From a virus, in the IMG/VR virus record IMGVR_UViG_3300021478_000034, positions 1-54,958 of that record: a stretch of DNA of 54,958 bases, one strand, 5' to 3'. The translations under genes were made by a program, and so were the position numbers. This document shows, piece by piece, positions 1-54,958 of the stretch. Below the pieces are notes generated by a model, which worked only from the letters and a program-made list of their open reading frames with translations, was not told the DNA's origin and searched no databases. The first letter of the stretch is position 1. Every line of letters begins with the position of its first letter.

Positions 1-45
1 AGCCTTCGTACGGCTTGTAGTGGAGTTCGATTCTCCAGTTTGGCT
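1..45 (+). tRNA. tRNA-Thr(CGT), 3' part
   Basis: The window opens inside this gene. The 3' side of the anticodon arm (loop TTCGTAC, anticodon CGT at 7-9), the T arm (TGGAG/CTCCA around TTCGATT) and the 3' acceptor strand are visible. CCA is not encoded. It is the first of three tRNA-Thr genes in a row. Confidence 0.8.
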
Positions 46-53
46 CGTATTTT

Positions 54-126
54 GCCAGATTAGCTCAGTTGGAAGAGCGCCTCTCTTGTAAAGAGGATGT
101 CGCGGGTTCGATTCCTGCATCTGGCT
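54..126 (+). tRNA. tRNA-Thr(TGT)
   Basis: A full cloverleaf: acceptor GCCAGAT/ATCTGGC, anticodon stem CCTCT/AGAGG with loop CTTGTAA (anticodon TGT), and a normal T arm. CCA is not encoded. Confidence 0.95.
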
Positions 127-156
127 CTGGTGATGTTTTGTTAGCATCACTCATTT

Positions 157-229
157 GCTGCCGTAGCTCATCTGGTAGAGCACTTCCCTGGTACGGAAGA
201 GGTGCAAGGTTCGAGTCCTTGTGGTAGCT
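157..229 (+). tRNA. tRNA-Thr(GGT)
   Basis: Acceptor GCTGCCG/TGGTAGC, anticodon stem CTTCC/GGAAG with loop CTGGTAC (anticodon GGT), T arm CAAGG/CCTTG. With its two neighbours it gives the phage cognate anticodons for all Thr codons. Confidence 0.95.
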
Positions 230-234
230 CTTGA

Positions 235-300
235 AGCGGTATTCAATAGGGACATCGGGCCATATGGAGCCCGATAGAACGCCGGTTTCCGGTGACCGCT
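235..300. other. folded tRNA spacer (inverted repeat)
   Basis: The spacer between tRNA-Thr(GGT) and tRNA-Gly is closed by AGCGGT (235-240) and ACCGCT (295-300). Inside is a perfect 7-bp hairpin, ATCGGGC (254-260) with GCCCGAT (269-275), and a CCGG/CCGG hairpin. It probably folds in the precursor RNA; the function is unknown. Confidence 0.5.
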
Positions 301-304
301 CGTT

Positions 305-377
305 GTGAAAGTAGCTCAGTTGGTAGAGCGCCACCTTGCCAAGGTGGAGGTCGCGGGTTCGAGCCCCGTCTTTCGCT
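305..377 (+). tRNA. tRNA-Gly(GCC)
   Basis: Acceptor GTGAAAG/CTTTCGC, anticodon stem CCACC/GGTGG with loop TTGCCAA (anticodon GCC), T arm with loop TTCGAGC. CCA is not encoded. Confidence 0.95.
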
Positions 378-390
378 CAATGCACTAACT

Positions 391-429
391 GGAACCCTGG
401 CTGACGCTAACCACGCTCAGAGGGGTTCC
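391..429. other. hairpin in tRNA spacer
   Basis: GGAACCC (391-397) pairs with GGGTTCC (423-429), with CTGA/TCAG pairing inside. The rest of the spacer up to tRNA-Phe (430-516) holds nothing I recognise. Confidence 0.45.
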
Positions 430-516
430 GTGGTGGTGCAGGATGTATGGAAAGTGTTCTGCGGCAGGCGGTAGGTTGGTTACCTATGCGCACGTCGAAA
501 TTACTCCCGTACCTCT

Positions 517-588
517 GGTTCTTTAGCTCAGTTGGTAGAGCAAGCGGTTGAAGCCCGCTGTGCGAAGGTTCAAGTCCTTCAGGAACCA
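517..588 (+). tRNA. tRNA-Phe(GAA)
   Basis: Acceptor GGTTCTT/AGGAACC, anticodon stem AGCGG/CCGCT with loop TTGAAGC (anticodon GAA). CCA is not encoded. Confidence 0.95.
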
Positions 589-590
589 CT

Positions 591-670
591 GGAATCGATG
601 GAAAAGAGGTAGTAGCCCAACGCGGTTGCGTCTTACGGTAACCATTCCGTGATTATGGGAGATTGATTCC
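591..670. other. cloverleaf-like structured spacer
   Basis: An 8-bp stem, GGAATCGA (591-598) with TTGATTCC (663-670), encloses two small hairpins: ACGC/GCGT (620-631) and ACGG/CCGT (635-650). The size resembles a tRNA, but no anticodon arm or T loop can be drawn, so I call it a structured spacer or a decayed tRNA. Confidence 0.4.
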
Positions 671-674
671 GTAT

Positions 675-747
675 TGGAGAGTTGAGTAATTGGTAGCTCA
701 CCTGACTTTGAATCAGGCCGGTGTAGGTTCGAATCCTGCTTCTCCAG
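675..747 (+). tRNA. tRNA-Gln(TTG)
   Basis: Acceptor TGGAGAG/TTCTCCA, anticodon stem CCTGA/TCAGG with loop CTTTGAA (anticodon TTG), discriminator G, which is usual for Gln. Confidence 0.93.
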
Positions 748-750
748 CTA

Positions 751-808
751 GAGTGGGTATCACGGCTGTCTTAGGACCGGATATTAAACGATCTACAGAC
801 GCCCGCTC
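751..808. other. folded tRNA spacer (inverted repeat)
   Basis: GAGTGGG (751-757) pairs with CCCGCTC (802-808) through seven pairs, one of them G-U, closing the spacer between the two tRNA-Gln genes. Confidence 0.45.
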
Positions 809-813
809 GTTAT

Positions 814-886
814 TGGCTACTAGGGGAACGGTAGACCCACTCGGCTCTGACCCGAGATCTTCCTAGTTCGAATCTAGGGTAGCCAG
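814..886 (+). tRNA. tRNA-Gln(CTG)
   Basis: Acceptor TGGCTAC/GTAGCCA, anticodon stem CTCGG/CCGAG with loop CTCTGAC (anticodon CTG), discriminator G. Confidence 0.93.
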
Positions 887-889
887 CTT

Positions 890-910
890 ATGCTACAATG
901 TAGACAGCAT
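890..910. other. short hairpin / possible -10 box
   Basis: ATGCT (890-894) pairs with AGCAT (906-910) directly before tRNA-Leu. The same stretch holds TACAAT (894-899), which could be a -10 box for an internal promoter. The two readings cannot be separated from sequence alone. Confidence 0.35.
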
Positions 911-983
911 GTCCCACTAGCCCAACGGTAGAGGCAACGGGTTTAAGCCCCGTCTAGTGTCCGTTCGAATCGGACGTGGGATA
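911..983 (+). tRNA. tRNA-Leu(TAA), short variable loop
   Basis: Acceptor GTCCCAC/GTGGGAT, anticodon stem ACGGG/CCCGT with loop TTTAAGC (anticodon TAA), T stem GTCCG/CGGAC. The variable region is only about five bases, whereas bacterial tRNA-Leu normally has a long variable arm. Confidence 0.88.
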
Positions 984-999
984 CGACATAGTAAGACGA

Positions 1000-1073
1000 G
1001 CGCCTGGGACCGAACGGTTTGACGGTACTGAGCTTATATCTCAGCGGACAAGGTTCAATTCCTTGCGGGCGTA
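1000..1073 (+). tRNA. tRNA-Ile(TAT)
   Basis: Acceptor GCGCCTG/CGGGCGT, anticodon stem CTGAG/CTCAG with loop CTTATAT (anticodon TAT), T stem CAAGG/CCTTG. It would read ATA codons without the lysidine modification bacteria normally use. Confidence 0.88.
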
Positions 1074-1081
1074 CGTAACAT

Positions 1082-1155
1082 GCAGGAGCATCCAAGCGGT
1101 TGAGGGAAACGTCTGATAAGCGTTAGCGGTGTAAGTTCGAATCTTACCTCCTGTA
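1082..1155 (+). tRNA. tRNA-Ile(GAT)
   Basis: Acceptor GCAGGAG/CTCCTGT, anticodon stem AACGT/GCGTT with loop CTGATAA (anticodon GAT), T stem GTAAG/CTTAC. Confidence 0.92.
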
Positions 1156-1175
1156 CGTCGATATGATAGAATCAT

Positions 1176-1248
1176 GGTCCGTTAGTGTAGCGGTTATCAC
1201 GCCTGCCTCTCACGCAGGAAATCGCCGGTTCGAATCCGGCACGGACTA
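1176..1248 (+). tRNA. tRNA-Glu(CTC)
   Basis: Acceptor GGTCCGT/ACGGACT, anticodon stem CCTGC/GCAGG with loop CTCTCAC (anticodon CTC), T stem GCCGG/CCGGC. Confidence 0.95.
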
Positions 1249-1251
1249 CGA

Positions 1252-1281
1252 CAGAACAGTACTGTTTTTGGTATAGTTCTG
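1252..1281. other. hairpin in tRNA spacer
   Basis: CAGAAC (1252-1257) pairs with GTTCTG (1276-1281) between tRNA-Glu and the next tRNA. Confidence 0.4.
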
Positions 1282-1295
1282 ACACATAATAACGT

Positions 1296-1371
1296 CGCGG
1301 AGTGGACTGGAGTTCGGCCCCAGCACGGCCTCATAAGCCGTACGACGCAGGTTCGAATCCTGCCTCCGCCA
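1296..1371 (+). tRNA. tRNA-CAT, initiator-like (C1 x C72 mismatch)
   Basis: The anticodon loop CTCATAA gives CAT between ACGGC/GCCGT. The acceptor is CGCGGAG/CTCCGCC, in which the first pair is a C x C mismatch. An unpaired position 1/72 is the hallmark of bacterial initiator tRNA (normally C x A). The three G-C pairs of the initiator anticodon stem are absent. It could be initiator, elongator Met, or Ile2 after lysidine modification. Confidence 0.85.
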
Positions 1372-1373
1372 CT

Positions 1374-1420
1374 GGTTGATGAATAGCATGCTTCGAGGTG
1401 ACGAGCCCCCGACATTAACC
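1374..1420. other. folded tRNA spacer (inverted repeat)
   Basis: GGTTGATG (1374-1381) pairs with CATTAACC (1413-1420) through eight pairs, one of them G-U. Confidence 0.45.
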
Positions 1421-1425
1421 GTTAT

Positions 1426-1501
1426 TGGCATGATGCTCTTGTCGGCTCAGGGCGCCTGGCTGTTAACCAGGACTTCGTAGGTTCGACTCCTACCATGCCA
1501 G
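1426..1501 (+). tRNA. tRNA-Asn(GTT)
   Basis: Acceptor TGGCATG/CATGCCA, anticodon stem CCTGG/CCAGG with loop CTGTTAA (anticodon GTT), discriminator G. Confidence 0.94.
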
Positions 1502-1536
1502 CAGGGTTACTATACGCAAGGTCGCTTAGTAACCTG
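1502..1536. other. folded tRNA spacer (inverted repeat)
   Basis: CAGGGTTACT (1502-1511) pairs with AGTAACCTG (1528-1536): nine pairs with one bulged G. It fills almost the whole spacer between tRNA-Asn and tRNA-Ala. Confidence 0.5.
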
Positions 1537-1540
1537 ATAT

Positions 1541-1610
1541 GGGCTTTACGCTAAGGTAGCGATCCTCTTTTGCAAGGAGGCTGTAAGGGGTTCGATTCCC
1601 CTAGGGTCCA
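1541..1610 (+). tRNA. tRNA-Ala(TGC)
   Basis: Acceptor GGGCTTT/AGGGTCC with several G-U pairs, anticodon stem CCTCT/GGAGG with loop TTTGCAA (anticodon TGC), T stem AGGGG/CCCCT. The HNH gene begins two bases after its end. Confidence 0.88.
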
Positions 1611-1611
1611 C

Positions 1612-2010
1612 GTGGGAAATACCGAACGCAAAAGATTCATCCGAGATAAACGCAGACGAATTCTAGTCTCTGCGCTGGGTGGACTTTGTTCTAGTTGTGG
1701 TGTAGCTGAGAATCTTCAGTTTGATCACATCATCCCTGCTACAAAGGTCTTCGAAATGAGCGGTTATCATCTAGATAAGCCTTGGGTCATCCTAATAGAT
1801 GAGTTGTCTAAGTGTCAGTTATTGTGTAACGATTGCCATCTCGATAAATCTAAACTAGAGGGTTCGCTCGGAACGGTAGATCACGGTGGTGGTATTAGTG
1901 GAAAGAAAAACTGCCCCTGTGTGCTATGTAAAACTCGCAAGGCTGAATATATGAAGAATTATCACTTGGGACGTTGGAGCAGCGGAGTGCTCGTCACCCT
2001 GTCAAGGTGA
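1612..2010 (+). CDS. HNH endonuclease
   Basis: A predicted HNH homing-type nuclease of about 132 aa that would nick or cut DNA. Visible are a CSSC zinc pair, the FDH of the HNH core, and a second CQLLCNDC cluster ending in CH, followed by another CPCVLC knuckle. I place the start at GTG 1612, just after tRNA-Ala; the same frame is open further upstream, but only through the tRNA. No separate Shine-Dalgarno site is visible. The stop codon (2008-2010) lies in the anticodon arm of tRNA-Asp, so the coding region overlaps that tRNA by 43 bases. A free-standing homing nuclease in a tRNA array is the likeliest reading; its target is unknown. Confidence 0.8.
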   Translation: MGNTERKRFIRDKRRRILVSALGGLCSSCGVAENLQFDHIIPATKVFEMSGYHLDKPWVILIDELSKCQLLCNDCHLDKSKLEGSLGTVDHGGGISGKKNCPCVLCKTRKAEYMKNYHLGRWSSGVLVTLSR

Positions 2011-2040
2011 AGGTCACGGGTTCAAATCCCGTACGTCTCG
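1968..2040 (+). tRNA. tRNA-Asp(GTC)
   Basis: Acceptor GGGACGT/ACGTCTC, anticodon stem TCACC/GGTGA with loop CTGTCAA (anticodon GTC), discriminator G. Its 5' 43 bases also encode the end of the HNH protein. Confidence 0.94.
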
Positions 2041-2042
2041 CG

Positions 2043-2114
2043 GTGTCTATAGCTCAGTGGTTAGAGCGCCCGACTGTGACTCGGGATACGATGGTTCGAC
2101 CCCATCTAGACACA
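2043..2114 (+). tRNA. tRNA-His(GTG)
   Basis: Acceptor GTGTCTA/TAGACAC, anticodon stem CCCGA/TCGGG with loop CTGTGAC (anticodon GTG). A G stands at position -1 (2042), as expected for tRNA-His, although the discriminator appears to be A rather than C. Confidence 0.92.
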
Positions 2115-2116
2115 CT

Positions 2117-2189
2117 GTGAGAGGTAGCCCAATAGAGAGGCAACCTGATAAGGGATCAAAGTGTCGGTGTCAAATCCGACCCTCTCACC
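2117..2189 (+). pseudogene. degenerate tRNA-like gene
   Basis: The acceptor is perfect (GTGAGAG/CTCTCAC, extendable to eight pairs), and so is the T stem (GTCGG/CCGAC), but the T loop has eight bases. No standard anticodon arm with U33 can be drawn: the best stem, CTGAT with ATCAA, leaves a five-base loop. It may be a decayed tRNA or one that needs editing. No amino acid can be assigned. Confidence 0.6.
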
Positions 2190-2192
2190 TAT

Positions 2193-2269
2193 GCCATGAC
2201 TGCTGGGACAGACGCGGGTCTGTAAAACCTGCTCCTACGGATAGCGAGGTTCGATTCCTCGGCGTGGCA
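2193..2269 (+). tRNA. tRNA-Tyr(GTA)
   Basis: Anticodon stem CGGGT/ACCTG with loop CTGTAAA (anticodon GTA), an extended variable region of about 13 bases as usual for bacterial Tyr, T stem CGAGG/CCTCG. The acceptor pairs GCCATG with CGTGGC. The ends are uncertain by one base. Confidence 0.88.
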
Positions 2270-2271
2270 CT

Positions 2272-2343
2272 AGTGTGTAGCTCAGTAATAGAGCATCGGC
2301 ACCACAGCCGAAGGTCCCCGGTCTGAAAACTCCGGGCGCGCTT
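2272..2343 (+). pseudogene. degenerate tRNA-Trp-like gene
   Basis: The acceptor (AGTGTGT/GCGCGCT) and D arm look like a tRNA. The anticodon stem TCGGC/GCCGA encloses only six bases (ACCACA), containing CCA as for Trp but without U33. The T arm is CCCGG/CCGGG around a ten-base loop. Two defective loops suggest decay; a functional, unusual tRNA is not excluded. Confidence 0.55.
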
Positions 2344-2346
2344 CTT

Positions 2347-2427
2347 GGAAGGTAGCGCGAATGGTCGCAATCGGTCTTGAAAACCGTGCCAGGGTTAAAC
2401 CTGAGGGTTCGATTCCTTTACTTTCCG
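2347..2427 (+). tRNA. tRNA-Ser(TGA)
   Basis: Acceptor GGAAGGT/ACTTTCC, anticodon loop CTTGAAA (anticodon TGA), a long variable arm as expected for Ser, T loop TTCGATT. Confidence 0.92.
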
Positions 2428-2522
2428 CAAGAAGACAGTTAGTTGGAGGCCCACAGGTCAATGAAGACCCTGTTTTCTAGTCAGCCAGAAATACTTGTGC
2501 ACAGTAATCTGGTTGGCGTCAT

Positions 2523-2593
2523 GCATCCGTAGCTGAGGGGATTAGCCGCTGACTCTTAATCAGCAGACGTTGGTTCGATTCCAACCGGGTGTA
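2523..2593 (+). tRNA. tRNA-Lys(CTT)
   Basis: Acceptor GCATCCG/CGGGTGT, anticodon stem GCTGA/TCAGC with loop CTCTTAA (anticodon CTT), T stem GTTGG/CCAAC. The spacer before it (2428-2522) contains ACAGGTC/GACCCTGT and GCCAGA/TCTGG pairings but no gene I can name. Confidence 0.94.
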
Positions 2594-2617
2594 CTTGTGT
2601 TAGACTGCTAGAAACAA

Positions 2618-2689
2618 GCCTCGCTAGCTCAGAGGAAGAGCAGCCGACTTTTAATCGGCGGGTCGGGATATCGTAATTCTCGCGGGGTA
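2618..2689 (+). tRNA. tRNA-Lys(TTT), odd T arm
   Basis: Acceptor GCCTCGC/GCGGGGT, anticodon stem GCCGA/TCGGC with loop CTTTTAA (anticodon TTT). The T arm (2665-2681) has the right length, but its closing pair 53/61 is T x T and the loop ATCGTAA departs from the consensus. It may be partly impaired. The release-factor-like gene starts two bases downstream. Confidence 0.8.
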
Positions 2690-2690
2690 C

Positions 2691-3035
2691 ATGGTGAAAG
2701 AAAAGCTATTCTCGGTAACGGTTAACGACTGCGAAGTGCAGACCTTCCGTTCTGGTGGTAATGGCGGTCAAAACCAGAACGTTCGCGATACTGGCGTTCG
2801 GATTATTCATCATCCATCGGGCGCTCGCGGTGAGTCACGCGAGGAGCGTTCTCAGCTACAAAATAAGAGAACCGCCTTCCGAAGAATGGCTGAGTCTGCT
2901 AAGTTTAAGATCTGGATTACTCGGGTCGTCGGAAATCGACTTTCACCCGAACAGCAGGTAGAGAAAGATATGCAGGAAGCGAACTTGAAAGTTGAGGTTC
3001 GTGATGGTAAGGTTTGGAAAGTTGTGCCTCACTAG
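2691..3035 (+). CDS. GGQ release-factor-like protein
   Basis: A 114-aa protein holding only the peptidyl-hydrolase domain of class I release factors. The motif GGNGGQ sits at residues 22-27, followed by the typical NVRDTGVRI stretch and an SREERSQLQNK segment. It lacks the stop-codon-recognition domains of RF1/RF2 and the strongly basic tail of ArfB, so it is best described as a small RF-1-domain protein that could free peptides from stalled ribosomes. ATG 2691 follows tRNA-Lys by one base, and the stop codon (3033-3035) lies in the acceptor stem of tRNA-Arg. Its position in a tRNA array that also carries a tmRNA supports a ribosome-rescue role. Confidence 0.85.
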   Translation: MVKEKLFSVTVNDCEVQTFRSGGNGGQNQNVRDTGVRIIHHPSGARGESREERSQLQNKRTAFRRMAESAKFKIWITRVVGNRLSPEQQVEKDMQEANLKVEVRDGKVWKVVPH

Positions 3036-3099
3036 CTCAGTGGACTAGAGCACTTGGTTTCTACCCAAGGTGTCGCAGGTTCGAATCCTGCGTGGGGCT
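3026..3099 (+). tRNA. tRNA-Arg(TCT)
   Basis: Acceptor GCCTCAC/GTGGGGC, anticodon stem CTTGG/CCAAG with loop TTTCTAC (anticodon TCT), T stem GCAGG/CCTGC. Its first ten bases overlap the end of the GGQ gene. Confidence 0.95.
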
Positions 3100-3226
3100 C
3101 GCGTTGGCCAAGCACGGCCATAGGTTTGAGTGTCATAGTCTGTCAGATACGCTCGGAGTCATATGCCCGAAGACGGCTGGCTAAGCTCTTACCGAATTGG
3201 GAACTCGAAAGCCCTTTGCGCAGCAT

Positions 3227-3310
3227 GGAAGATGCCCGCACGGCGACGGAGCCTGAGTGCTAATCAGGTACGAGGTAAAACTCCGGTAGGTTCGACTCCT
3301 ACATCTTCCG
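3227..3310 (+). tRNA. tRNA-Ser(GCT)
   Basis: Acceptor GGAAGAT/ATCTTCC, anticodon stem CCTGA/TCAGG with loop GTGCTAA (anticodon GCT), long variable arm, T stem GTAGG/CCTAC. The spacer 3100-3226 before it shows no recognisable gene. Confidence 0.93.
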
Positions 3311-3487
3311 CTGCATAGTTCAGGTAGCCAGCGTGTATTGATGTGATGACGGATCGATTGTGATAGAATCGTCCCGATCCATATTGAGCCCTCTCTTATG
3401 TTACTATCACCTACATAGACTGGGTAACGCGAAAGAACACCGACTTCATACGTCGGAGACCTGTGAGTGGCGCACTCAGTCAAATTT
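3311..3487. other. 177-base spacer, no gene recognised
   Basis: It contains a perfect anticodon-like hairpin (CCGAC, TTCATAC, GTCGG at about 3440-3456) and a TGAGTG/CACTCA hairpin close behind, but no acceptor stem or T arm joins them. A TGATAGAAT stretch near 3361 could be a -10 box. Confidence 0.3.
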
Positions 3488-3558
3488 GCCGCTGTTGCCG
3501 AATGGTTAGGCGCTGGATTGCAACCCCAGTTACGCAGGTCCGATTCCTGTCGGCGGCT
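3488..3558 (+). tRNA. tRNA-Cys(GCA)
   Basis: Acceptor GCCGCTG/CGGCGGC, loop TTGCAAC (anticodon GCA), discriminator T as usual for Cys. The pair next to the anticodon loop (31/39) is an A x C mismatch. Confidence 0.9.
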
Positions 3559-3601
3559 CGATATTCACTGTTATGCTATTATTTACCGATAGTGTAAATA
3601 T

Positions 3602-3675
3602 GGCCTACTACTCCAATAGGTAGAGGGGACGGATTCAAAACCCGTACAGTCTCAGTTCGAATCTGAGGTGGGCCA
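3602..3675 (+). tRNA. tRNA-Leu(CAA), short variable loop
   Basis: Acceptor GGCCTAC/GTGGGCC, loop TTCAAAA (anticodon CAA), T stem CTCAG/CTGAG, discriminator A. The variable region is short and position 31/39 is A x C, the same mismatch as in tRNA-Cys next door. Confidence 0.88.
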
Positions 3676-3688
3676 CGTAGTAAGATAT

Positions 3689-3762
3689 GCCGGTGTATCC
3701 CAATTGGTAGAGGAGCCTGACTTAGAATCAGGATGTTGGAGGTTCGAGTCCTCTCATCGGTA
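3689..3762 (+). tRNA. tRNA-Leu(TAG), short variable loop
   Basis: Acceptor GCCGGTG/CATCGGT, anticodon stem CCTGA/TCAGG with loop CTTAGAA (anticodon TAG), T stem GGAGG/CCTCT. This is the third Leu tRNA here without a long variable arm. Confidence 0.9.
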
Positions 3763-3865
3763 CAAGGGTTGTCAACGGTAGCTGCCTGTCGGCTACTGGC
3801 AATGCGGCTTAGACCACCGCGCCGCGCATGAAGCTTGGTCGGCGGATTGCTTGATGGCCCAGTTT

Positions 3866-3938
3866 GCCGGATTACGTCATGGGGTAGACTGGCTCCCTTA
3901 CAAGGAGTTTGCGGAAGGTTCGAGTCCTTCATCCGGTA
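3866..3938 (+). tRNA. tRNA-Val(TAC)
   Basis: Acceptor GCCGGAT/ATCCGGT, anticodon stem GCTCC/GGAGT with loop CTTACAA (anticodon TAC), T stem GAAGG/CCTTC. Confidence 0.94.
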
Positions 3939-4071
3939 CGCAGTTGCCTCGGCCTCCAGGGGCGAAGTTGGGTGTGGTTAGCGCATGAGGGATATTCTAG
4001 AAACACCCTGAAGTCAGCGTCATCCGGCGATCTGTGGGGATTGGTGTCCATAGAGACTGTACCCACTTAAG

Positions 4072-4105
4072 TTGACAATAGGCGAACGCCGTGTTAACTT
4101 ACTAT
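4072..4105 (+). promoter_or_regulatory. possible promoter of the lysozyme gene
   Basis: TTGACA (4072-4077) is followed by AT-rich candidates for a -10 box (TTAACT 4094-4099 or TACTAT 4100-4105). Spacing fits only moderately. Transcription from here would give a leader of about 90 bases before ATG 4200. The stretch from tRNA-Val to this point (3939-4071) holds no recognised gene. Confidence 0.35.
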
Positions 4106-4111
4106 AAGTAA

Positions 4112-4199
4112 ATAGCAAGGAGCCCCACCAGGGGTTCAGCCAGGACGCCCCAAAATTCGATTTGAATGAGGGTGTCGCCGCAACTGCCTCTGGAGACAC
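4112..4199 (+). promoter_or_regulatory. structured leader of the Rpf-like gene
   Basis: The leader holds a CCCC-ACCA-GGGG hairpin (4123-4134) followed by TTCAGCC, an ATTC/GAAT hairpin (4155-4167), and GTGTC (4172-4176) pairing with GACAC (4195-4199). The last stem traps the ribosome-binding GGAG (4192-4195) just before the start codon. Bacterial rpf genes are often controlled by the c-di-AMP (ydaO) riboswitch, and the GGAG-CCCC-GGGG-TTCAGCC run recalls its core. That assignment is only a suggestion. Confidence 0.35.
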
Positions 4200-4649
4200 A
4201 TGCCCTATGCTATCAAATTCCTTATTGTCCTAATCATCGCTGTAGTTTCGCCAGGTAAACCGCCGAATATTATCGCAGCTTCTGATACTCAGCCGGTAGT
4301 ATTCAGTTATCAAGACTCCGTAAGTGCAGCATTCGCGTTCCATGATTTAATGGTTCAAGATGCACCTAAACCCAAACCTATTAAACCAACTCCGGTAGCA
4401 TACAATACCGTATGGGATCATCTAGCTCAGTGTGAGTCCTCTGGTAACTGGGCTGACACCGCTGGTATGTTTGAGGGCGGTCTCCAGTTCCTCCACTCTA
4501 CATGGATCGAGTATGGCGGCGCGACCTTCGCTCAGCACGCCTACGAGGCCACCAGGGAGCAGCAGATCCTAGTGGCTACAAGAGCCTTAGCTGGGCGTCC
4601 AGACTGGTCAGCGTGGCCTGTGTGTAGCATCAAGCTTGGTCTACGATAA
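4200..4649 (+). CDS. Rpf-like lysozyme / transglycosylase
   Basis: A 149-aa secreted-type peptidoglycan hydrolase. The N-terminus has a hydrophobic stretch (about residues 5-17), then a Pro/Lys linker, then a resuscitation-promoting-factor fold at about 70-145: WDHLAQCESSGNW with the catalytic Glu at 79, GGLQF, and W-x-Y-GG. The conserved C78 and C142 would form the disulfide of the family. Rpf domains are actinobacterial and cleave the glycan chain, so this supports an actinobacterial host and a role in lysis or cell-wall opening. The ATG is preceded by GGAG at four-base spacing inside a hairpin. It stands alone between tRNA clusters. Confidence 0.85.
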   Translation: MPYAIKFLIVLIIAVVSPGKPPNIIAASDTQPVVFSYQDSVSAAFAFHDLMVQDAPKPKPIKPTPVAYNTVWDHLAQCESSGNWADTAGMFEGGLQFLHSTWIEYGGATFAQHAYEATREQQILVATRALAGRPDWSAWPVCSIKLGLR

Positions 4650-4652
4650 ATC

Positions 4653-4675
4653 TTTCCCTTCATTGTGAAGGGAAA
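4653..4675. other. perfect 10-bp hairpin after the lysozyme gene
   Basis: TTTCCCTTCA (4653-4662) pairs with TGAAGGGAAA (4666-4675) around TTG. A second small hairpin (CGGC/GCCG) follows. There is no T-run, so it may stabilise or partly terminate the lysozyme mRNA rather than be a classic terminator. Confidence 0.45.
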
Positions 4676-4707
4676 ACGGCGTGAAGCCGTGAAAGAAAGG
4701 TGGCGTG

Positions 4708-4899
4708 ATGCCAAAAGAAAAGTTCTACGACAGCACTCGAATTGATGGAGATGGATTACCTCCAGATATTATCGTTGCTTGGGGAAATTCCCAACCAGAG
4801 GTCACCATCAATGGCATAGTGTATGATAGGTCTGGGGTAAATCGTTTGATCAGCACTCTTCGTAAGGCGCGAAATCAAACTTATGGACCCGATGAATAA
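4708..4899 (+). CDS. small protein, unknown
   Basis: A 63-aa protein that I do not recognise. It is polar, has no membrane segment or cysteines, and ends in a basic helix (RLISTLRKARNQ). ATG 4708 follows AAAGGTGG; an in-frame GTG lies one codon earlier. Codon use resembles the phage genes, and it sits between the lysozyme gene and the structured RNA region. Confidence 0.6.
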   Translation: MPKEKFYDSTRIDGDGLPPDIIVAWGNSQPEVTINGIVYDRSGVNRLISTLRKARNQTYGPDE

Positions 4900-4905
4900 A
4901 ATGTG

Positions 4906-4913
4906 ATATGATG
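4906..4913 (+). promoter_or_regulatory. -10 box before the structured RNA
   Basis: TGTGATATGATGA contains TATGAT at about 4908-4913 directly upstream of the folded region, so the RNA and the following tRNA-Arg may start here. Confidence 0.35.
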
Positions 4914-4914
4914 A

Positions 4915-5079
4915 AGCTGCCCTGTGCGTGGGGCGCGCGACCTGTTGCGGGAAGCGGCACGTACCGGAAGGTCGGTAGGCTGGGGTAGCCGATCACCGTT
5001 AAACACTACCCAGACGCAACCTCTTCATAGGCATTCGTGCCCGTCTCCCCGGCGCGTTGAAGAGTATGTAGCCGGGGTT
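4915..5079 (+). ncRNA. unassigned structured RNA
   Basis: About 165 bases with many exact pairings and no reading frame. TGCGT (4925-4929) pairs with ACGCA (5014-5018) and encloses CGACCT/AGGTCG (4938-4943 with 4969-4974) and CTGGG-TAG/CTACCCAG (4980-4988 with 5006-5013), making a three-way junction. Downstream, CTCTTC/GAAGAG (5021-5026 with 5059-5064) encloses a GGCA-TTCG-TGCC hairpin, and CCCCGGC/GCCGGGG (5047-5053 with 5071-5077) crosses it as a pseudoknot. It lies directly before tRNA-Arg(ACG). I do not recognise the family: the signature motifs of RNase P and SRP RNA are not seen. Confidence 0.55.
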
Positions 5080-5081
5080 TA

Positions 5082-5157
5082 GCTTCTATAGCTCAGTGGA
5101 AAGAGCGTCTGGCTACGAACCAGAAGGTCGGGAGTTCGAATCTCTCTAGGGGCACCA
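5082..5157 (+). tRNA. tRNA-Arg(ACG), CCA encoded
   Basis: Acceptor GCTTCTA/TAGGGGC, anticodon stem TCTGG/CCAGA with loop CTACGAA (anticodon ACG), followed by an encoded CCA, unlike the tRNAs before 4000. Confidence 0.94.
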
Positions 5158-5158
5158 T

Positions 5159-5201
5159 CGTTCAGAGGCCAAACGGTCAGGCACCGCTCTCATAAGGCGG
5201 G
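5159..5201 (+). pseudogene. tRNA-CAT, 5' half (interrupted gene)
   Basis: Acceptor 5' strand CGTTCAG, D arm GCC/GGC and a full anticodon arm (CCGCT, loop CTCATAA, GGCGG) are present, but no T arm follows. The missing half is found at 5729-5764: CTGGACG there pairs perfectly with CGTTCAG here. The break lies in the variable loop. Confidence 0.8.
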
Positions 5202-5216
5202 CAACCCGCCGATATT

Positions 5217-5684
5217 ATGAAAGTGAAGAATTGTTCAAATTGCAAGCAAACCAAACCGCACAGTGAGTTTGGCCGTAACGTAGCTACGAAAGATGGTTTA
5301 CAGTATCACTGTAAGCAGTGTCGAAACGCTTACCTGAAAACTTGGTACTCTGAGAACAAGGACTTACAAAAAAGTCGAGTCCAGAAAAATACCAAAAAGA
5401 AGGTTGATGACCGCAGAAATTTGATACGGGAAATCAAAGAGTCGACACCATGCGCAGACTGTGGTATCCTCTACCCTCCGTACGTCATGGATTTCGACCA
5501 CCTCCCCGGAAGTGAGAAGATTACATCCATCTCATCCTTATCGCAAGGATGGCGTGGGAGCGTCGAGATACTAAAAGCGGAGATCCTAAAGTGTGAGCTT
5601 GTATGTGCCAACTGTCACAGAATTAGAACTCACAAAAGGCGCGTCAACGCTGGGAAGCCGAAGGGTGAGGCACCTCTCTCATAA
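5217..5684 (+). CDS. HNH endonuclease
   Basis: A 155-aa predicted HNH nuclease with an extra N-terminal zinc knuckle (CSNC and CKQC). The core shows CADC, then DFDH, then KCELVCANCH, which carries the second zinc pair and the last His. The region between is basic (KNTKKK). The start at ATG 5217 follows a GGCGGG-CAA-CCCGCC hairpin made partly of the broken tRNA; no clear ribosome-binding site is seen. The stop TAA (5682-5684) lies in the anticodon loop of the downstream tRNA-CAT, the same arrangement as the first HNH gene at tRNA-Asp. It is probably the mobility protein of the insert. Confidence 0.82.
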   Translation: MKVKNCSNCKQTKPHSEFGRNVATKDGLQYHCKQCRNAYLKTWYSENKDLQKSRVQKNTKKKVDDRRNLIREIKESTPCADCGILYPPYVMDFDHLPGSEKITSISSLSQGWRGSVEILKAEILKCELVCANCHRIRTHKRRVNAGKPKGEAPLS

Positions 5685-5722
5685 AGAGGCCGTCGTGGGC
5701 TCGACTCCCACTCCAGCGACCA
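5648..5722 (+). tRNA. tRNA-CAT (Met or Ile2), CCA encoded
   Basis: Acceptor CGCTGGG/TCCAGCG, anticodon stem CCTCT/AGAGG with loop CTCATAA (anticodon CAT), T stem GTGGG/CCCAC, encoded CCA. Its first 37 bases overlap the HNH gene. It is carried by the insert that splits another tRNA-CAT. Confidence 0.9.
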
Positions 5723-5728
5723 TCTAAC

Positions 5729-5764
5729 CGGGTATAGTTGGTTCGATTCCAACCTGGACGACCA
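5729..5764 (+). pseudogene. tRNA-CAT, 3' half (interrupted gene)
   Basis: A variable loop (GTATA), T arm GTTGG/CCAAC, acceptor 3' strand CTGGACG, discriminator A and an encoded CCA are present without any 5' half in front. It pairs with the 5' half at 5159-5165. Joining the halves at the shared CGGG gives a normal 75-base tRNA. Confidence 0.8.
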
Positions 5765-5765
5765 T

Positions 5766-5837
5766 CGGCTCGTAGCTCAGAGGAAGAGCACGCGGTTCCT
5801 ATCCGTGGTGTCGGGGGTTCGACTCCCTCCGGGCCGA
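5766..5837 (+). tRNA. tRNA-Arg(CCT)
   Basis: Acceptor CGGCTCG/CGGGCCG, anticodon stem CGCGG/CCGTG with loop TTCCTAT (anticodon CCT), T loop TTCGACT. CCA is not encoded. Confidence 0.92.
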
Positions 5838-5843
5838 CAATGG

Positions 5844-6167
5844 TCACACTGTCCTGGGTGCCCGTTCCCGTTCTTGACGACTCATCTCTAGGATGAAGTC
5901 AGTAATCTCGTCTTCGGTGATAGCTGGGCCTTGGGGATTGGATTCTACCAGCTCTAGTGGTACATGGCTCAGTACGTGCTCAACCATAGGGAACAGAAGC
6001 GCCACTATTGCAGAGTTAGCATCCCTCTGGTAAGCTTGGGAACACTTAGAGCAAACGAATTCGTAATATGGTTTACCGTAGGGGTCGTCAAATAGATAGA
6101 GGGTCACACGCTCAGGCGTTAATTCAACCCTTCCATCTATCGGGCAAACTACAGCAATACCATTCAT
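5844..6167 (-). CDS. small cysteine-containing protein, unknown
   Basis: A 107-aa minus-strand gene between tRNA-Arg and the tmRNA. Cys8 and a CSKC pair at 39-42 suggest a small zinc-binding domain; the rest is acidic. I chose the ATG at 6165-6167 because a GATAAT box lies exactly six bases upstream, matching the leaderless pattern seen before many genes here. An in-frame ATG at 6230 would abut the tmRNA. Similar short CP.C/CSKC proteins occur in actinobacteria and their phages, with no known function that I can assign. Confidence 0.65.
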   Translation of the reverse strand: MNGIAVVCPIDGRVELTPERVTLYLFDDPYGKPYYEFVCSKCSQAYQRDANSAIVALLFPMVEHVLSHVPLELVESNPQGPAITEDEITDFILEMSRQERERAPRTV

Positions 6168-6173
6168 AGTGTT

Positions 6174-6179
6174 ATTATC
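6174..6179 (-). promoter_or_regulatory. leaderless -10 box (minus-strand gene)
   Basis: On the minus strand, TGC-GATAAT is followed by six bases (AACACT) and then ATG. Confidence 0.55.
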
Positions 6180-6230
6180 GCACGTGACGCAAACCGATAT
6201 GAATTCTACAACTGAATAGGGTTTACACAT

Positions 6231-6589
6231 GGGGGTGCCGGGTTTCGACGGCATCTGCTGATGTGAGAGAAGCGAGCAAGACCAAGGTAACACGGAAGTC
6301 TTTCAAAACTCTTGTTGCATAAAATAAATGAGGCATTCGTGCCCGCTCGTTCTTACGCTCTCGTAGCCTAGGAACCGTCAGCCCGAGGATTCCTCGACTC
6401 GGTAACTGGCGTCAGCTAGAGGAACGCTCTCCGATTAGGTGTTCGAGTAGTCGGAGCTAAGATACACGAACTAAGCTCACCGGATGAGTCCCGCAATGCC
6501 GGAAGCTGACATTTAAGACCGGGACTACGCTCGTAGAAGAAGCACAAACGTAATGTCGGACGGGAGTTCAACTCTCCCCACCTCCACCA
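6231..6589 (+). ncRNA. ssrA: tmRNA (trans-translation RNA)
   Basis: The tRNA-like ends are clear: 5' GGGGGTG followed by CCGGGTTTCGACGGC, and 3' GGGAGTTCAACTCTCCC then CACCTCC and ACCA. It frees stalled ribosomes and tags the nascent protein for proteolysis. The tag frame that fits best ends in Lys-Thr-Leu-Val-Ala at TAA 6320-6322; the resume codon is uncertain. The C-terminus LVA is a known type of degradation signal. Several pseudoknot-like pairings follow. At about 359 bases it is of normal size. No SmpB gene is seen in this window. Confidence 0.95.
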
Positions 6590-6590
6590 A

Positions 6591-6640
6591 CGCTCGATGG
6601 AACCCTATACGGGAGCTAACTATTGCGTTTTCATCGAGCG
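6591..6640. other. 9-bp inverted repeat between tmRNA and tRNA-Glu
   Basis: CGCTCGATG (6591-6599) pairs perfectly with CATCGAGCG (6632-6640), closing the whole spacer. A CCC/GGG hairpin lies inside. Confidence 0.5.
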
Positions 6641-6645
6641 TGTTT

Positions 6646-6717
6646 GGCCGATTGGGGTACTGGCTAGCCCTCCTGACCTTCACTCAGGGAGAAACGGATC
6701 GAAACCGTTATCGGCTA
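6646..6717 (+). tRNA. tRNA-Glu(TTC) with C33
   Basis: Acceptor GGCCGAT/ATCGGCT, anticodon stem CCTGA/TCAGG with loop CCTTCAC (anticodon TTC). Position 33, nearly always U, is C here. T stem AACGG/CCGTT with loop ATCGAAA. Confidence 0.85.
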
Positions 6718-6730
6718 CAAAGTGAGTCTT

Positions 6731-6802
6731 GTTTTCGTAGCTCAATGGAAGAGCGTAGCCCTCCGAAGGCTAAGGTTGCTGGTTCAAGTCCAGCCGGGAA
6801 CA
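6731..6802 (+). tRNA. tRNA-Arg(CCG)
   Basis: Acceptor GTTTTCG/CGGGAAC, anticodon stem TAGCC/GGCTA with loop CTCCGAA (anticodon CCG), T stem GCTGG/CCAGC. It is the last tRNA of the array. Confidence 0.93.
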
Positions 6803-6821
6803 CTTTTATCGGTTGAATGCC

Positions 6822-6827
6822 GATATA
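6822..6827 (+). promoter_or_regulatory. GCCGATA-type -10 box
   Basis: TGCC-GATATA lies 19 bases before ATG 6847. Here a short leader containing AGGAGGT follows, so this mRNA is not leaderless. The box also forms one side of a TATCGG/CCGATA inverted repeat. Confidence 0.45.
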
Positions 6828-6846
6828 CTCTTCAGGAGGTAATACA

Positions 6847-7023
6847 ATGGCTGAAGATAGAGTACTCGGAACCGGCGCACAGCATTTGTCCGCCGTTCAG
6901 GTTGGTAGATCACTCTTTGCTCACGAGTCCGCATTTGAAGTAGTGGCAGAACCAGCAACGGACGTTATTGAGGTAGTAGTTCCAGATCCCGTAATTTCGG
7001 AAGCTACTTCCACCGAAGAGTAA
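6847..7023 (+). CDS. small acidic protein, unknown
   Basis: A 58-aa protein, acidic and Val/Glu-rich in its second half, with no recognisable domain. ATG 6847 follows a full AGGAGGT ribosome-binding site at six-base spacing, the strongest in this part of the window, so it is probably well expressed. An in-frame start ten codons earlier would sit upstream of that site and is unlikely. It is the first protein gene after the tRNA array. Confidence 0.65.
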   Translation: MAEDRVLGTGAQHLSAVQVGRSLFAHESAFEVVAEPATDVIEVVVPDPVISEATSTEE

Positions 7024-7051
7024 TAGGCTTTCATCTTATTCAAGAATAGCC

Positions 7052-7057
7052 GATAAA
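7052..7057 (+). promoter_or_regulatory. leaderless -10 box
   Basis: AGCC-GATAAA, six bases, then GTG 7064. Confidence 0.55.
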
Positions 7058-7063
7058 GTCTTC

Positions 7064-7255
7064 GTGACACTTATTACCGAGAAGGCTACCCATAACCTCG
7101 ATTTGCCACATGCATTTTTTGGCGTCGGGGATATTGAGCTGTCTTCAATTCGCAAGTGCGTTTGTGGTCGGAACGGTAACGATCCTCTACATAGTTTCTC
7201 ACAGACTGAATGGGCATCGTCTAACGAGCCCCTAATGACCGAAAAGGGGTCGTAA
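7064..7255 (+). CDS. small protein with CVCG motif, unknown
   Basis: A 63-aa protein starting at GTG 7064, exactly six bases after a GATAAA box, so probably leaderless. It contains a CVCG pair at residues 33-36, perhaps half of a metal site. I do not recognise the family. It ends four bases before the IPT/TIG gene and is probably co-transcribed with it. Confidence 0.6.
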   Translation: MTLITEKATHNLDLPHAFFGVGDIELSSIRKCVCGRNGNDPLHSFSQTEWASSNEPLMTEKGS

Positions 7256-7258
7256 GAC

Positions 7259-8179
7259 ATGGCTGCACCGACAATTAGCTCAGTAACCCCCGCAGCGGGG
7301 CCAATTACAGGAACAACGAGCGTTGCTATCGTTGGAACCAACCTAGATACTGTGACCGCCGTAAACTTCGGTCTTGTTGCAGCCACTAGCTTTATTCTAA
7401 CTGACCCGACCCATATGTCGGCTATTGCGCCTGCTCACGCGGCTGGTGTTGTTGATATAACCGTAATTAACCCGACTGCTACTTCTGCGACTTCAAGCGC
7501 CGACCACTTCACGTTCGAGCCGATCCCGGTTGTTTCAAGCGTAGCTCCGGGTGGTGGACCGACCGCTGGCGCGACTTCTGTAGTCATCCACGGTTCTGGC
7601 TTCACGGGTGTTACTGGTGCCGCTGGTGTGAAGTTTGGTGCTACAAACGCGACCTCTTACGTAGTAAATAGCGACACTCAGATCACCGCAGTAGCACCGG
7701 CACACTCTGCTGCAACTGTCGATATCACGGTTACGAGTCCAGGTGGTGTTTCTACTACCTCTGCGGCTGATGACTTCGTTTATGCGGGTCTACCGACTGT
7801 AACTTCAGTAACCCCTCTTCCTGGTGATGAAGATGTCGAAATTGTTGGTACTAACTTTCTAGGGGTTACGGATGTTGAGTTTGGCGGACATGACGCCACT
7901 TCCTTTACTGTTACTGACTCAACTCACATCGTTGCTACGTACGCCCCATTGAGCGCACCAGCTACCGTTGATGTGACCGTAACGGCATTCGGTGGAGTTT
8001 CCGCTACAAGCGGTGCTGACCTGGTATTTGATGGCACCTACGTGCAGCCAGATGGTACTGAGGATGCAACTTACTTCATGGATGTGGAGATCTCACCAGC
8101 TACACTAGCTGATGGTTCCCTGTTCGCGCGTCTGAACCCTGATGTCTACCCTCAGGTTGGGGTAATCGCGAGTTCCTAG
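7259..8179 (+). CDS. IPT/TIG-repeat protein
   Basis: A 306-aa protein made mostly of three immunoglobulin-like IPT/TIG repeats (about residues 3-90, 92-177 and 180-258). Each has the pattern P.(V/I)(S/T)SV.P..G, GTN/GSGF, FG...ATS, and A....A..V.ITV. There is no catalytic motif. Such domains are common in phage surface and tail-decorating proteins, where they help bind host surfaces or sugars, and this one probably sits on the virion. A GGGG-containing site precedes ATG 7259. It is separated from the tail genes, which is unusual, and its 3' end overlaps the convergent minus-strand gene by 80 bases. Confidence 0.75.
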   Translation: MAAPTISSVTPAAGPITGTTSVAIVGTNLDTVTAVNFGLVAATSFILTDPTHMSAIAPAHAAGVVDITVINPTATSATSSADHFTFEPIPVVSSVAPGGGPTAGATSVVIHGSGFTGVTGAAGVKFGATNATSYVVNSDTQITAVAPAHSAATVDITVTSPGGVSTTSAADDFVYAGLPTVTSVTPLPGDEDVEIVGTNFLGVTDVEFGGHDATSFTVTDSTHIVATYAPLSAPATVDVTVTAFGGVSATSGADLVFDGTYVQPDGTEDATYFMDVEISPATLADGSLFARLNPDVYPQVGVIASS

Positions 8180-8471
8180 TCTCTAGGTTCGCATAAGCTC
8201 TCTTACGTTGCAAATGTAGGGATTCTCTTTCTACACCGAGGTCTCGACACTTACTTCCCGTTGGTTGGGAACACTTCGGACACCTGACTGTATCGATGAC
8301 TCTTTGACGGTCGAGGTTAACTGATTCTAGGGATTTCCCACTTCCGGGTAAGCACCTGGCGTGCACCCACTTATTATTCCGGTAGTTTCTGACTATCTCG
8401 TTACCTGGAAAAATCGTCTTTTTACATGCGCTACACGTCGTGAAACTTTTAGCTGCAACGTCCGTTTTCAT
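8100..8471 (-). CDS. zinc-finger protein, unknown
   Basis: A 123-aa minus-strand protein with two cysteine clusters: CSAC (13-16) with WVHARC (35-40), and CPKC (64-67) with C75, which look like two zinc ribbons or knuckles. The C-terminus is basic and polar. ATG 8471 is preceded on its strand by AGGGG. Its 3' end overlaps the IPT/TIG gene in convergent orientation. A DNA- or RNA-binding role is likely but not shown. Confidence 0.65.
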   Translation of the reverse strand: MKTDVAAKSFTTCSACKKTIFPGNEIVRNYRNNKWVHARCLPGSGKSLESVNLDRQRVIDTVRCPKCSQPTGSKCRDLGVERESLHLQRKRAYANLETRNSRLPQPEGRHQGSDARTGNHQLV

Positions 8472-8633
8472 TCGTTACCCCTGGCTCGTAACCGCTCGTC
8501 CTTCGGTGATTGATCGGACTCGGTTTTTAGATCGTATCGGGTCTGTCAAATCGGTAGATCACTCTCACTAGAAACGCCCGTTACTACTTAGCCAGCACCT
8601 CAGCAAAGATTCTCCTAGTTGACATCTGCTACC

Positions 8634-8639
8634 GATACT
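8634..8639 (+). promoter_or_regulatory. leaderless -10 box
   Basis: ACC-GATACT, seven bases, then ATG 8647. The divergent region 8472-8633 upstream holds no gene. Confidence 0.45.
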
Positions 8640-8646
8640 GTATGGT

Positions 8647-8871
8647 ATGAAGCCTACGACGCTTACAGCAGAGCTACCTACTCTGTCCTGGCAGGATGAG
8701 CCCGCCATGGAGACGATTGATAGGATGCTGAAGTTCCTCTCGACTATAGACAGGAACATGAAGGTCGGAGATGTTTTAGACGAGTGGCTTGACGTCCGGG
8801 TGGACCTAGGGAGACTTCTAAGCAATGGCCCAGCGCGACTACCTCATGAAGCAGGTTCAGCAGGAAATTGA
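8647..8871 (+). CDS. small protein, unknown
   Basis: A 74-aa protein starting seven bases after a GATACT box and therefore probably leaderless. It is helical and charged (METIDRMLKFLSTIDRN) with no recognised domain. It overlaps the start of the next gene in another frame, a sign of translational coupling, and opens the operon that leads to the RNA-repair genes. Confidence 0.55.
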   Translation: MKPTTLTAELPTLSWQDEPAMETIDRMLKFLSTIDRNMKVGDVLDEWLDVRVDLGRLLSNGPARLPHEAGSAGN

Positions 8872-9388
8872 CAAAGGTCAACTTAAGCCCGTATGGCAAG
8901 AGGTCGACACCCGAGTATTTACTATCGAGCACTTAAGTGAAGATCCGGATTTAGTCTATACATATCATGAGCCTTCCGCATTTACATGGGGTCGCGAGTT
9001 CACTAAGATCTATATAGCGCCCCCCTTGTGGGAATCACTCAGGGAAATGCCCCAGGTACAACTAGTTACAACATTTCTAGAATTCTTGGGTCCTAAAACC
9101 GGACTATGGGACAGTGGGCTATACACTGCTAACGTGGTAAAGAAGAACCCAGCTATTATTTACTCAGACCGGATAACCTCCCTTCTAAATGATATGTCCG
9201 CAGTCTTGAATGTCATTAGTACAACTAATATCCATGGCGTATCCGAAACAGATAAGGTGGGGTTAATCCTTCGCCTCCATGAAATTGAAGAAAAGTATTA
9301 CGATCTTAATTCTGAATTCAATCAGTGTCGTGTCGGTTTGGATCTGATAAAAGTAAGCCTATCTGAGGAGATAAAGAGTGCCTCCTAA
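8825..9388 (+). CDS. protein of unknown function
   Basis: A 187-aa soluble protein that I do not recognise. It has mixed composition, several aromatic residues in the middle, and a helical C-terminus with heptad-like Leu spacing. ATG 8825 overlaps the preceding gene by 47 bases; ATG 8846 is an alternative. It is followed with an 11-base overlap by the next gene, so it belongs to the RNA-repair operon. Confidence 0.6.
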   Translation: MAQRDYLMKQVQQEIDKGQLKPVWQEVDTRVFTIEHLSEDPDLVYTYHEPSAFTWGREFTKIYIAPPLWESLREMPQVQLVTTFLEFLGPKTGLWDSGLYTANVVKKNPAIIYSDRITSLLNDMSAVLNVISTTNIHGVSETDKVGLILRLHEIEEKYYDLNSEFNQCRVGLDLIKVSLSEEIKSAS

Positions 9389-9674
9389 GACCCAGAAGAA
9401 ATGGGTCCATAAAAAGCACGAACACTGTTTCGTCTGGACAGATGTAGATGGGCAGTTGATAATTAGATGTGCTCACTGTGAATTTGTGAAGGTCTCCATT
9501 GATGTCAGCTTGACAACTTCGGAAGAGTTGCTAGAGTATCTAGTGAGGTGCTCTAGGTTTCAGCACAAGCAGAACAAACATGTTCCCGTCAAAGATCCTG
9601 CCGCCGTTGCGATCCGTAAACACTTCAGCCCCGAGCGCATCGCGCGTATGAGTTATAACCCAATGGCGAGGTAG
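9378..9674 (+). CDS. small His/Cys-containing protein, unknown
   Basis: A 98-aa basic protein starting at GTG 9378. The N-terminal half has several His and Cys residues (KKHEHCF, CAHC), which could bind zinc, and Lys/Arg are frequent, suggesting nucleic-acid contact. It lies directly before the RNA ligase gene. Confidence 0.6.
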   Translation: MPPKTQKKWVHKKHEHCFVWTDVDGQLIIRCAHCEFVKVSIDVSLTTSEELLEYLVRCSRFQHKQNKHVPVKDPAAVAIRKHFSPERIARMSYNPMAR

Positions 9675-9678
9675 AGCT

Positions 9679-10905
9679 GTGCAGTTAGACGATCTGATTG
9701 ATCCAGAAGCCCTACGTAAGAAAATAGATCTTGGCCACGTAGCTGAGCGCCACCACTGTACCCTCCCCCTAGCTATCCTAAATTACACGGCCCGATGCCA
9801 GTACGCTAACGACTGGGATGAGGTCACCTCAAAGACTCGTGGTTTAATTTACAACACTGAGACAGGTAAGATTGTCGCTAGGCCCTTCGAGAAGTTCTTC
9901 AATCTGGGTCAGCACACTGATGATGAGATCCCTACTGGACCCATACGTGTCTTAGAGAAGATGGACGGTTCTCTTGGGATTCTTTATGACACACCGGATG
10001 GGTTAGCTATCGCAACTCGCGGATCATTTCATAGCGAACAGGCTGAGCACGCAACTGAGGTTCTCCGATTCAACATAGAGCACTATTATGGTCCAGGCTC
10101 TAAGCTTCCGTTTAGTCCAGACCTTGAGAATCATACATATCTTTTCGAGATCATCTATCCAGCGAATCGCATCGTTGTGGATTATGGATCAAAAGATCTG
10201 TTAGTGCTTTTGGATGTTTTGGATATTGAGACAGGAATGGCAGTTCCTGAGTTCGATCTGTATGATCAGCGTTATTATTTTGGACCTCATGTTTATCGTC
10301 ATGAGGGGATTAAAAGCCTTTCTGAATTGATCGACAGAGATGTGCCAAATGCCGAAGGCTATGTCGTTGTTTTTGACAATAACTTCCGTGTTAAGGTCAA
10401 GCACGCTGAGTATGTTCGGCTACATAGAATTCTAACGAACGTTACTGCTCGTAGTATTTATGAGTGTATAGCTGTAGAGGATCTAAAGAAGAGGGGCTTC
10501 GGAGCCAAGGAGATAGCACGATCTATTAGTATTAGCGACGAAGAGGTTGAAGATTATCCCTCACTAGCGCAGCTTCTAGACGGAGTTCCGGATGAGTTCT
10601 ACTCTTGGGTCCACAAGGTGGTTCATCGACTAGAAACGGCATTCTCCGAGATTGAATCTGAGGCCAAGATTGAGTTCTTGAATAATTTAGCCTTCATCGA
10701 TGTCCCCCTTCCCGGCTTTGAAGAATTCGATCAGCAGCCAGTGAAGGATGGTCGAGCTGAGTTCGCTAAGGTTGCGCAGAAGAGTAAGTATGCTAGTATG
10801 ATGTTCCTGATGTATGATGGTAAGCCTTACCACCAAGCTATCTGGAAGATATTGCGCCCCGAGCACGAGAAGCCATTTGGAGAAAGGACAGAGGATGTAT
10901 CGTGA
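9679..10905 (+). CDS. T4 Rnl1-type RNA ligase
   Basis: A 408-aa ATP-dependent RNA ligase that would seal 3'-OH and 5'-phosphate RNA ends, typically of cut tRNAs. Nucleotidyltransferase motifs are visible: motif I EKMDGS with the AMP-accepting Lys at 94, preceded by TRGLIYN and RPFEKFFN as in T4 Rnl1; FEII at 156-159; EGYVVV at 226-231; and motif V with K239 and K241. The length is near that of T4 Rnl1. It starts at GTG 9679 after GAGGT and overlaps the polynucleotide kinase gene by GTGA. It forms a repair pair with that enzyme. Confidence 0.9.
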   Translation: MQLDDLIDPEALRKKIDLGHVAERHHCTLPLAILNYTARCQYANDWDEVTSKTRGLIYNTETGKIVARPFEKFFNLGQHTDDEIPTGPIRVLEKMDGSLGILYDTPDGLAIATRGSFHSEQAEHATEVLRFNIEHYYGPGSKLPFSPDLENHTYLFEIIYPANRIVVDYGSKDLLVLLDVLDIETGMAVPEFDLYDQRYYFGPHVYRHEGIKSLSELIDRDVPNAEGYVVVFDNNFRVKVKHAEYVRLHRILTNVTARSIYECIAVEDLKKRGFGAKEIARSISISDEEVEDYPSLAQLLDGVPDEFYSWVHKVVHRLETAFSEIESEAKIEFLNNLAFIDVPLPGFEEFDQQPVKDGRAEFAKVAQKSKYASMMFLMYDGKPYHQAIWKILRPEHEKPFGERTEDVS

Positions 10906-11786
10906 GTGATCGTAGAGATTTCTACATGACCAAGGGCCTCCCTGGCTCCGGGAAGAGCACCTGGGCAGCCGAGTACGTCCTGAATAGGGCTCCTGGTAAG
11001 GCTGTTAGGGTCAACCAAGATTTACTTCGGATTATGTTGCACCTTGACCGCTTCGGTGGAGGTAAGACCGAGCCTCTCGTTCAGGGCGGTCGTAGCCTGT
11101 TAATCGAACTCGCTATGCAAAACAACGTTGAGGTTGTTATTAGTGACGATACCAACTTTCATCCCGATTGCGAAAAGGAATTTCGTAGGTTATGTGAGAA
11201 GCATGGTTATCAGTTCACGATTAAGGACTTCACTGATGTTCCTGTTGAGGAATGCATCAAGCGTGACTTGAAGCGCACAGCCTCTGTTGGTGAACAGGTC
11301 ATCCGCAAGATGTGGCGTCGTTACTTAGTTCCTCCGAAGGCTCCCACTAACCCGGAGGACTTCGATCCCAACCTACCGACAGCCGTTATGGTAGATATTG
11401 ACGGAACTGTGGCTATTATGAATGGTCGAGGTCCCTATGACCCAACTCTCTACCACACCGATATTCCACACAAACCCGTAGTTCAGCTAGTTAAGGACTT
11501 ACACGCTGCTGGTGAGGAGATAGTTTTCTGCTCGGGTCGAGATGATACTTACTGGCAGGAAACTCATAATTGGCTCACTACCCACCTTGGGTTCCTTCCT
11601 AATCACCTCTTCATGCGTCCGGCCGCTGATAAGCGTAAGGATGCCATCGTAAAGAAGGAACTCTACGAGGCAAAGATAAAAGGTAAGTTCAATATTCGTT
11701 TCGTTCTAGATGACCGTAATCAGGTTGTTGAGATGTGGCGCGATGAGGGGCTTACTTGCCTCCAGGTTGCTGATGGGAATTTCTAA
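10902..11786 (+). CDS. pnkp: polynucleotide kinase / 3'-phosphatase
   Basis: A 294-aa bifunctional end-healing enzyme with the domain order of T4 Pnkp. The kinase comes first (P-loop GLPGSGKST at 12-20, then VNQD), followed by a HAD-type phosphatase (DIDGT at 165-169, SGRDD at 211-215, DDR at 270-272). It would remove 2',3'-cyclic or 3'-phosphates and phosphorylate 5'-OH ends, preparing cleaved tRNA for the ligase encoded just upstream. GTG 10902 overlaps the ligase stop codon. Confidence in the function is high. Confidence 0.93.
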   Translation: MSDRRDFYMTKGLPGSGKSTWAAEYVLNRAPGKAVRVNQDLLRIMLHLDRFGGGKTEPLVQGGRSLLIELAMQNNVEVVISDDTNFHPDCEKEFRRLCEKHGYQFTIKDFTDVPVEECIKRDLKRTASVGEQVIRKMWRRYLVPPKAPTNPEDFDPNLPTAVMVDIDGTVAIMNGRGPYDPTLYHTDIPHKPVVQLVKDLHAAGEEIVFCSGRDDTYWQETHNWLTTHLGFLPNHLFMRPAADKRKDAIVKKELYEAKIKGKFNIRFVLDDRNQVVEMWRDEGLTCLQVADGNF

Positions 11787-11980
11787 TGACGCGAATTCCA
11801 GTAATCTATGATGAGGGTTCTTTTGCGACTCTGGTCAGGGCTGTTTGGACGCGCGAGGCGGTTATATATGGAGGAGAATGCTCACATGGAGCAGACGGTC
11901 CAGACTGCTTTAGCTGTTCAGAGGCGACAGAGCGACTGGTAATCGGTGCAGCGATGCACTTGAATGTGAAAAGATCGTGA
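11786..11980 (+). CDS. small protein, unknown
   Basis: A 64-aa protein starting at an ATG that overlaps the kinase stop (TAATG) and ending in a GTGA overlap with the next gene. It contains CSHG and CFSC motifs that could bind a metal. Its place inside the RNA-repair operon suggests a helper role, but there is no direct evidence. Confidence 0.6.
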   Translation: MTRIPVIYDEGSFATLVRAVWTREAVIYGGECSHGADGPDCFSCSEATERLVIGAAMHLNVKRS

Positions 11981-12345
11981 GCCTAGAAGACATTCCTATT
12001 TGTGGCGCAAGTAAGGGCTCCCTGGTTTGCCTAAAGGAGCAGCATCGCGGTAGACATCTATTCAGACCAACTCCTCATGTGCCACCTCCTCGCTCTTGGT
12101 CTGGAATCGATTTTATTGAGATTGAAACAGGTCTCATTCGTAACCCAACTGCTAGAATTACTGTTGGGGATGTCGTTGGTGTCATCGGGAAACAGGGCGA
12201 CTGGCGTGTCATTAGAATAGAGCAGCATACGGAGTCTATGGTTATAAACGTGGAGGTAAAGGCTCCGAATACTGGCCACTCTCATGTGTATAGGGTTGAG
12301 GATATCCGTTACCGTAGACCAATAAAGGTGAAGCAATATGCCTGA
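11977..12345 (+). CDS. protein of unknown function
   Basis: A 122-aa protein starting at GTG 11977. The N-terminus has a small Cys/His run (CGASKGSLVC.KEQHRGRH) like a zinc-binding hook; the C-terminal half looks like a small beta-barrel (VGDVVGVIGKQGDWRVIRI). It overlaps both neighbours and so is part of the RNA-repair operon. Confidence 0.6.
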   Translation: MSLEDIPICGASKGSLVCLKEQHRGRHLFRPTPHVPPPRSWSGIDFIEIETGLIRNPTARITVGDVVGVIGKQGDWRVIRIEQHTESMVINVEVKAPNTGHSHVYRVEDIRYRRPIKVKQYA

Positions 12346-13021
12346 CAGGGACTATATATTCAAAGGAATCACTGGGTCTGTAGCTTACGGTTTAGATACC
12401 GAGGATAGCGATGTTGACCGGAAGGGTATATTCGTTTTCCGAACTGAAGAAATATTTGGGTTGAAGACACCCGATGAGACGGTGACTAGCAGCTCTCCTG
12501 ACTTTCAGGGCCACGAAATAGGTAAGTTCTTCAGACTGGCGCTTGGATGTAACCCTAACCTTATTGAGTTGATGTTCCTTCCTCAGAATTGTGTTGAGCT
12601 GGAGGATTCAGTTTTTACTTTCATCAGGGCAAATAGAACAAAGTTCTTATCAGAGGGAGCGGTCAGAGCTGCCTACGGCGGATATGCACGTCAGCAACTA
12701 TCTCGTATCGAGAGACGGATGTCTGTTGATGGTGAAACAGCTAGTGAGACAGATAAGCGGGTCAAGAAGCATGCCAGGCATTGTTTTCGACTATTTGATC
12801 AGGGGGCTCAGTTACTTCGCGACGGGGTTATGGATGTCCGTGTAACGAAGGAAAAGCGCGAGGAGCTTTTCGCCCTTGGTGACGTTCCTTTTCCTCGTCT
12901 ATCTGAAATGTTCTTGGAAAAGGATGCAGAGTTTAAGGCGATCCCGTCTAACCTACCCGATTCTCCTGATTCAGAATGGGTTAACGAACTCCTAGTCGAG
13001 ATTAGGAAGATGCGTGTCTGA
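12338..13021 (+). CDS. RlaP-like nucleotidyltransferase
   Basis: A 227-aa protein of the DNA-polymerase-beta nucleotidyltransferase superfamily. GSVAYGL (13-19) and SDVD (24-27) form the nucleotide-binding and metal-binding core, followed by KGIFVF and a helical C-terminal half. It resembles the RlaP/YcgL group, which is often found next to RNA ligases and end-healing enzymes. The neighbours here fit exactly, so a role in RNA repair, perhaps adding nucleotides to RNA ends, is likely though not proven. ATG 12338 overlaps the previous gene. Confidence 0.8.
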   Translation: MPDRDYIFKGITGSVAYGLDTEDSDVDRKGIFVFRTEEIFGLKTPDETVTSSSPDFQGHEIGKFFRLALGCNPNLIELMFLPQNCVELEDSVFTFIRANRTKFLSEGAVRAAYGGYARQQLSRIERRMSVDGETASETDKRVKKHARHCFRLFDQGAQLLRDGVMDVRVTKEKREELFALGDVPFPRLSEMFLEKDAEFKAIPSNLPDSPDSEWVNELLVEIRKMRV

Positions 13022-13460
13022 GCGCCCAGGTTGGGACGACTATTTCCTGGGCATAGCACACAGCGTCTCAGCTCGCGCCGATTGTACTAGACGCCGCGTA
13101 GGCGCCGTCTTAGTGAAGGACAATAGGATTGTAGCAACTGGGTACAATGGTGCTCCCGCTGGCGATTCTGGCTGCTTAGAAGGTGCATGCCCGCGTGGTC
13201 AGCTTTCATATGAAGAGCTACAAGAGCATTCCGACTATGAGCGCGGTCCTGGTAGGTGTATTTCAATCCATGCGGAAGTAAATACCCTTCTTTACTCATC
13301 ACTTGATGATAGACGAGGTGCGGTCCTGTATATAACTGACGCACCGTGTCCAGCGTGCATGAAGGTAATTCGCGGGAGTGGTGTCGCTCGTGCCCACTGG
13401 ACCGATGGCGGTAACTCGGCCGGTTGGGATCGTTCCACTGGAGAATTTTACTCCCAGTAA
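13014..13460 (+). CDS. dCMP deaminase
   Basis: A 148-aa zinc-dependent cytidine/deoxycytidylate deaminase that converts dCMP to dUMP for dTTP synthesis. HAE at 86-88 supplies the zinc His and catalytic Glu, and PCPAC at 111-115 the two Cys; GYNGAP (43-48) is the substrate loop typical of dCMP deaminases, and a further Cys/His set near 54-86 suggests the second zinc site of phage enzymes. It starts at GTG 13014, overlapping the upstream gene. It is the only nucleotide-metabolism gene in this part of the window. Confidence 0.9.
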   Translation: MSERPGWDDYFLGIAHSVSARADCTRRRVGAVLVKDNRIVATGYNGAPAGDSGCLEGACPRGQLSYEELQEHSDYERGPGRCISIHAEVNTLLYSSLDDRRGAVLYITDAPCPACMKVIRGSGVARAHWTDGGNSAGWDRSTGEFYSQ

Positions 13461-13467
13461 CGACAAA

Positions 13468-13486
13468 ACCCGCCATATAGGCGGGT
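13468..13486 (+). terminator. hairpin after the dCMP deaminase operon
   Basis: ACCCGCC pairs with GGCGGGT around ATATA. It is preceded by an A-run but followed by few Ts, so terminator strength is uncertain. The rest of the 216-base gap to 13676 holds a CGATAC/GTATCG hairpin (about 13605-13627) and a promoter box but no gene. Confidence 0.5.
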
Positions 13487-13665
13487 CTGCCGAGATTTTG
13501 GATCACCTCCCTAGTTGGGGGAAATACCTGGTGCCTTTCGATGTATGGACTCAAGGGTCCTATAGGCTGAGGGTATATTCACAAGCAACCTCCTTTAACT
13601 AGGGCGATACTGTCAACTACTGTATCGGGAATATGGCCAACCTATTCTAGCACAGGCTAAATGCC

Positions 13666-13671
13666 GATTTA
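13666..13671 (+). promoter_or_regulatory. leaderless -10 box
   Basis: TGCC-GATTTA, five bases, then ATG 13677. Confidence 0.5.
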
Positions 13672-13676
13672 TTAGC

Positions 13677-14030
13677 ATGGACCTGTTTACCTTCACTCAT
13701 TTCGAAGACCCGGTTGTGAAGGGTCGACCAAGATTTTCTAAATGGGGTGCTTATACCCCCAAGAAGACTCTTGATGCAGAGAAACGCCTAAGAGAGACGG
13801 CGATAGAAGCAGGTATACCAAAGTTTGAGGTCCCGGTCGAGATGTCCCTTATCTTCTACACGAAGACTAAGCGCCGATCGGATGCGAGTAACCTAGCTAA
13901 ACTGGTTGAGGATGCTCTTAATAACGTGGCCTATTCAGATGATTACCTTATTGAATCTCTTCATGTTCGCGTCTTCCGCGCACTATCGGGTGAAGTTCCC
14001 CGCAGTGAGGTAATGATAAAAGAATTGTGA
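13677..14030 (+). CDS. RusA-type Holliday junction resolvase
   Basis: A 117-aa endonuclease of the RusA family, which cuts branched DNA before packaging. The family pattern is present: KGRPRF near the N-terminus (15-20), TKRRSDASNLAKLVEDALN-type helix with D69, N72, K75 and D79, then the YSDD pair at 87-89 holding further acidic metal ligands. Length is typical. It starts without a ribosome-binding site directly after a GATTTA box. Its position just ahead of the terminase genes suits a role in clearing junctions during packaging. Confidence 0.88.
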   Translation: MDLFTFTHFEDPVVKGRPRFSKWGAYTPKKTLDAEKRLRETAIEAGIPKFEVPVEMSLIFYTKTKRRSDASNLAKLVEDALNNVAYSDDYLIESLHVRVFRALSGEVPRSEVMIKEL

Positions 14031-14067
14031 TGGCAGTTTTAGCATCTTAATTTGACAGGCGTTATAG

Positions 14068-14073
14068 TATAGT
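14068..14073 (+). promoter_or_regulatory. leaderless -10 box
   Basis: TATAGT, five bases, then ATG 14079. A TTGACA (14052-14057) lies upstream, but too close to act as its -35 box. Confidence 0.5.
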
Positions 14074-14078
14074 ACCAA

Positions 14079-14720
14079 ATGACTACGCCATCTATACCAC
14101 ATCCAATCCTTAAGCACCAGTCTGTTAAATTGGTGTCCGGAAAAGACACTGTTGTTCAAACTGACCTAGAAGCCGAATGGTTCAATGAAACACGCGATCT
14201 CTACTTAAAAGATCTAAAGTTTACTGAGCAAACGGACTTAGCTGACCTGGATAGAGTTCTAATTCAGGAGTTAATGGTATTCAGATGGACGCAGCAACTA
14301 TCTAAGGGCGAGGACTACGAGGGAGACCCTATAGATGCTAAGCAAATGGCTATGGATCTGAGAGGGTACTCGGATCAGATCTCTAAGCTAAAAGAAAACA
14401 TGGCTATCTCAAAGAAGCAGCGAGATTCTGCTGCAAACGATGGTAACTTCTCCGCATGGTTTCAGCAGACCAAGCAAAGGGCTATGAAGTTCGGAATCCA
14501 CAGGCAGCAACAGTTGAATCAGATGATTTCCTTAGGGAAAGAACTTTTCTATATCGTTGATACCTTCAAGAGATCGGATGAAGAAGAGCGCGTTAAGATG
14601 GGCTTTCCTACTGAGCACTCTATCTTTGAGTGGGTTGATGGAACCATGCGTCCCGAGTTTGATGCTCTCGATAAGTATTTCAGAGAACACGAACAAAAGC
14701 TCTGGGTTAGGGAGATGTAG
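14079..14720 (+). CDS. possible small terminase subunit
   Basis: A 213-aa, mostly helical, charged protein with no motif that I can name with certainty. The central part (KQMAMDLRGYSDQISKLKENM) looks like a coiled coil. Small terminase subunits of actinophages are often of this size, helical, and encoded just ahead of TerL, so this is a candidate. The downstream HTH protein competes for that role. It has a probable leaderless start and overlaps the next gene by one base. Confidence 0.5.
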   Translation: MTTPSIPHPILKHQSVKLVSGKDTVVQTDLEAEWFNETRDLYLKDLKFTEQTDLADLDRVLIQELMVFRWTQQLSKGEDYEGDPIDAKQMAMDLRGYSDQISKLKENMAISKKQRDSAANDGNFSAWFQQTKQRAMKFGIHRQQQLNQMISLGKELFYIVDTFKRSDEEERVKMGFPTEHSIFEWVDGTMRPEFDALDKYFREHEQKLWVREM

Positions 14721-15271
14721 TGGCTAAAGCAAATCTTGACGCAGCCAAAGAAGCCTATCCAAGTGTTGACTTGGATGTTGAGGGCTGGAGAATATTCTTC
14801 GGTACCCCCGAGGGTTTCTCGGCAATGGGTAGGATAATTGGTGATATCTACGATGAGCTTCTTGCTATAGAAGATAAAGAAAAGGGATTTCGAAGCTTAG
14901 GGCGCCGCCCTTCTAGGGTTGAGGTTCCTCTTGATGAGGTATTCGCAAAGGTGTTTGGGGTTCCGCAGAGTAACGAACCTTTCCGGATTGCTCTAGCAAG
15001 TCTCTTAGTGGGGAAGTCCCAGAGACAATTTGCTAGTCGTGTCCCCATGGACCAGTCAACCCTTTCCAGGCTTCTGTCTGGAGCTAAGGAGCCCTCCAGG
15101 GATGTAATGGAACTCATTGCTGCGGCAGCTCGGGTCGATCCAGCTTATTTTGTTGAGTGGCGCGCGGATTTCGTTTCAGGCTTAGTAAACGATTGCCTAC
15201 GTATGAGTCCAAACGTAGGAGTCAAGATTGTCAAGCACATAAGGTCAGCGAGGAAGCGAAATGAATCCTGA
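14720..15271 (+). CDS. helix-turn-helix DNA-binding protein
   Basis: A 183-aa protein starting at GTG 14720. Residues about 95-150 form a Cro/C1-type helix-turn-helix: GKSQRQFASRVPMDQSTLSR is the recognition unit, followed by LLSGAKEPSRDVMELIA. The N-terminal part is unassigned. It could be a transcription regulator or, given its place directly upstream of TerL, the DNA-recognising small terminase. It ends inside the next small gene. Confidence 0.7.
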   Translation: MAKANLDAAKEAYPSVDLDVEGWRIFFGTPEGFSAMGRIIGDIYDELLAIEDKEKGFRSLGRRPSRVEVPLDEVFAKVFGVPQSNEPFRIALASLLVGKSQRQFASRVPMDQSTLSRLLSGAKEPSRDVMELIAAAARVDPAYFVEWRADFVSGLVNDCLRMSPNVGVKIVKHIRSARKRNES

Positions 15272-15422
15272 CGGGTTAAATGAGGAACAGGTTCGTGAGC
15301 TTGCTGATTACTTCGGGTGTCTTTTAGCTGAGCATTCTATTATTGAGTCAACTCGTGCAGTTGAGCAGTTATGGCCTTTGGTTCTAGACGCTCCGGAGCC
15401 ATTCGGTCCATTGGTTCTGTAA
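15261..15422 (+). CDS. 53-aa protein between HTH gene and TerL
   Basis: A short open frame from ATG 15261 to TAA, overlapping the HTH gene by 11 bases and the TerL start by one (TAATG). It is acidic and helical (EEQVRELADYFGCLLAEH). The overlaps at both ends show it is a translated link in the operon. The function is unknown. Confidence 0.65.
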   Translation: MNPDGLNEEQVRELADYFGCLLAEHSIIESTRAVEQLWPLVLDAPEPFGPLVL

Positions 15423-17119
15423 TGGCTGTTATTACCTGTCCTGACGAGGAGGAGCTATACCTTCTTGCTATTCTTGAAGACCCAACAGGTCTTGATCTAG
15501 CTGAGTTGTTTTGGCAGGATCATGAGGCTGATGATGGCTGTTATAGAGCTTGGGACTACCAGTGGCCCTGGTATATGTGTCAAGACCAATTCCAGGTTGA
15601 CCAGGGTGGTCGATCAACGGGGAAAACCGTTGGTATCCAGATGAGGGCCTGCTCTTTTCCTTTTGTCTTCCCTGGCGGCGAGATGCTAGTTACGGCCCCA
15701 GAACTCAATCACCTTCAGCCTTTGACTGCCGCAATTGAGGGAAGGTTAATATCTTCTCGTCTCCTTAGAGAGATGCTACCCGATACGAAGGGTCGCGGTG
15801 TAATTCGTAATCCCCACTGGGAGATTAAGTTCAATAACGGAACTAGGATCATCAGTAGGCTTCCAGGACTTACGGGCAAGGGCGTTAAGGGCCAGCACGT
15901 GGTCAGGGTAGAGATGGATGAGGCACAGAACTATCCTAATCCAGGATGGGTTGAGATCATTCCTACACTAAAGCGCAATATACCAGGTAATGCATTCTAC
16001 GCCCATGGTGTACCCACTGGTGTGCGTGGACAGTACTACGAGGTTAGTCAGGATTCGTCCAACTGGACAGTTCATCGCCCTATGGGTTTCATGAGGCCAT
16101 CCTGGACACCGGAGGAGCGCGCAGATCTTGTCTCTCAGTACGGTGGTTCGAGACAGAACATCGACTACAAGAGAAACGTCTATGGCGACCACGGTGATAT
16201 GACTCACAGCGTCTTCGTTCTCTCTCGCTTAATTGCTTGCGTCGATATTGATGATGCCAGTTTCTACAACAACAATGTTTACACTCATATATCACTGATT
16301 TTCGAGTCAATTCCAAAGGGTCTATCTAACGAGGAGACCACTTTCTACCTCAAGGGGCTCATTGACCCCCCTGGGGAGCACAAGACCGGATGGTCCCAGA
16401 AGGTAACTAGAACTGAGGGGGGTAAATCATCCCAAGTCGAGATAGGGGCAACCAAGGGGTATTCTGCCTACTTCGGTGGCATGGACGTCGGTGTCACCAA
16501 CCACCCCAGCGAGATACTAATTTTTGGTCAGAGGGAAGACAACGATAAGGTCGATCTTCTTCTCAGGGTAAACATGCAACGAATAGATACAGATGACCAG
16601 AAGGTTGTAATTGAAAAGTGCTTCGAGTTCTATGGATCTAAACTAAAATGGTTCGCACTGGATAAGAGCGGTGTCGGGTTCCCTATTTGGAATGAGATAG
16701 CTAAGTATCCTGGTATTGGTTCAAGGATTATGGGTATCGGTTTCTCTGAGAAGCGTATTGTTGCTTTTGAAGACCGAGAAATGAAGCCGGGGGAAACCTG
16801 GGAAGATCTTGGAATCCAGCGAAGTGTTATCGAACAGGCAACTGACTGGTTAAGAAATAACTTGGTTGACTCGAAGCGCCTATTGCTTCCTAATGATAAC
16901 GAGTTGATTATGGAATTCCAGGGACAGTCTTACACCACAGTTAAGGATACTGGTGACCCATATGGTCGAAAGAGGATCTTCAGTGGTGGGAGTTTTCATA
17001 CACTGGACGCGGCGAAAATGTTTGCATGTTCCCTATTCTTACCTCCAATCGAAGAAAGGTTAGCAGCAGTTAAACCCGCTGAACCAATTCTGGACGTATT
17101 TATTGGTGGCATGATGTAA
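15422..17119 (+). CDS. terL: terminase large subunit
   Basis: A 565-aa ATP-driven DNA-packaging motor and nuclease. Walker A GGRSTGKT lies at 62-69, Walker B VRVEMDEAQ at 161-169, and the nuclease domain shows an acidic beta strand (GGMDVGVT) and further acidic positions near FALDKSG. I chose ATG 15422, which overlaps the previous stop; the open frame extends 17 codons upstream without a better start. It is followed by a 115-base untranslated gap, so a new transcription unit may begin there. Confidence 0.93.
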   Translation: MAVITCPDEEELYLLAILEDPTGLDLAELFWQDHEADDGCYRAWDYQWPWYMCQDQFQVDQGGRSTGKTVGIQMRACSFPFVFPGGEMLVTAPELNHLQPLTAAIEGRLISSRLLREMLPDTKGRGVIRNPHWEIKFNNGTRIISRLPGLTGKGVKGQHVVRVEMDEAQNYPNPGWVEIIPTLKRNIPGNAFYAHGVPTGVRGQYYEVSQDSSNWTVHRPMGFMRPSWTPEERADLVSQYGGSRQNIDYKRNVYGDHGDMTHSVFVLSRLIACVDIDDASFYNNNVYTHISLIFESIPKGLSNEETTFYLKGLIDPPGEHKTGWSQKVTRTEGGKSSQVEIGATKGYSAYFGGMDVGVTNHPSEILIFGQREDNDKVDLLLRVNMQRIDTDDQKVVIEKCFEFYGSKLKWFALDKSGVGFPIWNEIAKYPGIGSRIMGIGFSEKRIVAFEDREMKPGETWEDLGIQRSVIEQATDWLRNNLVDSKRLLLPNDNELIMEFQGQSYTTVKDTGDPYGRKRIFSGGSFHTLDAAKMFACSLFLPPIEERLAAVKPAEPILDVFIGGMM

Positions 17120-17234
17120 TGTCGTTTCCCCATATTTACGTCTATGTGAGATAATGATATCTGGCTTATTTTTGTCCAGAATCTTGGTTTTTGGTTTCAT
17201 TTTGCCGAACTTATAGATAGAGCGGAGGCTAGTA

Positions 17235-17630
17235 ATGGTAGTGTCAGTACTCGCAGAGGATAGAAGTGATCCAGATTCAATCGCCTATATCCCTGATTTA
17301 GTCCCAGACATTGCTTCAACGCTAGCTGAGGGTGAGCTTATAGATAAGCAGCACGTAGAGGAAGAGATTGATCTGATCCTTAGAACACTTCGCGAGATGT
17401 GGAATATGGAGCCGGATCAGGTTATGAGAATGTCCTCTGCTTTAAGTTCAAGGGCAACAGAATTAGCTGTTCATCTTCATCGTGCTGAGAACGCTAAAGG
17501 TCCAGGTAGGCTTCAGTGGAAGCAGATTAGGACCTTGCAGATCGGCCCCGTTATTGCGGAACTTGATCGTCAGTTCCGAGTGGCTAGTCGAATTGTTGAA
17601 TTGAGAAGGCAAGATCTTGCTAGCCTATAG
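17235..17630 (+). CDS. protein of unknown function (before portal)
   Basis: A 131-aa helical protein, acidic at the N-terminus and basic at the C-terminus, not recognised. ATG 17235 follows GGAGG at six-base spacing, and a TTATAGAT stretch about 20 bases upstream may be the -10 box. The position between TerL and portal suggests a packaging or portal-assembly partner. Confidence 0.65.
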   Translation: MVVSVLAEDRSDPDSIAYIPDLVPDIASTLAEGELIDKQHVEEEIDLILRTLREMWNMEPDQVMRMSSALSSRATELAVHLHRAENAKGPGRLQWKQIRTLQIGPVIAELDRQFRVASRIVELRRQDLASL

Positions 17631-17645
17631 AGTAGAGGTTCTTAG

Positions 17646-19496
17646 ATGGCTGTGATGGAAGTAGAGGCATCGTCTGAGATTTTTATAGCCGGTCAGCCTA
17701 TGCAGTTCATAAATGACTCAGGCTTACCGTCCTCACAGCTTATTGAGGACCCTGGTATGCGCGAACTAGCTAGTTCGCTTTCACACTGGGTTGATAATGC
17801 ACGTGCCGCTACTGGTAGAAACACCATGTTCGACCGAGGAGCGTTTACCCCCCCTAACAACTATTACGACGAAGTTCGCGCAGCTCGTCATGCCGTTCAA
17901 TATGACTCAATCGTTAGCGGTGTTGCTGAAATCACCGAAGCATTCGCATTCCAGGGGATCAAATGGGAGTCTCCGGATGCAGATGAGGCTGATGTATTCA
18001 ATCAACTAGCTATTGATCAGAACCTTGACTCTATTATTCGCAAGATGTGGAAAGAGGAGTTTACTGGATCTCAGGCTATTATGGCTAAGATCTGGGGATG
18101 GAGTGAGTACACCTCCCGCGTTCAGACTGAAAGCGGAAATAAGAACACAAAGAAGTACAAGATCTGGGCACCCCAGCAAATCCGTACACTGGATAGCTGC
18201 AAGGTTGTTCCAGTTGGCGTTGGCCCACTTGGTGGAGAGGCGCTTGCATGGCAAGCTACCCCCGGCGAGATTGGGCACTACACGTCAGCATTCTTGGGGG
18301 ATAAAATTGATCCACTGATGATCACCTATTTCCAAGGGCCTTATGAGCCAGGTTTTGAAGAGGCTTCTGAGCTTTCACGTCTAGGGGTAGTGACTAGTCG
18401 TCTTCTCGTTATGAATCCGGAGTGGGTTTTTCGGCATGTAGTTACTAAGCCAGATTACGAAAGATTCCCAGAGGTTCGCTTAAAGTCCATCTTTGCGCTA
18501 TTGGACCTAAAGCGCCAGTTGATGCAAGCCGATAGGGCTAGCCTTATTGGGGCGGCTAACTATATCCTTCACGTAAAGAAGGGTCTACCTAATGAGCCAG
18601 CACTTGCTCCCGAGATTCAGCACCTCCAGGACAGTTACAACTACATCGTTAAGATGCCTGTTATTATCTCAGACCATCGCCTGAATATTGAGATCATTTC
18701 CCCCAAGACGGACCTGACCCTAAATCCGGATAAGTACGAGATGCTCGACCAACGTATTCTCAACCGGCTTCTTGGGACACTTTCACCCGGTGGTAGAAAC
18801 TCTGGACGCAGCGAGAATCAGGACACATTGTCAGCGTCGGTTGCGCAGGTTATGGAGAACCGGCGCCACATGCTCAAGAGGACGATGGAGATTGAGGTTG
18901 CTCGCGCAATTATTAATCACCCCAAGAATAAGGGTATCTTCGAATATGAGCCGAATCTAGTTTATACACCTAGGCGCATTGCTCTTAACATGGATGCTGC
19001 GTATGCGCAGGCACTCCAGGCATTGAGAACCCAGCGTGAGATTTCAAGAGAGACAATTCTTGAGTTCTTTGGGTTGGATGAATCGGTCGAGGCGATGCGT
19101 CTTGAGATGGAAGCGAAGATGTATGACGACATCTTTAAGACTGAAATTCCATACTCAAAGGGTCAGCCAAGCCAGGATGTGGATGCAAACCTAGATAAGA
19201 AGGATGCACCTTCTGCGGTTACTGTTGCACCTGATGGGACACTCAAGGTGGCACCAGCCGCTCCATCAAAGACTGCAACTACAAAGGATGGCCCAAACAA
19301 GGGTGGGGCTGCTTCAACTCCCGCTTCCGGTCAACCGTCTAATGGTAAAGCAAAGACTGGACCGAACGGAACCCCAGAGTCGCCAAAGGTGTCTGGAGCC
19401 CGTGGTGGTCGCCCCGTTGGTGGAGGAACTTCACCGAAATCACCAGCGGCGACCGCAAAACCGAAGACGCCTAGAGGAAATCCGAGGAGTGGCTGA
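17646..19496 (+). CDS. portal protein
   Basis: A 616-aa portal, the dodecameric ring through which DNA enters and leaves the head. Length, position after TerL, and the helical/beta mix with PPNNYYDEV near the start and a long central helix region (KSIFALLDLKRQLMQADRAS) fit actinophage portals. The C-terminal 100 residues are low-complexity (Pro, Thr, Lys, Gly) and probably disordered inside the capsid. A GAGG site precedes ATG 17646. Confidence 0.85.
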   Translation: MAVMEVEASSEIFIAGQPMQFINDSGLPSSQLIEDPGMRELASSLSHWVDNARAATGRNTMFDRGAFTPPNNYYDEVRAARHAVQYDSIVSGVAEITEAFAFQGIKWESPDADEADVFNQLAIDQNLDSIIRKMWKEEFTGSQAIMAKIWGWSEYTSRVQTESGNKNTKKYKIWAPQQIRTLDSCKVVPVGVGPLGGEALAWQATPGEIGHYTSAFLGDKIDPLMITYFQGPYEPGFEEASELSRLGVVTSRLLVMNPEWVFRHVVTKPDYERFPEVRLKSIFALLDLKRQLMQADRASLIGAANYILHVKKGLPNEPALAPEIQHLQDSYNYIVKMPVIISDHRLNIEIISPKTDLTLNPDKYEMLDQRILNRLLGTLSPGGRNSGRSENQDTLSASVAQVMENRRHMLKRTMEIEVARAIINHPKNKGIFEYEPNLVYTPRRIALNMDAAYAQALQALRTQREISRETILEFFGLDESVEAMRLEMEAKMYDDIFKTEIPYSKGQPSQDVDANLDKKDAPSAVTVAPDGTLKVAPAAPSKTATTKDGPNKGGAASTPASGQPSNGKAKTGPNGTPESPKVSGARGGRPVGGGTSPKSPAATAKPKTPRGNPRSG

Positions 19497-19497
19497 T

Positions 19498-21219
19498 ATG
19501 GCTAATTTGATCCCAGAAGACAGTGTGCCACCCCATGGTTTTCATACTGGCTATAACGGTAAGTGCTTAATCTGTAATGGTCAGCCCGGTGGGCCTATTC
19601 ACGAGGACTGGCTGGATAATCAGACACCCGAATTTACCAGCAAGCTGGTAGATAACCTTCCCGATGAGGATTATGGGAAGAGCGAGTACTCATCTGATGG
19701 TGATGACGATGAGGAGGAAACTCATTCAGGGGTAATGATCGCTTTAATGGTCGATCCTTCTGTCGCAGATATCTTAGCCATTCCTGGCGGGGAGCCAGCT
19801 AATAACATGCACGTAACGCTTGCCTACCTAGGTGATGCGGTTGATTTACAGAACCCTGATGATCTAATTTCTACAGTTAAGCAGTTTGCCACAGATGAGG
19901 GTAAGCCCTTAAGTGGTAAAGTGAATGGCCTTGGTTTATTCACTGGCGGCGAGACTACGGTTACCTATGCAAACGCTGATGTCCCAGGTCTACCAGTACT
20001 TCGCCAGCAATTACTTCAGGTACTTGATGCTGCCGGATTCATTGTGGACAATTCTCATGGATTCACCCCTCATATCACGCTAGCCTTTTCGGATGAGCGT
20101 AATATAGATGTACCGAATCTTCCATTGGAATTTACTACGATGACTGTCGCCATCGCCGGGAAGAAGACTACTTTCCCACTCGGTGAGTCACCAGAGGTAT
20201 CTGGTGTTCATAAGAAGCATAAGTACAAGCATCCAGTCGGTGAACCATTGAAGGAACATCGTGAGAGCTTTGTCGGATTCCCGATGGCAGCACAGTATCC
20301 CCCTTGCGCTGATTGCGGGGGTGCCAAAGATTCGGATGATCATATTCCCGATAATGATGTTGATGACACTGCTGTCAGTGGTATGCCAGAACCAGCGAGC
20401 GCCGGGAGTAGTACGCTTCAGAAGTTTACAACTGGCTACCTTCAGGTCGTAGATCGCCAGCCTATTATAACCCCAAAACCTGAGGTTCAGACTGCGTTCA
20501 TTTCTGAGGTAAACGGTCATACACTACTCACTGGCCCAGCTCATGTGGATAATATTTGGGAAAAGGCTCTAACTCCAAATCAGCATATGATGTGGTTACA
20601 GGGTCGTCTTGTTGGCGCTGATGAGGCTAATAGGAACAAGGCGTATTGGTCCAGCGATGATCTTGAGTTTGGTGAGCCAACTGTTTCCCACGGGCCACTT
20701 AACTGGCTTCATGAGTCACGTCATATCATCGGAGCGATCGCGGACCAGCAACTAATTCATGCTCCGGAGAGGTCTTCTACTACTAAGAGTCTACCTACAC
20801 ACGTGGCGGCGGTTGCTGGTATTTGGAAGTGGATATATCCAGATGAGGCGTATGTGGTAGAGCAGGCTAGTGATCAGGGTAGACTCTATTTCTCTATGGA
20901 ATGCATCTCTGAGAACGTAGAGTGCATCGGAGATAATGGGTGCGGCGAGAAGGCGTCCTACAGTGACTATCTAAAGGGTCGCGGTTGCCAGCACATGCGG
21001 GAGAAGTCGGCGGTTCGTCGGTTTGAGAACCCCACGTTTTTGGGGGCAGCGGTTATCGTTCCACCAGTGCGTCCAGGTTGGGCGGATGCTGACGCTCGTA
21101 TAATTAGGGAAGCTGCGTCATTAGCTGAGGTTGCCTTTGAGAAGGTTAACCCAGATATGGCGGCTACTGAGTGGGAGGCGCTGATGCGCCAGGTGGTTGG
21201 ATACGCGCACACCATTTAA
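19498..21219 (+). CDS. 2H phosphoesterase fused to capsid protease-like domain
   Basis: A 573-aa fusion. The N-terminal part carries both signatures of a 2H (LigT-type) phosphoesterase, HVTLAYLG at 105-112 and HITLAF at 192-197, after a short Cys-containing leader and an acidic linker. A linker with a CADC pair (about 270) leads to a C-terminal region (about 310-573) whose place and sequence (YFSMECISE, EKASYSDY) suit the capsid maturation protease expected after portal. 2H enzymes act on cyclic phosphates of RNA or on cyclic oligonucleotides. ATG 19498 follows the portal stop by one base; the frame is open upstream only because it shadows the portal. Confidence 0.7.
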   Translation: MANLIPEDSVPPHGFHTGYNGKCLICNGQPGGPIHEDWLDNQTPEFTSKLVDNLPDEDYGKSEYSSDGDDDEEETHSGVMIALMVDPSVADILAIPGGEPANNMHVTLAYLGDAVDLQNPDDLISTVKQFATDEGKPLSGKVNGLGLFTGGETTVTYANADVPGLPVLRQQLLQVLDAAGFIVDNSHGFTPHITLAFSDERNIDVPNLPLEFTTMTVAIAGKKTTFPLGESPEVSGVHKKHKYKHPVGEPLKEHRESFVGFPMAAQYPPCADCGGAKDSDDHIPDNDVDDTAVSGMPEPASAGSSTLQKFTTGYLQVVDRQPIITPKPEVQTAFISEVNGHTLLTGPAHVDNIWEKALTPNQHMMWLQGRLVGADEANRNKAYWSSDDLEFGEPTVSHGPLNWLHESRHIIGAIADQQLIHAPERSSTTKSLPTHVAAVAGIWKWIYPDEAYVVEQASDQGRLYFSMECISENVECIGDNGCGEKASYSDYLKGRGCQHMREKSAVRRFENPTFLGAAVIVPPVRPGWADADARIIREAASLAEVAFEKVNPDMAATEWEALMRQVVGYAHTI

Positions 21220-21270
21220 ATGGGTGTTTTCTGACCGGCGTGTCGGCTTCATTCTGGCTGATAAGTGACC

Positions 21271-21276
21271 GATACT
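21271..21276 (+). promoter_or_regulatory. leaderless -10 box
   Basis: GACC-GATACT, five bases, then ATG 21282. Confidence 0.5.
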
Positions 21277-21281
21277 GAGGC

Positions 21282-21524
21282 ATGGCCTTATTTGATGATC
21301 TTCCAGTAAGTCAGTCCGAGGCGAGCAATCGTTGCACTATTAATCAAATCAAGCTTAAGGTCGAGCAAGAGGATTGTAACATCCTCGACCAGGCCCTCGC
21401 ATCGGGGGCGGCTCACAGCACCCTTGCTAAAGCTCTCCGAGCTAAGGGTTTCAAAACCAGTGAGTCTAGTGTGGGAAGACATCGTCGTGGCGAATGCTCA
21501 TGCCCCAAGAAGGTGGCCGAATGA
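21282..21524 (+). CDS. small helix-turn-helix-like protein
   Basis: An 80-aa basic protein probably translated from a leaderless mRNA. The segment STLAKALRAKGFKTSESSVGRHRRG looks like a helix-turn-helix in which the second helix would contact DNA. A CSC pair is close to the C-terminus. It overlaps the phosphoesterase gene by ATGA. It may be a regulator or a structural accessory. Confidence 0.6.
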   Translation: MALFDDLPVSQSEASNRCTINQIKLKVEQEDCNILDQALASGAAHSTLAKALRAKGFKTSESSVGRHRRGECSCPKKVAE

Positions 21525-22831
21525 CCGAGAGTATTGAAAATACCGATAGCATCTTTGCTGACCTACCTACTGACCCACCCCCTCATTTATTAAAGCCCTC
21601 CTGGGAGGGTGTGAACGAAAACGAGAACTGGAAGGTAACTGTAACTTCTGATTCCGCCGAACTAGAAACGGACGTTACTACTCAAAAATTAGTGGCGGCA
21701 GATGACTGGGATGGGGTTCTTCGTCATTTCGGTCTAAATCCTAACGAATTCAAGATCTTAGATGACTCGGTTCGGATGTCCTCCTGGCAGCAGTCTAAGC
21801 GCCTAGAAAACGGGGATCGCGATACTATTACTCTATACTCCTATCGCGCTCGATTCGGACGTGTTACTAATCGTCTAGCCGAAATGGACATAACTGCCCT
21901 TTCTGACAAGGTGTATAAATGGAAGCCTCTTATTCGGAAGACTCCAGGTAGCGGATTAGGTGAGCCTTGCACTTTTTACGAGGGCTGGGCAGACTGGCAG
22001 TTGGGTAAGAGTGCGGGCGGCGGCTCCATTGGTACTACACAGCGTGTTCTGGACACAATTGAAATGACAGTCAAACGTATTAAGGAACTCCGTAGGGTCG
22101 GACGCAATATCGAAAGCATTAGCGTCTGGAATATGGGTGACCCGAATGAGTCCTGTGATGGCCACTATGCTTCTCAGCTATTTACCGTGGAACTAACCAG
22201 AAGGCAGCAATTAAATCTAGCCCTTGATTTGTGGCTAGTTGGAATTCGGGAGTTAGCCCCCCTGGTTGACGATTTTGAATTTGGTTCCGTTTTATGTAAC
22301 CATGGAGAATGGTCACGGCAAGGTGGCGCTGGATCAAAGCCCGTCACGTCAGATAGTGATAACATTGGTGGTTACTTAGCTGATACTATAAAGACGGTGT
22401 TAGCGGGTCGCCCGGACTTTGAGCACGTGAGGTTTACTATTCCTCACGACCAGATGAGCCTACAGACGTTTATGAGTGGTGTTCCGGTAGCGTTAGCTCA
22501 TGGACACAAGGCACCATCTGGTTCAGCAAAGGAACTTGAATGGCTCCGTGGGCAGTCTTTGAGGTTACTTCGTGAGTCTGGAGTGGAACCAAGGTTATGG
22601 CTTACAGCCCACCGCCACCATTACGAAATTAAAGATTACGGTCCTTGGACTAGAATTCAGCACCCCAGCCTCGATTATGGAAGTAAATGGTTTGAGGATA
22701 CTACGGGGAATTGGTCCACTCCTGGAACATTCACCTGCCTAGTTGGTCAGCATGAAGAGGCTGGTGGTCGTTTGGAGGGTAACACTGCAACAGGGTTTAG
22801 TGATGAAATGGTATTGATTCCTCCGAGTTAA
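21521..22831 (+). CDS. calcineurin-like metallophosphoesterase
   Basis: A 436-aa protein with the metal-binding motifs of calcineurin-like phosphoesterases: MGDPNE (GD at 206-207), CNHGEW (259-264), AHGHK (326-330) and AHRHHY (363-368). These match the usual GD, GNHE, and two His-rich motifs. Substrates of this superfamily range from DNA ends to cyclic nucleotides and phosphoproteins, so none can be named here. The start at ATG 21521 overlaps the previous stop codon. It lies within the head-gene cluster and is followed by a terminator. Confidence 0.85.
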   Translation: MTESIENTDSIFADLPTDPPPHLLKPSWEGVNENENWKVTVTSDSAELETDVTTQKLVAADDWDGVLRHFGLNPNEFKILDDSVRMSSWQQSKRLENGDRDTITLYSYRARFGRVTNRLAEMDITALSDKVYKWKPLIRKTPGSGLGEPCTFYEGWADWQLGKSAGGGSIGTTQRVLDTIEMTVKRIKELRRVGRNIESISVWNMGDPNESCDGHYASQLFTVELTRRQQLNLALDLWLVGIRELAPLVDDFEFGSVLCNHGEWSRQGGAGSKPVTSDSDNIGGYLADTIKTVLAGRPDFEHVRFTIPHDQMSLQTFMSGVPVALAHGHKAPSGSAKELEWLRGQSLRLLRESGVEPRLWLTAHRHHYEIKDYGPWTRIQHPSLDYGSKWFEDTTGNWSTPGTFTCLVGQHEEAGGRLEGNTATGFSDEMVLIPPS

Positions 22832-22846
22832 TATAAGTTCCATCTA

Positions 22847-22887
22847 GAAAACAGCGTCTCGTCGTAATTTGGCGGGGCGCTGTTTTC
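22847..22887 (+). terminator. rho-independent terminator
   Basis: GAAAACAGCG pairs with CGCTGTTTTC, leaving a T-rich tail (ATTTATTTCC). It separates the phosphoesterase operon from the scaffold-capsid operon. Confidence 0.75.
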
Positions 22888-22906
22888 ATTTATTTCCTAA
22901 GGTGCC

Positions 22907-22912
22907 GATAAA
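22907..22912 (+). promoter_or_regulatory. leaderless -10 box
   Basis: TGCC-GATAAA, six bases, then GTG 22919. Confidence 0.6.
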
Positions 22913-22918
22913 CATTTT

Positions 22919-23650
22919 GTGCCAATTAGTAGCGTAAAAGAAGCTCACGACGAGCTACTTCAATCCATGCCCGCTGGTGCGGTACACGAAGATTGTCCGA
23001 TCTGCGAGAGCGGACATCGCGAGAGAGCAGAGGAGGACAGTATGGCTGACACTAAGGTATTCACCGAGGAGCAGCACGTACAGCTTCTGGAGTCGGCTAT
23101 TGAGCGGGAGACCGCTTCCCTTACGGCTGCTACCCAGGAACTTACAGTTAAGGTCGAGACCCTGACTTCAGAGAAGGCGGCTGTTGAGACTGAGAACACC
23201 GAACTTCAGAACAAGCTTGATGTAGTTGAGTCCGAGAAGGCTGCCGAGACCGCTCGCGCAGATGCTGCCGAGAAGGCGCTTACTGACTTCCAGGACGAAA
23301 TTGCTGAGAAGGCTGCAATCCAGGAGCGTAAGGAAGAGCGTCTAGCCGCAGTTAAGGCCGCTGACGAGAACCTTGACGACGAATACTTCACAGATGGTCG
23401 CGTTCAGCGTTGGGCAGAAATGTCTGATGACAGCTTCGCAGCACTTGTGGAAGACCTTAGTGAGGCAGCGGCTAAAAAGAAGCCAGCTTTCCTTAACAAG
23501 GAAGATATGAAGGATGGCGGCGCTGATGACTCTACTGAGAAGTCTAGCCGCGAAACTGCCGCATTCAAGGGTGGCGAAGCTCCGACCGCTGTTTCTGGCG
23601 GTCTCCGTGCACTGTTAGAGGCGACGGGCAAACTGCCCGCGTCAGTCTGA
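22919..23650 (+). CDS. scaffolding-like protein with two possible starts
   Basis: A 243-aa, strongly charged, coiled-coil protein (about residues 50-155, heptads of Glu/Lys/Ala/Leu), followed by an acidic and disordered tail. That composition and the place before the capsid gene are typical of capsid scaffolds. The long form starts at GTG 22919 directly after a GATAAA box and adds a DCPICESGH motif. A second start, ATG 23042 in the same frame, has a strong AGGAGG site five bases upstream and would give a 202-aa form. Both may be made. Confidence 0.75.
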   Translation: MPISSVKEAHDELLQSMPAGAVHEDCPICESGHRERAEEDSMADTKVFTEEQHVQLLESAIERETASLTAATQELTVKVETLTSEKAAVETENTELQNKLDVVESEKAAETARADAAEKALTDFQDEIAEKAAIQERKEERLAAVKAADENLDDEYFTDGRVQRWAEMSDDSFAALVEDLSEAAAKKKPAFLNKEDMKDGGADDSTEKSSRETAAFKGGEAPTAVSGGLRALLEATGKLPASV

Positions 23651-23664
23651 AGGGAGGGTAAGTA

Positions 23665-24195
23665 ATGGCTAGCGACTATGGTATTAACTTCGGCTTTCGT
23701 CGGAGTGATGAAAGCGTCCGTGTCTCCGAAGGGCGTCTAAAGACTCCTGTCGGCAGCGCTCTCCAGCAGGGCACGCTTGTTACTTTTGATACTTCTAGTG
23801 CGGGTTACCTGAAGCAGGCTGTGGCGAGTGCCCCAGTTGTGCCTGGTTACACCGGACTTCTTGTTCAGGAAGAAATTTGGGACCGCCCAATTTACTCGCC
23901 GGAACTCGTTGACAGCTACCAGATTGGTATCTGCCTACCGAACCGTCTGTCTGTTATTTCGACAGGTGCGGGTGTGAAGTTCTGGATCAAGAACACCGCA
24001 GGTTTCACTCAGGCCGATGGCCGAGTGGTTGCAGCCGTGACTATGTTCGACCCAACCAGCATCGCTGTTGGTGACGGTATCGCATGGAACGGCACTGAAT
24101 ATGTCCATGTCGCAGCGGGTGACGCAACTGAGATTGCGCGCGTTACTTTCTACGATTCCACCGCGCTCGTTCTCGAAGCCGTTCTAGTTAAGTAA
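23665..24195 (+). CDS. head decoration-like protein
   Basis: A 176-aa beta-rich protein with a GTLVTFDT and VPGYTGLLVQEE pattern typical of small capsid-stabilising or decoration proteins encoded between scaffold and capsid. ATG 23665 follows GGGAGG. It has no enzymatic motif. The assignment rests on order, size and composition. Confidence 0.6.
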   Translation: MASDYGINFGFRRSDESVRVSEGRLKTPVGSALQQGTLVTFDTSSAGYLKQAVASAPVVPGYTGLLVQEEIWDRPIYSPELVDSYQIGICLPNRLSVISTGAGVKFWIKNTAGFTQADGRVVAAVTMFDPTSIAVGDGIAWNGTEYVHVAAGDATEIARVTFYDSTALVLEAVLVK

Positions 24196-24209
24196 GGGGT
24201 GAAATAACC

Positions 24210-25193
24210 GTGACTACGACTACTACTGCTGCTGAGCTTATTGCTCACCGCAGCGCAGTTAACCCCTTCGGTGGTAAGGATGGCGCTCACATCGCTGAGC
24301 ATGCTGCTCTTATCCAGAAGCTTAACGAAGAGGCTCTTGCTAACTGGGATAACGAGGCATGGCACCGTCAGGTTGCAGCAGATGTTGCAACGGCGTTGGA
24401 CTATGGTTTCACATTCGACAATCTGTTCTCTACCTACTTCCAGGTTGAGACTGTTGGAGAGTTTGATCGTGTTATTCTTCGCGAGCGTAGGGGCCTTAAG
24501 GTCTTCTACACCTCTCGTGGTGGGTACCTAGAGGAAAGCCAGCTTCGTACTGAGAACTGGCAGCTTCCTCGGGACACCCTAGGTTTCCACGTTTCAGAGC
24601 ACACCGATAAGCTTCGTGCAAACTTCGGTACTGCGATGAACGATATGGTTACCCTTGGTGAGGCTCGCCTTGAGGCTGAGGTTAACCGTCGTATCTTCTC
24701 GCTACTTCAGGCGGCAATCCCGTCCAGCAGCGCGTACTACGTGGCAACTTCTGGTCTTACGAAGACTGAGCTTGACGCTGCGATCCGTGAGGTTCGTGAC
24801 GCTATCAAGCCGAACGGTCTTGGTCCGATTCCGGTTACCGTTATTGCTCGCGCAAGCATGGTTGACCAGATTTCCGACTTCAACCTTGGGTTCGACCCTG
24901 AGGCTACGAGCGAGATTCGCGCAAAGGGACGCCTTGGTGTCTACCGTGGTGCGAACATCGTTCAGGTTATTAACTACACCGACGAAGATGGTTCTAGCTA
25001 CATCCCAGCGAACGAGCTGTGGGTCTTCGGTGGTACTGTTGGTAAGTTCGCTCTTTACGGCGCCATGCAGGTTAAGTCGTGGGAAGAGAACACGGTTGAC
25101 TACAGACACTACCGTGCTCGCAAGGATGTTGGTGGACTTGTTCACCACCCAGAGCAGGCACGTCGTATCGTGGACAGTAGCGTTACTCCGTAG
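24210..25193 (+). CDS. major capsid protein
   Basis: A 327-aa protein, the likely HK97-fold major capsid protein. Evidence is its place after scaffold and decoration genes, its size, a helical N-terminal arm (IAEHAALIQKLNEEALANW), a long helix (TKTELDAAIREVRDAIK), and codon use with few rare codons, as in a highly expressed gene. It starts at GTG 24210 and ends at a strong terminator. Confidence 0.85.
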   Translation: MTTTTTAAELIAHRSAVNPFGGKDGAHIAEHAALIQKLNEEALANWDNEAWHRQVAADVATALDYGFTFDNLFSTYFQVETVGEFDRVILRERRGLKVFYTSRGGYLEESQLRTENWQLPRDTLGFHVSEHTDKLRANFGTAMNDMVTLGEARLEAEVNRRIFSLLQAAIPSSSAYYVATSGLTKTELDAAIREVRDAIKPNGLGPIPVTVIARASMVDQISDFNLGFDPEATSEIRAKGRLGVYRGANIVQVINYTDEDGSSYIPANELWVFGGTVGKFALYGAMQVKSWEENTVDYRHYRARKDVGGLVHHPEQARRIVDSSVTP

Positions 25194-25202
25194 TTTTAAT
25201 AG

Positions 25203-25240
25203 AAAAAGCCCCTCCACCTTCACGGGTCGGGGGGCTTTTT
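25203..25240. terminator. strong bidirectional terminator
   Basis: AAAAAGCCCC (25203-25212) pairs with GGGGCTTTTT (25231-25240). The A-run on one side and T-run on the other let it stop both the capsid operon and the convergent minus-strand gene. Confidence 0.9.
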
Positions 25241-25257
25241 CGTTACCCTTGGTGGGT

Positions 25258-25539
25258 TTACGGTTCTTGGTAGCGCGGAAAAGCGGAGAGTTCGATGATC
25301 GGAGCCTCTCCAATCTTGGTGAGTGCCCTAACTTCCTTCATGGCACACACCATGGCGCTCGTCTGCTCTCTGTGGGCGTGTTCACAGACGAAGCTTCGGG
25401 GAGCCTTCTTGACTCCAGCCCATTGAACAATACCTTGCCAGTATGGGCTGCGAATCTCGTTGACCCTTCCCGTACCTGCCTTACTTGCTACCTTGCGGCC
25501 CGTGCTAGCCGTCTTGCGGTCGAGCGTGGCTGTTGACAT
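25258..25539 (-). CDS. small basic protein, unknown
   Basis: A 93-aa basic protein on the minus strand, read toward the capsid gene and stopped by the shared terminator. The N-terminus is rich in Lys, Arg, Thr and Ser; the middle has CEHAHREQ and a further Cys that could bind metal. A GGGAGG stretch precedes the ATG on its strand. It could be an accessory gene acquired separately. The function is unknown. Confidence 0.6.
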   Translation of the reverse strand: MSTATLDRKTASTGRKVASKAGTGRVNEIRSPYWQGIVQWAGVKKAPRSFVCEHAHREQTSAMVCAMKEVRALTKIGEAPIIELSAFPRYQEP

Positions 25540-25540
25540 T

Positions 25541-25761
25541 TGTCCCCAACCTCCCTCTCTCTGTTTAACTTCTGGCGCTTAGTCTGGACCAGAAGATTCA
25601 TAGACTGAAGGTACGGCGCTTCGAGATATCTGTCAAGGGCTAATTTTTGTGAAGTCCGACACGGTAAGTTCATGCGTTTGTTGCCTGGATTTTCCTACTT
25701 TGGGTGCTAGGGTTACCACTCGTAGTAGATCCGGGCCTTGAGCCCTAGGGGATGGGGAGTT
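25541..25761. other. divergent intergenic region
   Basis: 221 bases between two diverging genes. It must hold promoters for both. I see no convincing -35/-10 pair, no tRNA, and no reading frame of note apart from antisense shadows. Confidence 0.4.
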
Positions 25762-26061
25762 ATGCAAACTGATATTCAGAACTCTGATGTTGACAGATTC
25801 AACGAGGCATGGAAGAATCTCCAGGCTTCTATACAGATCATGACCGCCGATGGCCTTTTCCCCAGTGATACCCTAGGTGCTTCTGTTGGTCGAGTGGATC
25901 AGGGGGTGCTAGAGGCGGCATCTAAGGGTATGTGTGATTCTGTGATAGACTCCCTGGGTGGCCACGTGAGCTGCGATGTTCATGGCGCCATGGCAGCTCT
26001 GTTCTCAATGGGGGTTCTGTGCGGCATCGAGTTCCAGCGCCTAGGTGGTACCAGCACGTAG
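25762..26061 (+). CDS. protein of unknown function
   Basis: A 99-aa acidic protein starting at ATG 25762 after GGGGAG; an earlier in-frame TTG is less likely. It is helical with a C-terminal hydrophobic stretch (GAMAALFSMGVLCGIEF) that might be a buried helix or a weak membrane segment. I do not recognise it. Confidence 0.6.
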   Translation: MQTDIQNSDVDRFNEAWKNLQASIQIMTADGLFPSDTLGASVGRVDQGVLEAASKGMCDSVIDSLGGHVSCDVHGAMAALFSMGVLCGIEFQRLGGTST

Positions 26062-26085
26062 GTTGGAAAACCGCTCCAGGGTGCC

Positions 26086-26091
26086 GATATT
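26086..26091 (+). promoter_or_regulatory. leaderless -10 box
   Basis: TGCC-GATATT, six bases, then ATG 26098. Confidence 0.6.
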
Positions 26092-26097
26092 CATGGT

Positions 26098-26604
26098 ATG
26101 AAATCTGGAGACTTCGGCCTCATCGCCACTAGCGACATCTTCGGTCGCCTCATACGCCTCGTAACTGGTGGTTCAGTCAACCACGCCTTCATCGTTGTAA
26201 ACGACAGCATTATAGAGATGCAACCTTCCGGTGTCAAGCTTTCTCCTATAGATCAGTACGGCCCGAAGACGATCTGGGTAACCGTCCCGCTCCCACCACT
26301 ATCAGATGAGGCGCGCCAGCTCGTAGTTCAAGCCGCCCAGGGTCTGTACCAGCGTCAAGTCAGGTACTCGTTCAAGGATATCGCCGCACAGCTCCTGTAC
26401 CGCACCTTCCACGTGCGCCCGAGGTGGCTGGCTGAGTTCATAAGCAGCACCAAGAGTATGGTGTGCTCACAGTCGGTGGACTGGTGTTACTCCCAAGCTG
26501 GTGTGCAGCTATTTAACGATGGCCGACTTCCTGGCCTGGTCGCACCGAGTGATCTCCTAACCTTAGCTAAGCAGAATGGATGGGTCAATGACGGTTCACG
26601 ATAA
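26098..26604 (+). CDS. papain-like (permuted NlpC/P60) hydrolase
   Basis: A 168-aa protein with the circularly permuted papain fold pattern of the YiiX/C92-type peptidases: GDFGLIATSD, then NHAFIVV with the catalytic His at 29 and E40, and VCSQSVDW with the probable nucleophile Cys at 123. Such enzymes cleave peptidoglycan peptides or lipid amides. It could open the cell wall during entry or lysis. It is probably leaderless (GATATT box, six bases, ATG), and it overlaps the membrane protein gene that follows. Confidence 0.72.
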   Translation: MKSGDFGLIATSDIFGRLIRLVTGGSVNHAFIVVNDSIIEMQPSGVKLSPIDQYGPKTIWVTVPLPPLSDEARQLVVQAAQGLYQRQVRYSFKDIAAQLLYRTFHVRPRWLAEFISSTKSMVCSQSVDWCYSQAGVQLFNDGRLPGLVAPSDLLTLAKQNGWVNDGSR

Positions 26605-26992
26605 GATTTGGAAGAAGCATCCTGCTGTATCTAAGGGCGAGAAGCTGAGTATTGGACAGAGGTCTGCCGACCACATGAAGGGCGTTCTGGCTACATGGCC
26701 AGCACTTATCCTTGTTTCAGTCTCTATAGTTGCTTGGATGGTTACGAATGGCGGCGGAATAGACAAGAGTCCTTGGATTCTTCTAAACCTATGCTTATCT
26801 TGTTTTGCGGCCCTTCAGTGCTTCGTGCTACTTATTGCTAATAAGCGCGGTGAGCAAATTGCCGCCGAAATAGCTCAGCACACATATGAGAATACCCAAA
26901 AGCTGACTCAGCTACTGGAAGAGAATACCACACTCACCGCAACGGTTAATCAGTTAACGACAGATATCCATACACATATCATGAATTCCTAG
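26576..26992 (+). CDS. DUF1003-type membrane protein
   Basis: A 138-aa protein with two transmembrane helices (about residues 38-60 and 67-87) followed by a cytoplasmic coiled coil with TYENTQKLTQLLEEN. The pattern (ADHMKGVLATW, a short loop, WILLNLCLSCFAALQ, then a basic end) matches DUF1003 proteins. ATG 26576 or 26588 may be used; both overlap the hydrolase gene. Pairing with the hydrolase suggests a membrane function during entry or lysis, perhaps holin-like, but this is inference. Confidence 0.75.
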   Translation: MDGSMTVHDKIWKKHPAVSKGEKLSIGQRSADHMKGVLATWPALILVSVSIVAWMVTNGGGIDKSPWILLNLCLSCFAALQCFVLLIANKRGEQIAAEIAQHTYENTQKLTQLLEENTTLTATVNQLTTDIHTHIMNS

Positions 26993-27019
26993 AACTAAAT
27001 TCTTAGCATACTAGGTGTC

Positions 27020-27025
27020 GATAAA
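27020..27025 (+). promoter_or_regulatory. GATA-type -10 box
   Basis: TGTC-GATAAA lies 23 bases before ATG 27049. The predicted start leaves a short leader with GAGAGGA. A TTG in frame at 27031 would instead give a leaderless start. Confidence 0.45.
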
Positions 27026-27048
27026 TATTATTGAGAGGACGGTTGGAA

Positions 27049-27639
27049 ATGATTGAGAATTCTGAGTCAACCGTTCCTGGTGCCAACGCTCCTTATAAGA
27101 TTCAGAGGCGCGGTAATAAGTATGTTGTGGTAAATAATGCTGGTTTGACTAAAGCTACATTCACCACTAGGGCGGAAGCCCTAGCTTACCAGCGAGCGTT
27201 ATATGTCAATGTTCCAGGCGCAGCCAAGAGGGCTGATGAGACTAAGTTTACGGGAAAGGCCCGTAATCGTATACCGGAGGCTGCTATGTGGCGCGTAGAG
27301 GATTCAAAGGTTATTCGTGCTATAGACGATAGTGTTGTGCGTATTTGTGCTAATACCGAGGATGCAGTAGAATATGCTGCTAATTTGGAGTCGCATCTCT
27401 ACCTAGAGAAGGCGCGCAAGTTTGATACCGCTACTCGGAAGAAGCTTGCATCCACAGGTGCAGCTCTTCCTGATGGTTCGTACCCAATCGAGAACACTGA
27501 AGACCTTCGTAATGCTGTGCGTGCATACGGTCGCGCAAATGACCCAGATGAGGTAAAGGCGCACATCAAGAAGAGGGCAGCGGCTCTCGGTGCATCAGAT
27601 ATACTTCCGGTTGCATGGAAGAGCGCTGGCGGCTATTAG
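27049..27639 (+). CDS. DUF6582-domain protein
   Basis: A 196-aa protein whose C-terminal 65 residues (KKLASTGAALPDGSYPI then ENTEDLRNAVRAYGRA) match a small helical domain often found in phage head proteins and proteases (DUF6582). The N-terminal part looks like a short beta-rich motif around KYVVVNNAG. The role is unknown. ATG 27049 has a moderate GAGAGGA site. Confidence 0.65.
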   Translation: MIENSESTVPGANAPYKIQRRGNKYVVVNNAGLTKATFTTRAEALAYQRALYVNVPGAAKRADETKFTGKARNRIPEAAMWRVEDSKVIRAIDDSVVRICANTEDAVEYAANLESHLYLEKARKFDTATRKKLASTGAALPDGSYPIENTEDLRNAVRAYGRANDPDEVKAHIKKRAAALGASDILPVAWKSAGGY

Positions 27640-27640
27640 A

Positions 27641-27700
27641 GTGAGCGACCTTTCGGGATCTGTTGGTTCTACGGTAGTCCACCCGAACCCTGTCAGGTGA
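27641..27700 (+). CDS. 19-aa leader peptide candidate
   Basis: GTG 27641 begins one base after the previous stop codon and ends in a GTGA overlap with the VIT-like gene. The peptide is MSDLSGSVGSTVVHPNPVR. Its position suggests translational coupling rather than an independent protein. Confidence 0.35.
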   Translation: MSDLSGSVGSTVVHPNPVR

Positions 27701-28149
27701 AGCACGTTCGTCGCCTTTCTCGTGATCAGATTGGCGAGGCTATCTTTGGTATTGAAGATGGTGTTGTTTCCATCCTTGGTGTGGAAATTGGATTTCTTTC
27801 ATCTGGTGGACATACTCATTTGCTTGCAATTGTCTTAGGACTCGCTGTAGCGGCTACCGTTTCCATGGCTGGTGGTCAGTATCTTGGGGATGATAAGAAG
27901 CGCTTAGGTTTAGCTCTAGTCATGGGGTTATCAACACTAATTGGTACTGTCATTCCAGCCGTTCCAATTATCCTATTTGGAACTGGGTGGCTCGGGGTGA
28001 CAGCTATGATTGGCGTAGTCATGGCGACAGGAGCAAGTATCGCGGCTATACGTCCAGGTGGCATTAGGTCATGGTTGGAGACGTTTGGAATCCTCGGAAT
28101 AGCTAGTCTAGCCGCCATTTTGGTTCCCTTATTTACTGGGGCCGCTTAA
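27697..28149 (+). CDS. VIT/CCC1-like membrane protein
   Basis: A 150-aa integral membrane protein with about four transmembrane helices. The first helix has IEDGVVSILG (19-28) and the second ATVSMAGGQYL (53-63), closely resembling the DG.VS.LG and SMA.GEY signatures of vacuolar iron transporter (VIT) family proteins, which carry Fe or Mn across membranes. It is shorter than full VITs and lacks the cytosolic ferritin-like domain. GTG 27697 overlaps the 19-aa frame. In a phage this is unexpected. Confidence 0.7.
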   Translation: MKHVRRLSRDQIGEAIFGIEDGVVSILGVEIGFLSSGGHTHLLAIVLGLAVAATVSMAGGQYLGDDKKRLGLALVMGLSTLIGTVIPAVPIILFGTGWLGVTAMIGVVMATGASIAAIRPGGIRSWLETFGILGIASLAAILVPLFTGAA

Positions 28150-28174
28150 TTCATTAGCATTTGGTGTCGAATGA

Positions 28175-28180
28175 TATAAT
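28175..28180 (+). promoter_or_regulatory. -10 box
   Basis: TATAAT (28175-28180), with a leader of about 30 bases and GGAG before ATG 28216. Confidence 0.5.
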
Positions 28181-28215
28181 GGAAGCAAGACTGGAACTGG
28201 AAAAGGAGTATAGAA

Positions 28216-28749
28216 ATGACTGACGAAAAGGCTGAGTTCGACGCCGAGAAGAACATTGAGACCTGGGAATCCGTATTCCCTGGCACCGTGTGGCTGCTGG
28301 TACGTGATCCTAGGGATTCATCCGGCTACAAGAAGGTGCGAGTTGGGGGTCGCCAAGGCGGCTCCAAGAGGGTTCGTCTTTCAACGGACGATCGCCGTTA
28401 CAACCAAGAACAGGTTGTTGACGAAATGTCTGAGCACGATCCGTTCACTAGTGGCGCACTTCGCCTAGTTGATGAGAAGCATGCGGATGACGTTAATGCG
28501 ACTTACCATCTGACTAATGCAGACCTCGAAGAGTTCCTTGCGCTCAAGGACACTGATCTATTTACTCAGCAGGTCAATGATATTAAGTCGGAACTGATCG
28601 TTAGGCGCCTTTATGCCATTGCCGAAAAGAGTGGTACGGGTACTCAGGTTGAAATAATCCGGGACATCATTGATGAGCGTTACGGATTCGCTAAGTCGCA
28701 GGAGTCAACATTGGATGATTCTAAGGGTATTAGGCTTAGCGAGTTCTAA
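28216..28749 (+). CDS. protein of unknown function (head-tail region)
   Basis: A 177-aa, highly charged protein, not recognised. The first half looks beta-rich (WLLVRDPRDSSGYKKVRVGG) and the second half helical. It starts with a good AAGGAG site and is joined to the next gene by TAATG. The location suggests a structural or assembly protein. Confidence 0.6.
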   Translation: MTDEKAEFDAEKNIETWESVFPGTVWLLVRDPRDSSGYKKVRVGGRQGGSKRVRLSTDDRRYNQEQVVDEMSEHDPFTSGALRLVDEKHADDVNATYHLTNADLEEFLALKDTDLFTQQVNDIKSELIVRRLYAIAEKSGTGTQVEIIRDIIDERYGFAKSQESTLDDSKGIRLSEF

Positions 28750-29057
28750 TGTTTAACCGTAAAGCCCTCAGGAGAGCTGAGGCCGATCTGGAGCGTACCC
28801 AGCAAAAATTAGATAACGTAAGATCATGGCTCGAAGGTCTCGTGGATGAAGCTGGAAGTATATATGCTAAGGAAAGATGGATGGTACGTCGCTCTAGGCT
28901 CCGTCAGGCTATGAACTTCGATGTACCATACGTTCCGCTTGCGAATCCATTTGTCTCAAAGATAGATGAATCTAGTAATGCGGGTTCCCAGTTTCTCAAT
29001 ATTCGGGCAGATCGCATGAAGCTTACCCCCGAAGATATCGCTATCATTAGCACCTAA
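28749..29057 (+). CDS. protein of unknown function
   Basis: A 102-aa basic helical protein starting at the TAATG overlap. The N-terminal half is a probable coiled coil (RAEADLERTQQKLDNVRSWL). No domain is recognised. A structural accessory role is likely from context. Confidence 0.55.
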   Translation: MFNRKALRRAEADLERTQQKLDNVRSWLEGLVDEAGSIYAKERWMVRRSRLRQAMNFDVPYVPLANPFVSKIDESSNAGSQFLNIRADRMKLTPEDIAIIST

Positions 29058-29089
29058 ATTGGTGCATCAGATTTACTTGATGTTTGGCC

Positions 29090-29095
29090 GATACA
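29090..29095 (+). promoter_or_regulatory. leaderless -10 box
   Basis: GGCC-GATACA, six bases, then ATG 29102. Confidence 0.6.
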
Positions 29096-29101
29096 TAACA
29101 T

Positions 29102-29473
29102 ATGGCTGCTGGAACACAGGATATTATCATTGAGGTTGGGTCTTCTTTTCGCATGTCCTTAACTTGGGATGATGAGCATGGGAATCCAATTGATCTTACC
29201 GGGAAGACTGCGCATATGCAGATCCGGCCGAAGGCTGGAACGGGTGGTACTCCTCTTTTGGACGCAACGAATGTTGCTAATCCAACCACTGGAACCGTCT
29301 TGGCTCTCGGTGGTGTTCTTGGAACGATTAACATATTCCTTTCTAGCGCAGACACCGTGAGTATCACTGGAAAGAAGGCTGAGTGGGATCTATATGTGAT
29401 CACCTCACCCACTGATGCAGTGCGCGTTCTTGAGGGTAAGGTAACGCTTTCTCCTAGCACAACGGTGAACTAA
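29102..29473 (+). CDS. BppU-like beta-sandwich virion protein
   Basis: A 123-aa beta-rich protein with the pattern of phage baseplate or fibre-attachment domains (G..F..SLTW-DDEHGNPIDLTG, then MQIRPK). Proteins of this type connect tail fibres to the tail tip or decorate heads. Probably leaderless. It lies directly before the fibre genes and is separated from the next gene by one base. Confidence 0.6.
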   Translation: MAAGTQDIIIEVGSSFRMSLTWDDEHGNPIDLTGKTAHMQIRPKAGTGGTPLLDATNVANPTTGTVLALGGVLGTINIFLSSADTVSITGKKAEWDLYVITSPTDAVRVLEGKVTLSPSTTVN

Positions 29474-29474
29474 T

Positions 29475-29915
29475 ATGACAGTAGTAGTAGTTGATACAGA
29501 GATTGTTGTTGTTGAGCAGGATCGACCTGTAAATATCACGGTCAGCGAGACACCTAATACCGTTTCGGTTACCGATATGTCTATTGGTGAAACAGTTCGA
29601 TCAGATAATCTTGTAGATGTAGTTGAGGAAGCTGACTCTGTTGTTGTTCAGGGCGTCGGAATCCAGGGACCACCTGGGGCTGACGGCCCACAGGGTCCAC
29701 CTGGCATTGGGGTTGATTCAAGATACATACATACCCAGATTCTTCCGAATACTATATGGACAGTTAATCATAACCTTAATCGTGATGTGGCCGTCATTCG
29801 CTTACAAGACTCAGCGGGAACAGTCTATGAAGATCCAGCATACTCAATAGTTGATTCTAATAACCTGATCATTAATCTTTACTACCCGATAGGCGGAAAG
29901 GCGGTTATCCTATAA
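29475..29915 (+). CDS. tail fibre-associated protein with short collagen-like run
   Basis: A 146-aa protein. The N-terminal third is acidic beta structure; the middle has a short Gly-X-Y collagen-like stretch (GPPGADGPQGPPG); the C-terminus (IWTVNHNLNRDVAVIRLQD) is a small domain common in phage fibres. This probably forms a trimer. It overlaps the next fibre gene by one base. Confidence 0.65.
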   Translation: MTVVVVDTEIVVVEQDRPVNITVSETPNTVSVTDMSIGETVRSDNLVDVVEEADSVVVQGVGIQGPPGADGPQGPPGIGVDSRYIHTQILPNTIWTVNHNLNRDVAVIRLQDSAGTVYEDPAYSIVDSNNLIINLYYPIGGKAVIL

Positions 29916-31141
29916 TGGGACAGCATTTATCACAGGAGAACTTCCTTTCCATTCCTCTACTGGGTGTCGTAGATGAGCAGCTTGCATCTGCTCCTTCAAC
30001 CCCCGCAACGGGACGTATGTACTATGACACAACCTTGGGTTATGAATTAATCAACACTGGAACCTCGGGTTCCCCTGTTTGGGTTCCCATGGCCCTTGTT
30101 GCTGGTATTGTTACGAATGCCATGCTCGCTGGTTCGATTGCTAATAGTAAGCTTGCAACTAACCCCCTAGCTCGTGCTAACCACACCGGCACGCAGACCG
30201 CTAGCACAATTTCTGACCTTGCGACAGTTGTTCAGGCATATACACTGGATCAGTTCGCTGCGGCTGCCGCAAGTATAAATCTTAACAGCCACAAGCTAAT
30301 CAACGTAACGGACCCGACTTCGGCTCAGGATGCTGCAACTAAGGCATACGTTGACTCTGTTGCTTCGGGTCTAAGTGTTCATGGTTCAGTGCGAGCTTCC
30401 ACGGTCGGAACTGAAACGTTCACGGTTGTCTCGGGCTCAGTAACGGTTATCACCGGAACAACTATTGATGGTGTTTCACCATCAGTTAACGATCGTATCC
30501 TTATTAAGGATGCCCCTTCTGCTACGGGGGTTGGATCTGCCAACTCTACACAGCCTGGTAACGGTGTCTATGTTGTTACCTCGAACACCACAAACCTATC
30601 AGTTTCTCGTGCGACAGATATGTCTGGAACGAACCTTCCGGCCGGTGTATTCGTCTTTGTTGAAGCTGGTACCGTTAACGGTTCCGGTGGTTTCGTCGTT
30701 AGCACTCCGAGTTCTGGGGCTGCATTCACTTATGGAACTAACAACATTGCATGGACCCAATTCTCTGGTGCCGGGGAGATTACTGCTGGAACCGGCCTTA
30801 CGAAGTCTGGTAACACAATCTCACTTAGCACTCCCGTAAGCGCCGCAAACGGTGGTACTGGTGTTTCCTCATTAGCTGCCCTTAAGACTGCCCTTGGCGT
30901 TCCTGGCGTGTTCTCCGCATCCATTCCAGCTATCTCTGCTGGTGGTACGAACACTCTAGTCCATAGTCTTGGAACCACCTCAGTCATGGTGGCCTTCCTT
31001 CCAGCCTCTGGTGGTGTTGTTACAGCAGACGCTTCCGCCGTAGATCTGGACTGGTCTGTGCACGATTCAAACACCTTGACTATTGGACCCCCGGCTTCTG
31101 CTATCTCCGCAGGTGCCTATAGGGTCGTAGTTGTTGGGTAA
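29915..31141 (+). CDS. tail fibre protein
   Basis: A 408-aa Ser/Thr/Gly/Ala-rich beta-structural protein. The order PATGRMYYDTTLGYELI, then LNSHKLINVTDPTSAQDAAT, then KAYVDSV is a familiar fibre shaft module, ending in a globular beta domain. It should help bind the host surface. No catalytic or chaperone domain is seen. Confidence 0.75.
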   Translation: MGQHLSQENFLSIPLLGVVDEQLASAPSTPATGRMYYDTTLGYELINTGTSGSPVWVPMALVAGIVTNAMLAGSIANSKLATNPLARANHTGTQTASTISDLATVVQAYTLDQFAAAAASINLNSHKLINVTDPTSAQDAATKAYVDSVASGLSVHGSVRASTVGTETFTVVSGSVTVITGTTIDGVSPSVNDRILIKDAPSATGVGSANSTQPGNGVYVVTSNTTNLSVSRATDMSGTNLPAGVFVFVEAGTVNGSGGFVVSTPSSGAAFTYGTNNIAWTQFSGAGEITAGTGLTKSGNTISLSTPVSAANGGTGVSSLAALKTALGVPGVFSASIPAISAGGTNTLVHSLGTTSVMVAFLPASGGVVTADASAVDLDWSVHDSNTLTIGPPASAISAGAYRVVVVG

Positions 31142-31144
31142 TGG

Positions 31145-31150
31145 TATAAT
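31145..31150 (+). promoter_or_regulatory. leaderless -10 box
   Basis: A perfect TATAAT, six bases (CATTAC), then ATG 31157. Confidence 0.6.
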
Positions 31151-31156
31151 CATTAC

Positions 31157-33772
31157 ATGCCCAGTACTAGCTTAAGTAAGAATGGTGAATCCCTAGTCGG
31201 TCCCCTATCCGTAAATGGGGGAACTGGTGTTATCGCTGGCCGCTACATGGGATCAACCGCCTCAGGTATACCAACTTCTGGGACTTTTAATACTGGGGAC
31301 TTTATAGCTTCCCAGGACGGTGCCTTATATATTTGCACCGCAGGTGGGTCACCTGGAACCTGGAAGCAGCTTGGAACAAGTGCAACATCAACTAAAACAG
31401 CAAGTTTTACTCTCGTCACTCGTACCGCCTACCAGGTAACCCCAGCGGCGGCGGTAACAGCAACCCTCCCCGCTGCAAGCGCAACAGCGGCGGGGGATTG
31501 GGTAATAATCACTTTAATTGATCCTACGAATGGATCAATTACCATCGCTCCAAATGGTGCTGATACAATAGATGCCGTTAATGCTTCCATTGGAATGGAT
31601 AAGTATAATCAGGTATTCCAGCTCATTTCAGATGGATCATCCGGCTGGAGGGCGTTCCGTGATGGCATAGGCACAGCATCATCTACTGCTATGAGTATTA
31701 TGTCGAGAGACTCATCTGGGTCTACCGCAGCGACTATGTTTAAGGCGGGCGGAAGTACTGGAACTACTACTGGTCGATACGTTGGGTGCACGAACCCTTC
31801 GGGGCCACCTACTACGGGTACATTCCAGGCTGGTGATTATGTTGTATCGGTAGACGGCGGGTTATATGTTTGCACTACTGGTGGATCTCCTGGAACGTGG
31901 ACCGTTCCTAATATCCCAGTTGGTTCCATCTATATGTATGGTGGATCTCTTCCTAATGGAACGTTATCCTGTGATGGTTCGGCTGTTTCTAGAACAACCT
32001 ATGCAACTCTATTTGCTTCTATTGGTACAACCTTTGGCGCGGGTGACGGATCAACCACCTTTAATCTACCAAACTTGAAAGATAGTGTTCCAGTTGGTCT
32101 TGATTCTGGTGGTGGTTTCGCCATGGGTGCAACAGGAGGTTCAGCAACTCACACCCATACTGAAGCCGCCCATACACACCCATTGAGTGATAATGGTGCA
32201 GCAGCAATCTCATTAGCGGCGGCAACGCCAGGATTTTACTTGCGCCGCGTGACGACGGGATCATGGGTAGAAACTCATACGGCAACCACACCTACGGGGT
32301 TTGCAACCGGGTCTTCAGCACAAACTTCAGGTGCTGGCCTGACTGGTAACACTGACTCCACGACTCCCGGAGCCACAGGGTCCGCTAGTGAGTACCCACC
32401 CTATCAGGTTGTCGGTTTCTGTATTCGTTATCTAGCTGGCCCTCCAACCAGTGGTAGCTGGACGGTGGGGGCTCTTTCGATAAGTGGAGTGAGCCATCCG
32501 AGTATTAGTTTTGCAGATACAGGATCAGACACCGCCCTGATTGAATTAGCTTCAGCAACGAATGATGGAATTACAGGTTCCGCTGCCGGTGATCTTGTGG
32601 TTAAGTCTACAGGCAAAATACGTTTCGCACCCGATGGGCGCACTACCTCTGCTTTGGTGATAGGTCGCCTCGGTATTGAATCTACACAGGGATCAACTCC
32701 GGATAACAGGTGGCATTACCCAGGCCAAACTGGTGAGCCTACGATGACCCAATTCTCCTATGATCAGCAGAACCATAACCTTATGGAATCATTCGGACGT
32801 ATTCGTTTTCGTCTTGACGAGGTTGGTTGCGTCTGGCTGGAAGGTTTACTTGCTTCAGGTACATGGACGGGGGGAACGCTATTTACGTTGCCGGTAGGGT
32901 ATCGCCCGGCTTATACTTTAGCTTTCAACTGTGTAACAGACGTTGGTTGTGGAAAGATTCAAGTTCTAGCAAACGGTAACGTAAACCTATTCACCAATGG
33001 TACTGCGGGTTCTTATATTTCTTTAACTGGGGTTACATTTATGGCTGAAGATTTAGTGGCCCCTGCATGGACTAGCCTCACTAGCGCTTTAGCTTCCGGT
33101 TGGTCGGCCGCAGGTAGTGGATTAGCACCTCCTAGAGCCTTTATTGATGACTGTGGTGATATGCACCTATCTGGAGCTATTACGAAAGCCGGATCATCCA
33201 CTACTCTTGCTTTAACGTTGCCTTCCGGTTTTCATAATACTGATCTACAGGATCTATTTCTTGTTGCTTCCGGTTCTGGAACGACAGGTACAGCCAGACT
33301 CGACTTCGACGTGTCTGGTGGTGTGACCGTTCAGAGCTACAAGAATGGTGGAAACAGCTCATCATACGTAAGTCTTGAGGGTATCGTTCTTCCAAGTGTT
33401 AATAACGGGTGGTTCTGGAGCAACCCAACTATGGCTAACTCTTGGGTTAACTATGACGCTGCGCAGACAACCTGGATGGGTATGTCATTTGGCGTAAATA
33501 AGAACGGGATTGGAAGTTTTCGAGGTCTGATTAAGAGCGGAACTGTTAGTGTTAGTGTTAACACCGCAGCTCTTGGCGCGCTTCCAAAGAATCAGTTGCT
33601 GTTTATCCTTGAATGCCAAACCGGGCTTGCCCGCTCAGATATTCAAGGATTAGCCGAGCTAGGGTCCGGAGTTGGTTCCCCAGGATCACTTAGCGTCGGT
33701 CCGTATTTTAACAGTGGAACAAATGGGTACGTTAGTCTTAGCGCGCTCCGCTGGAACTCGAAGCAACTGTGA
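31157..33772 (+). CDS. tail fibre with tail-collar domain
   Basis: An 871-aa fibre. Two similar modules near the N-terminus (GR(Y)(M/V)G.T..G.P.(S/T)GTF..GD) are followed by a phage tail-collar domain at about 253-320 (VGSIYMYGG, then CDGSAVSRTTYATLF and FNLPNLKD), which usually lies near the fibre base. The C-terminal half has repeated beta modules (GT.(T/S)G...F.(L/D)..GY) that probably make up the receptor-binding part. Translation is probably leaderless from ATG 31157. Confidence 0.82.
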   Translation: MPSTSLSKNGESLVGPLSVNGGTGVIAGRYMGSTASGIPTSGTFNTGDFIASQDGALYICTAGGSPGTWKQLGTSATSTKTASFTLVTRTAYQVTPAAAVTATLPAASATAAGDWVIITLIDPTNGSITIAPNGADTIDAVNASIGMDKYNQVFQLISDGSSGWRAFRDGIGTASSTAMSIMSRDSSGSTAATMFKAGGSTGTTTGRYVGCTNPSGPPTTGTFQAGDYVVSVDGGLYVCTTGGSPGTWTVPNIPVGSIYMYGGSLPNGTLSCDGSAVSRTTYATLFASIGTTFGAGDGSTTFNLPNLKDSVPVGLDSGGGFAMGATGGSATHTHTEAAHTHPLSDNGAAAISLAAATPGFYLRRVTTGSWVETHTATTPTGFATGSSAQTSGAGLTGNTDSTTPGATGSASEYPPYQVVGFCIRYLAGPPTSGSWTVGALSISGVSHPSISFADTGSDTALIELASATNDGITGSAAGDLVVKSTGKIRFAPDGRTTSALVIGRLGIESTQGSTPDNRWHYPGQTGEPTMTQFSYDQQNHNLMESFGRIRFRLDEVGCVWLEGLLASGTWTGGTLFTLPVGYRPAYTLAFNCVTDVGCGKIQVLANGNVNLFTNGTAGSYISLTGVTFMAEDLVAPAWTSLTSALASGWSAAGSGLAPPRAFIDDCGDMHLSGAITKAGSSTTLALTLPSGFHNTDLQDLFLVASGSGTTGTARLDFDVSGGVTVQSYKNGGNSSSYVSLEGIVLPSVNNGWFWSNPTMANSWVNYDAAQTTWMGMSFGVNKNGIGSFRGLIKSGTVSVSVNTAALGALPKNQLLFILECQTGLARSDIQGLAELGSGVGSPGSLSVGPYFNSGTNGYVSLSALRWNSKQL

Positions 33773-33798
33773 GTCTTTTCTAACTAACATCAGGAGCC

Positions 33799-33804
33799 GA
33801 TAAG
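33799..33804 (+). promoter_or_regulatory. leaderless -10 box
   Basis: AGCC-GATAAG, six bases, then ATG 33811. Confidence 0.6.
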
Positions 33805-33810
33805 TTAATC

Positions 33811-34359
33811 ATGACCACTACCGACTTGTCCGACTGGACTGACTCTTTGCGCCGAATGGTGGCAACGCCTGGAACTTTTGCGACCGTGTTTCCAAACACG
33901 TCAGATGACGATCTGGTTGGCTCCCTAATGGACGGTATGGCGGAAGCTCAGATGGATGGGTTTTTCATCAACCCGACCCTATTCTCCTACGACCCCGATT
34001 CAGGTATAGTTACACCAGCTCTTACTCCTCCCCAAATTTCCCTAATCGTCCTCTATGCTGGTTCACGCATCATTAGAGCTGAGTTGATGGCTCGTAATAC
34101 CACATTCCGCGCGAAGGCAGGCCCAGTCGAGTTCGAGACTCAGCAGGGTTCGAACGTCCTGACAACAATCTTGAAGGATCTTGAGCAGCGCAAGATAGAT
34201 ATCCTCAAGCTGTTCCGCAACTTCGGCGCCGGTATGGCCTTTAGCATGGCTGATGCTTACTTCATCAAGGCTACCGGATATTACCCAGGATTTGACTTCA
34301 GCTACAGCGATGACATCGATCGTGCATACGACTATCATGATCCTTACGGACAAGTTTGA
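33811..34359 (+). CDS. head-tail connector-like protein
   Basis: A 182-aa, mainly helical protein, placed first in a set of four to five small genes that precede the major tail protein, the usual site of head-completion and connector genes. There is no definite motif. It overlaps the next gene (TGATG). Confidence 0.6.
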   Translation: MTTTDLSDWTDSLRRMVATPGTFATVFPNTSDDDLVGSLMDGMAEAQMDGFFINPTLFSYDPDSGIVTPALTPPQISLIVLYAGSRIIRAELMARNTTFRAKAGPVEFETQQGSNVLTTILKDLEQRKIDILKLFRNFGAGMAFSMADAYFIKATGYYPGFDFSYSDDIDRAYDYHDPYGQV

Positions 34360-34799
34360 TGGCGGGCAGTAACCCGCAGTTCGATTCAGCAGCTTTTCGA
34401 ACTGGGATCAAATTCGCCATGCAGATGGCGTCTCCTGAAACTCTGGATGAGCAGGCTGCGTTCTATATGCCCACTACAACAACGTACAATAAGGGTGTTG
34501 ACGGGGAGAATTTTCCCTTCGATCCGACTGCAACAAAAACGTCCGTTACTCCTCCATCTATCAAGGTCGATTGCGCTATCGAGTTTAGAAATGCAGACGA
34601 TCAACAGACCCCTTTTGGTGAAATAACCCCTGCTAAGGTGGTTATTACGCTACTTGATGTGGATTACGCGCAAGTTGTTGGATTCTCCCATGTTCTTATT
34701 CGTGGAGAGAAATACATCTACCATCACACAGAGCCGTCAGTTGGCCTTTTCGATGCTACGGTTTACACCGTTCACGCGCTTGCTGAGTTGGAAACGTAA
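34359..34799 (+). CDS. head-closure-like protein
   Basis: A 146-aa protein starting at ATG 34359, overlapping the previous stop by one base. The second half is beta-rich (EITPAKVVITLLDVDYAQVV), as in head-closure or tail-completion proteins. Assigned from gene order; moderate confidence. Confidence 0.5.
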   Translation: MAGSNPQFDSAAFRTGIKFAMQMASPETLDEQAAFYMPTTTTYNKGVDGENFPFDPTATKTSVTPPSIKVDCAIEFRNADDQQTPFGEITPAKVVITLLDVDYAQVVGFSHVLIRGEKYIYHHTEPSVGLFDATVYTVHALAELET

Positions 34800-34801
34800 T
34801 C

Positions 34802-35323
34802 ATGACTACTTTGAGGTTTAGGGATAGGCATCTCCATAGGTCAATCTTTGAGACCATAAAGGGTGAGTTGACAACACTCGGGTGGTCTGGATCAACCCCC
34901 CCAATGCAATCTACTCCAGTCACTTACATAGATTTCCAGCCAGATGAAGAGGATGTTCCGGGTTATCAGATAGTTCCAAATGTTGTTTCAGTTTCTATCG
35001 GGGTACCTGGGGTTCGTAAACCATCTGAGATGGGTGATGGTCTATTCAATTACAATGTTCCAGTTTTTATAGACATCTATGGTGAGAATCGTGGTGTTGC
35101 TTGGAGCATAGGGCTCGATGTAATGGATATTCTGCGTAAGTATCGAGATACATCTTATATAAATGACTACACGAATCCTTCTTCACCCGTCCCTTCGGGT
35201 GATACCTGGGAAGTTGACAACGAACAGGGGCCATTATTAACTCCAGCAGCAGCCCAGGCTCAGGACTTTAGGAAGTTTTGGAGAGTGTGCCGTTTTGAGG
35301 CTCATGTAGAATATCTACAATAG
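34802..35323 (+). CDS. tail terminator-like protein
   Basis: A 173-aa protein with alternating strands and helices (PVFIDIYGENRGVAWSIGLD), consistent with phage tail terminator proteins, which cap the tail tube. Gene order supports it: it follows connector genes and precedes the major tail protein. Confidence 0.5.
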   Translation: MTTLRFRDRHLHRSIFETIKGELTTLGWSGSTPPMQSTPVTYIDFQPDEEDVPGYQIVPNVVSVSIGVPGVRKPSEMGDGLFNYNVPVFIDIYGENRGVAWSIGLDVMDILRKYRDTSYINDYTNPSSPVPSGDTWEVDNEQGPLLTPAAAQAQDFRKFWRVCRFEAHVEYLQ

Positions 35324-35629
35324 ATGAGATTGGAATTGGATATGGCTGAAGACGTAGTAATAAAGCTAATTACCGAGCAGCGCAAGCGTCTTGTGGCGTC
35401 CATTATGGGTGCCGCAGAGCAGAAGGCTTGGTGGAGTAAACTCACCCCGCAGGACCAGCAGCAGTATCGCCAGAAGGTTCTTGATTCAATTGGCGTATTC
35501 TATGATCTCATCCGGGATGTTGTGAAGGTAACCAATGAGGGTTGGATGGTTTCTGAGGAAGCGATTAAGCTCTTAAGTCAAGTTCATGCCAGCCAGCAGC
35601 GCTTAGAGCGAGGGAAAAATGGCCTCTAA
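35324..35629 (+). CDS. protein of unknown function
   Basis: A 101-aa helical protein with no recognised domain. ATG 35324 directly follows the previous stop; ATG 35342 in frame is an alternative start. It overlaps the next gene by 11 bases, so it is part of the head-tail operon. Confidence 0.55.
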   Translation: MRLELDMAEDVVIKLITEQRKRLVASIMGAAEQKAWWSKLTPQDQQQYRQKVLDSIGVFYDLIRDVVKVTNEGWMVSEEAIKLLSQVHASQQRLERGKNGL

Positions 35630-36278
35630 GAATATCAAGTTCTCTGCTACTATCAATAATACTAAGAGTAGCAGATTGGTTGAATTCTTTTCGGGGGACC
35701 AGAATATTTCCGTTTGGGAAAGTGAAGCTAAACTTCTGCAAGAGTTTCAACAGAAGGCGCTCCAAGATAGGGTGCGCGAAAGGGATCGTCCCCAGGAGCG
35801 CGGCAATCATCTGGTAGAGGCAATTGTTGCATCTGATAACCGTCAAGTACGTGGAGATGGGTTTATCGTCGGCCAGGGGTTAGCCGAAGGGTCCGCTCAG
35901 CGATACTTTCGACTAATCGACCAGGGTACTGATATCTTTGTTGGAAGAACCCTGTTAGGTTTCTTTTTAGATGAGGGGGGGCGCAGACTCCCTCCCCGTC
36001 CTGATGCACATGATGCCGCTAAGCTGGTTCAGTTGACTCAGGGTGGTGGTTTACGTAATACAAAAGGCCAGTTTCGAAGTCGCGCATTAAAGAGTGACGA
36101 GTCTGCTCACGAGGGAGGGCGCAATGGAGAGCTTCCACGAGGGGTGTTCTTAATTACTATCAATAAGCCAATACAACCGTACGACTATATTCAAGTCGGT
36201 TTTAATAATTGGCTCGAAGGCGCCAAGGAGCGTATAGTCACAAAATTACGAGAAAATCTTCGCCGTAATTTTAGGTAG
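35619..36278 (+). CDS. tail-completion-like protein
   Basis: A 219-aa basic protein. The C-terminal part (YIQVGFNNWLEGAKERIVTK) with a helical basic end resembles HK97 gp10-type or other tail-completion proteins. Order before the major tail gene agrees. Not certain. Confidence 0.5.
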   Translation: MASKNIKFSATINNTKSSRLVEFFSGDQNISVWESEAKLLQEFQQKALQDRVRERDRPQERGNHLVEAIVASDNRQVRGDGFIVGQGLAEGSAQRYFRLIDQGTDIFVGRTLLGFFLDEGGRRLPPRPDAHDAAKLVQLTQGGGLRNTKGQFRSRALKSDESAHEGGRNGELPRGVFLITINKPIQPYDYIQVGFNNWLEGAKERIVTKLRENLRRNFR

Positions 36279-36302
36279 GTTTGTTTACGTAGGAAATTAG
36301 CC

Positions 36303-36308
36303 GATATA
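36303..36308 (+). promoter_or_regulatory. GCCGATA-type -10 box
   Basis: AGCC-GATATA lies 66 bases before the proposed TTG start of the major tail gene, giving a leader of about 60 bases. Confidence 0.45.
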
Positions 36309-36373
36309 GAAGTGAGGCTAAGAGGTCTAACTATTTGGCGGCTTGCGCCGGGAAAATTGAGGAGGCGATTTCT

Positions 36374-37636
36374 TTGGCTACCAAGGCTGGCCAGCTTATT
36401 ACAGTTGGAAACCAAGTTCTTATTGAGCGCGCTCAGACCGTGGGTCCGGGTACGATTAACCGTAACGCCACGAAGGTCTATGAGTGCGGTAACTACTTCG
36501 GTGTTGCTACCGTTTTCGATATTCCGGACCTGAGCTGGACGCTACAGTCATATGACGCTTCTGCGGCTACTGAGGCCCTTCTGACTAACACTACGGCTAC
36601 AGCGCACGTACCGATTGATCTTGCTGCAAACATCCCGATCGATGTTCTTGGTGAGTTCAAGAAGGGCCGCACGGACTCAGCCCCCTACGATGTTTCACAG
36701 TCGATTGTTACCCCTTACCTGACTCTTGAGTCAATGTCTTACAAGTACGGTGTTTCAGCTCTTGCTGAGCAGACTGCTACCCTTAAGGGTGACTCGATCT
36801 TCTACACACCTGGTTCAGCTTACACCCAAGAATTTGTCGGAACTAACGCGATCAACCAGAGCTGTGCAGTGACACACGAGGCTTACCAGTACAATGGAGA
36901 CGTTCTAACTGGAACTCGTTATGCGCTTGGCGTTTCCCTTTCAAACGGTACACGTCTTCGTTACGGCGTGGACTACACTGAGACTGTTGGTACAGTTACT
37001 TCTGGTCACGCAACCCTTACGGTCGTTATCCTCGCGGCAGTTCCGTCTACCGAGAAGATCCGCATTTGTTACTCTTCTAACACTGTTGCGAACTATCCTC
37101 AGAGTGTTCACACGATCGACAGCATTGTTAAGCCAGCCGCTATCCGTGGTTACCAGATTGAGGTTTATGTCGGTGCGCTTCTAACTGGTAGCACTGGAGC
37201 TGACGCTGTTGACCCAAGTAAGTTGTGGATTTCCGTTCAGGCTGTTACTGCGGACTGGAAGGTGACCCTCGACAAGAATGAGGAGTTCGGAAACACTCAG
37301 GTTGTTTCTCAGGACTTTGACGTTCCGGCCGTTTCTGGAACCATTCAGATTCGTCCTCGCAACGTAGCTGAGATGATCCAGCGTGCTCGGCAGGCTGGCG
37401 GTGTAGCAACGGCGACTGAGGTTGCGGGTGCCCTTAACACGGCTACCGTTCCGATTGTTATTCGTCTTACCTCACCGATTGATGGTTCGATTCTGAAGGA
37501 TCTCTACATTCCAGACGCTCTTCTCACCGTTCCGCCAGTTTCTGGTGCAGCGAATAAGAAGTTGGAATACACCTTCCCATTCGAATCAAACCAGGGCTTC
37601 TTCTACGTTGTACCAGAGGGTCTTGTCCAGGCTTAA
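36374..37636 (+). CDS. major tail tube protein
   Basis: A 420-aa protein with features of a siphovirus major tail protein: a beta-rich N-terminal half, repeats of Thr/Ala/Val-rich strands, a bacterial Ig-like insertion, highly biased codons as in abundant virion proteins, and a place ahead of the tail chaperone and tape measure genes. I start it at TTG 36374, which has GGAGG eight bases upstream; the frame is open to another TTG at 36335 with no such site. A strong terminator follows. Confidence 0.72.
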   Translation: MATKAGQLITVGNQVLIERAQTVGPGTINRNATKVYECGNYFGVATVFDIPDLSWTLQSYDASAATEALLTNTTATAHVPIDLAANIPIDVLGEFKKGRTDSAPYDVSQSIVTPYLTLESMSYKYGVSALAEQTATLKGDSIFYTPGSAYTQEFVGTNAINQSCAVTHEAYQYNGDVLTGTRYALGVSLSNGTRLRYGVDYTETVGTVTSGHATLTVVILAAVPSTEKIRICYSSNTVANYPQSVHTIDSIVKPAAIRGYQIEVYVGALLTGSTGADAVDPSKLWISVQAVTADWKVTLDKNEEFGNTQVVSQDFDVPAVSGTIQIRPRNVAEMIQRARQAGGVATATEVAGALNTATVPIVIRLTSPIDGSILKDLYIPDALLTVPPVSGAANKKLEYTFPFESNQGFFYVVPEGLVQA

Positions 37637-37661
37637 TCTTTGAATTGGTTTTTGCTCTACA

Positions 37662-37711
37662 AGAAAGCAGGGAATTGATTCGCCTTAATCGGCGTCTCGT
37701 CCCTGCTTTCT
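37662..37711 (+). terminator. rho-independent terminator
   Basis: AGAAAGCAGGGA (37662-37673) pairs with TCCCTGCTTTCT (37700-37711), with a CGCC/GGCG hairpin inside and TGTTTTA after. It ends the major tail operon. Confidence 0.85.
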
Positions 37712-37726
37712 GTTTTATGGGGATGA

Positions 37727-37732
37727 TACAAT
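37727..37732 (+). promoter_or_regulatory. -10 box of the tail chaperone operon
   Basis: GATACAAT contains TACAAT (37727-37732), followed by a leader with GGAGG before ATG 37765. Confidence 0.5.
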
Positions 37733-37764
37733 GAGGTAAATGGAAAAGAAATTGGAGGATCTAA

Positions 37765-38637
37765 ATGGCTAAGGCCAAGTACAAGAAGTTAACGGATTTA
37801 TATGTTCGCGGAACCGTTAAAGAGTTTGATGATGGTACCGTTATGTGGATTCAAGTTATGAATCCGTTTGAGGCTGATGAGGCCAAGAGAAATGCTCAGG
37901 CTGTGCGTGCTAGGATTGTTGGTGCTCTAGAGTCTGGTATTTCGAATGAGATTGAAGCAATGACCGATAATTTTCATCTTAGATCTCGCAAAGAGTCTAT
38001 CGATGATATTCTGAATACCAATTATATAAAGTGGTACCAGGAGTCGGTGGACGAAATTCAGGTACACGAGGATTGGTCTGAGCGTGTAGAAATGCTCAAA
38101 AGGGCTGATAATGACACTTCCCATGTTAGCCCAGAAGAGCAAGAATATCTTGCTCAGGTAAACAGGGAATGGGTTATAGAACTTGAGCGCCGGTTAGACG
38201 AGAAGATTTCATATGAGCGTAGTATTTGTGAAAGAATGAGCCCAGAGGATCTTCTTAAAGAGTATCGAGAACTCTACTTGCAGCGTCGGGGAACTGAACA
38301 CGCTATAGCAGAGTTCAACCTTAACGAAGTTTACTTTTCTACTCGTGAATGTAATGCCCAGAAGGGTGATGAAGATAGTTCTTTCACTGTAGATTCTCAT
38401 TCTAAGTGTAATCATAGTATTAGGGTGTTCGATTCAGTGGAAGAGGTCCGAGATTTACCAGTTGAACTCTTCCAGGAGTTATTGTCATCAATTGGGTCCA
38501 TCGGGATGTCGGCACGTGATGCCCGTTTCTCGGACAGGCAGGAGAGTTCCTCAGCGTCGTCTCCTCTGCCAAGCGTGGTGGCGGAATCGACGCACTCTAT
38601 CCGGATAGAAGTATCGGAGAGTGTCCTTGGTATTTAA
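37765..38637 (+). CDS. tail assembly chaperone, short form
   Basis: A 290-aa, strongly acidic and helical protein encoded just before the tape measure gene. It should act as a chaperone during tail assembly. The C-terminal part becomes Ser-rich and ends at TAA 38635-38637. In the overlapping region a second frame (-1) opens and continues for 72 codons past this stop, a typical layout for a frameshift product. TGGAGGATCTA precedes ATG 37765. Confidence 0.8.
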   Translation: MAKAKYKKLTDLYVRGTVKEFDDGTVMWIQVMNPFEADEAKRNAQAVRARIVGALESGISNEIEAMTDNFHLRSRKESIDDILNTNYIKWYQESVDEIQVHEDWSERVEMLKRADNDTSHVSPEEQEYLAQVNREWVIELERRLDEKISYERSICERMSPEDLLKEYRELYLQRRGTEHAIAEFNLNEVYFSTRECNAQKGDEDSSFTVDSHSKCNHSIRVFDSVEEVRDLPVELFQELLSSIGSIGMSARDARFSDRQESSSASSPLPSVVAESTHSIRIEVSESVLGI

Positions 38638-38852
38638 ACGTTGCAGTTAGTCATGCTCTAAGTGTTTTAGGTTGGATGGAGCTAGGTGACGATTGCCCAC
38701 CAGAAGATATTTGGCTTGACGATGAGGCGTTAGAAGCGTATTTCGGACAATTAAAGATTAAGGGAAGCGGTGGTTCAGGTTCTATCGAGGCGGTAGAAGA
38801 GGTTCCCCTAATGGATAATTTTGATCCAGTAATTGAGATGTGGAAGAGGTGA
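38520..38852 (+). CDS. tail assembly chaperone, -1 frameshift extension
   Basis: An open frame with no start codon of its own, in the -1 frame relative to 37765-38637. It runs from just after a TGA (38517-38519) to TGA 38850-38852, and encodes a conserved-looking segment (KRGGGIDALYPDRSIGECPW, then YLNVAVSHALSVLGWMELGDD). The ribosome must shift by -1 somewhere in 38520-38634. I could not fix the slippery site; the classic TTTAAAC at the end of the overlap is in the wrong frame for this shift. Confidence 0.75.
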   Translation, partial: CPFLGQAGEFLSVVSSAKRGGGIDALYPDRSIGECPWYLNVAVSHALSVLGWMELGDDCPPEDIWLDDEALEAYFGQLKIKGSGGSGSIEAVEEVPLMDNFDPVIEMWKR

Positions 38853-38855
38853 GAA

Positions 38856-41800
38856 GTGAGTAACGAAGACTTTATTATAACAAGCGGGTTCGAACCCGGC
38901 GATACCCTTAGCGCCCTCGAAGCTATGTTCGAGAAGGCGCGGCAGATAGCAGCCTCTTCCGGCGATGGTGCCCAGCTCGGTATAATAAACGTCCTAGTCT
39001 CACAGTTGGAGACTAAACTTCGTCCTGCTATTACGGAACTCAATGAGCAACTCCATACTATAGGGGAAGGGACGGAAGTTGGCGCAGGGTTTTTATCTTC
39101 TCTGAATAAAGTAAAGGAGGAGATTAATACTTTCACTAAAGAGGTCCCCTCCCTCTTGCAGGTCCGTGACCCTGAAGTAGGAAAGAGCCTGGGAACTGCC
39201 TACACTCAGGTTTTTAATCAGATTAAGGTAGAAGCGGCAGCCACGGGAAAGTTTGCCGCTGAACAATTAAAGCTGATTGGTAACGCGGCTAATAGTACCA
39301 GGGTAACAGCACAGCGTGCTTTTCCACTTGTTCAGACACCTACCTCTGCACGCGATACGGGATACGTATTCCCTGCGCTTACTCCCGAACAGAAGCTTCA
39401 ACAGTCCACTGGTGTAAAACAAACACAAGCTGAAGCTGAGGCCCAGAAGCGCGCCAATGCTGAACTAAAGGCGCAGCAGGAGGCTGGTAAGGAGCTATTC
39501 TCACAGGGTGTTCTGAATGGAGAATATCTTAGACTCAACCAGCAGTATGGGGTAAGTCAAGAAGGTCGCCTAGTGCGCACTGACCTTCAGCCCATATTGT
39601 CATCCCAAGATCAAGAGGCAGCTCAGAGAGCTGCTGTAACAAGATTAGCTGCCGCGCAGGCTGAGCAGGCTAAGCTCGATAATATCAATAACCCTAATCC
39701 AGGTCTTCTGAGAACCTATCTTGGTGGTGCCACGGGTAGAGGTTTTGAGGCGCCTAAGACTGATTCGTTCGTGGGAGCCCTAGCCGGTACTGCCGGTGTT
39801 TTAACCAAGTACGCAGCGGCAGGTGCGGGTATTGGTATCGCAACCCAAGGTCTGCATGAGTTAATCTCTCAGACAGAGACTTATGAGGCAGCTCTTGTTA
39901 ATCTATCGGGCGTTGAGAGTCAAGCAGGTATTGGTCAACTAAGTATCAATGGAGCTATCGCGGACGGGGCGAAGTATGGGCTAGATGCTTCTCAGGCCCT
40001 GGATGCTGGTACCGCTGGTGTAAAGAATTATAGTTCTGCCATTGCACAAGGTGCTTCAGCGCAGGATGTATTCAATGAGTCGGTAAAGCAAGCCGGAATC
40101 ATTGCCACAATTACAGGCGAGGAAGTCCAGAAGGCGCAACAACAGCTTTTAGCTGTATCTAATGCGTTCAACCTTTCGTACAGTCAGCAGGGTCAAGTTT
40201 CAGATGCGGTGCTAGCTGCATCTAGGGCGTTCAACGCCTCCCCCACTGATGTCCTATCGGGTCTTCAGTCAAGCGGTGATCTCGCGGGTGTATCTGGCTT
40301 CTCTGTGGCAAGCCTTGCTGCTACGGCGGCAGCGGCTAAGGGTCAAGGAGCAGACCCCTCTGGCCTGGGTCGCCTTCTTGCTAAAGGGGGAAGCGCCCAG
40401 TTTGAGACAGGTCTTCAGACACTGGGTGTTCAGAACACTGGAAACGTCGCCACCGAACTTCAGCAAGCTGCGGGAGCTTACGCTAAGCTAACCGATGCTG
40501 AGAAAGCCCACTTCGCGCAGACGATTGGTGGCGCGCGCTCCGGAGATCTTCTTATCTCAGTCTTGAAGTCTCAGGCGCAGATAACTGATACGGTTGCTTT
40601 TGCTAATACACATGCAGGGTTGGCACAACAGGAAGCTATAAATCAGCAGAACACACTAGGTGGTCAACTGCGGCAGTTCTCGGCTGACCTGAAGGATTTA
40701 GCTTCTGAGATTACCAACACTGGGGCATTTACCCTACTAGGGTTAACCTTTGAGTCTGTAAAGACTGGACTACAGGGAATTGATCAGGCTCTTGGTGTTT
40801 TCAACACTCTTCCGGGAACGTTGAAGGAGATAGTTGTTGGTGGAACTGAACTCCTACTTGTCCTGTCTGCCTTAAGCAGGGAGGGTGGAGAGCAGGGCGG
40901 TATTAGGGGTGGTCTATCTACTCTCGGATCATTCATTAAGGGTCAGTTAACAGCTAGTCGCGGTGTTGTTGCTACAGACGTTACTTCAGCGGAGGGTACC
41001 AAGAAGGCAACTTCTGCTACTCAAACTGTTCGCTTCACCGAGGCACTCGCTGTAGCGACAAAGGCAATTCAGGATCATACTGTTGCCGTTGTTAGCGATA
41101 CAGAGAGCACCGTTCCACACACCGTAGCCGTAGACGGAGATACCGTTTCGGAAGAGGAAAATATAGTAGCCCAGAAGGGCGGCGCTTTAGCGCAGCTTAC
41201 TGGTTCCGTTGGTGGCTTCTTGGGCGCCTCTCGTGCTAGCCTGGGTGGGGCTTCGATAGGCGGAACAGCCCTCATTGGGGGGGCGGTAGCGATCGGTGCT
41301 GCTGAGATTAACAAGGCTATCTACAATGCGGCCGGATCTCAGAGTAGGGCAATTGACTCAATTAACAACCTTGCCGCAACAGGTATTAATGCCACAGATG
41401 CTAATTCGCTTCAGCAGTCAGCAAAAGATGCTTCAACTGCTGCATCTGCTGCAAAGCAATCCTCGGGTGGTGTTATTGGTAGTTACACCAACTTTGTTTC
41501 TGGAATTGCGGGACTTGGAACAACTGATCAGGCTGCTAAGGTAGCCCAGAATCAGGCTGATACTGCACAAGCTCTTGCCGCGCAGCAGAAGGTTTACAAC
41601 CCAACGGGACAGTTTAACTTCAATAATTCAGATGTCTTTACTGCTGGTACGCAGAATATTAAGCAGCTTGGTCTAGATCCTGCTGGAATTGTAAAGCAAC
41701 AACAGGATGCGCTAGCAGCTTTTATTAAAGAGTCTTCTGAGGGTAGGTCATTCCTGGGCGCTGGTCAAGGAGCGTCTTTTGCTGCGAATATTGGTGCGAG

Positions 41801-43856
41801 GACAATTTCACAGTTCCAGGGATCTTCCGCAGAAGCAGCCCTAGGTGTATCTAAGAATGGAAATCCTGAGCTAACCGCTGGTCAGAAATCTGATCTTGCT
41901 GCTTCTGTTACAAAAGCGACAAACGACTATATCAGTAAGAATAAGCTTGAGAATACAGATCTTTCTAAGAACCCGGAGGCACTAAAGGGTCTCAGGGACG
42001 CAACACATGCAGCACTTGAGCAGCAGCTTGCAACAGAGGGGTTTAAGAAGAGTGTCATTGCTCAACTAGCTCCTGAGTTGAGTGGGCTTGCTGCTTTTGG
42101 TGTGCAATCTGGTCGTGAAAACGTTAATCCATTTGGGGGAACAAATCTAAACCAGACCCAGGTTGGAGATATATCCAACATTGGCATAAGCTCACAGCAG
42201 TCCCTAGAGGCTCTAAATCTTCAGAAGAATACTGCAAACGCTGGTCGAAACCCTCTTGTTGATTCAGAGGGTGCTGCACTGACCACTCAGTTGGACAACT
42301 TGAAAACCCTTAGGTCTCAGTTAGCAGCGGCCGATCCGGGTGCCGACTTAAGTGCTATTGATGATGAGATTCAGAAGGTTAAACTAGCCCAAGGGACGGC
42401 GCTGGCAACATATGCCAAGAATGCTGCCGCCTTCCAGGCTGGTCTATTGGCTCCTAATGATGTAGCCGCCAACCTAGCCACTCAGCTAAAGGGGCTTACC
42501 ACAGCGGCCCAAACAGACACCGGGCAGGCGCTCCAGCAGGATCTAGACCAAGCTGCCCAGATTAAGTTTCAGCAGAGTTTACTTTCTAGCACCACTACGC
42601 CAATCTCGACCCTTCTGAATAAGACAGCCAGTGGTTCCGCTCCCTCCGTAGATACTCAAGCAGCGGCCCTAGCAAAGCAGGCTGGTGTAAGTGCTTCCCA
42701 ACTAGCTGCCGTTTCTTCTCCTGGATCTTCTATTGGACAGGCAACCCAGACGGTCTTAGCCGCACAGGGTCAGTATAATGAGGACCTAAAGAATCAGATT
42801 ACTGATCAGAATACTTTAAATAGGGATAAGGCTGCTATCGCGCAGAATCAGCTTGCTCTTGCCCAGGCTCAACAACAAGATTCCGCCGCTCAGTTAGAGG
42901 CGAGCGTCGCAATTGGGGATGTTGTTGGTCAGGCTAAGGCTCAGCAGCAGGCCCTGTTAGCTCAGGCGAACGTAACAGCAGATCCCGGTGCTGCGGCTTC
43001 CTTGCGTAGGCAAGCTGCTCAACAGGGAGCAACGGCAGCAATCGATGTTACTAACATCGCCGGTCTACAAGCCCTCGCCGCTATCCAGCCAGGAAACGAC
43101 CTAGGTACCGCAAGTCAGCAACTTGCAAATGATAGGGCTAAACTGGCGACACTTAGATCTACGACTCCAGGGGATTTGCAGGCTATAGCGCAAGCCCAGC
43201 AGTCTATTAATCAGGACATTATTTCTGTTGTAAGTGCTTATACTGCATATGCGGGTGCTGTTAATACATCGAACATCGATCAAACTAACCCGGTTGCCGT
43301 TGCCCAAGCGGCGGCAAGGACGGCCGCTCAAGCAGTTGCTAAGGATGTTTCTACGGGCGTTGGTGGCACTAAGCTTATTCAGGATCAGAATGCGGCGGCA
43401 GCAGCGGTTTCCAATGCCAGTCAGGCAGCTTTTAGTCAGCAGTTCACTGATCAACAGAATCAATTTAATCTCCATCAGATAACAGCCTCTGCGTATATTA
43501 ACTATCTTGATTCGACTAGAGATTCATTAAAGGCTCAGCTTACCGCTATGAAGGCTGGTTCCCAAGGAGCACGCCAGATTCTGGATGAGCTAACTCAGGT
43601 TAATCAGACGATTCTTTCTGTTGCCAATCAGGCATCAGGGCAGTTCAACTTGGGTAACATAAATATCCCAACTCCTTATGAGGTGCAGCGGTCGATTGCG
43701 GCAAGTGGCGTTGGAGCAGGGTATAATGTTATGCCTATAACAAACAATACTTCTATTGTAATCAACGGTACTGATCTAGCAGCCGTGCAGGCTATATTGT
43801 CACAGTACCTAGCTAACCCGTTGACAACGGTTACGACAGCACCTCGGAAGGTTTGA
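38856..43856 (+). CDS. tape measure protein
   Basis: At 1666 aa, this is the largest gene of the window and the expected tape measure, which sets tail length and enters the cell during infection. At about 1.5 angstrom per residue it predicts a tail of about 250 nm. It is rich in Ala, Gln and Ser, largely helical, with a hydrophobic glycine-rich region (about 290-330, GTAGVLTKYAAAGAGIGIAT) and a further small-residue segment near 780-815. It starts at GTG 38856 after AGAGGTGAG. No peptidoglycan hydrolase motif is seen. Confidence 0.93.
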   Translation: MSNEDFIITSGFEPGDTLSALEAMFEKARQIAASSGDGAQLGIINVLVSQLETKLRPAITELNEQLHTIGEGTEVGAGFLSSLNKVKEEINTFTKEVPSLLQVRDPEVGKSLGTAYTQVFNQIKVEAAATGKFAAEQLKLIGNAANSTRVTAQRAFPLVQTPTSARDTGYVFPALTPEQKLQQSTGVKQTQAEAEAQKRANAELKAQQEAGKELFSQGVLNGEYLRLNQQYGVSQEGRLVRTDLQPILSSQDQEAAQRAAVTRLAAAQAEQAKLDNINNPNPGLLRTYLGGATGRGFEAPKTDSFVGALAGTAGVLTKYAAAGAGIGIATQGLHELISQTETYEAALVNLSGVESQAGIGQLSINGAIADGAKYGLDASQALDAGTAGVKNYSSAIAQGASAQDVFNESVKQAGIIATITGEEVQKAQQQLLAVSNAFNLSYSQQGQVSDAVLAASRAFNASPTDVLSGLQSSGDLAGVSGFSVASLAATAAAAKGQGADPSGLGRLLAKGGSAQFETGLQTLGVQNTGNVATELQQAAGAYAKLTDAEKAHFAQTIGGARSGDLLISVLKSQAQITDTVAFANTHAGLAQQEAINQQNTLGGQLRQFSADLKDLASEITNTGAFTLLGLTFESVKTGLQGIDQALGVFNTLPGTLKEIVVGGTELLLVLSALSREGGEQGGIRGGLSTLGSFIKGQLTASRGVVATDVTSAEGTKKATSATQTVRFTEALAVATKAIQDHTVAVVSDTESTVPHTVAVDGDTVSEEENIVAQKGGALAQLTGSVGGFLGASRASLGGASIGGTALIGGAVAIGAAEINKAIYNAAGSQSRAIDSINNLAATGINATDANSLQQSAKDASTAASAAKQSSGGVIGSYTNFVSGIAGLGTTDQAAKVAQNQADTAQALAAQQKVYNPTGQFNFNNSDVFTAGTQNIKQLGLDPAGIVKQQQDALAAFIKESSEGRSFLGAGQGASFAANIGARTISQFQGSSAEAALGVSKNGNPELTAGQKSDLAASVTKATNDYISKNKLENTDLSKNPEALKGLRDATHAALEQQLATEGFKKSVIAQLAPELSGLAAFGVQSGRENVNPFGGTNLNQTQVGDISNIGISSQQSLEALNLQKNTANAGRNPLVDSEGAALTTQLDNLKTLRSQLAAADPGADLSAIDDEIQKVKLAQGTALATYAKNAAAFQAGLLAPNDVAANLATQLKGLTTAAQTDTGQALQQDLDQAAQIKFQQSLLSSTTTPISTLLNKTASGSAPSVDTQAAALAKQAGVSASQLAAVSSPGSSIGQATQTVLAAQGQYNEDLKNQITDQNTLNRDKAAIAQNQLALAQAQQQDSAAQLEASVAIGDVVGQAKAQQQALLAQANVTADPGAAASLRRQAAQQGATAAIDVTNIAGLQALAAIQPGNDLGTASQQLANDRAKLATLRSTTPGDLQAIAQAQQSINQDIISVVSAYTAYAGAVNTSNIDQTNPVAVAQAAARTAAQAVAKDVSTGVGGTKLIQDQNAAAAAVSNASQAAFSQQFTDQQNQFNLHQITASAYINYLDSTRDSLKAQLTAMKAGSQGARQILDELTQVNQTILSVANQASGQFNLGNINIPTPYEVQRSIAASGVGAGYNVMPITNNTSIVINGTDLAAVQAILSQYLANPLTTVTTAPRKV

Positions 43857-43857
43857 T

Positions 43858-44280
43858 ATGCCACTAGGTAGTAGTACGTCGAAGCAGGCGCGAGGTATAG
43901 CCTTGGATGCTTTTTATGGGGACGGTAGGGCTGCCGGTACACCGGCTCTAATTGACATGGCCCTCTTCGTTGGAGACCCTACTGGCGCAGGTACGGAGTT
44001 AACTTCAACAGGTGGTTATGCCCGAGTTCAATTAGGGAATAATAGTACCATCTTTCCTAACGCCCTACCTACAAACAGTTATGCTAAACTGGTAGGTATT
44101 CCGATTAGGTTCCCGGTTTCCACGGCAGCTTGGTCTGGTACTCCTGATCACTGGGCTTTCTTTGATCATGCGACTAGCGACTTACTAGATTCTGGAACAA
44201 TCACGGGATCTGCAACTATTAGTGCAGCTAATCAGATTTTACGTTTTGATACCAACACGATTGAGATTACCGTAGCCTAA
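43858..44280 (+). CDS. minor tail protein
   Basis: A 140-aa beta-rich protein with a pattern often seen in small tail-tip or fibre proteins (ALFVGDPTGAGTELTSTGGY then ARV). It immediately follows the tape measure and is one base from the next tail gene. Assigned from context. Confidence 0.6.
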   Translation: MPLGSSTSKQARGIALDAFYGDGRAAGTPALIDMALFVGDPTGAGTELTSTGGYARVQLGNNSTIFPNALPTNSYAKLVGIPIRFPVSTAAWSGTPDHWAFFDHATSDLLDSGTITGSATISAANQILRFDTNTIEITVA

Positions 44281-44281
44281 T

Positions 44282-45676
44282 ATGCCAACGACAATAGATG
44301 TAAGTGGATCGGGCGCTGAAACGCGCTCCGCTTCTGCGACTTCCGCTGTCTACAATCCACCGTCTAACGATAATGTAGCCAGTGCTACAATGATAACTTA
44401 TCATCTTGCGGATATCGGGGGATCTCCTGTTACGGTTGCTTTTTCAACTATAGCTTCAAGTAGGGAATCTGGAGAGAATATTCTTGGTGGAACTGCACCT
44501 TCTGGTGGTTTGAGCCAAGGAACGATCTGGTATCGCATAGTAAACGCCTCCGTTCCGGCTGGTAACATCGTTCGCTTTGTTTCAAATGATCCTGTATTCA
44601 TGGAGGTTTTCGCGCTCCCCGCAGGAGGTCCTGCTACTACGGCAGATTTTCCTTCGATGGCTCTTCGTGGTACGTCTTCCGAACCCGGAGTTGTTTACGA
44701 TTCTACCCAATCTGCCATAATCCCAAATCATGGATATACCATAACTCCCGTTACTGGTGGTCCAGTATTGGCGTGGACAATCAAAGCGGGAGAACAGTAT
44801 TACGTCCGGGTTCATTCATTAGGGTACTATTCGGAGCCGCTTGATGGTCACCTTACTTATGACCTAGAGGCTCCCGTTCTTCAACTACGTTTAACGAGTT
44901 CTGTGCTTACTAGTACGCCCAACGTTCTAATTGCTTCGATTACAGGTGGTACACCTAACGCAATTATTACCTTTGAGATAGACGGAACCCCTCAACTCGG
45001 TGACCGCCAGCTTGATTCTGACGGAGATCTTATTGGTTCACCTATTCAGGTTCCATTTATGGCATCAGGTAGTCATATTCTGTTAATGACAGATAGTACT
45101 AGTGGGTATACATCAGGAACATTGGGGACCTTTACTGTTTCGGATCAGTTTGCTTACTATGACGATCCGCTTCCTCCGACCTTTATGCTTCCCGGAACTC
45201 CAGTTCCTGATTCTGACGGAGTGCTCCGATTCCAGCTAAATGACCCTACCACTAACACATCATTCTCGTTCCCGATTAACCCAGCTCAGGTTTCAACGAT
45301 GGCATCTCAGAGGACTATTACTTCAGGAACTACAACATCTCCGGTAGGAACTCCTATTTTATGGGAGGGTGGTAAGCGTGGTCGAGCCGTTACTCTTACA
45401 GGTGATGTGTTAACATTAGCTCAGTTGAATGATTTAAGAAGTTGGTGTGCTAAGCCTTATAGAGTTTTCATGAGCGACGAAATTGGTCGACAATGGGTTG
45501 TAATGTTTAGATCAATAAAAGCAACGCCAGTTCACGATAATCGAAACCCGGAGCATCACACATATATTTTAACCCTATTACTTCTCGGGAGAGTTCAGGA
45601 TTTGGATATTCCAGACCCTGATTATCCAGAGTTACACCTTTATCCAGCCGAAAACCTATACCCAGTTAATCTATAA
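44282..45676 (+). CDS. minor tail protein
   Basis: A 464-aa beta-rich protein. The C-terminal 120 residues (ILWEGGKRGRAVTLTGDVLT, then LRSWCAKPYRVFMSDEIGR) look like the distal-tail/baseplate domain found also in the 47496 gene, and the middle contains Ig-like strands. Probably part of the tail tip. Confidence 0.65.
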   Translation: MPTTIDVSGSGAETRSASATSAVYNPPSNDNVASATMITYHLADIGGSPVTVAFSTIASSRESGENILGGTAPSGGLSQGTIWYRIVNASVPAGNIVRFVSNDPVFMEVFALPAGGPATTADFPSMALRGTSSEPGVVYDSTQSAIIPNHGYTITPVTGGPVLAWTIKAGEQYYVRVHSLGYYSEPLDGHLTYDLEAPVLQLRLTSSVLTSTPNVLIASITGGTPNAIITFEIDGTPQLGDRQLDSDGDLIGSPIQVPFMASGSHILLMTDSTSGYTSGTLGTFTVSDQFAYYDDPLPPTFMLPGTPVPDSDGVLRFQLNDPTTNTSFSFPINPAQVSTMASQRTITSGTTTSPVGTPILWEGGKRGRAVTLTGDVLTLAQLNDLRSWCAKPYRVFMSDEIGRQWVVMFRSIKATPVHDNRNPEHHTYILTLLLLGRVQDLDIPDPDYPELHLYPAENLYPVNL

Positions 45677-45687
45677 GAAGGAATAAT

Positions 45688-47499
45688 ATGCCTACTCCAC
45701 CTTACGTAGAACAGACGTGGAATAATGGCGCCCTGGGTGGGACGCCGTTGGCTGCTAGGCGCCTCAATCCCATGGAGGTTGGTATCTTCAATGCAACCCA
45801 GGGCGTTATTGCCCTAGAGGCTGCGGTGGCTACTTTGACGTCCCCTTCTGGTATTGTTCAGGTTGGTAGTGGTGCGCCAGGTATTGGAACCCCAACTTTC
45901 CCTCCCATCTACCTAGATACTAGTGTTACCCCTCGCGCTACCTGGATGTACGAGACGGATACGGCCGTCTGGATCGAGGTTGTATCCGACCTGTTTCAGC
46001 ATGCGAGTGGTGCACCAACTGGTCTTACCCCCACATTCCCTAAGTTCTACATTGATAGCTCTACAACACCTTGGCATATTTACGCATATGACGGATCAGC
46101 GTGGCACCTAGTTGGTGACAGCGACACAGTTCCTAGTGCTATTCAGTTTGGTTCTGGCGCACCCGGTTCCACCACGAGCCCACCCGTCCTCTACGCGGAC
46201 ACGAGCACTACACCATGGTCAGTCTACGTATACCATTCTGGCGCTTGGCACATAACGGGTGATAGTGATGTGGACTCTGCTCCAATCCAGTTCGGGGCTG
46301 GTACACCTGGGGTAACATCTCCCCCGACGACTCCTATTATCTATGCAGATACAACTACAGTTCCGTTTACAATCTGGGTGTATGAAGCATCAGCTTGGAA
46401 CCAAGCTGGTGGGAGTGCACCGATTCAGTTTGGAGCCGGAACTCCCGCTGTCACAACTCCACCAACTACTCCGATTCTTTATGCTGATACCACGACTACA
46501 CCGTGGGAGATTTGGGTTTACGATTCAGGAACCTGGCATTTAACCGGAGATGGTTCGGGAGGCGGTGGAACCCCGGTTCAATTTGGTTCGGGAACCCCAG
46601 CTATAACTAGCCCGACCTCTCCGCCTATGATTTATGTAGATAGCTCTACGGTTCCCGAGACCCCTTATGCCTGGGATGGTTCTGTGTGGCAACTGCTAGT
46701 TCCATCTATTTTGAACCCCACAGCGTCTACTCATATCTTAACTTCAACTCGTGGGGTTAATGATCCTTCGATTAATGCAGGCGCTGTTGCGCAAGATACC
46801 TTAACGGGAGGCGTGGCTTACACTGTTGATTTTCCTAACACTGGGTTATATGTCGGAGATGTTCCAACAGGGCAAGATTTCCAGATAGTCGATGCAGAGG
46901 CTGCAATCATAACCATCCTAACGTTTAAGGGAATTTCGAATTGCTTGGTAAGAATAGATGAGATTGTCACATTTTATGGGCTAGCGCAGGGTGACACCGT
47001 ATATGTATCTACGTGGGATCAAAGTTTTACGCAGGTAGATACGTCAGGCGTTTTGGTCTGTCGGGCGATCTTTAGTGATAACCAGATTCCAAGTACTGAT
47101 GTTTGTATTGATCAAGTTTTCACAAACACACTAGTTCCTCAAATTGGATTCATTTTAGATACGGCATCAACTACAGTTGGTGTAGATGCTCAGGTTATCT
47201 GTAGGGTTCAGGCTGGTGTTCCTAATTCTGATACGACCTTGCGTGCCACGGCTGTTACGGGTTTATCAGGTAACACCAGCGTTTCTGGCCAGATTACCCT
47301 CTCTTGGACCGCTGGTGTTGGTGGTGGAGCCGTGCTGGACTTTGTAGTCCAAGATCTATCTTCTGGACTGAGCTATGTGACCACGTCGTCACCTAAGCTC
47401 ATTACTGGTCTTTCTGCTGGCTCTAGAACATTTGTCGTTACAGCCAGAAGTGCGTATGGCTATAGCGCTCAGACTTCCGGAACGTACACAATAACGTGA
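45688..47499 (+). CDS. repeat-containing tail protein with FN3-like end
   Basis: A 603-aa fibre-type protein. Six tandem repeats of about 45-50 residues occupy about 57-343; each reads roughly (I/V)QFG(S/A)G(A/T)P, then PP..Y.D(T/S)(S/T)TP and Y..(S/G)(A/V)W, which look like repeated short beta modules. The C-terminal 90 residues resemble a fibronectin type III domain (GLSAGSRTFVVTARSAYGYS). A good AGAAGGA site precedes ATG 45688. It overlaps the next gene (GTGA). Confidence 0.7.
   Translation: MPTPPYVEQTWNNGALGGTPLAARRLNPMEVGIFNATQGVIALEAAVATLTSPSGIVQVGSGAPGIGTPTFPPIYLDTSVTPRATWMYETDTAVWIEVVSDLFQHASGAPTGLTPTFPKFYIDSSTTPWHIYAYDGSAWHLVGDSDTVPSAIQFGSGAPGSTTSPPVLYADTSTTPWSVYVYHSGAWHITGDSDVDSAPIQFGAGTPGVTSPPTTPIIYADTTTVPFTIWVYEASAWNQAGGSAPIQFGAGTPAVTTPPTTPILYADTTTTPWEIWVYDSGTWHLTGDGSGGGGTPVQFGSGTPAITSPTSPPMIYVDSSTVPETPYAWDGSVWQLLVPSILNPTASTHILTSTRGVNDPSINAGAVAQDTLTGGVAYTVDFPNTGLYVGDVPTGQDFQIVDAEAAIITILTFKGISNCLVRIDEIVTFYGLAQGDTVYVSTWDQSFTQVDTSGVLVCRAIFSDNQIPSTDVCIDQVFTNTLVPQIGFILDTASTTVGVDAQVICRVQAGVPNSDTTLRATAVTGLSGNTSVSGQITLSWTAGVGGGAVLDFVVQDLSSGLSYVTTSSPKLITGLSAGSRTFVVTARSAYGYSAQTSGTYTIT
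45856..46715 (+). repeat. six tandem coding repeats
   Basis: Imperfect tandem repeats of about 140-150 bases in the tail gene, each encoding one QFG.G.P / Y.DTSTTP / W module. The central units are most alike, suggesting recent duplication. Confidence 0.6.
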
Positions 47500-47885
47500 G
47501 CGCTAACGGACGTTGGAAATTCCATGACCCAGAGGGTAATCTTGCTGATTACATATTCCACACAAACCCCAACCAGCAAGATGCTGCGGATATCCCACTT
47601 GACCAAGATACACCCATCCCTACCCAGGACGGCACGCAGGGTGTAATGACAGCAATCCAGGGGCCACAGCCTTGGACATTCTCTGGAACGTCTATGACTC
47701 AGGCTCAGATTGATATGTTCCAGACTTGGATTGACAATGGGCGTAACATAGAGGTAACTGACCATTACAATCAAACCTGGCTTATTCAATTGAGTGACAT
47801 TTCTACGATTACCCGAAAGAATGCACACCACTCTTCTGCCAGAATTAATTGGACCCTAACAGGATTCATGATAGGTAGAATTTAA
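47496..47885 (+). CDS. minor tail protein
   Basis: A 129-aa protein starting at GTG 47496 in a GTGA overlap. It resembles the C-terminal tail-tip domain of the 44282 product (TWIDNGRNIEVTDHYNQTWL then IQLSD). It probably interacts with the baseplate hub. Confidence 0.6.
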   Translation: MSANGRWKFHDPEGNLADYIFHTNPNQQDAADIPLDQDTPIPTQDGTQGVMTAIQGPQPWTFSGTSMTQAQIDMFQTWIDNGRNIEVTDHYNQTWLIQLSDISTITRKNAHHSSARINWTLTGFMIGRI

Positions 47886-50077
47886 TGCGTCTCCTACAAG
47901 ATACCACTCAACACGACACGTGGCTCTCAGGCCAGTATACTGGGCGCAATAAGCCCTACGCGAGAGCTACTGTTCAGCGCACCAACATCCACGTTGGTTC
48001 AGCATGGACCCCACGTAAGCCATTGGATGGTAGCATAACTACAGATAATAGTTTCACGGCTAGCAGTAATAGTAATGATGCTTATGCATCATATTATTGG
48101 GGTAACCTAGATGCGCCTCGTGAGCTTCCTAATATAAAGTCTATTACATGGAATCGTAGCATTGGTCAGGATGCCGGGACCTTGACGATGGTTCTCTATA
48201 ACACTCGCGCACTTCCTCTTGGTGTGGCTCCAGATCCGGATGATACTGCCGTTGATCAAGCTGGTTTTTATGACTTCCATAGGGGAAGCGGGGGTAACCG
48301 TTGGGATCATTCACCCACAGCCTGGACTAACCGGCTATACCCTGATGCGATGATTAAGACTTATGAAGGTTATGGTATTGATCGCGATCTTCCTCCTGAT
48401 CTAGATACTCATATGACACCTTCTGGTGTTTGGTTCATTGATAAGATCGAAATTAATACGGACAAGACTATTACCGTAACGGCGCGCGATTCAATGCGCC
48501 TACTTATCGATCAAATCTGCTTCCCGCCAATTATCCCCGTGGGAATGTATCCAGTCCTCTTCTCTCACAAGCACCCTGTTGCTAATCCCCCTATAGCACA
48601 CGTATCTACAGCCTGGGTTCATCCTACATATTTCCACGATTCAGATGTACCTTATATTGGAGCTAACGGTAACGAGCACGGTCATCATGCAACTGATTCA
48701 TTCGATGGCGACTTAAATACATACTGGCTTTCCATTGGTAACGGTAGCCCGGTTTCAGATTATGCCTTTGAATACGTCGAGGGTACTATTCCTAGTAGCA
48801 CTGTTAGCGCATTTAGAATAGCCGTCAAGGGTGGCCCATATCAGGTATTTGTTTCAGTTGGAGATGGAACGAACTGGCAGGGTGGCGCTGTCATACCTTA
48901 CAACCCCAGAGACCCGGTGTCAGCTCCCAACGGTAGCGATGTACCCTATGTGCTTTCCACTTCAGTGGCAGCAGATTCAACAACTGTAATTCCACTACCT
49001 ACATTCAGTGGTATTTCTCATGTGCGTATCACCTTCCATGACTTGTGGAATTCTGGTATAGGTCCGTTTAGATACAGGGCTGCCCTTAGGGACTTCCAGG
49101 TTGCCACTGGGGTTACCACTTACACCGATGGTGGTACGCACATCGAGGGTAACTACCAGGACTTCAGCGATATCCCTGAGATGTTCGCTGCGTATGCTGG
49201 GTTCTGGTGGCCAGATGACACCAACGACTTCTATTTAGATAGCGATGGTGGTAGGCACGTCTACCCCCCAACTCCTGATCCCGTTCTTGCTAGGGGTGCA
49301 TTATGGGGAGATATAGAGAAGTCAGGAACTTTTGCAGGTGCAGGTGCAGGCCCGCTGGATGCTGGGATTGACATACCGTATGATGTCTTTGATAAGAAAC
49401 CACTCATGGATGGCGTCAGTTATATCCGGGACATCCTAGGATTCATTTGTTATTGTGATGAGACTGGTGGATTCATCTTCAGAAGCCCCAACATTTGGTC
49501 TGTTGGAAATAACTTGATTCTTCCTGGTCATCGTATTCTAACAGAGGGCAGTAGGACTGCCGACTCAGTTGTTATCGATGAGAACCAAACCATCATCTCC
49601 CTTACGACGACACTGGATAGTAGCAATGTGCGAGAGCGTATCGTTGTTGCTAACATTGGAGGGTCATTTGGAGCCGTAACTGCGGGCTTCAATCCTTACA
49701 ACCTACCCCCAACTGGGTTTAGGCGTGTCGGTGTTTGGTCCGACCAGTACTTTACCACCGAAGAGGAATGCCAGAAAATGGCCGATCTCATCGCACTTCG
49801 CCAGCTATTCACGTATTACACTGATAAGATAACGATCCCCGGAAATCCAGAGATTCAAATTGATGACCAGGTAACTGTTATAGAAAGAGTAACTGAAGCG
49901 GCTGACCAGCATTACGTGATTGGTATAACTTCTTCGCTCGACAATGAGACGGGTAAGTGGACCTATGAATTAGATACCCACTGGCTGGGAATCTCCGCCT
50001 TCTCTAACTGGGCGTTTGATCCGGCGAATCTGTCTGAAGAAACTCAGTTGTATCTTACCGAGCTAGGGAAACTCTAA
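47885..50077 (+). CDS. baseplate/tail-tip protein
   Basis: A 730-aa protein, probably the central tail-tip (hub-like) component. The N-terminal segment contains PNIKSITWNRSIGQDAGTLT and later ITVTARDSMRLLIDQI, as in phage tail-hub proteins. A carbohydrate-binding-like region (HHATDSFDGDLNTYWLSIGN) lies at about 260-285. The C-terminal portion has beta structure ending in YELDTHWLG. It starts at the TAATG overlap. Confidence 0.72.
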   Translation: MRLLQDTTQHDTWLSGQYTGRNKPYARATVQRTNIHVGSAWTPRKPLDGSITTDNSFTASSNSNDAYASYYWGNLDAPRELPNIKSITWNRSIGQDAGTLTMVLYNTRALPLGVAPDPDDTAVDQAGFYDFHRGSGGNRWDHSPTAWTNRLYPDAMIKTYEGYGIDRDLPPDLDTHMTPSGVWFIDKIEINTDKTITVTARDSMRLLIDQICFPPIIPVGMYPVLFSHKHPVANPPIAHVSTAWVHPTYFHDSDVPYIGANGNEHGHHATDSFDGDLNTYWLSIGNGSPVSDYAFEYVEGTIPSSTVSAFRIAVKGGPYQVFVSVGDGTNWQGGAVIPYNPRDPVSAPNGSDVPYVLSTSVAADSTTVIPLPTFSGISHVRITFHDLWNSGIGPFRYRAALRDFQVATGVTTYTDGGTHIEGNYQDFSDIPEMFAAYAGFWWPDDTNDFYLDSDGGRHVYPPTPDPVLARGALWGDIEKSGTFAGAGAGPLDAGIDIPYDVFDKKPLMDGVSYIRDILGFICYCDETGGFIFRSPNIWSVGNNLILPGHRILTEGSRTADSVVIDENQTIISLTTTLDSSNVRERIVVANIGGSFGAVTAGFNPYNLPPTGFRRVGVWSDQYFTTEEECQKMADLIALRQLFTYYTDKITIPGNPEIQIDDQVTVIERVTEAADQHYVIGITSSLDNETGKWTYELDTHWLGISAFSNWAFDPANLSEETQLYLTELGKL

Positions 50078-50079
50078 CC

Positions 50080-50511
50080 ATGGCGCAGAATGATGTTTTC
50101 AATAGCATGGAATCTCGCCGTGCAAAGGTCGCTCAGGTACAAGAGAACTCGGCTCGCCCCGGACGGGTTCTTTCTAGCTATACCGCAACCGGATTGGGAA
50201 CGGTAATTGAGCCCCAGTGTTTTACTTTCGGTGCCGCCTTCACGGATAAGCCTCATTTTTCCTTTGGTTCAGAGATACTTACGGATATAACATCCGTACC
50301 ACAGCAACCTCCACTATGTATTGCTAGCGTCTATCGTTGGCGTCAGTTAGCTAATGGTCTTTATACGGGGGCCTACTGTACTTTCTATGTTGGTTCACTT
50401 GTTAGCGGTTTAGGTTCTTATGAGGTCGAGTTCCACCTGACCTTCGAGGGTATTCTAATTAAGCATTTCATCGCCAGCTTGGGCTTTCCGGTTCAGGATT
50501 TGGATATCTGA
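50080..50511 (+). CDS. minor tail protein
   Basis: A 143-aa beta-rich protein with a conserved-looking FTFGAAFTDKPHFSFGSEIL segment common in small tail-tip proteins. It starts two bases after the hub gene and overlaps the next small frame by one base. Confidence 0.6.
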   Translation: MAQNDVFNSMESRRAKVAQVQENSARPGRVLSSYTATGLGTVIEPQCFTFGAAFTDKPHFSFGSEILTDITSVPQQPPLCIASVYRWRQLANGLYTGAYCTFYVGSLVSGLGSYEVEFHLTFEGILIKHFIASLGFPVQDLDI

Positions 50512-50603
50512 TGGCGCTAAGTGGAGTAATAGGTACTACTAAGGTTAATACTGGTAATACGATCCAGACAAAGAGCCCAGGTGGTAGTGGAACTGTTTCA
50601 TAG
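50511..50603 (+). CDS. 30-aa tail-operon peptide
   Basis: A short frame from ATG 50511 (TGATG overlap) to TAG 50603, rich in Gly, Thr and Ser. The precise overlap makes translation likely. It could be a small tail component. Confidence 0.45.
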   Translation: MALSGVIGTTKVNTGNTIQTKSPGGSGTVS

Positions 50604-50618
50604 CCTAGGTTATTTGCC

Positions 50619-50624
50619 GATATA
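50619..50624 (+). promoter_or_regulatory. leaderless -10 box
   Basis: TGCC-GATATA, six bases, then ATG 50631. Confidence 0.6.
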
Positions 50625-50630
50625 GACACT

Positions 50631-50660
50631 ATGGCAAACCTCCCCGAGCGACGTAGGTGA
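50631..50660 (+). CDS. 9-aa leaderless upstream peptide
   Basis: ATG 50631 begins six bases after the GATATA box and encodes MANLPERRR, ending five bases before the GTG of the next gene. The AGGTGA at its end can also serve as ribosome-binding site for that gene, so its translation may control the lysis operon. Confidence 0.4.
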   Translation: MANLPERRR

Positions 50661-50664
50661 AATA

Positions 50665-51060
50665 GTGTCCAACTTCTTGAATACGGTTGAATTCATCTCC
50701 ACAGCTACTGTTGTTATTACAGCTCTCATCACGGTTTTCGCCGCTACTACTCGGTATCTTTTTAAGACATTCAAGAAGTTCAACTACTTCTTCAGCGATT
50801 TCTACGGGGAGCCAGCTCGTCTTGGGGTACCGGCTAAGATAGGTATTATTGAGCGCATCGCTGGTCTAGAGCAGGTGTCTAGCCTCAATCATCAAATGAT
50901 ACAGCAGGTGTTGGCGGAGACGACAGCAAACCACGGCAGCTCGATGCGTGATGACATTACTAGAATTCACCAAGCTACCACAGGTGAACCGTCTCCCGCT
51001 TCGACCGACGCTTTCAGGTCTGGGCAATACAGTGACCCGTCTCATGTTGGTGGAGTTTAG
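50665..51060 (+). CDS. membrane protein, possible holin
   Basis: A 131-aa protein with one N-terminal transmembrane helix (about 8-30, ISTATVVITALITVFAATTR), a basic region, and a helical polar C-terminus. Topology and position after the tail genes, next to a second small membrane protein, suggest a holin or spanin-like lysis protein. GTG 50665 is preceded by AGGTGA. Confidence 0.6.
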   Translation: MSNFLNTVEFISTATVVITALITVFAATTRYLFKTFKKFNYFFSDFYGEPARLGVPAKIGIIERIAGLEQVSSLNHQMIQQVLAETTANHGSSMRDDITRIHQATTGEPSPASTDAFRSGQYSDPSHVGGV

Positions 51061-51077
51061 CCCGAGGGGTTTATGTC

Positions 51078-51266
51078 ATGGATATAGAGGGTAAGTTCTT
51101 CCTTGAAGAGTATCATGATCCTGACTGCGGACGCCCTAAGGGTCGCGGTAGACCTAAACGTGGATGGGTAAAAGTTGAGGCAACATTCTCAGATGGTCCA
51201 GATGGACGCTGGTACTGTGGCTGGAACTGTGTGAAGGAACTTGCAGAGCGTCACTTATCTGAATAA
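51078..51266 (+). CDS. small basic protein, unknown
   Basis: A 62-aa protein with an AT-hook-like GRPKGRGRPKRG in the middle and Cys residues before and after (DPDC, WYCGWNC) that could bind a metal. It may bind DNA or RNA. It sits between membrane-protein genes and is preceded by GAGGGG. Confidence 0.6.
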   Translation: MDIEGKFFLEEYHDPDCGRPKGRGRPKRGWVKVEATFSDGPDGRWYCGWNCVKELAERHLSE

Positions 51267-51282
51267 GGAGGGACGTGATACA

Positions 51283-51354
51283 ATGTTATTAGAAGTCCTA
51301 ATTGTTATTGGAATAATCGTGGGTGTTATTTGGATATTCAAGCACGTCCACTGA
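51283..51354 (+). CDS. 23-aa single-helix membrane peptide
   Basis: ATG 51283 follows AAGGAGGG and encodes a peptide that is almost all transmembrane helix (LLEVLIVIGIIVGVIWIF) with a short basic end. It is probably a genuine small lysis protein. Confidence 0.5.
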   Translation: MLLEVLIVIGIIVGVIWIFKHVH

Positions 51355-51367
51355 TTGAAAGGAAGTC

Positions 51368-51823
51368 ATGACTACTCTCTCTACTGATATTAAGCCTGGT
51401 TGGACCACTTCGGAATGGTGGTCAACTACTCTGGTTCACATTCTATCTGCCGTAGCACTTGTCCTGACCGATCTTCATGTCAACTGGTCCCACCTGACTG
51501 CGGTTCAGGCATCCGTCCCTGTGGTAGCCTTGATCGTGTCAGGTGCTGCGCAGCTACTTTACGCTAACAAGCGAACTGCTTTGAAAATTGCTAAGCTTCA
51601 GAGCGATGCGGCAGTAATCATTACTCATGAGAAATCACTAGTAACGAACGTTTCCAATCAGCTCTCACCTCTAGTTTCTGCTGTTACGGCATATCCTACA
51701 GCTTTTGGGACTACGGTCGGGACTGTCGTGAGTGATGTTGAGCATGTAGCTTCGCTGGCTGATGCAGTTATTGACACTGCCAAGGGTGAAGAGGTTGCTC
51801 TAGGGACCGGAGTGCACAGCTAA
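51368..51823 (+). CDS. holin-like membrane protein
   Basis: A 151-aa protein with two N-terminal transmembrane helices (about 18-36 and 46-65), then a cytoplasmic helical part. Two helices at the N-terminus with a charged tail are typical of phage holins, and it is the last gene before a hairpin that closes the lysis region. GGAAG precedes ATG 51368. Confidence 0.72.
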   Translation: MTTLSTDIKPGWTTSEWWSTTLVHILSAVALVLTDLHVNWSHLTAVQASVPVVALIVSGAAQLLYANKRTALKIAKLQSDAAVIITHEKSLVTNVSNQLSPLVSAVTAYPTAFGTTVGTVVSDVEHVASLADAVIDTAKGEEVALGTGVHS

Positions 51824-51839
51824 CTCTCCTTGCTCCAAC

Positions 51840-51878
51840 GACATCCCGCCCCTGACATAATTTACGGGGCGGGATGTC
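51840..51878. terminator. 13-bp hairpin, probable terminator
   Basis: GACATCCCGCCCC (51840-51852) pairs perfectly with GGGGCGGGATGTC (51866-51878) around a 13-base loop. There is no T-run. It ends the lysis region, and a TATAGT box follows at about 51883. Confidence 0.6.
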
Positions 51879-51958
51879 TGCTATAGTAAAGAAGTTCCTG
51901 GCAGAGAATTGTCAGACCTTGATGCTATGGTTGATTCATTCAGAATCTTGGAGTCACA

Positions 51959-52873
51959 TTGCTTTTACATCAAAGCGACCTTTCCGCCCTGGCTAGGTGT
52001 CCAGCTCAATATGGATATCGCCGCGCGGGCGTAGCTTCCTCTTCAAATAGTGCCTCGGCCTATGGGTCAGTCATGCACTATGCGATTCACGTGTACGAAC
52101 GCCTGATTCACCAGGCTAAAATAGATTACAAGCCTCGGTCGGAAGAGATGAAGGCCGCTCGGGCGCTTGCGCTTAGGACTGCTTTAGAGACATTCGTTCA
52201 CTATTGGGAACCAATGAACATAGAGCAGATTTGTGAGCCGGTACCGAACGATGGCTGGCTACCCAGGCAGGGATATTCCGAGATGCGCGCCAGGGGTATT
52301 GCCGCCTTGCGTAGCTACCATGATAACTTCCCGTACGACCAGCATACCGTACTCGGTCTTGAGTACAGCTTTATAGTTCCCATCGATGGAACTTGGGATG
52401 CTGATCTGAATGAACCGCATATGCTGGCGGGTTCAATCGACCGTTTGGTTGAGCGCCCCCGTAAGGCCAAGTTAGTTCTCTCTGTGGACGACTTTAAGAG
52501 CGGTAAGGAACAGAAGTACTTGCGCCACAACATGCAGGGGTCAGCCTATTGTTATGCGACCACTAAGCTTGAGTTTTGGCAAGGCTTCCGAGGTGAAGAT
52601 GGTTTCGGGGAGAAGCGCGGCGCTGATCTATTCGAGAGGTTCCAGGGAGTTGAGCGAAGATTCCGCTGGGTTAACCTTAGAACCGTCGAATACAATGACG
52701 GCGGTATCAGGGAAACCCTTGACTACCAGCGGTTTGCGCTTGCTGTAGAACAGTTCGTAGCACTAGTCAAGGCTGATATTTATCCCTTGAGTATCAGTGG
52801 TGAGAATTGTAAGTTCTGCGACTTCAGAAATTTCTGCGGTGGCCTTGGTCTTCCCAAAGAAGAGGATGATTAA
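51959..52873 (+). CDS. Cas4-like PD-(D/E)XK nuclease
   Basis: A 304-aa exonuclease of the RecB/Cas4 family. GSIDR (158-162) and DDFKSGK (177-183) form the PD-(D/E)XK core, with Q193 in the helix behind. Four Cys, C14 and C284, C287, C293 (CKFCDFRNFC), are placed as the iron-sulfur ligands of Cas4/AddB-type nucleases. Its role is probably in phage DNA recombination or end processing, next to the Sak4-like ATPase. The start is TTG 51959, with GGAG five bases upstream. Confidence 0.85.
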   Translation: MLLHQSDLSALARCPAQYGYRRAGVASSSNSASAYGSVMHYAIHVYERLIHQAKIDYKPRSEEMKAARALALRTALETFVHYWEPMNIEQICEPVPNDGWLPRQGYSEMRARGIAALRSYHDNFPYDQHTVLGLEYSFIVPIDGTWDADLNEPHMLAGSIDRLVERPRKAKLVLSVDDFKSGKEQKYLRHNMQGSAYCYATTKLEFWQGFRGEDGFGEKRGADLFERFQGVERRFRWVNLRTVEYNDGGIRETLDYQRFALAVEQFVALVKADIYPLSISGENCKFCDFRNFCGGLGLPKEEDD

Positions 52874-52875
52874 TT

Positions 52876-53301
52876 ATGCTTTCTGGTACTCTCTCAAGAG
52901 AGATTTCCCTGTTCTCCCCCAGTGCTGTGGGTAGTGAAGTCCATGGCCGATCTAATTCCTCTTCATTTATGAAGTCGCTTTTAGAGTTGCGTATAGGTCG
53001 GGAGTGGGATGTCGATGCACTCTGTCAGCAGGTCGACCCAGACATTTTCTTCCCATCTAAGGGAGTTCAGCCTAAGTCAGCTACGGGCACATGTGGCTTA
53101 TGTGATGTTCGTGGGAAATGCTTGGAGTATGCTCTCAAGTTTGATCCTCAGGATGACCAAGGGGTTTGGGGTGGAACTACCGAGCGGGAGCGTAAGGTTA
53201 TTCGGAATGCGCTGAAGCGCGGTATCGAAGTTGACTATGAGAATGTGGACCTCGAAAGTCTTTCCAATCTAGTAGCAGAGTACGATAACCAAAAATCTTA
53301 G
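52876..53301 (+). CDS. whiB: WhiB-family regulator
   Basis: A 141-aa protein with the four Cys of the WhiB iron-sulfur cluster (C50, C73, C76, C82), DPDIFFP between them, and the GVWGGTT turn (96-102) followed by a basic helix. WhiB proteins are found only in actinobacteria and their phages, where they bind the main sigma factor and change promoter choice. This one could redirect host RNA polymerase during infection. ATG 52876 is used here; ATG 52969 is an alternative that would drop a poorly conserved N-terminus. Confidence 0.92.
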   Translation: MLSGTLSREISLFSPSAVGSEVHGRSNSSSFMKSLLELRIGREWDVDALCQQVDPDIFFPSKGVQPKSATGTCGLCDVRGKCLEYALKFDPQDDQGVWGGTTERERKVIRNALKRGIEVDYENVDLESLSNLVAEYDNQKS

Positions 53302-53377
53302 TTTGTTCGGGCGTGTCGTCCTGTGAGGCGGCGGCACTCATGGAATCATTAAGCTATTCACCAAGGAAGAAGGATTA

Positions 53378-54835
53378 ATGGGATTACGTATACAAACGAC
53401 GGGGCTGGAGCAGTATGCACCCGGTGGTCTTGCTCATATTAAAGCACTCATCATCGGTGGTCCCGGTGTTGGTAAGACTCGCTGGTCGAGTTATTTCCCT
53501 CGGGCTCTGTATGCAAACTGTGAGGGCGGTCTAGCCTCAGTTGCTGACCGTGGTGTTCAGTTCGTAGACATTTCTAATAGCAAGCAGATGCTTGACCTTT
53601 TAGTTGAACTTGATGCTGAATGTAACCGCCCGCTGGCGGCTCGGCACTTCGACACAATCGTTATTGATACCATCGATGCTTTCCAGCGGAAGGTCCAGGA
53701 TGAGTGGCTATTAAAGAACCCCAACGAGGCAGCTTTCCGAGGATTCGAGGCATGGGGCTATCTTGATAGCAAGATGCAGATGTTGCTCACTCGCCTATTG
53801 AACCTCAAGATCAACGTGATTGTTTTGTGCCACTACGAAGACAAGATTATCACTGAGGGTGCCGGAAATGATGCCGTTCAGCGCCGTGAGTATCAGCTTC
53901 AGTTGTCAGGAAAGGTCAAGGAGAGAATCTTCAACGACTTCGATCTTGTTGGCTGGATGGACACTCACTATGAGGCAGAGGCTGGTAAGCGCGTTCAGAA
54001 GCGTAGTCTTACGTTCCAACCAACGCCTGATAAGCCGTTCTTAAAGGACCGCCTTAATGCGACTCCTGAGAAGATCGACGTTTCATTCTCTGAGGCTGAT
54101 TACTTCGTTCTTTTTGAGTCTATTGTTTCAAGGCTTGATGAGTTCAAGGAAACTCAGGACTTCGGAGAGATCCCCAGTTACGATGGTGACGAGACACCCA
54201 TTGTCATTCCACCAATTCAGTCTGGTGGTGCCCTACCTGAGATTACCCCACAGGAGATCCCACTCATTCAGCACGACAAGGTTACTCTTCAGAAGATGGC
54301 TAGAGACCTTGGGATTAAGTTTGCGGGGAACATCGTTAAGAGCGAGCTAGTTACTTTGATTGAGGATCACCTAAAGCCTAAGGAAACCGGCGATATCCCT
54401 GAGGCTAACACCCCGGTGGAAGATGTTGCTCCGGAACCCGTTGTAACCACTGAAGAAGCATCGGTTGAGGCACCTGAACCAGAGGTTATTGATGAGGTTC
54501 CTGACGGAGTGGTGGATGAGGTTACCGGAGTCTTTACTGAGACCCCTTCTGTGGTTGAGGATGCCGTAGCTGCCATTCAAGATGTTATCGGGGCACAGGA
54601 TTTGAGTAAGCCAGATCCTAAGCTTGTCGACACCCCTGTGGTTGTTTCCTCTGAGTCAGCTCCGAGTGAACAGAAAGCTACTACGAAGACTCATAGGTGC
54701 GAGGTCTGTGATAAAGATCTAGCTCAAGAGCCGGATACGGACAGGGTAACGTTAGCTTGGATTAAGGTTCGTAAGAGGTTATGTAATGAGCATTGGCGTG
54801 AAGAGCAAATAGCTCGCGGATTTATTAAGGCATAG
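53378..54835 (+). CDS. Sak4-like RecA-fold ATPase
   Basis: A 485-aa protein. The N-terminal half is a RecA-type P-loop ATPase (GGPGVGKT at 27-34, Walker B FDTIVIDTID near 90-99) like phage Sak4 single-strand annealing proteins. The long acidic, Val/Glu/Pro-rich linker (about 275-430) is probably disordered, and the C-terminus has a zinc-binding CEVC with a later CNEHW. It should promote recombination or replication of phage DNA with the nuclease two genes upstream. Confidence 0.8.
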   Translation: MGLRIQTTGLEQYAPGGLAHIKALIIGGPGVGKTRWSSYFPRALYANCEGGLASVADRGVQFVDISNSKQMLDLLVELDAECNRPLAARHFDTIVIDTIDAFQRKVQDEWLLKNPNEAAFRGFEAWGYLDSKMQMLLTRLLNLKINVIVLCHYEDKIITEGAGNDAVQRREYQLQLSGKVKERIFNDFDLVGWMDTHYEAEAGKRVQKRSLTFQPTPDKPFLKDRLNATPEKIDVSFSEADYFVLFESIVSRLDEFKETQDFGEIPSYDGDETPIVIPPIQSGGALPEITPQEIPLIQHDKVTLQKMARDLGIKFAGNIVKSELVTLIEDHLKPKETGDIPEANTPVEDVAPEPVVTTEEASVEAPEPEVIDEVPDGVVDEVTGVFTETPSVVEDAVAAIQDVIGAQDLSKPDPKLVDTPVVVSSESAPSEQKATTKTHRCEVCDKDLAQEPDTDRVTLAWIKVRKRLCNEHWREEQIARGFIKA

Positions 54836-54848
54836 GGAGAATAAGAAT

Positions 54849-54958
54849 ATGGGTTACACAACAGAACTTGAAGATGGTAGCCAGGAGCAGGTCGAGCGTG
54901 AGCAAATTCCTGCCGACCTGATCGCAGCAGCGAATATCGTTAGCATTGAACTAAATGA
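54849..54958 (+). CDS. unknown protein, truncated by window end
   Basis: ATG 54849 follows GGGAG and the frame stays open for 36 codons to the window edge. The visible start is acidic (TTELEDGSQEQVEREQ). The length and function cannot be told. Confidence 0.6.
   Translation, partial: MGYTTELEDGSQEQVEREQIPADLIAAANIVSIELN

Follow-up and report, generated by a model that had tools for sequence, protein, structure and literature searches.

The stretch of DNA analysed here (the window, a virus record of 54,958 bases) carries a tRNA-CAT gene split by a 531-bp insert that we regard, with good confidence, as an HNH homing element: its endonuclease would target tRNA genes 3′ of the anticodon, and the loss would be rescued by a resistant isoacceptor borne by the element itself. 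A tRNA-like join across an HNH gene is, taken alone, weak evidence, because in a raw scan of ARAGORN joins the own pairs (16/294) were matched by cross-locus controls (16/294 and 13/294), and that scan was dropped as proof. What lifts the window case above chance is the sharing of anticodons across loci, the acceptor-pairing score of the halves, and an empty site in relatives of a phage bearing a homologous element.

Anatomy of the split tRNA-CAT locus

The 29 tRNA/tmRNA genes called by ARAGORN in the window all lie within its first 7 kb. Between two tRNA-Arg genes, the order is 5′ half of tRNA A, HNH ORF, intact tRNA B, 3′ half of tRNA A (Table 1). The coordinates given by the initial annotation for the split tRNA and its insert proved exact, and its description of the insert as an HNH gene plus a complete tRNA-CAT was borne out by a PHROG 2255 match and by the ARAGORN call of tRNA B; the CGGG repeat was likewise found at both edges. 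The HNH gene is the sole protein gene of the insert.

Table 1. Positions of the features of the locus and of other features of the tRNA array in the window
Feature	Position	Strand	Remarks and basis
Second HNH ORF	1612-2010	+	Weak match, 32% identity, more divergent; directly after tRNA-Ala(TGC)
tRNA-Asp(GTC)	1968-2041		Contains the end of the second HNH ORF
tRNA-Arg(ACG)	5082-5157		Left neighbour of the locus
tRNA A (CAT), orphan 5′ half	5159-5201	+	Acceptor 5′ strand, D arm, anticodon stem-loop to position ~44; sequence, ARAGORN join
Interrupted inverted repeat, proposed operator	5190-5220	.	TCATAA 5190-5195 / TTATGA 5215-5220 around GGCGGG 5196-5201 / CCCGCC 5205-5210
CGGG direct repeat	5198-5201 and 5729-5732		Both edges of insert; sequence
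Insert splitting tRNA A	5202-5732		531 bp; holds HNH ORF and intact tRNA-CAT B
HNH endonuclease ORF	5217-5684	+	155 aa; last 12 codons including stop inside tRNA B
tRNA B (CAT), intact candidate replacement	5648-5722	+	75 bases, tRNA-Met(cat), CCA encoded; ARAGORN, covariance model
tRNA A, orphan 3′ half	5729-5764	+	T arm, acceptor 3′ strand, encoded ACCA; sequence, acceptor-pairing test
tRNA-Arg(CCT)	5766-5838		Right neighbour of the locus

In the intact window sequence, tRNA A was not called by ARAGORN. When 5151-5201 was joined to 5733-5770, the program returned a 75-base tRNA-Met(cat), as had been claimed for the joined halves. Their acceptor strands pair over 7 bp, one of the pairs being G-U. 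This pairing scored 10.5, a value reached by 0/380 cross-locus pairs.

The two tRNAs have the loop CTCATAA in common and differ in the anticodon stem, CCGCT/GGCGG in tRNA A versus CCTCT/AGAGG in tRNA B. The stop codon TAA of the HNH gene (5682-5684) sits within the anticodon loop of tRNA B, so that both genes overlap. At the other end of the ORF, the inverted repeat at 5190-5220 makes the anticodon loop and stem of tRNA A reappear at the HNH start. An HNH/tRNA overlap occurs again in the same array, where the second HNH ORF ends within tRNA-Asp(GTC). The array also contains a release-factor-like RF-1 domain protein at 2691-3035 (profile matches); an RF-1 domain gene is mentioned for mycobacterial tRNA arrays in the portion of PMC5966550 consulted. 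Beside the array, at 9679-11786, ORFs of 408 and 294 amino acids resemble by eye RNA ligase and polynucleotide kinase, and are possible tRNA repair genes.

The product of the HNH ORF matched PHROG 2255, HNH endonuclease, with E 6.2e-35, and more weakly two PHROG endonuclease VII families (E 9.5e-14 and 3.3e-7). Its PHROG matches with a named function were to HNH, endonuclease VII, one plain "endonuclease" and one Lar-like family; no GIY-YIG family was among them, and no Pfam or NCBIfam family fitted the protein at the thresholds used. Residues D94, H95, N132 and H134, together with the cysteine set, were invariant across 26 aligned members including the window protein, which thus appears to hold an intact HNH (beta-beta-alpha-metal) motif, while its cysteine sets look like two zinc sites. 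The AlphaFold model had a mean pLDDT of 93. Among solved structures, there was no match by sequence and none by fold at E <= 0.001 (Foldseek); the weak Foldseek matches include the Gme HNH nicking enzyme and T4 endonuclease VII, that to 1en7 having E 3.2 and TM 0.29.

Filled and empty sites in phages

A search for an empty site in the window's own lineage, via the terminase, one flanking protein and exact patterns of each half, found none. The best terminase matches had 44% identity in IMG/VR and 37% among phages, and the search returned a near-identical contig plus a few distant terminase relatives (L089, GX15bay and others). The contig, L007 from IMG/VR, agrees with the window over 6,465 bp around the HNH gene at 100% identity; the two may derive from one phage, and the contig does not count as independent evidence.

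Among phages, the highest-ranking match to the window HNH protein was in Streptomyces phage Wofford (44% identity). Wofford has an intact tRNA-Met followed by the 5′ half of a second tRNA-Met(CAT), an HNH gene, and an intact tRNA-Met(CAT) that overlaps the end of the HNH gene. In Karimac the second tRNA-Met(CAT) is uninterrupted, and both phages are 99.6% identical over 268 bp up to about nucleotide 40 of this tRNA, after which Wofford carries 704 bp with the HNH gene and tRNA-Met(cat); the match resumes in the 3′ half of the tRNA (L332:1872 = L366:1472), with three tRNA bases missing. StarPlatinum and LukeCage have the same uninterrupted tRNA-Met as Karimac. The sequences read were those of Wofford and Anedea, both filled, and of the unfilled Karimac, StarPlatinum, LukeCage and CeilingFan, the second tRNA of the latter having diverged. 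Anedea is filled like Wofford and its 3′ half lost more bases, while Riptide is filled by listing. Among the best 40 of 102 records, query coverage of at least 76% was found only in Wofford (two accessions), Anedea and Riptide, the others having at most 30%.

Sequence comparison thus shows for Wofford that an HNH gene plus a tRNA were inserted into an intact tRNA gene whose halves were left as remnants; the element is sporadic, its site being unoccupied in close relatives. For the window, we infer the same insertion from anatomy and homology. The initial annotation had suggested looking for an uninterrupted tRNA in related phages: it was found for the homologous Streptomyces element, and none was found for the lineage of the window. 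Since Wofford and Karimac have the same laboratory host on record, the hypothesis is directly testable.

These sites bear on two other explanations. According to the first, the halves are joined by RNA splicing, through a group I or II mechanism or through enzymatic removal of a tRNA intron, with the inner tRNA as a passenger. The good tRNA that ARAGORN made of the joined window halves would agree with this, as would the pairing of the anticodon-loop sequence with insert sequence, slightly reminiscent of a group I P1. However, the absence of an intron signature reported earlier held when Rfam covariance models were run, as only tRNA and tmRNA families passed the gathering threshold in the window. 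A group I core needs more room than about 25 nt, which is all that the HNH gene and tRNA B leave of the insert, so that there is no space for it. Moreover, Wofford lacks three bases and its abutted flanks give no tRNA in ARAGORN, and reading by eye found damage in the orphan halves of Anedea, L010 and L076. The earlier suggestion that splicing of the halves was possible is therefore disfavoured, and we consider an intron very improbable. The second explanation is an assembly artefact, since both the window and L007 were assembled from metagenomes, perhaps in one and the same assembly; the same architecture in the isolate genomes of Wofford and Anedea, and by listing of Riptide, makes it barely credible.

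In TunaTartare, reading by eye disclosed an intact tRNA-Arg(ACG) before the HNH gene and an orphan 3′ half after it. Another kind of ORF was seen by eye in Mycobacterium phage NuevoMundo (L330:578-1075), resembling a PD-(D/E)XK endonuclease, with a new intact tRNA-Tyr before it and, after it, an orphan 3′ half that aligns to the end of the intact tRNA-Tyr of ArcherS7; perhaps the same logic operates there with another nuclease family.

Remnants, replacement tRNAs and putative promoters across loci

The association of HNH genes with tRNAs was studied in IMG/VR loci (best 80 of 173, best 80 of 585 and best 80 of 574 matches) and prokaryote genome loci (best 80 of 170 matches), with the addition of phage records chosen from the phage search. 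Among the matches listed, 160 of 294 distinct HNH ORFs had a tRNA on the + strand within 300 nt. A tRNA started between -60 and +40 nt of the stop in 102/302 HNH ORFs versus 51/892 other ORFs of the same loci, and the ORF end lay inside the tRNA start in 68/302 versus 10/892. At their right end, members of the family often have an intact tRNA that adjoins or overlaps the end of the HNH gene. The 102 HNH-adjacent tRNAs covered 28 anticodons and 16 isotypes. On an HNH tree of 102 leaves the anticodon of tRNA B changed 57 times, whereas 300 shuffles gave on average 80 changes and never fewer than 75, which shows that target choice is partly inherited and often switched; the frequency of these switches weighs against the homing reading.

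Remnant 5′ halves were sought by comparing the first 46 nt of tRNA B with the masked region upstream of HNH in 99 own pairs. Scores of at least 40 were given by 9/99 own pairs versus 0.28% of cross pairs, and of at least 24 by 16/99 versus 2.5%, so even at the loosest threshold recognisable halves are a minority of the HNH/tRNA loci. By eye, remnants were read for His(GTG) in L010, Arg(TCT) in L014, Gly(TCC) in L076 and L180, Val(TAC) in L093, Asn(GTT) in L104, Arg(CCT) in L095, Arg(ACG) in L100, Gln in L008, L029 and L289, Phe(GAA) in candidate-phylum bacteria contigs (L256, L271, L280, L260), and Gln in an Acidobacteria contig (L303) and a Pyrinomonadaceae contig (L278). These 5′ halves break off near positions 38-46, immediately 3′ of the anticodon. 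Adding L189, the window and Wofford to the remnants read by eye gives a set of 20, of which 18 have the anticodon of their tRNA B (the exceptions being L189, which may be no remnant, and L303), a count biased by the fact that most were found by likeness to tRNA B. When the best match of each remnant was taken outside its own locus, it carried the anticodon of the remnant's own tRNA B in 11/21 cases (1.7 expected, maximum 9 in 20,000 draws) and was a tRNA of another anticodon in the other 10. Remnant and replacement thus share their anticodon more often than by chance.

Concerning the orphan 3′ halves, similarity of the 3′ part of tRNA B to downstream sequence displayed no enrichment (2/99 at a score of at least 24, 1.7% expected) and was given up in favour of an acceptor-complementarity test on the acceptor strands of 20 remnants read by eye. 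Pairing with the 5′ half at a score of at least 9.5 was observed in 5/20 own pairs (window, L014, L093, L278, L303) versus 0.8% of cross pairs. The test misses Wofford, whose 3′ half is plain by homology, and L010 and L076, where it is seen by eye. As an aside, the replacement tRNA-Arg of L336:1637-1712 (Mildred21) and of L014 (~3412-3486) seems by eye to have no normal D arm; a D-loop-like sequence follows the anticodon arm, with possible pairing around it, and ARAGORN does not call these tRNAs.

It could be argued that an ordinary free-standing HNH gene drifted into the tRNA array, duplication and break being coincidental in a fast-evolving cluster. According to the partial texts available, no coding sequences are more widespread in mycobacterial tRNA arrays than endonucleases, often HNH (PMC5966550, which cites Pope et al. 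2014 for a role of endonucleases in tRNA diversity), a similar statement being made for some mycobacteriophages (PMC6409571), and a recognisable split tRNA is missing from most of the 99 loci where a tRNA adjoins the HNH gene. Nevertheless, anticodon sharing between remnant and replacement is beyond chance, the breaks read by eye fall shortly 3′ of the anticodon, and Wofford differs from Karimac by one insertion, HNH plus tRNA, inside one tRNA. Coincidence is thus held to be improbable.

Bacterial relatives allow a look at the anticodon stem. A tRNA-Phe probe matched 23/73 genomes of the family of one Levybacteria genome, and 24 loci were examined (L340-L363; L364 and L365 were left out). In 21 of them there was a tRNA-Phe, five with an HNH gene and 16 without. 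The inner anticodon-stem pairs were TGT/ACA in 14 of the 16 HNH-less loci, the other two having GCT/AGC (L345) and CGC/GCG (L356). Nine HNH-bearing genomes were considered, corresponding to the five family loci plus the tRNA-Phe loci of the prokaryote search, with duplicates merged; TGT/ACA was absent in eight, while L261, read by eye, retains it with another base at loop position 32. Because of the exceptions L345, L356 and L261, recoding of the stem is not a strict rule, and descent is a confounder. Concerning L345, which has a recoded-stem tRNA-Phe and no HNH gene detected, it possibly lost the element.

The tRNA B of L342 differs from the uninterrupted tRNA-Phe of L350 by three compensatory anticodon-stem pairs and by nothing else. 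In L340 and L341, the 3′ part of tRNA B equals that of the HNH-less L346 (identity 1.0), and the D and anticodon arms are like those of L342 (0.97); such a mosaic is what repair with a donor 5′ side and a recipient 3′ side would give, and L345, without an HNH gene, has similar arms. The remnants of L271, L280 and L260 kept the loop CTGAAGA after a stem strand ending in GT. In the genomes G002, G003 and G004, tRNA B was the only probe match by BLAST, from which a divergent copy may escape, in genomes that may be incomplete; tRNA B is there probably the working tRNA-Phe gene.

The claim that a mobile HNH element breaks a tRNA and brings its own copy is therefore supported by the Streptomyces sites, the HNH-less Levybacteria relatives and the sharing of anticodons, and extends to the window by homology.

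Upstream of the HNH genes, the hexamer TANNNT occurs exactly 6 nt before the ATG in 83 of 227 ATG-started genes, versus 1-21 (median 6) at 44 other offsets, while a Shine-Dalgarno-like site is present in 2/105 genes with the hexamer at 5-7 nt and in 30/227 overall. Many HNH genes look, by these signals, leaderless with a promoter of their own, although the usual -10 element with 6-nt spacing is absent from the HNH start of the window. Perfect inverted repeats of at least 8 nt precede 39/300 HNH genes versus 2.1% of shuffles. In 16 of 81 loci with a repeat of at least 6 nt and a nearby tRNA, a repeat arm shares at least 6 nt with the local anticodon 9-mer (3.0% cross-locus). Remnant loops pair with downstream sequence beyond permutation (0/100,000) in 19 remnants chosen, and their loops typed, by hand, a procedure that favours clear cases. 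In L062, L180, L333, L335 and L336, a -35-like hexamer sits between the two arms or right at the inner edge of one, with the 3′ arm preceding the -10; among strong repeats, the 3′ arm overlaps the promoter in 11/14, a slight excess over the 8.0 expected by random placement. By analogy with I-TevI, the upstream repeat may be an operator bound by the HNH protein for autorepression. Two other readings of the repeat were considered: a group I P1 was rejected, there being no core, and an RNA hairpin is disfavoured where the gene looks leaderless, as the repeat then lies upstream of the transcript.

It is also conceivable that the element is real but the HNH protein acts on other or distant sites, spreading the array by co-conversion like SegB, with the spare tRNA kept for dosage or anti-defence. 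SegB, a GIY-YIG enzyme that cuts inside tRNA genes and drives tRNA amplification, is a precedent (PMC13096335), and free-standing enzymes frequently cleave at a great distance from the gene that encodes them (PMC2988022), as far as the available parts of these sources go. Among C1 mycobacteriophages, 11 of 216 matching records cover at least 80% of an HNH-bearing query, and in the genomes read, three with HNH versus three without, the flanking tRNA versions differ too. Against this stand the location of the HNH gene within its presumed target and the presumed operator, which in some members repeats the anticodon loop of the local tRNA. We judge action at distant sites unlikely, and homing into the tRNA gene itself is the reading followed below.

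Proposed mechanism and comparison with known systems

According to the proposed mechanism, the HNH protein would cut or nick the uninterrupted tRNA gene of a co-infecting phage, and repair from the element-bearing copy would install the HNH gene and the spare tRNA. The latter would escape cleavage by its different anticodon stem, with anticodon and fold kept, and the carrier would lose no decoding function because its spare tRNA is resistant. In many members, a leaderless HNH gene would have a promoter of its own, and the HNH protein would repress it at the target-site inverted repeat. There is, in our estimate, about an even chance that a broader statement is true, namely that this is a widespread natural cleave-and-rescue element, made of an anticodon-arm nuclease and a stem-recoded tRNA of the same anticodon, self-controlled by a target-site repeat, and able to switch tRNAs by changing nuclease, spare tRNA and operator together. 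So understood, it would invade phage and bacterial tRNA genes, apparently including the sole tRNA-Phe of small Levybacteria genomes.

Introns and inteins pay by splicing the cost of invading essential genes. If the proposal is true, this element pays by carrying a substitute for the gene that it breaks. It would also explain the HNH genes of phage tRNA arrays and their overlap with tRNAs, and would be a source of tRNA turnover and of duplicate isoacceptors in phages and small bacterial genomes.

Among the titles and opening lines of abstracts surveyed, none described a tRNA that is both split and replaced around an HNH gene, a prior description in Pope et al. 2014 being possible. The SegB and SegB-like genes of T4 and T6 are similar in that a free-standing endonuclease gene lies in a phage tRNA cluster. 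SegB cuts within tRNA genes and amplifies neighbouring tRNAs (PMC13096335), and is listed as inserted between tRNA-Arg and tRNA-Ile (PMC2988022). It is a GIY-YIG enzyme, whereas the window element is HNH, and the portions of both sources consulted mention for SegB neither a split target nor a same-anticodon replacement, as found here. In the case of I-TevI, from the T4 td intron, the operator looks like the homing site and overlaps the promoter of the endonuclease gene, according to the part of PMC2988022 available. The putative operator of the present element would likewise be target-like and placed at the endonuclease promoter; however, I-TevI is a GIY-YIG enzyme inside a group I intron, while the present element is not part of an intron and its putative operator takes the form of an inverted repeat with the anticodon loop in it.

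Integrative elements with tRNA attachment sites also insert into a tRNA gene whose function is restored by element-borne sequence, as is proposed here. Their insertion depends on an integrase and reconstitutes the 3′ end of the interrupted gene, whereas in the present case HNH is the sole protein-coding gene of the insert, the target is broken at the anticodon arm, and the element brings a complete second tRNA. In synthetic cleave-and-rescue drives, based on Cas9 and engineered in animals, a nuclease destroys an essential gene and a linked, recoded copy that cannot be cut replaces it. The element described here, if the proposal is true, would be their natural counterpart at the scale of a tRNA.
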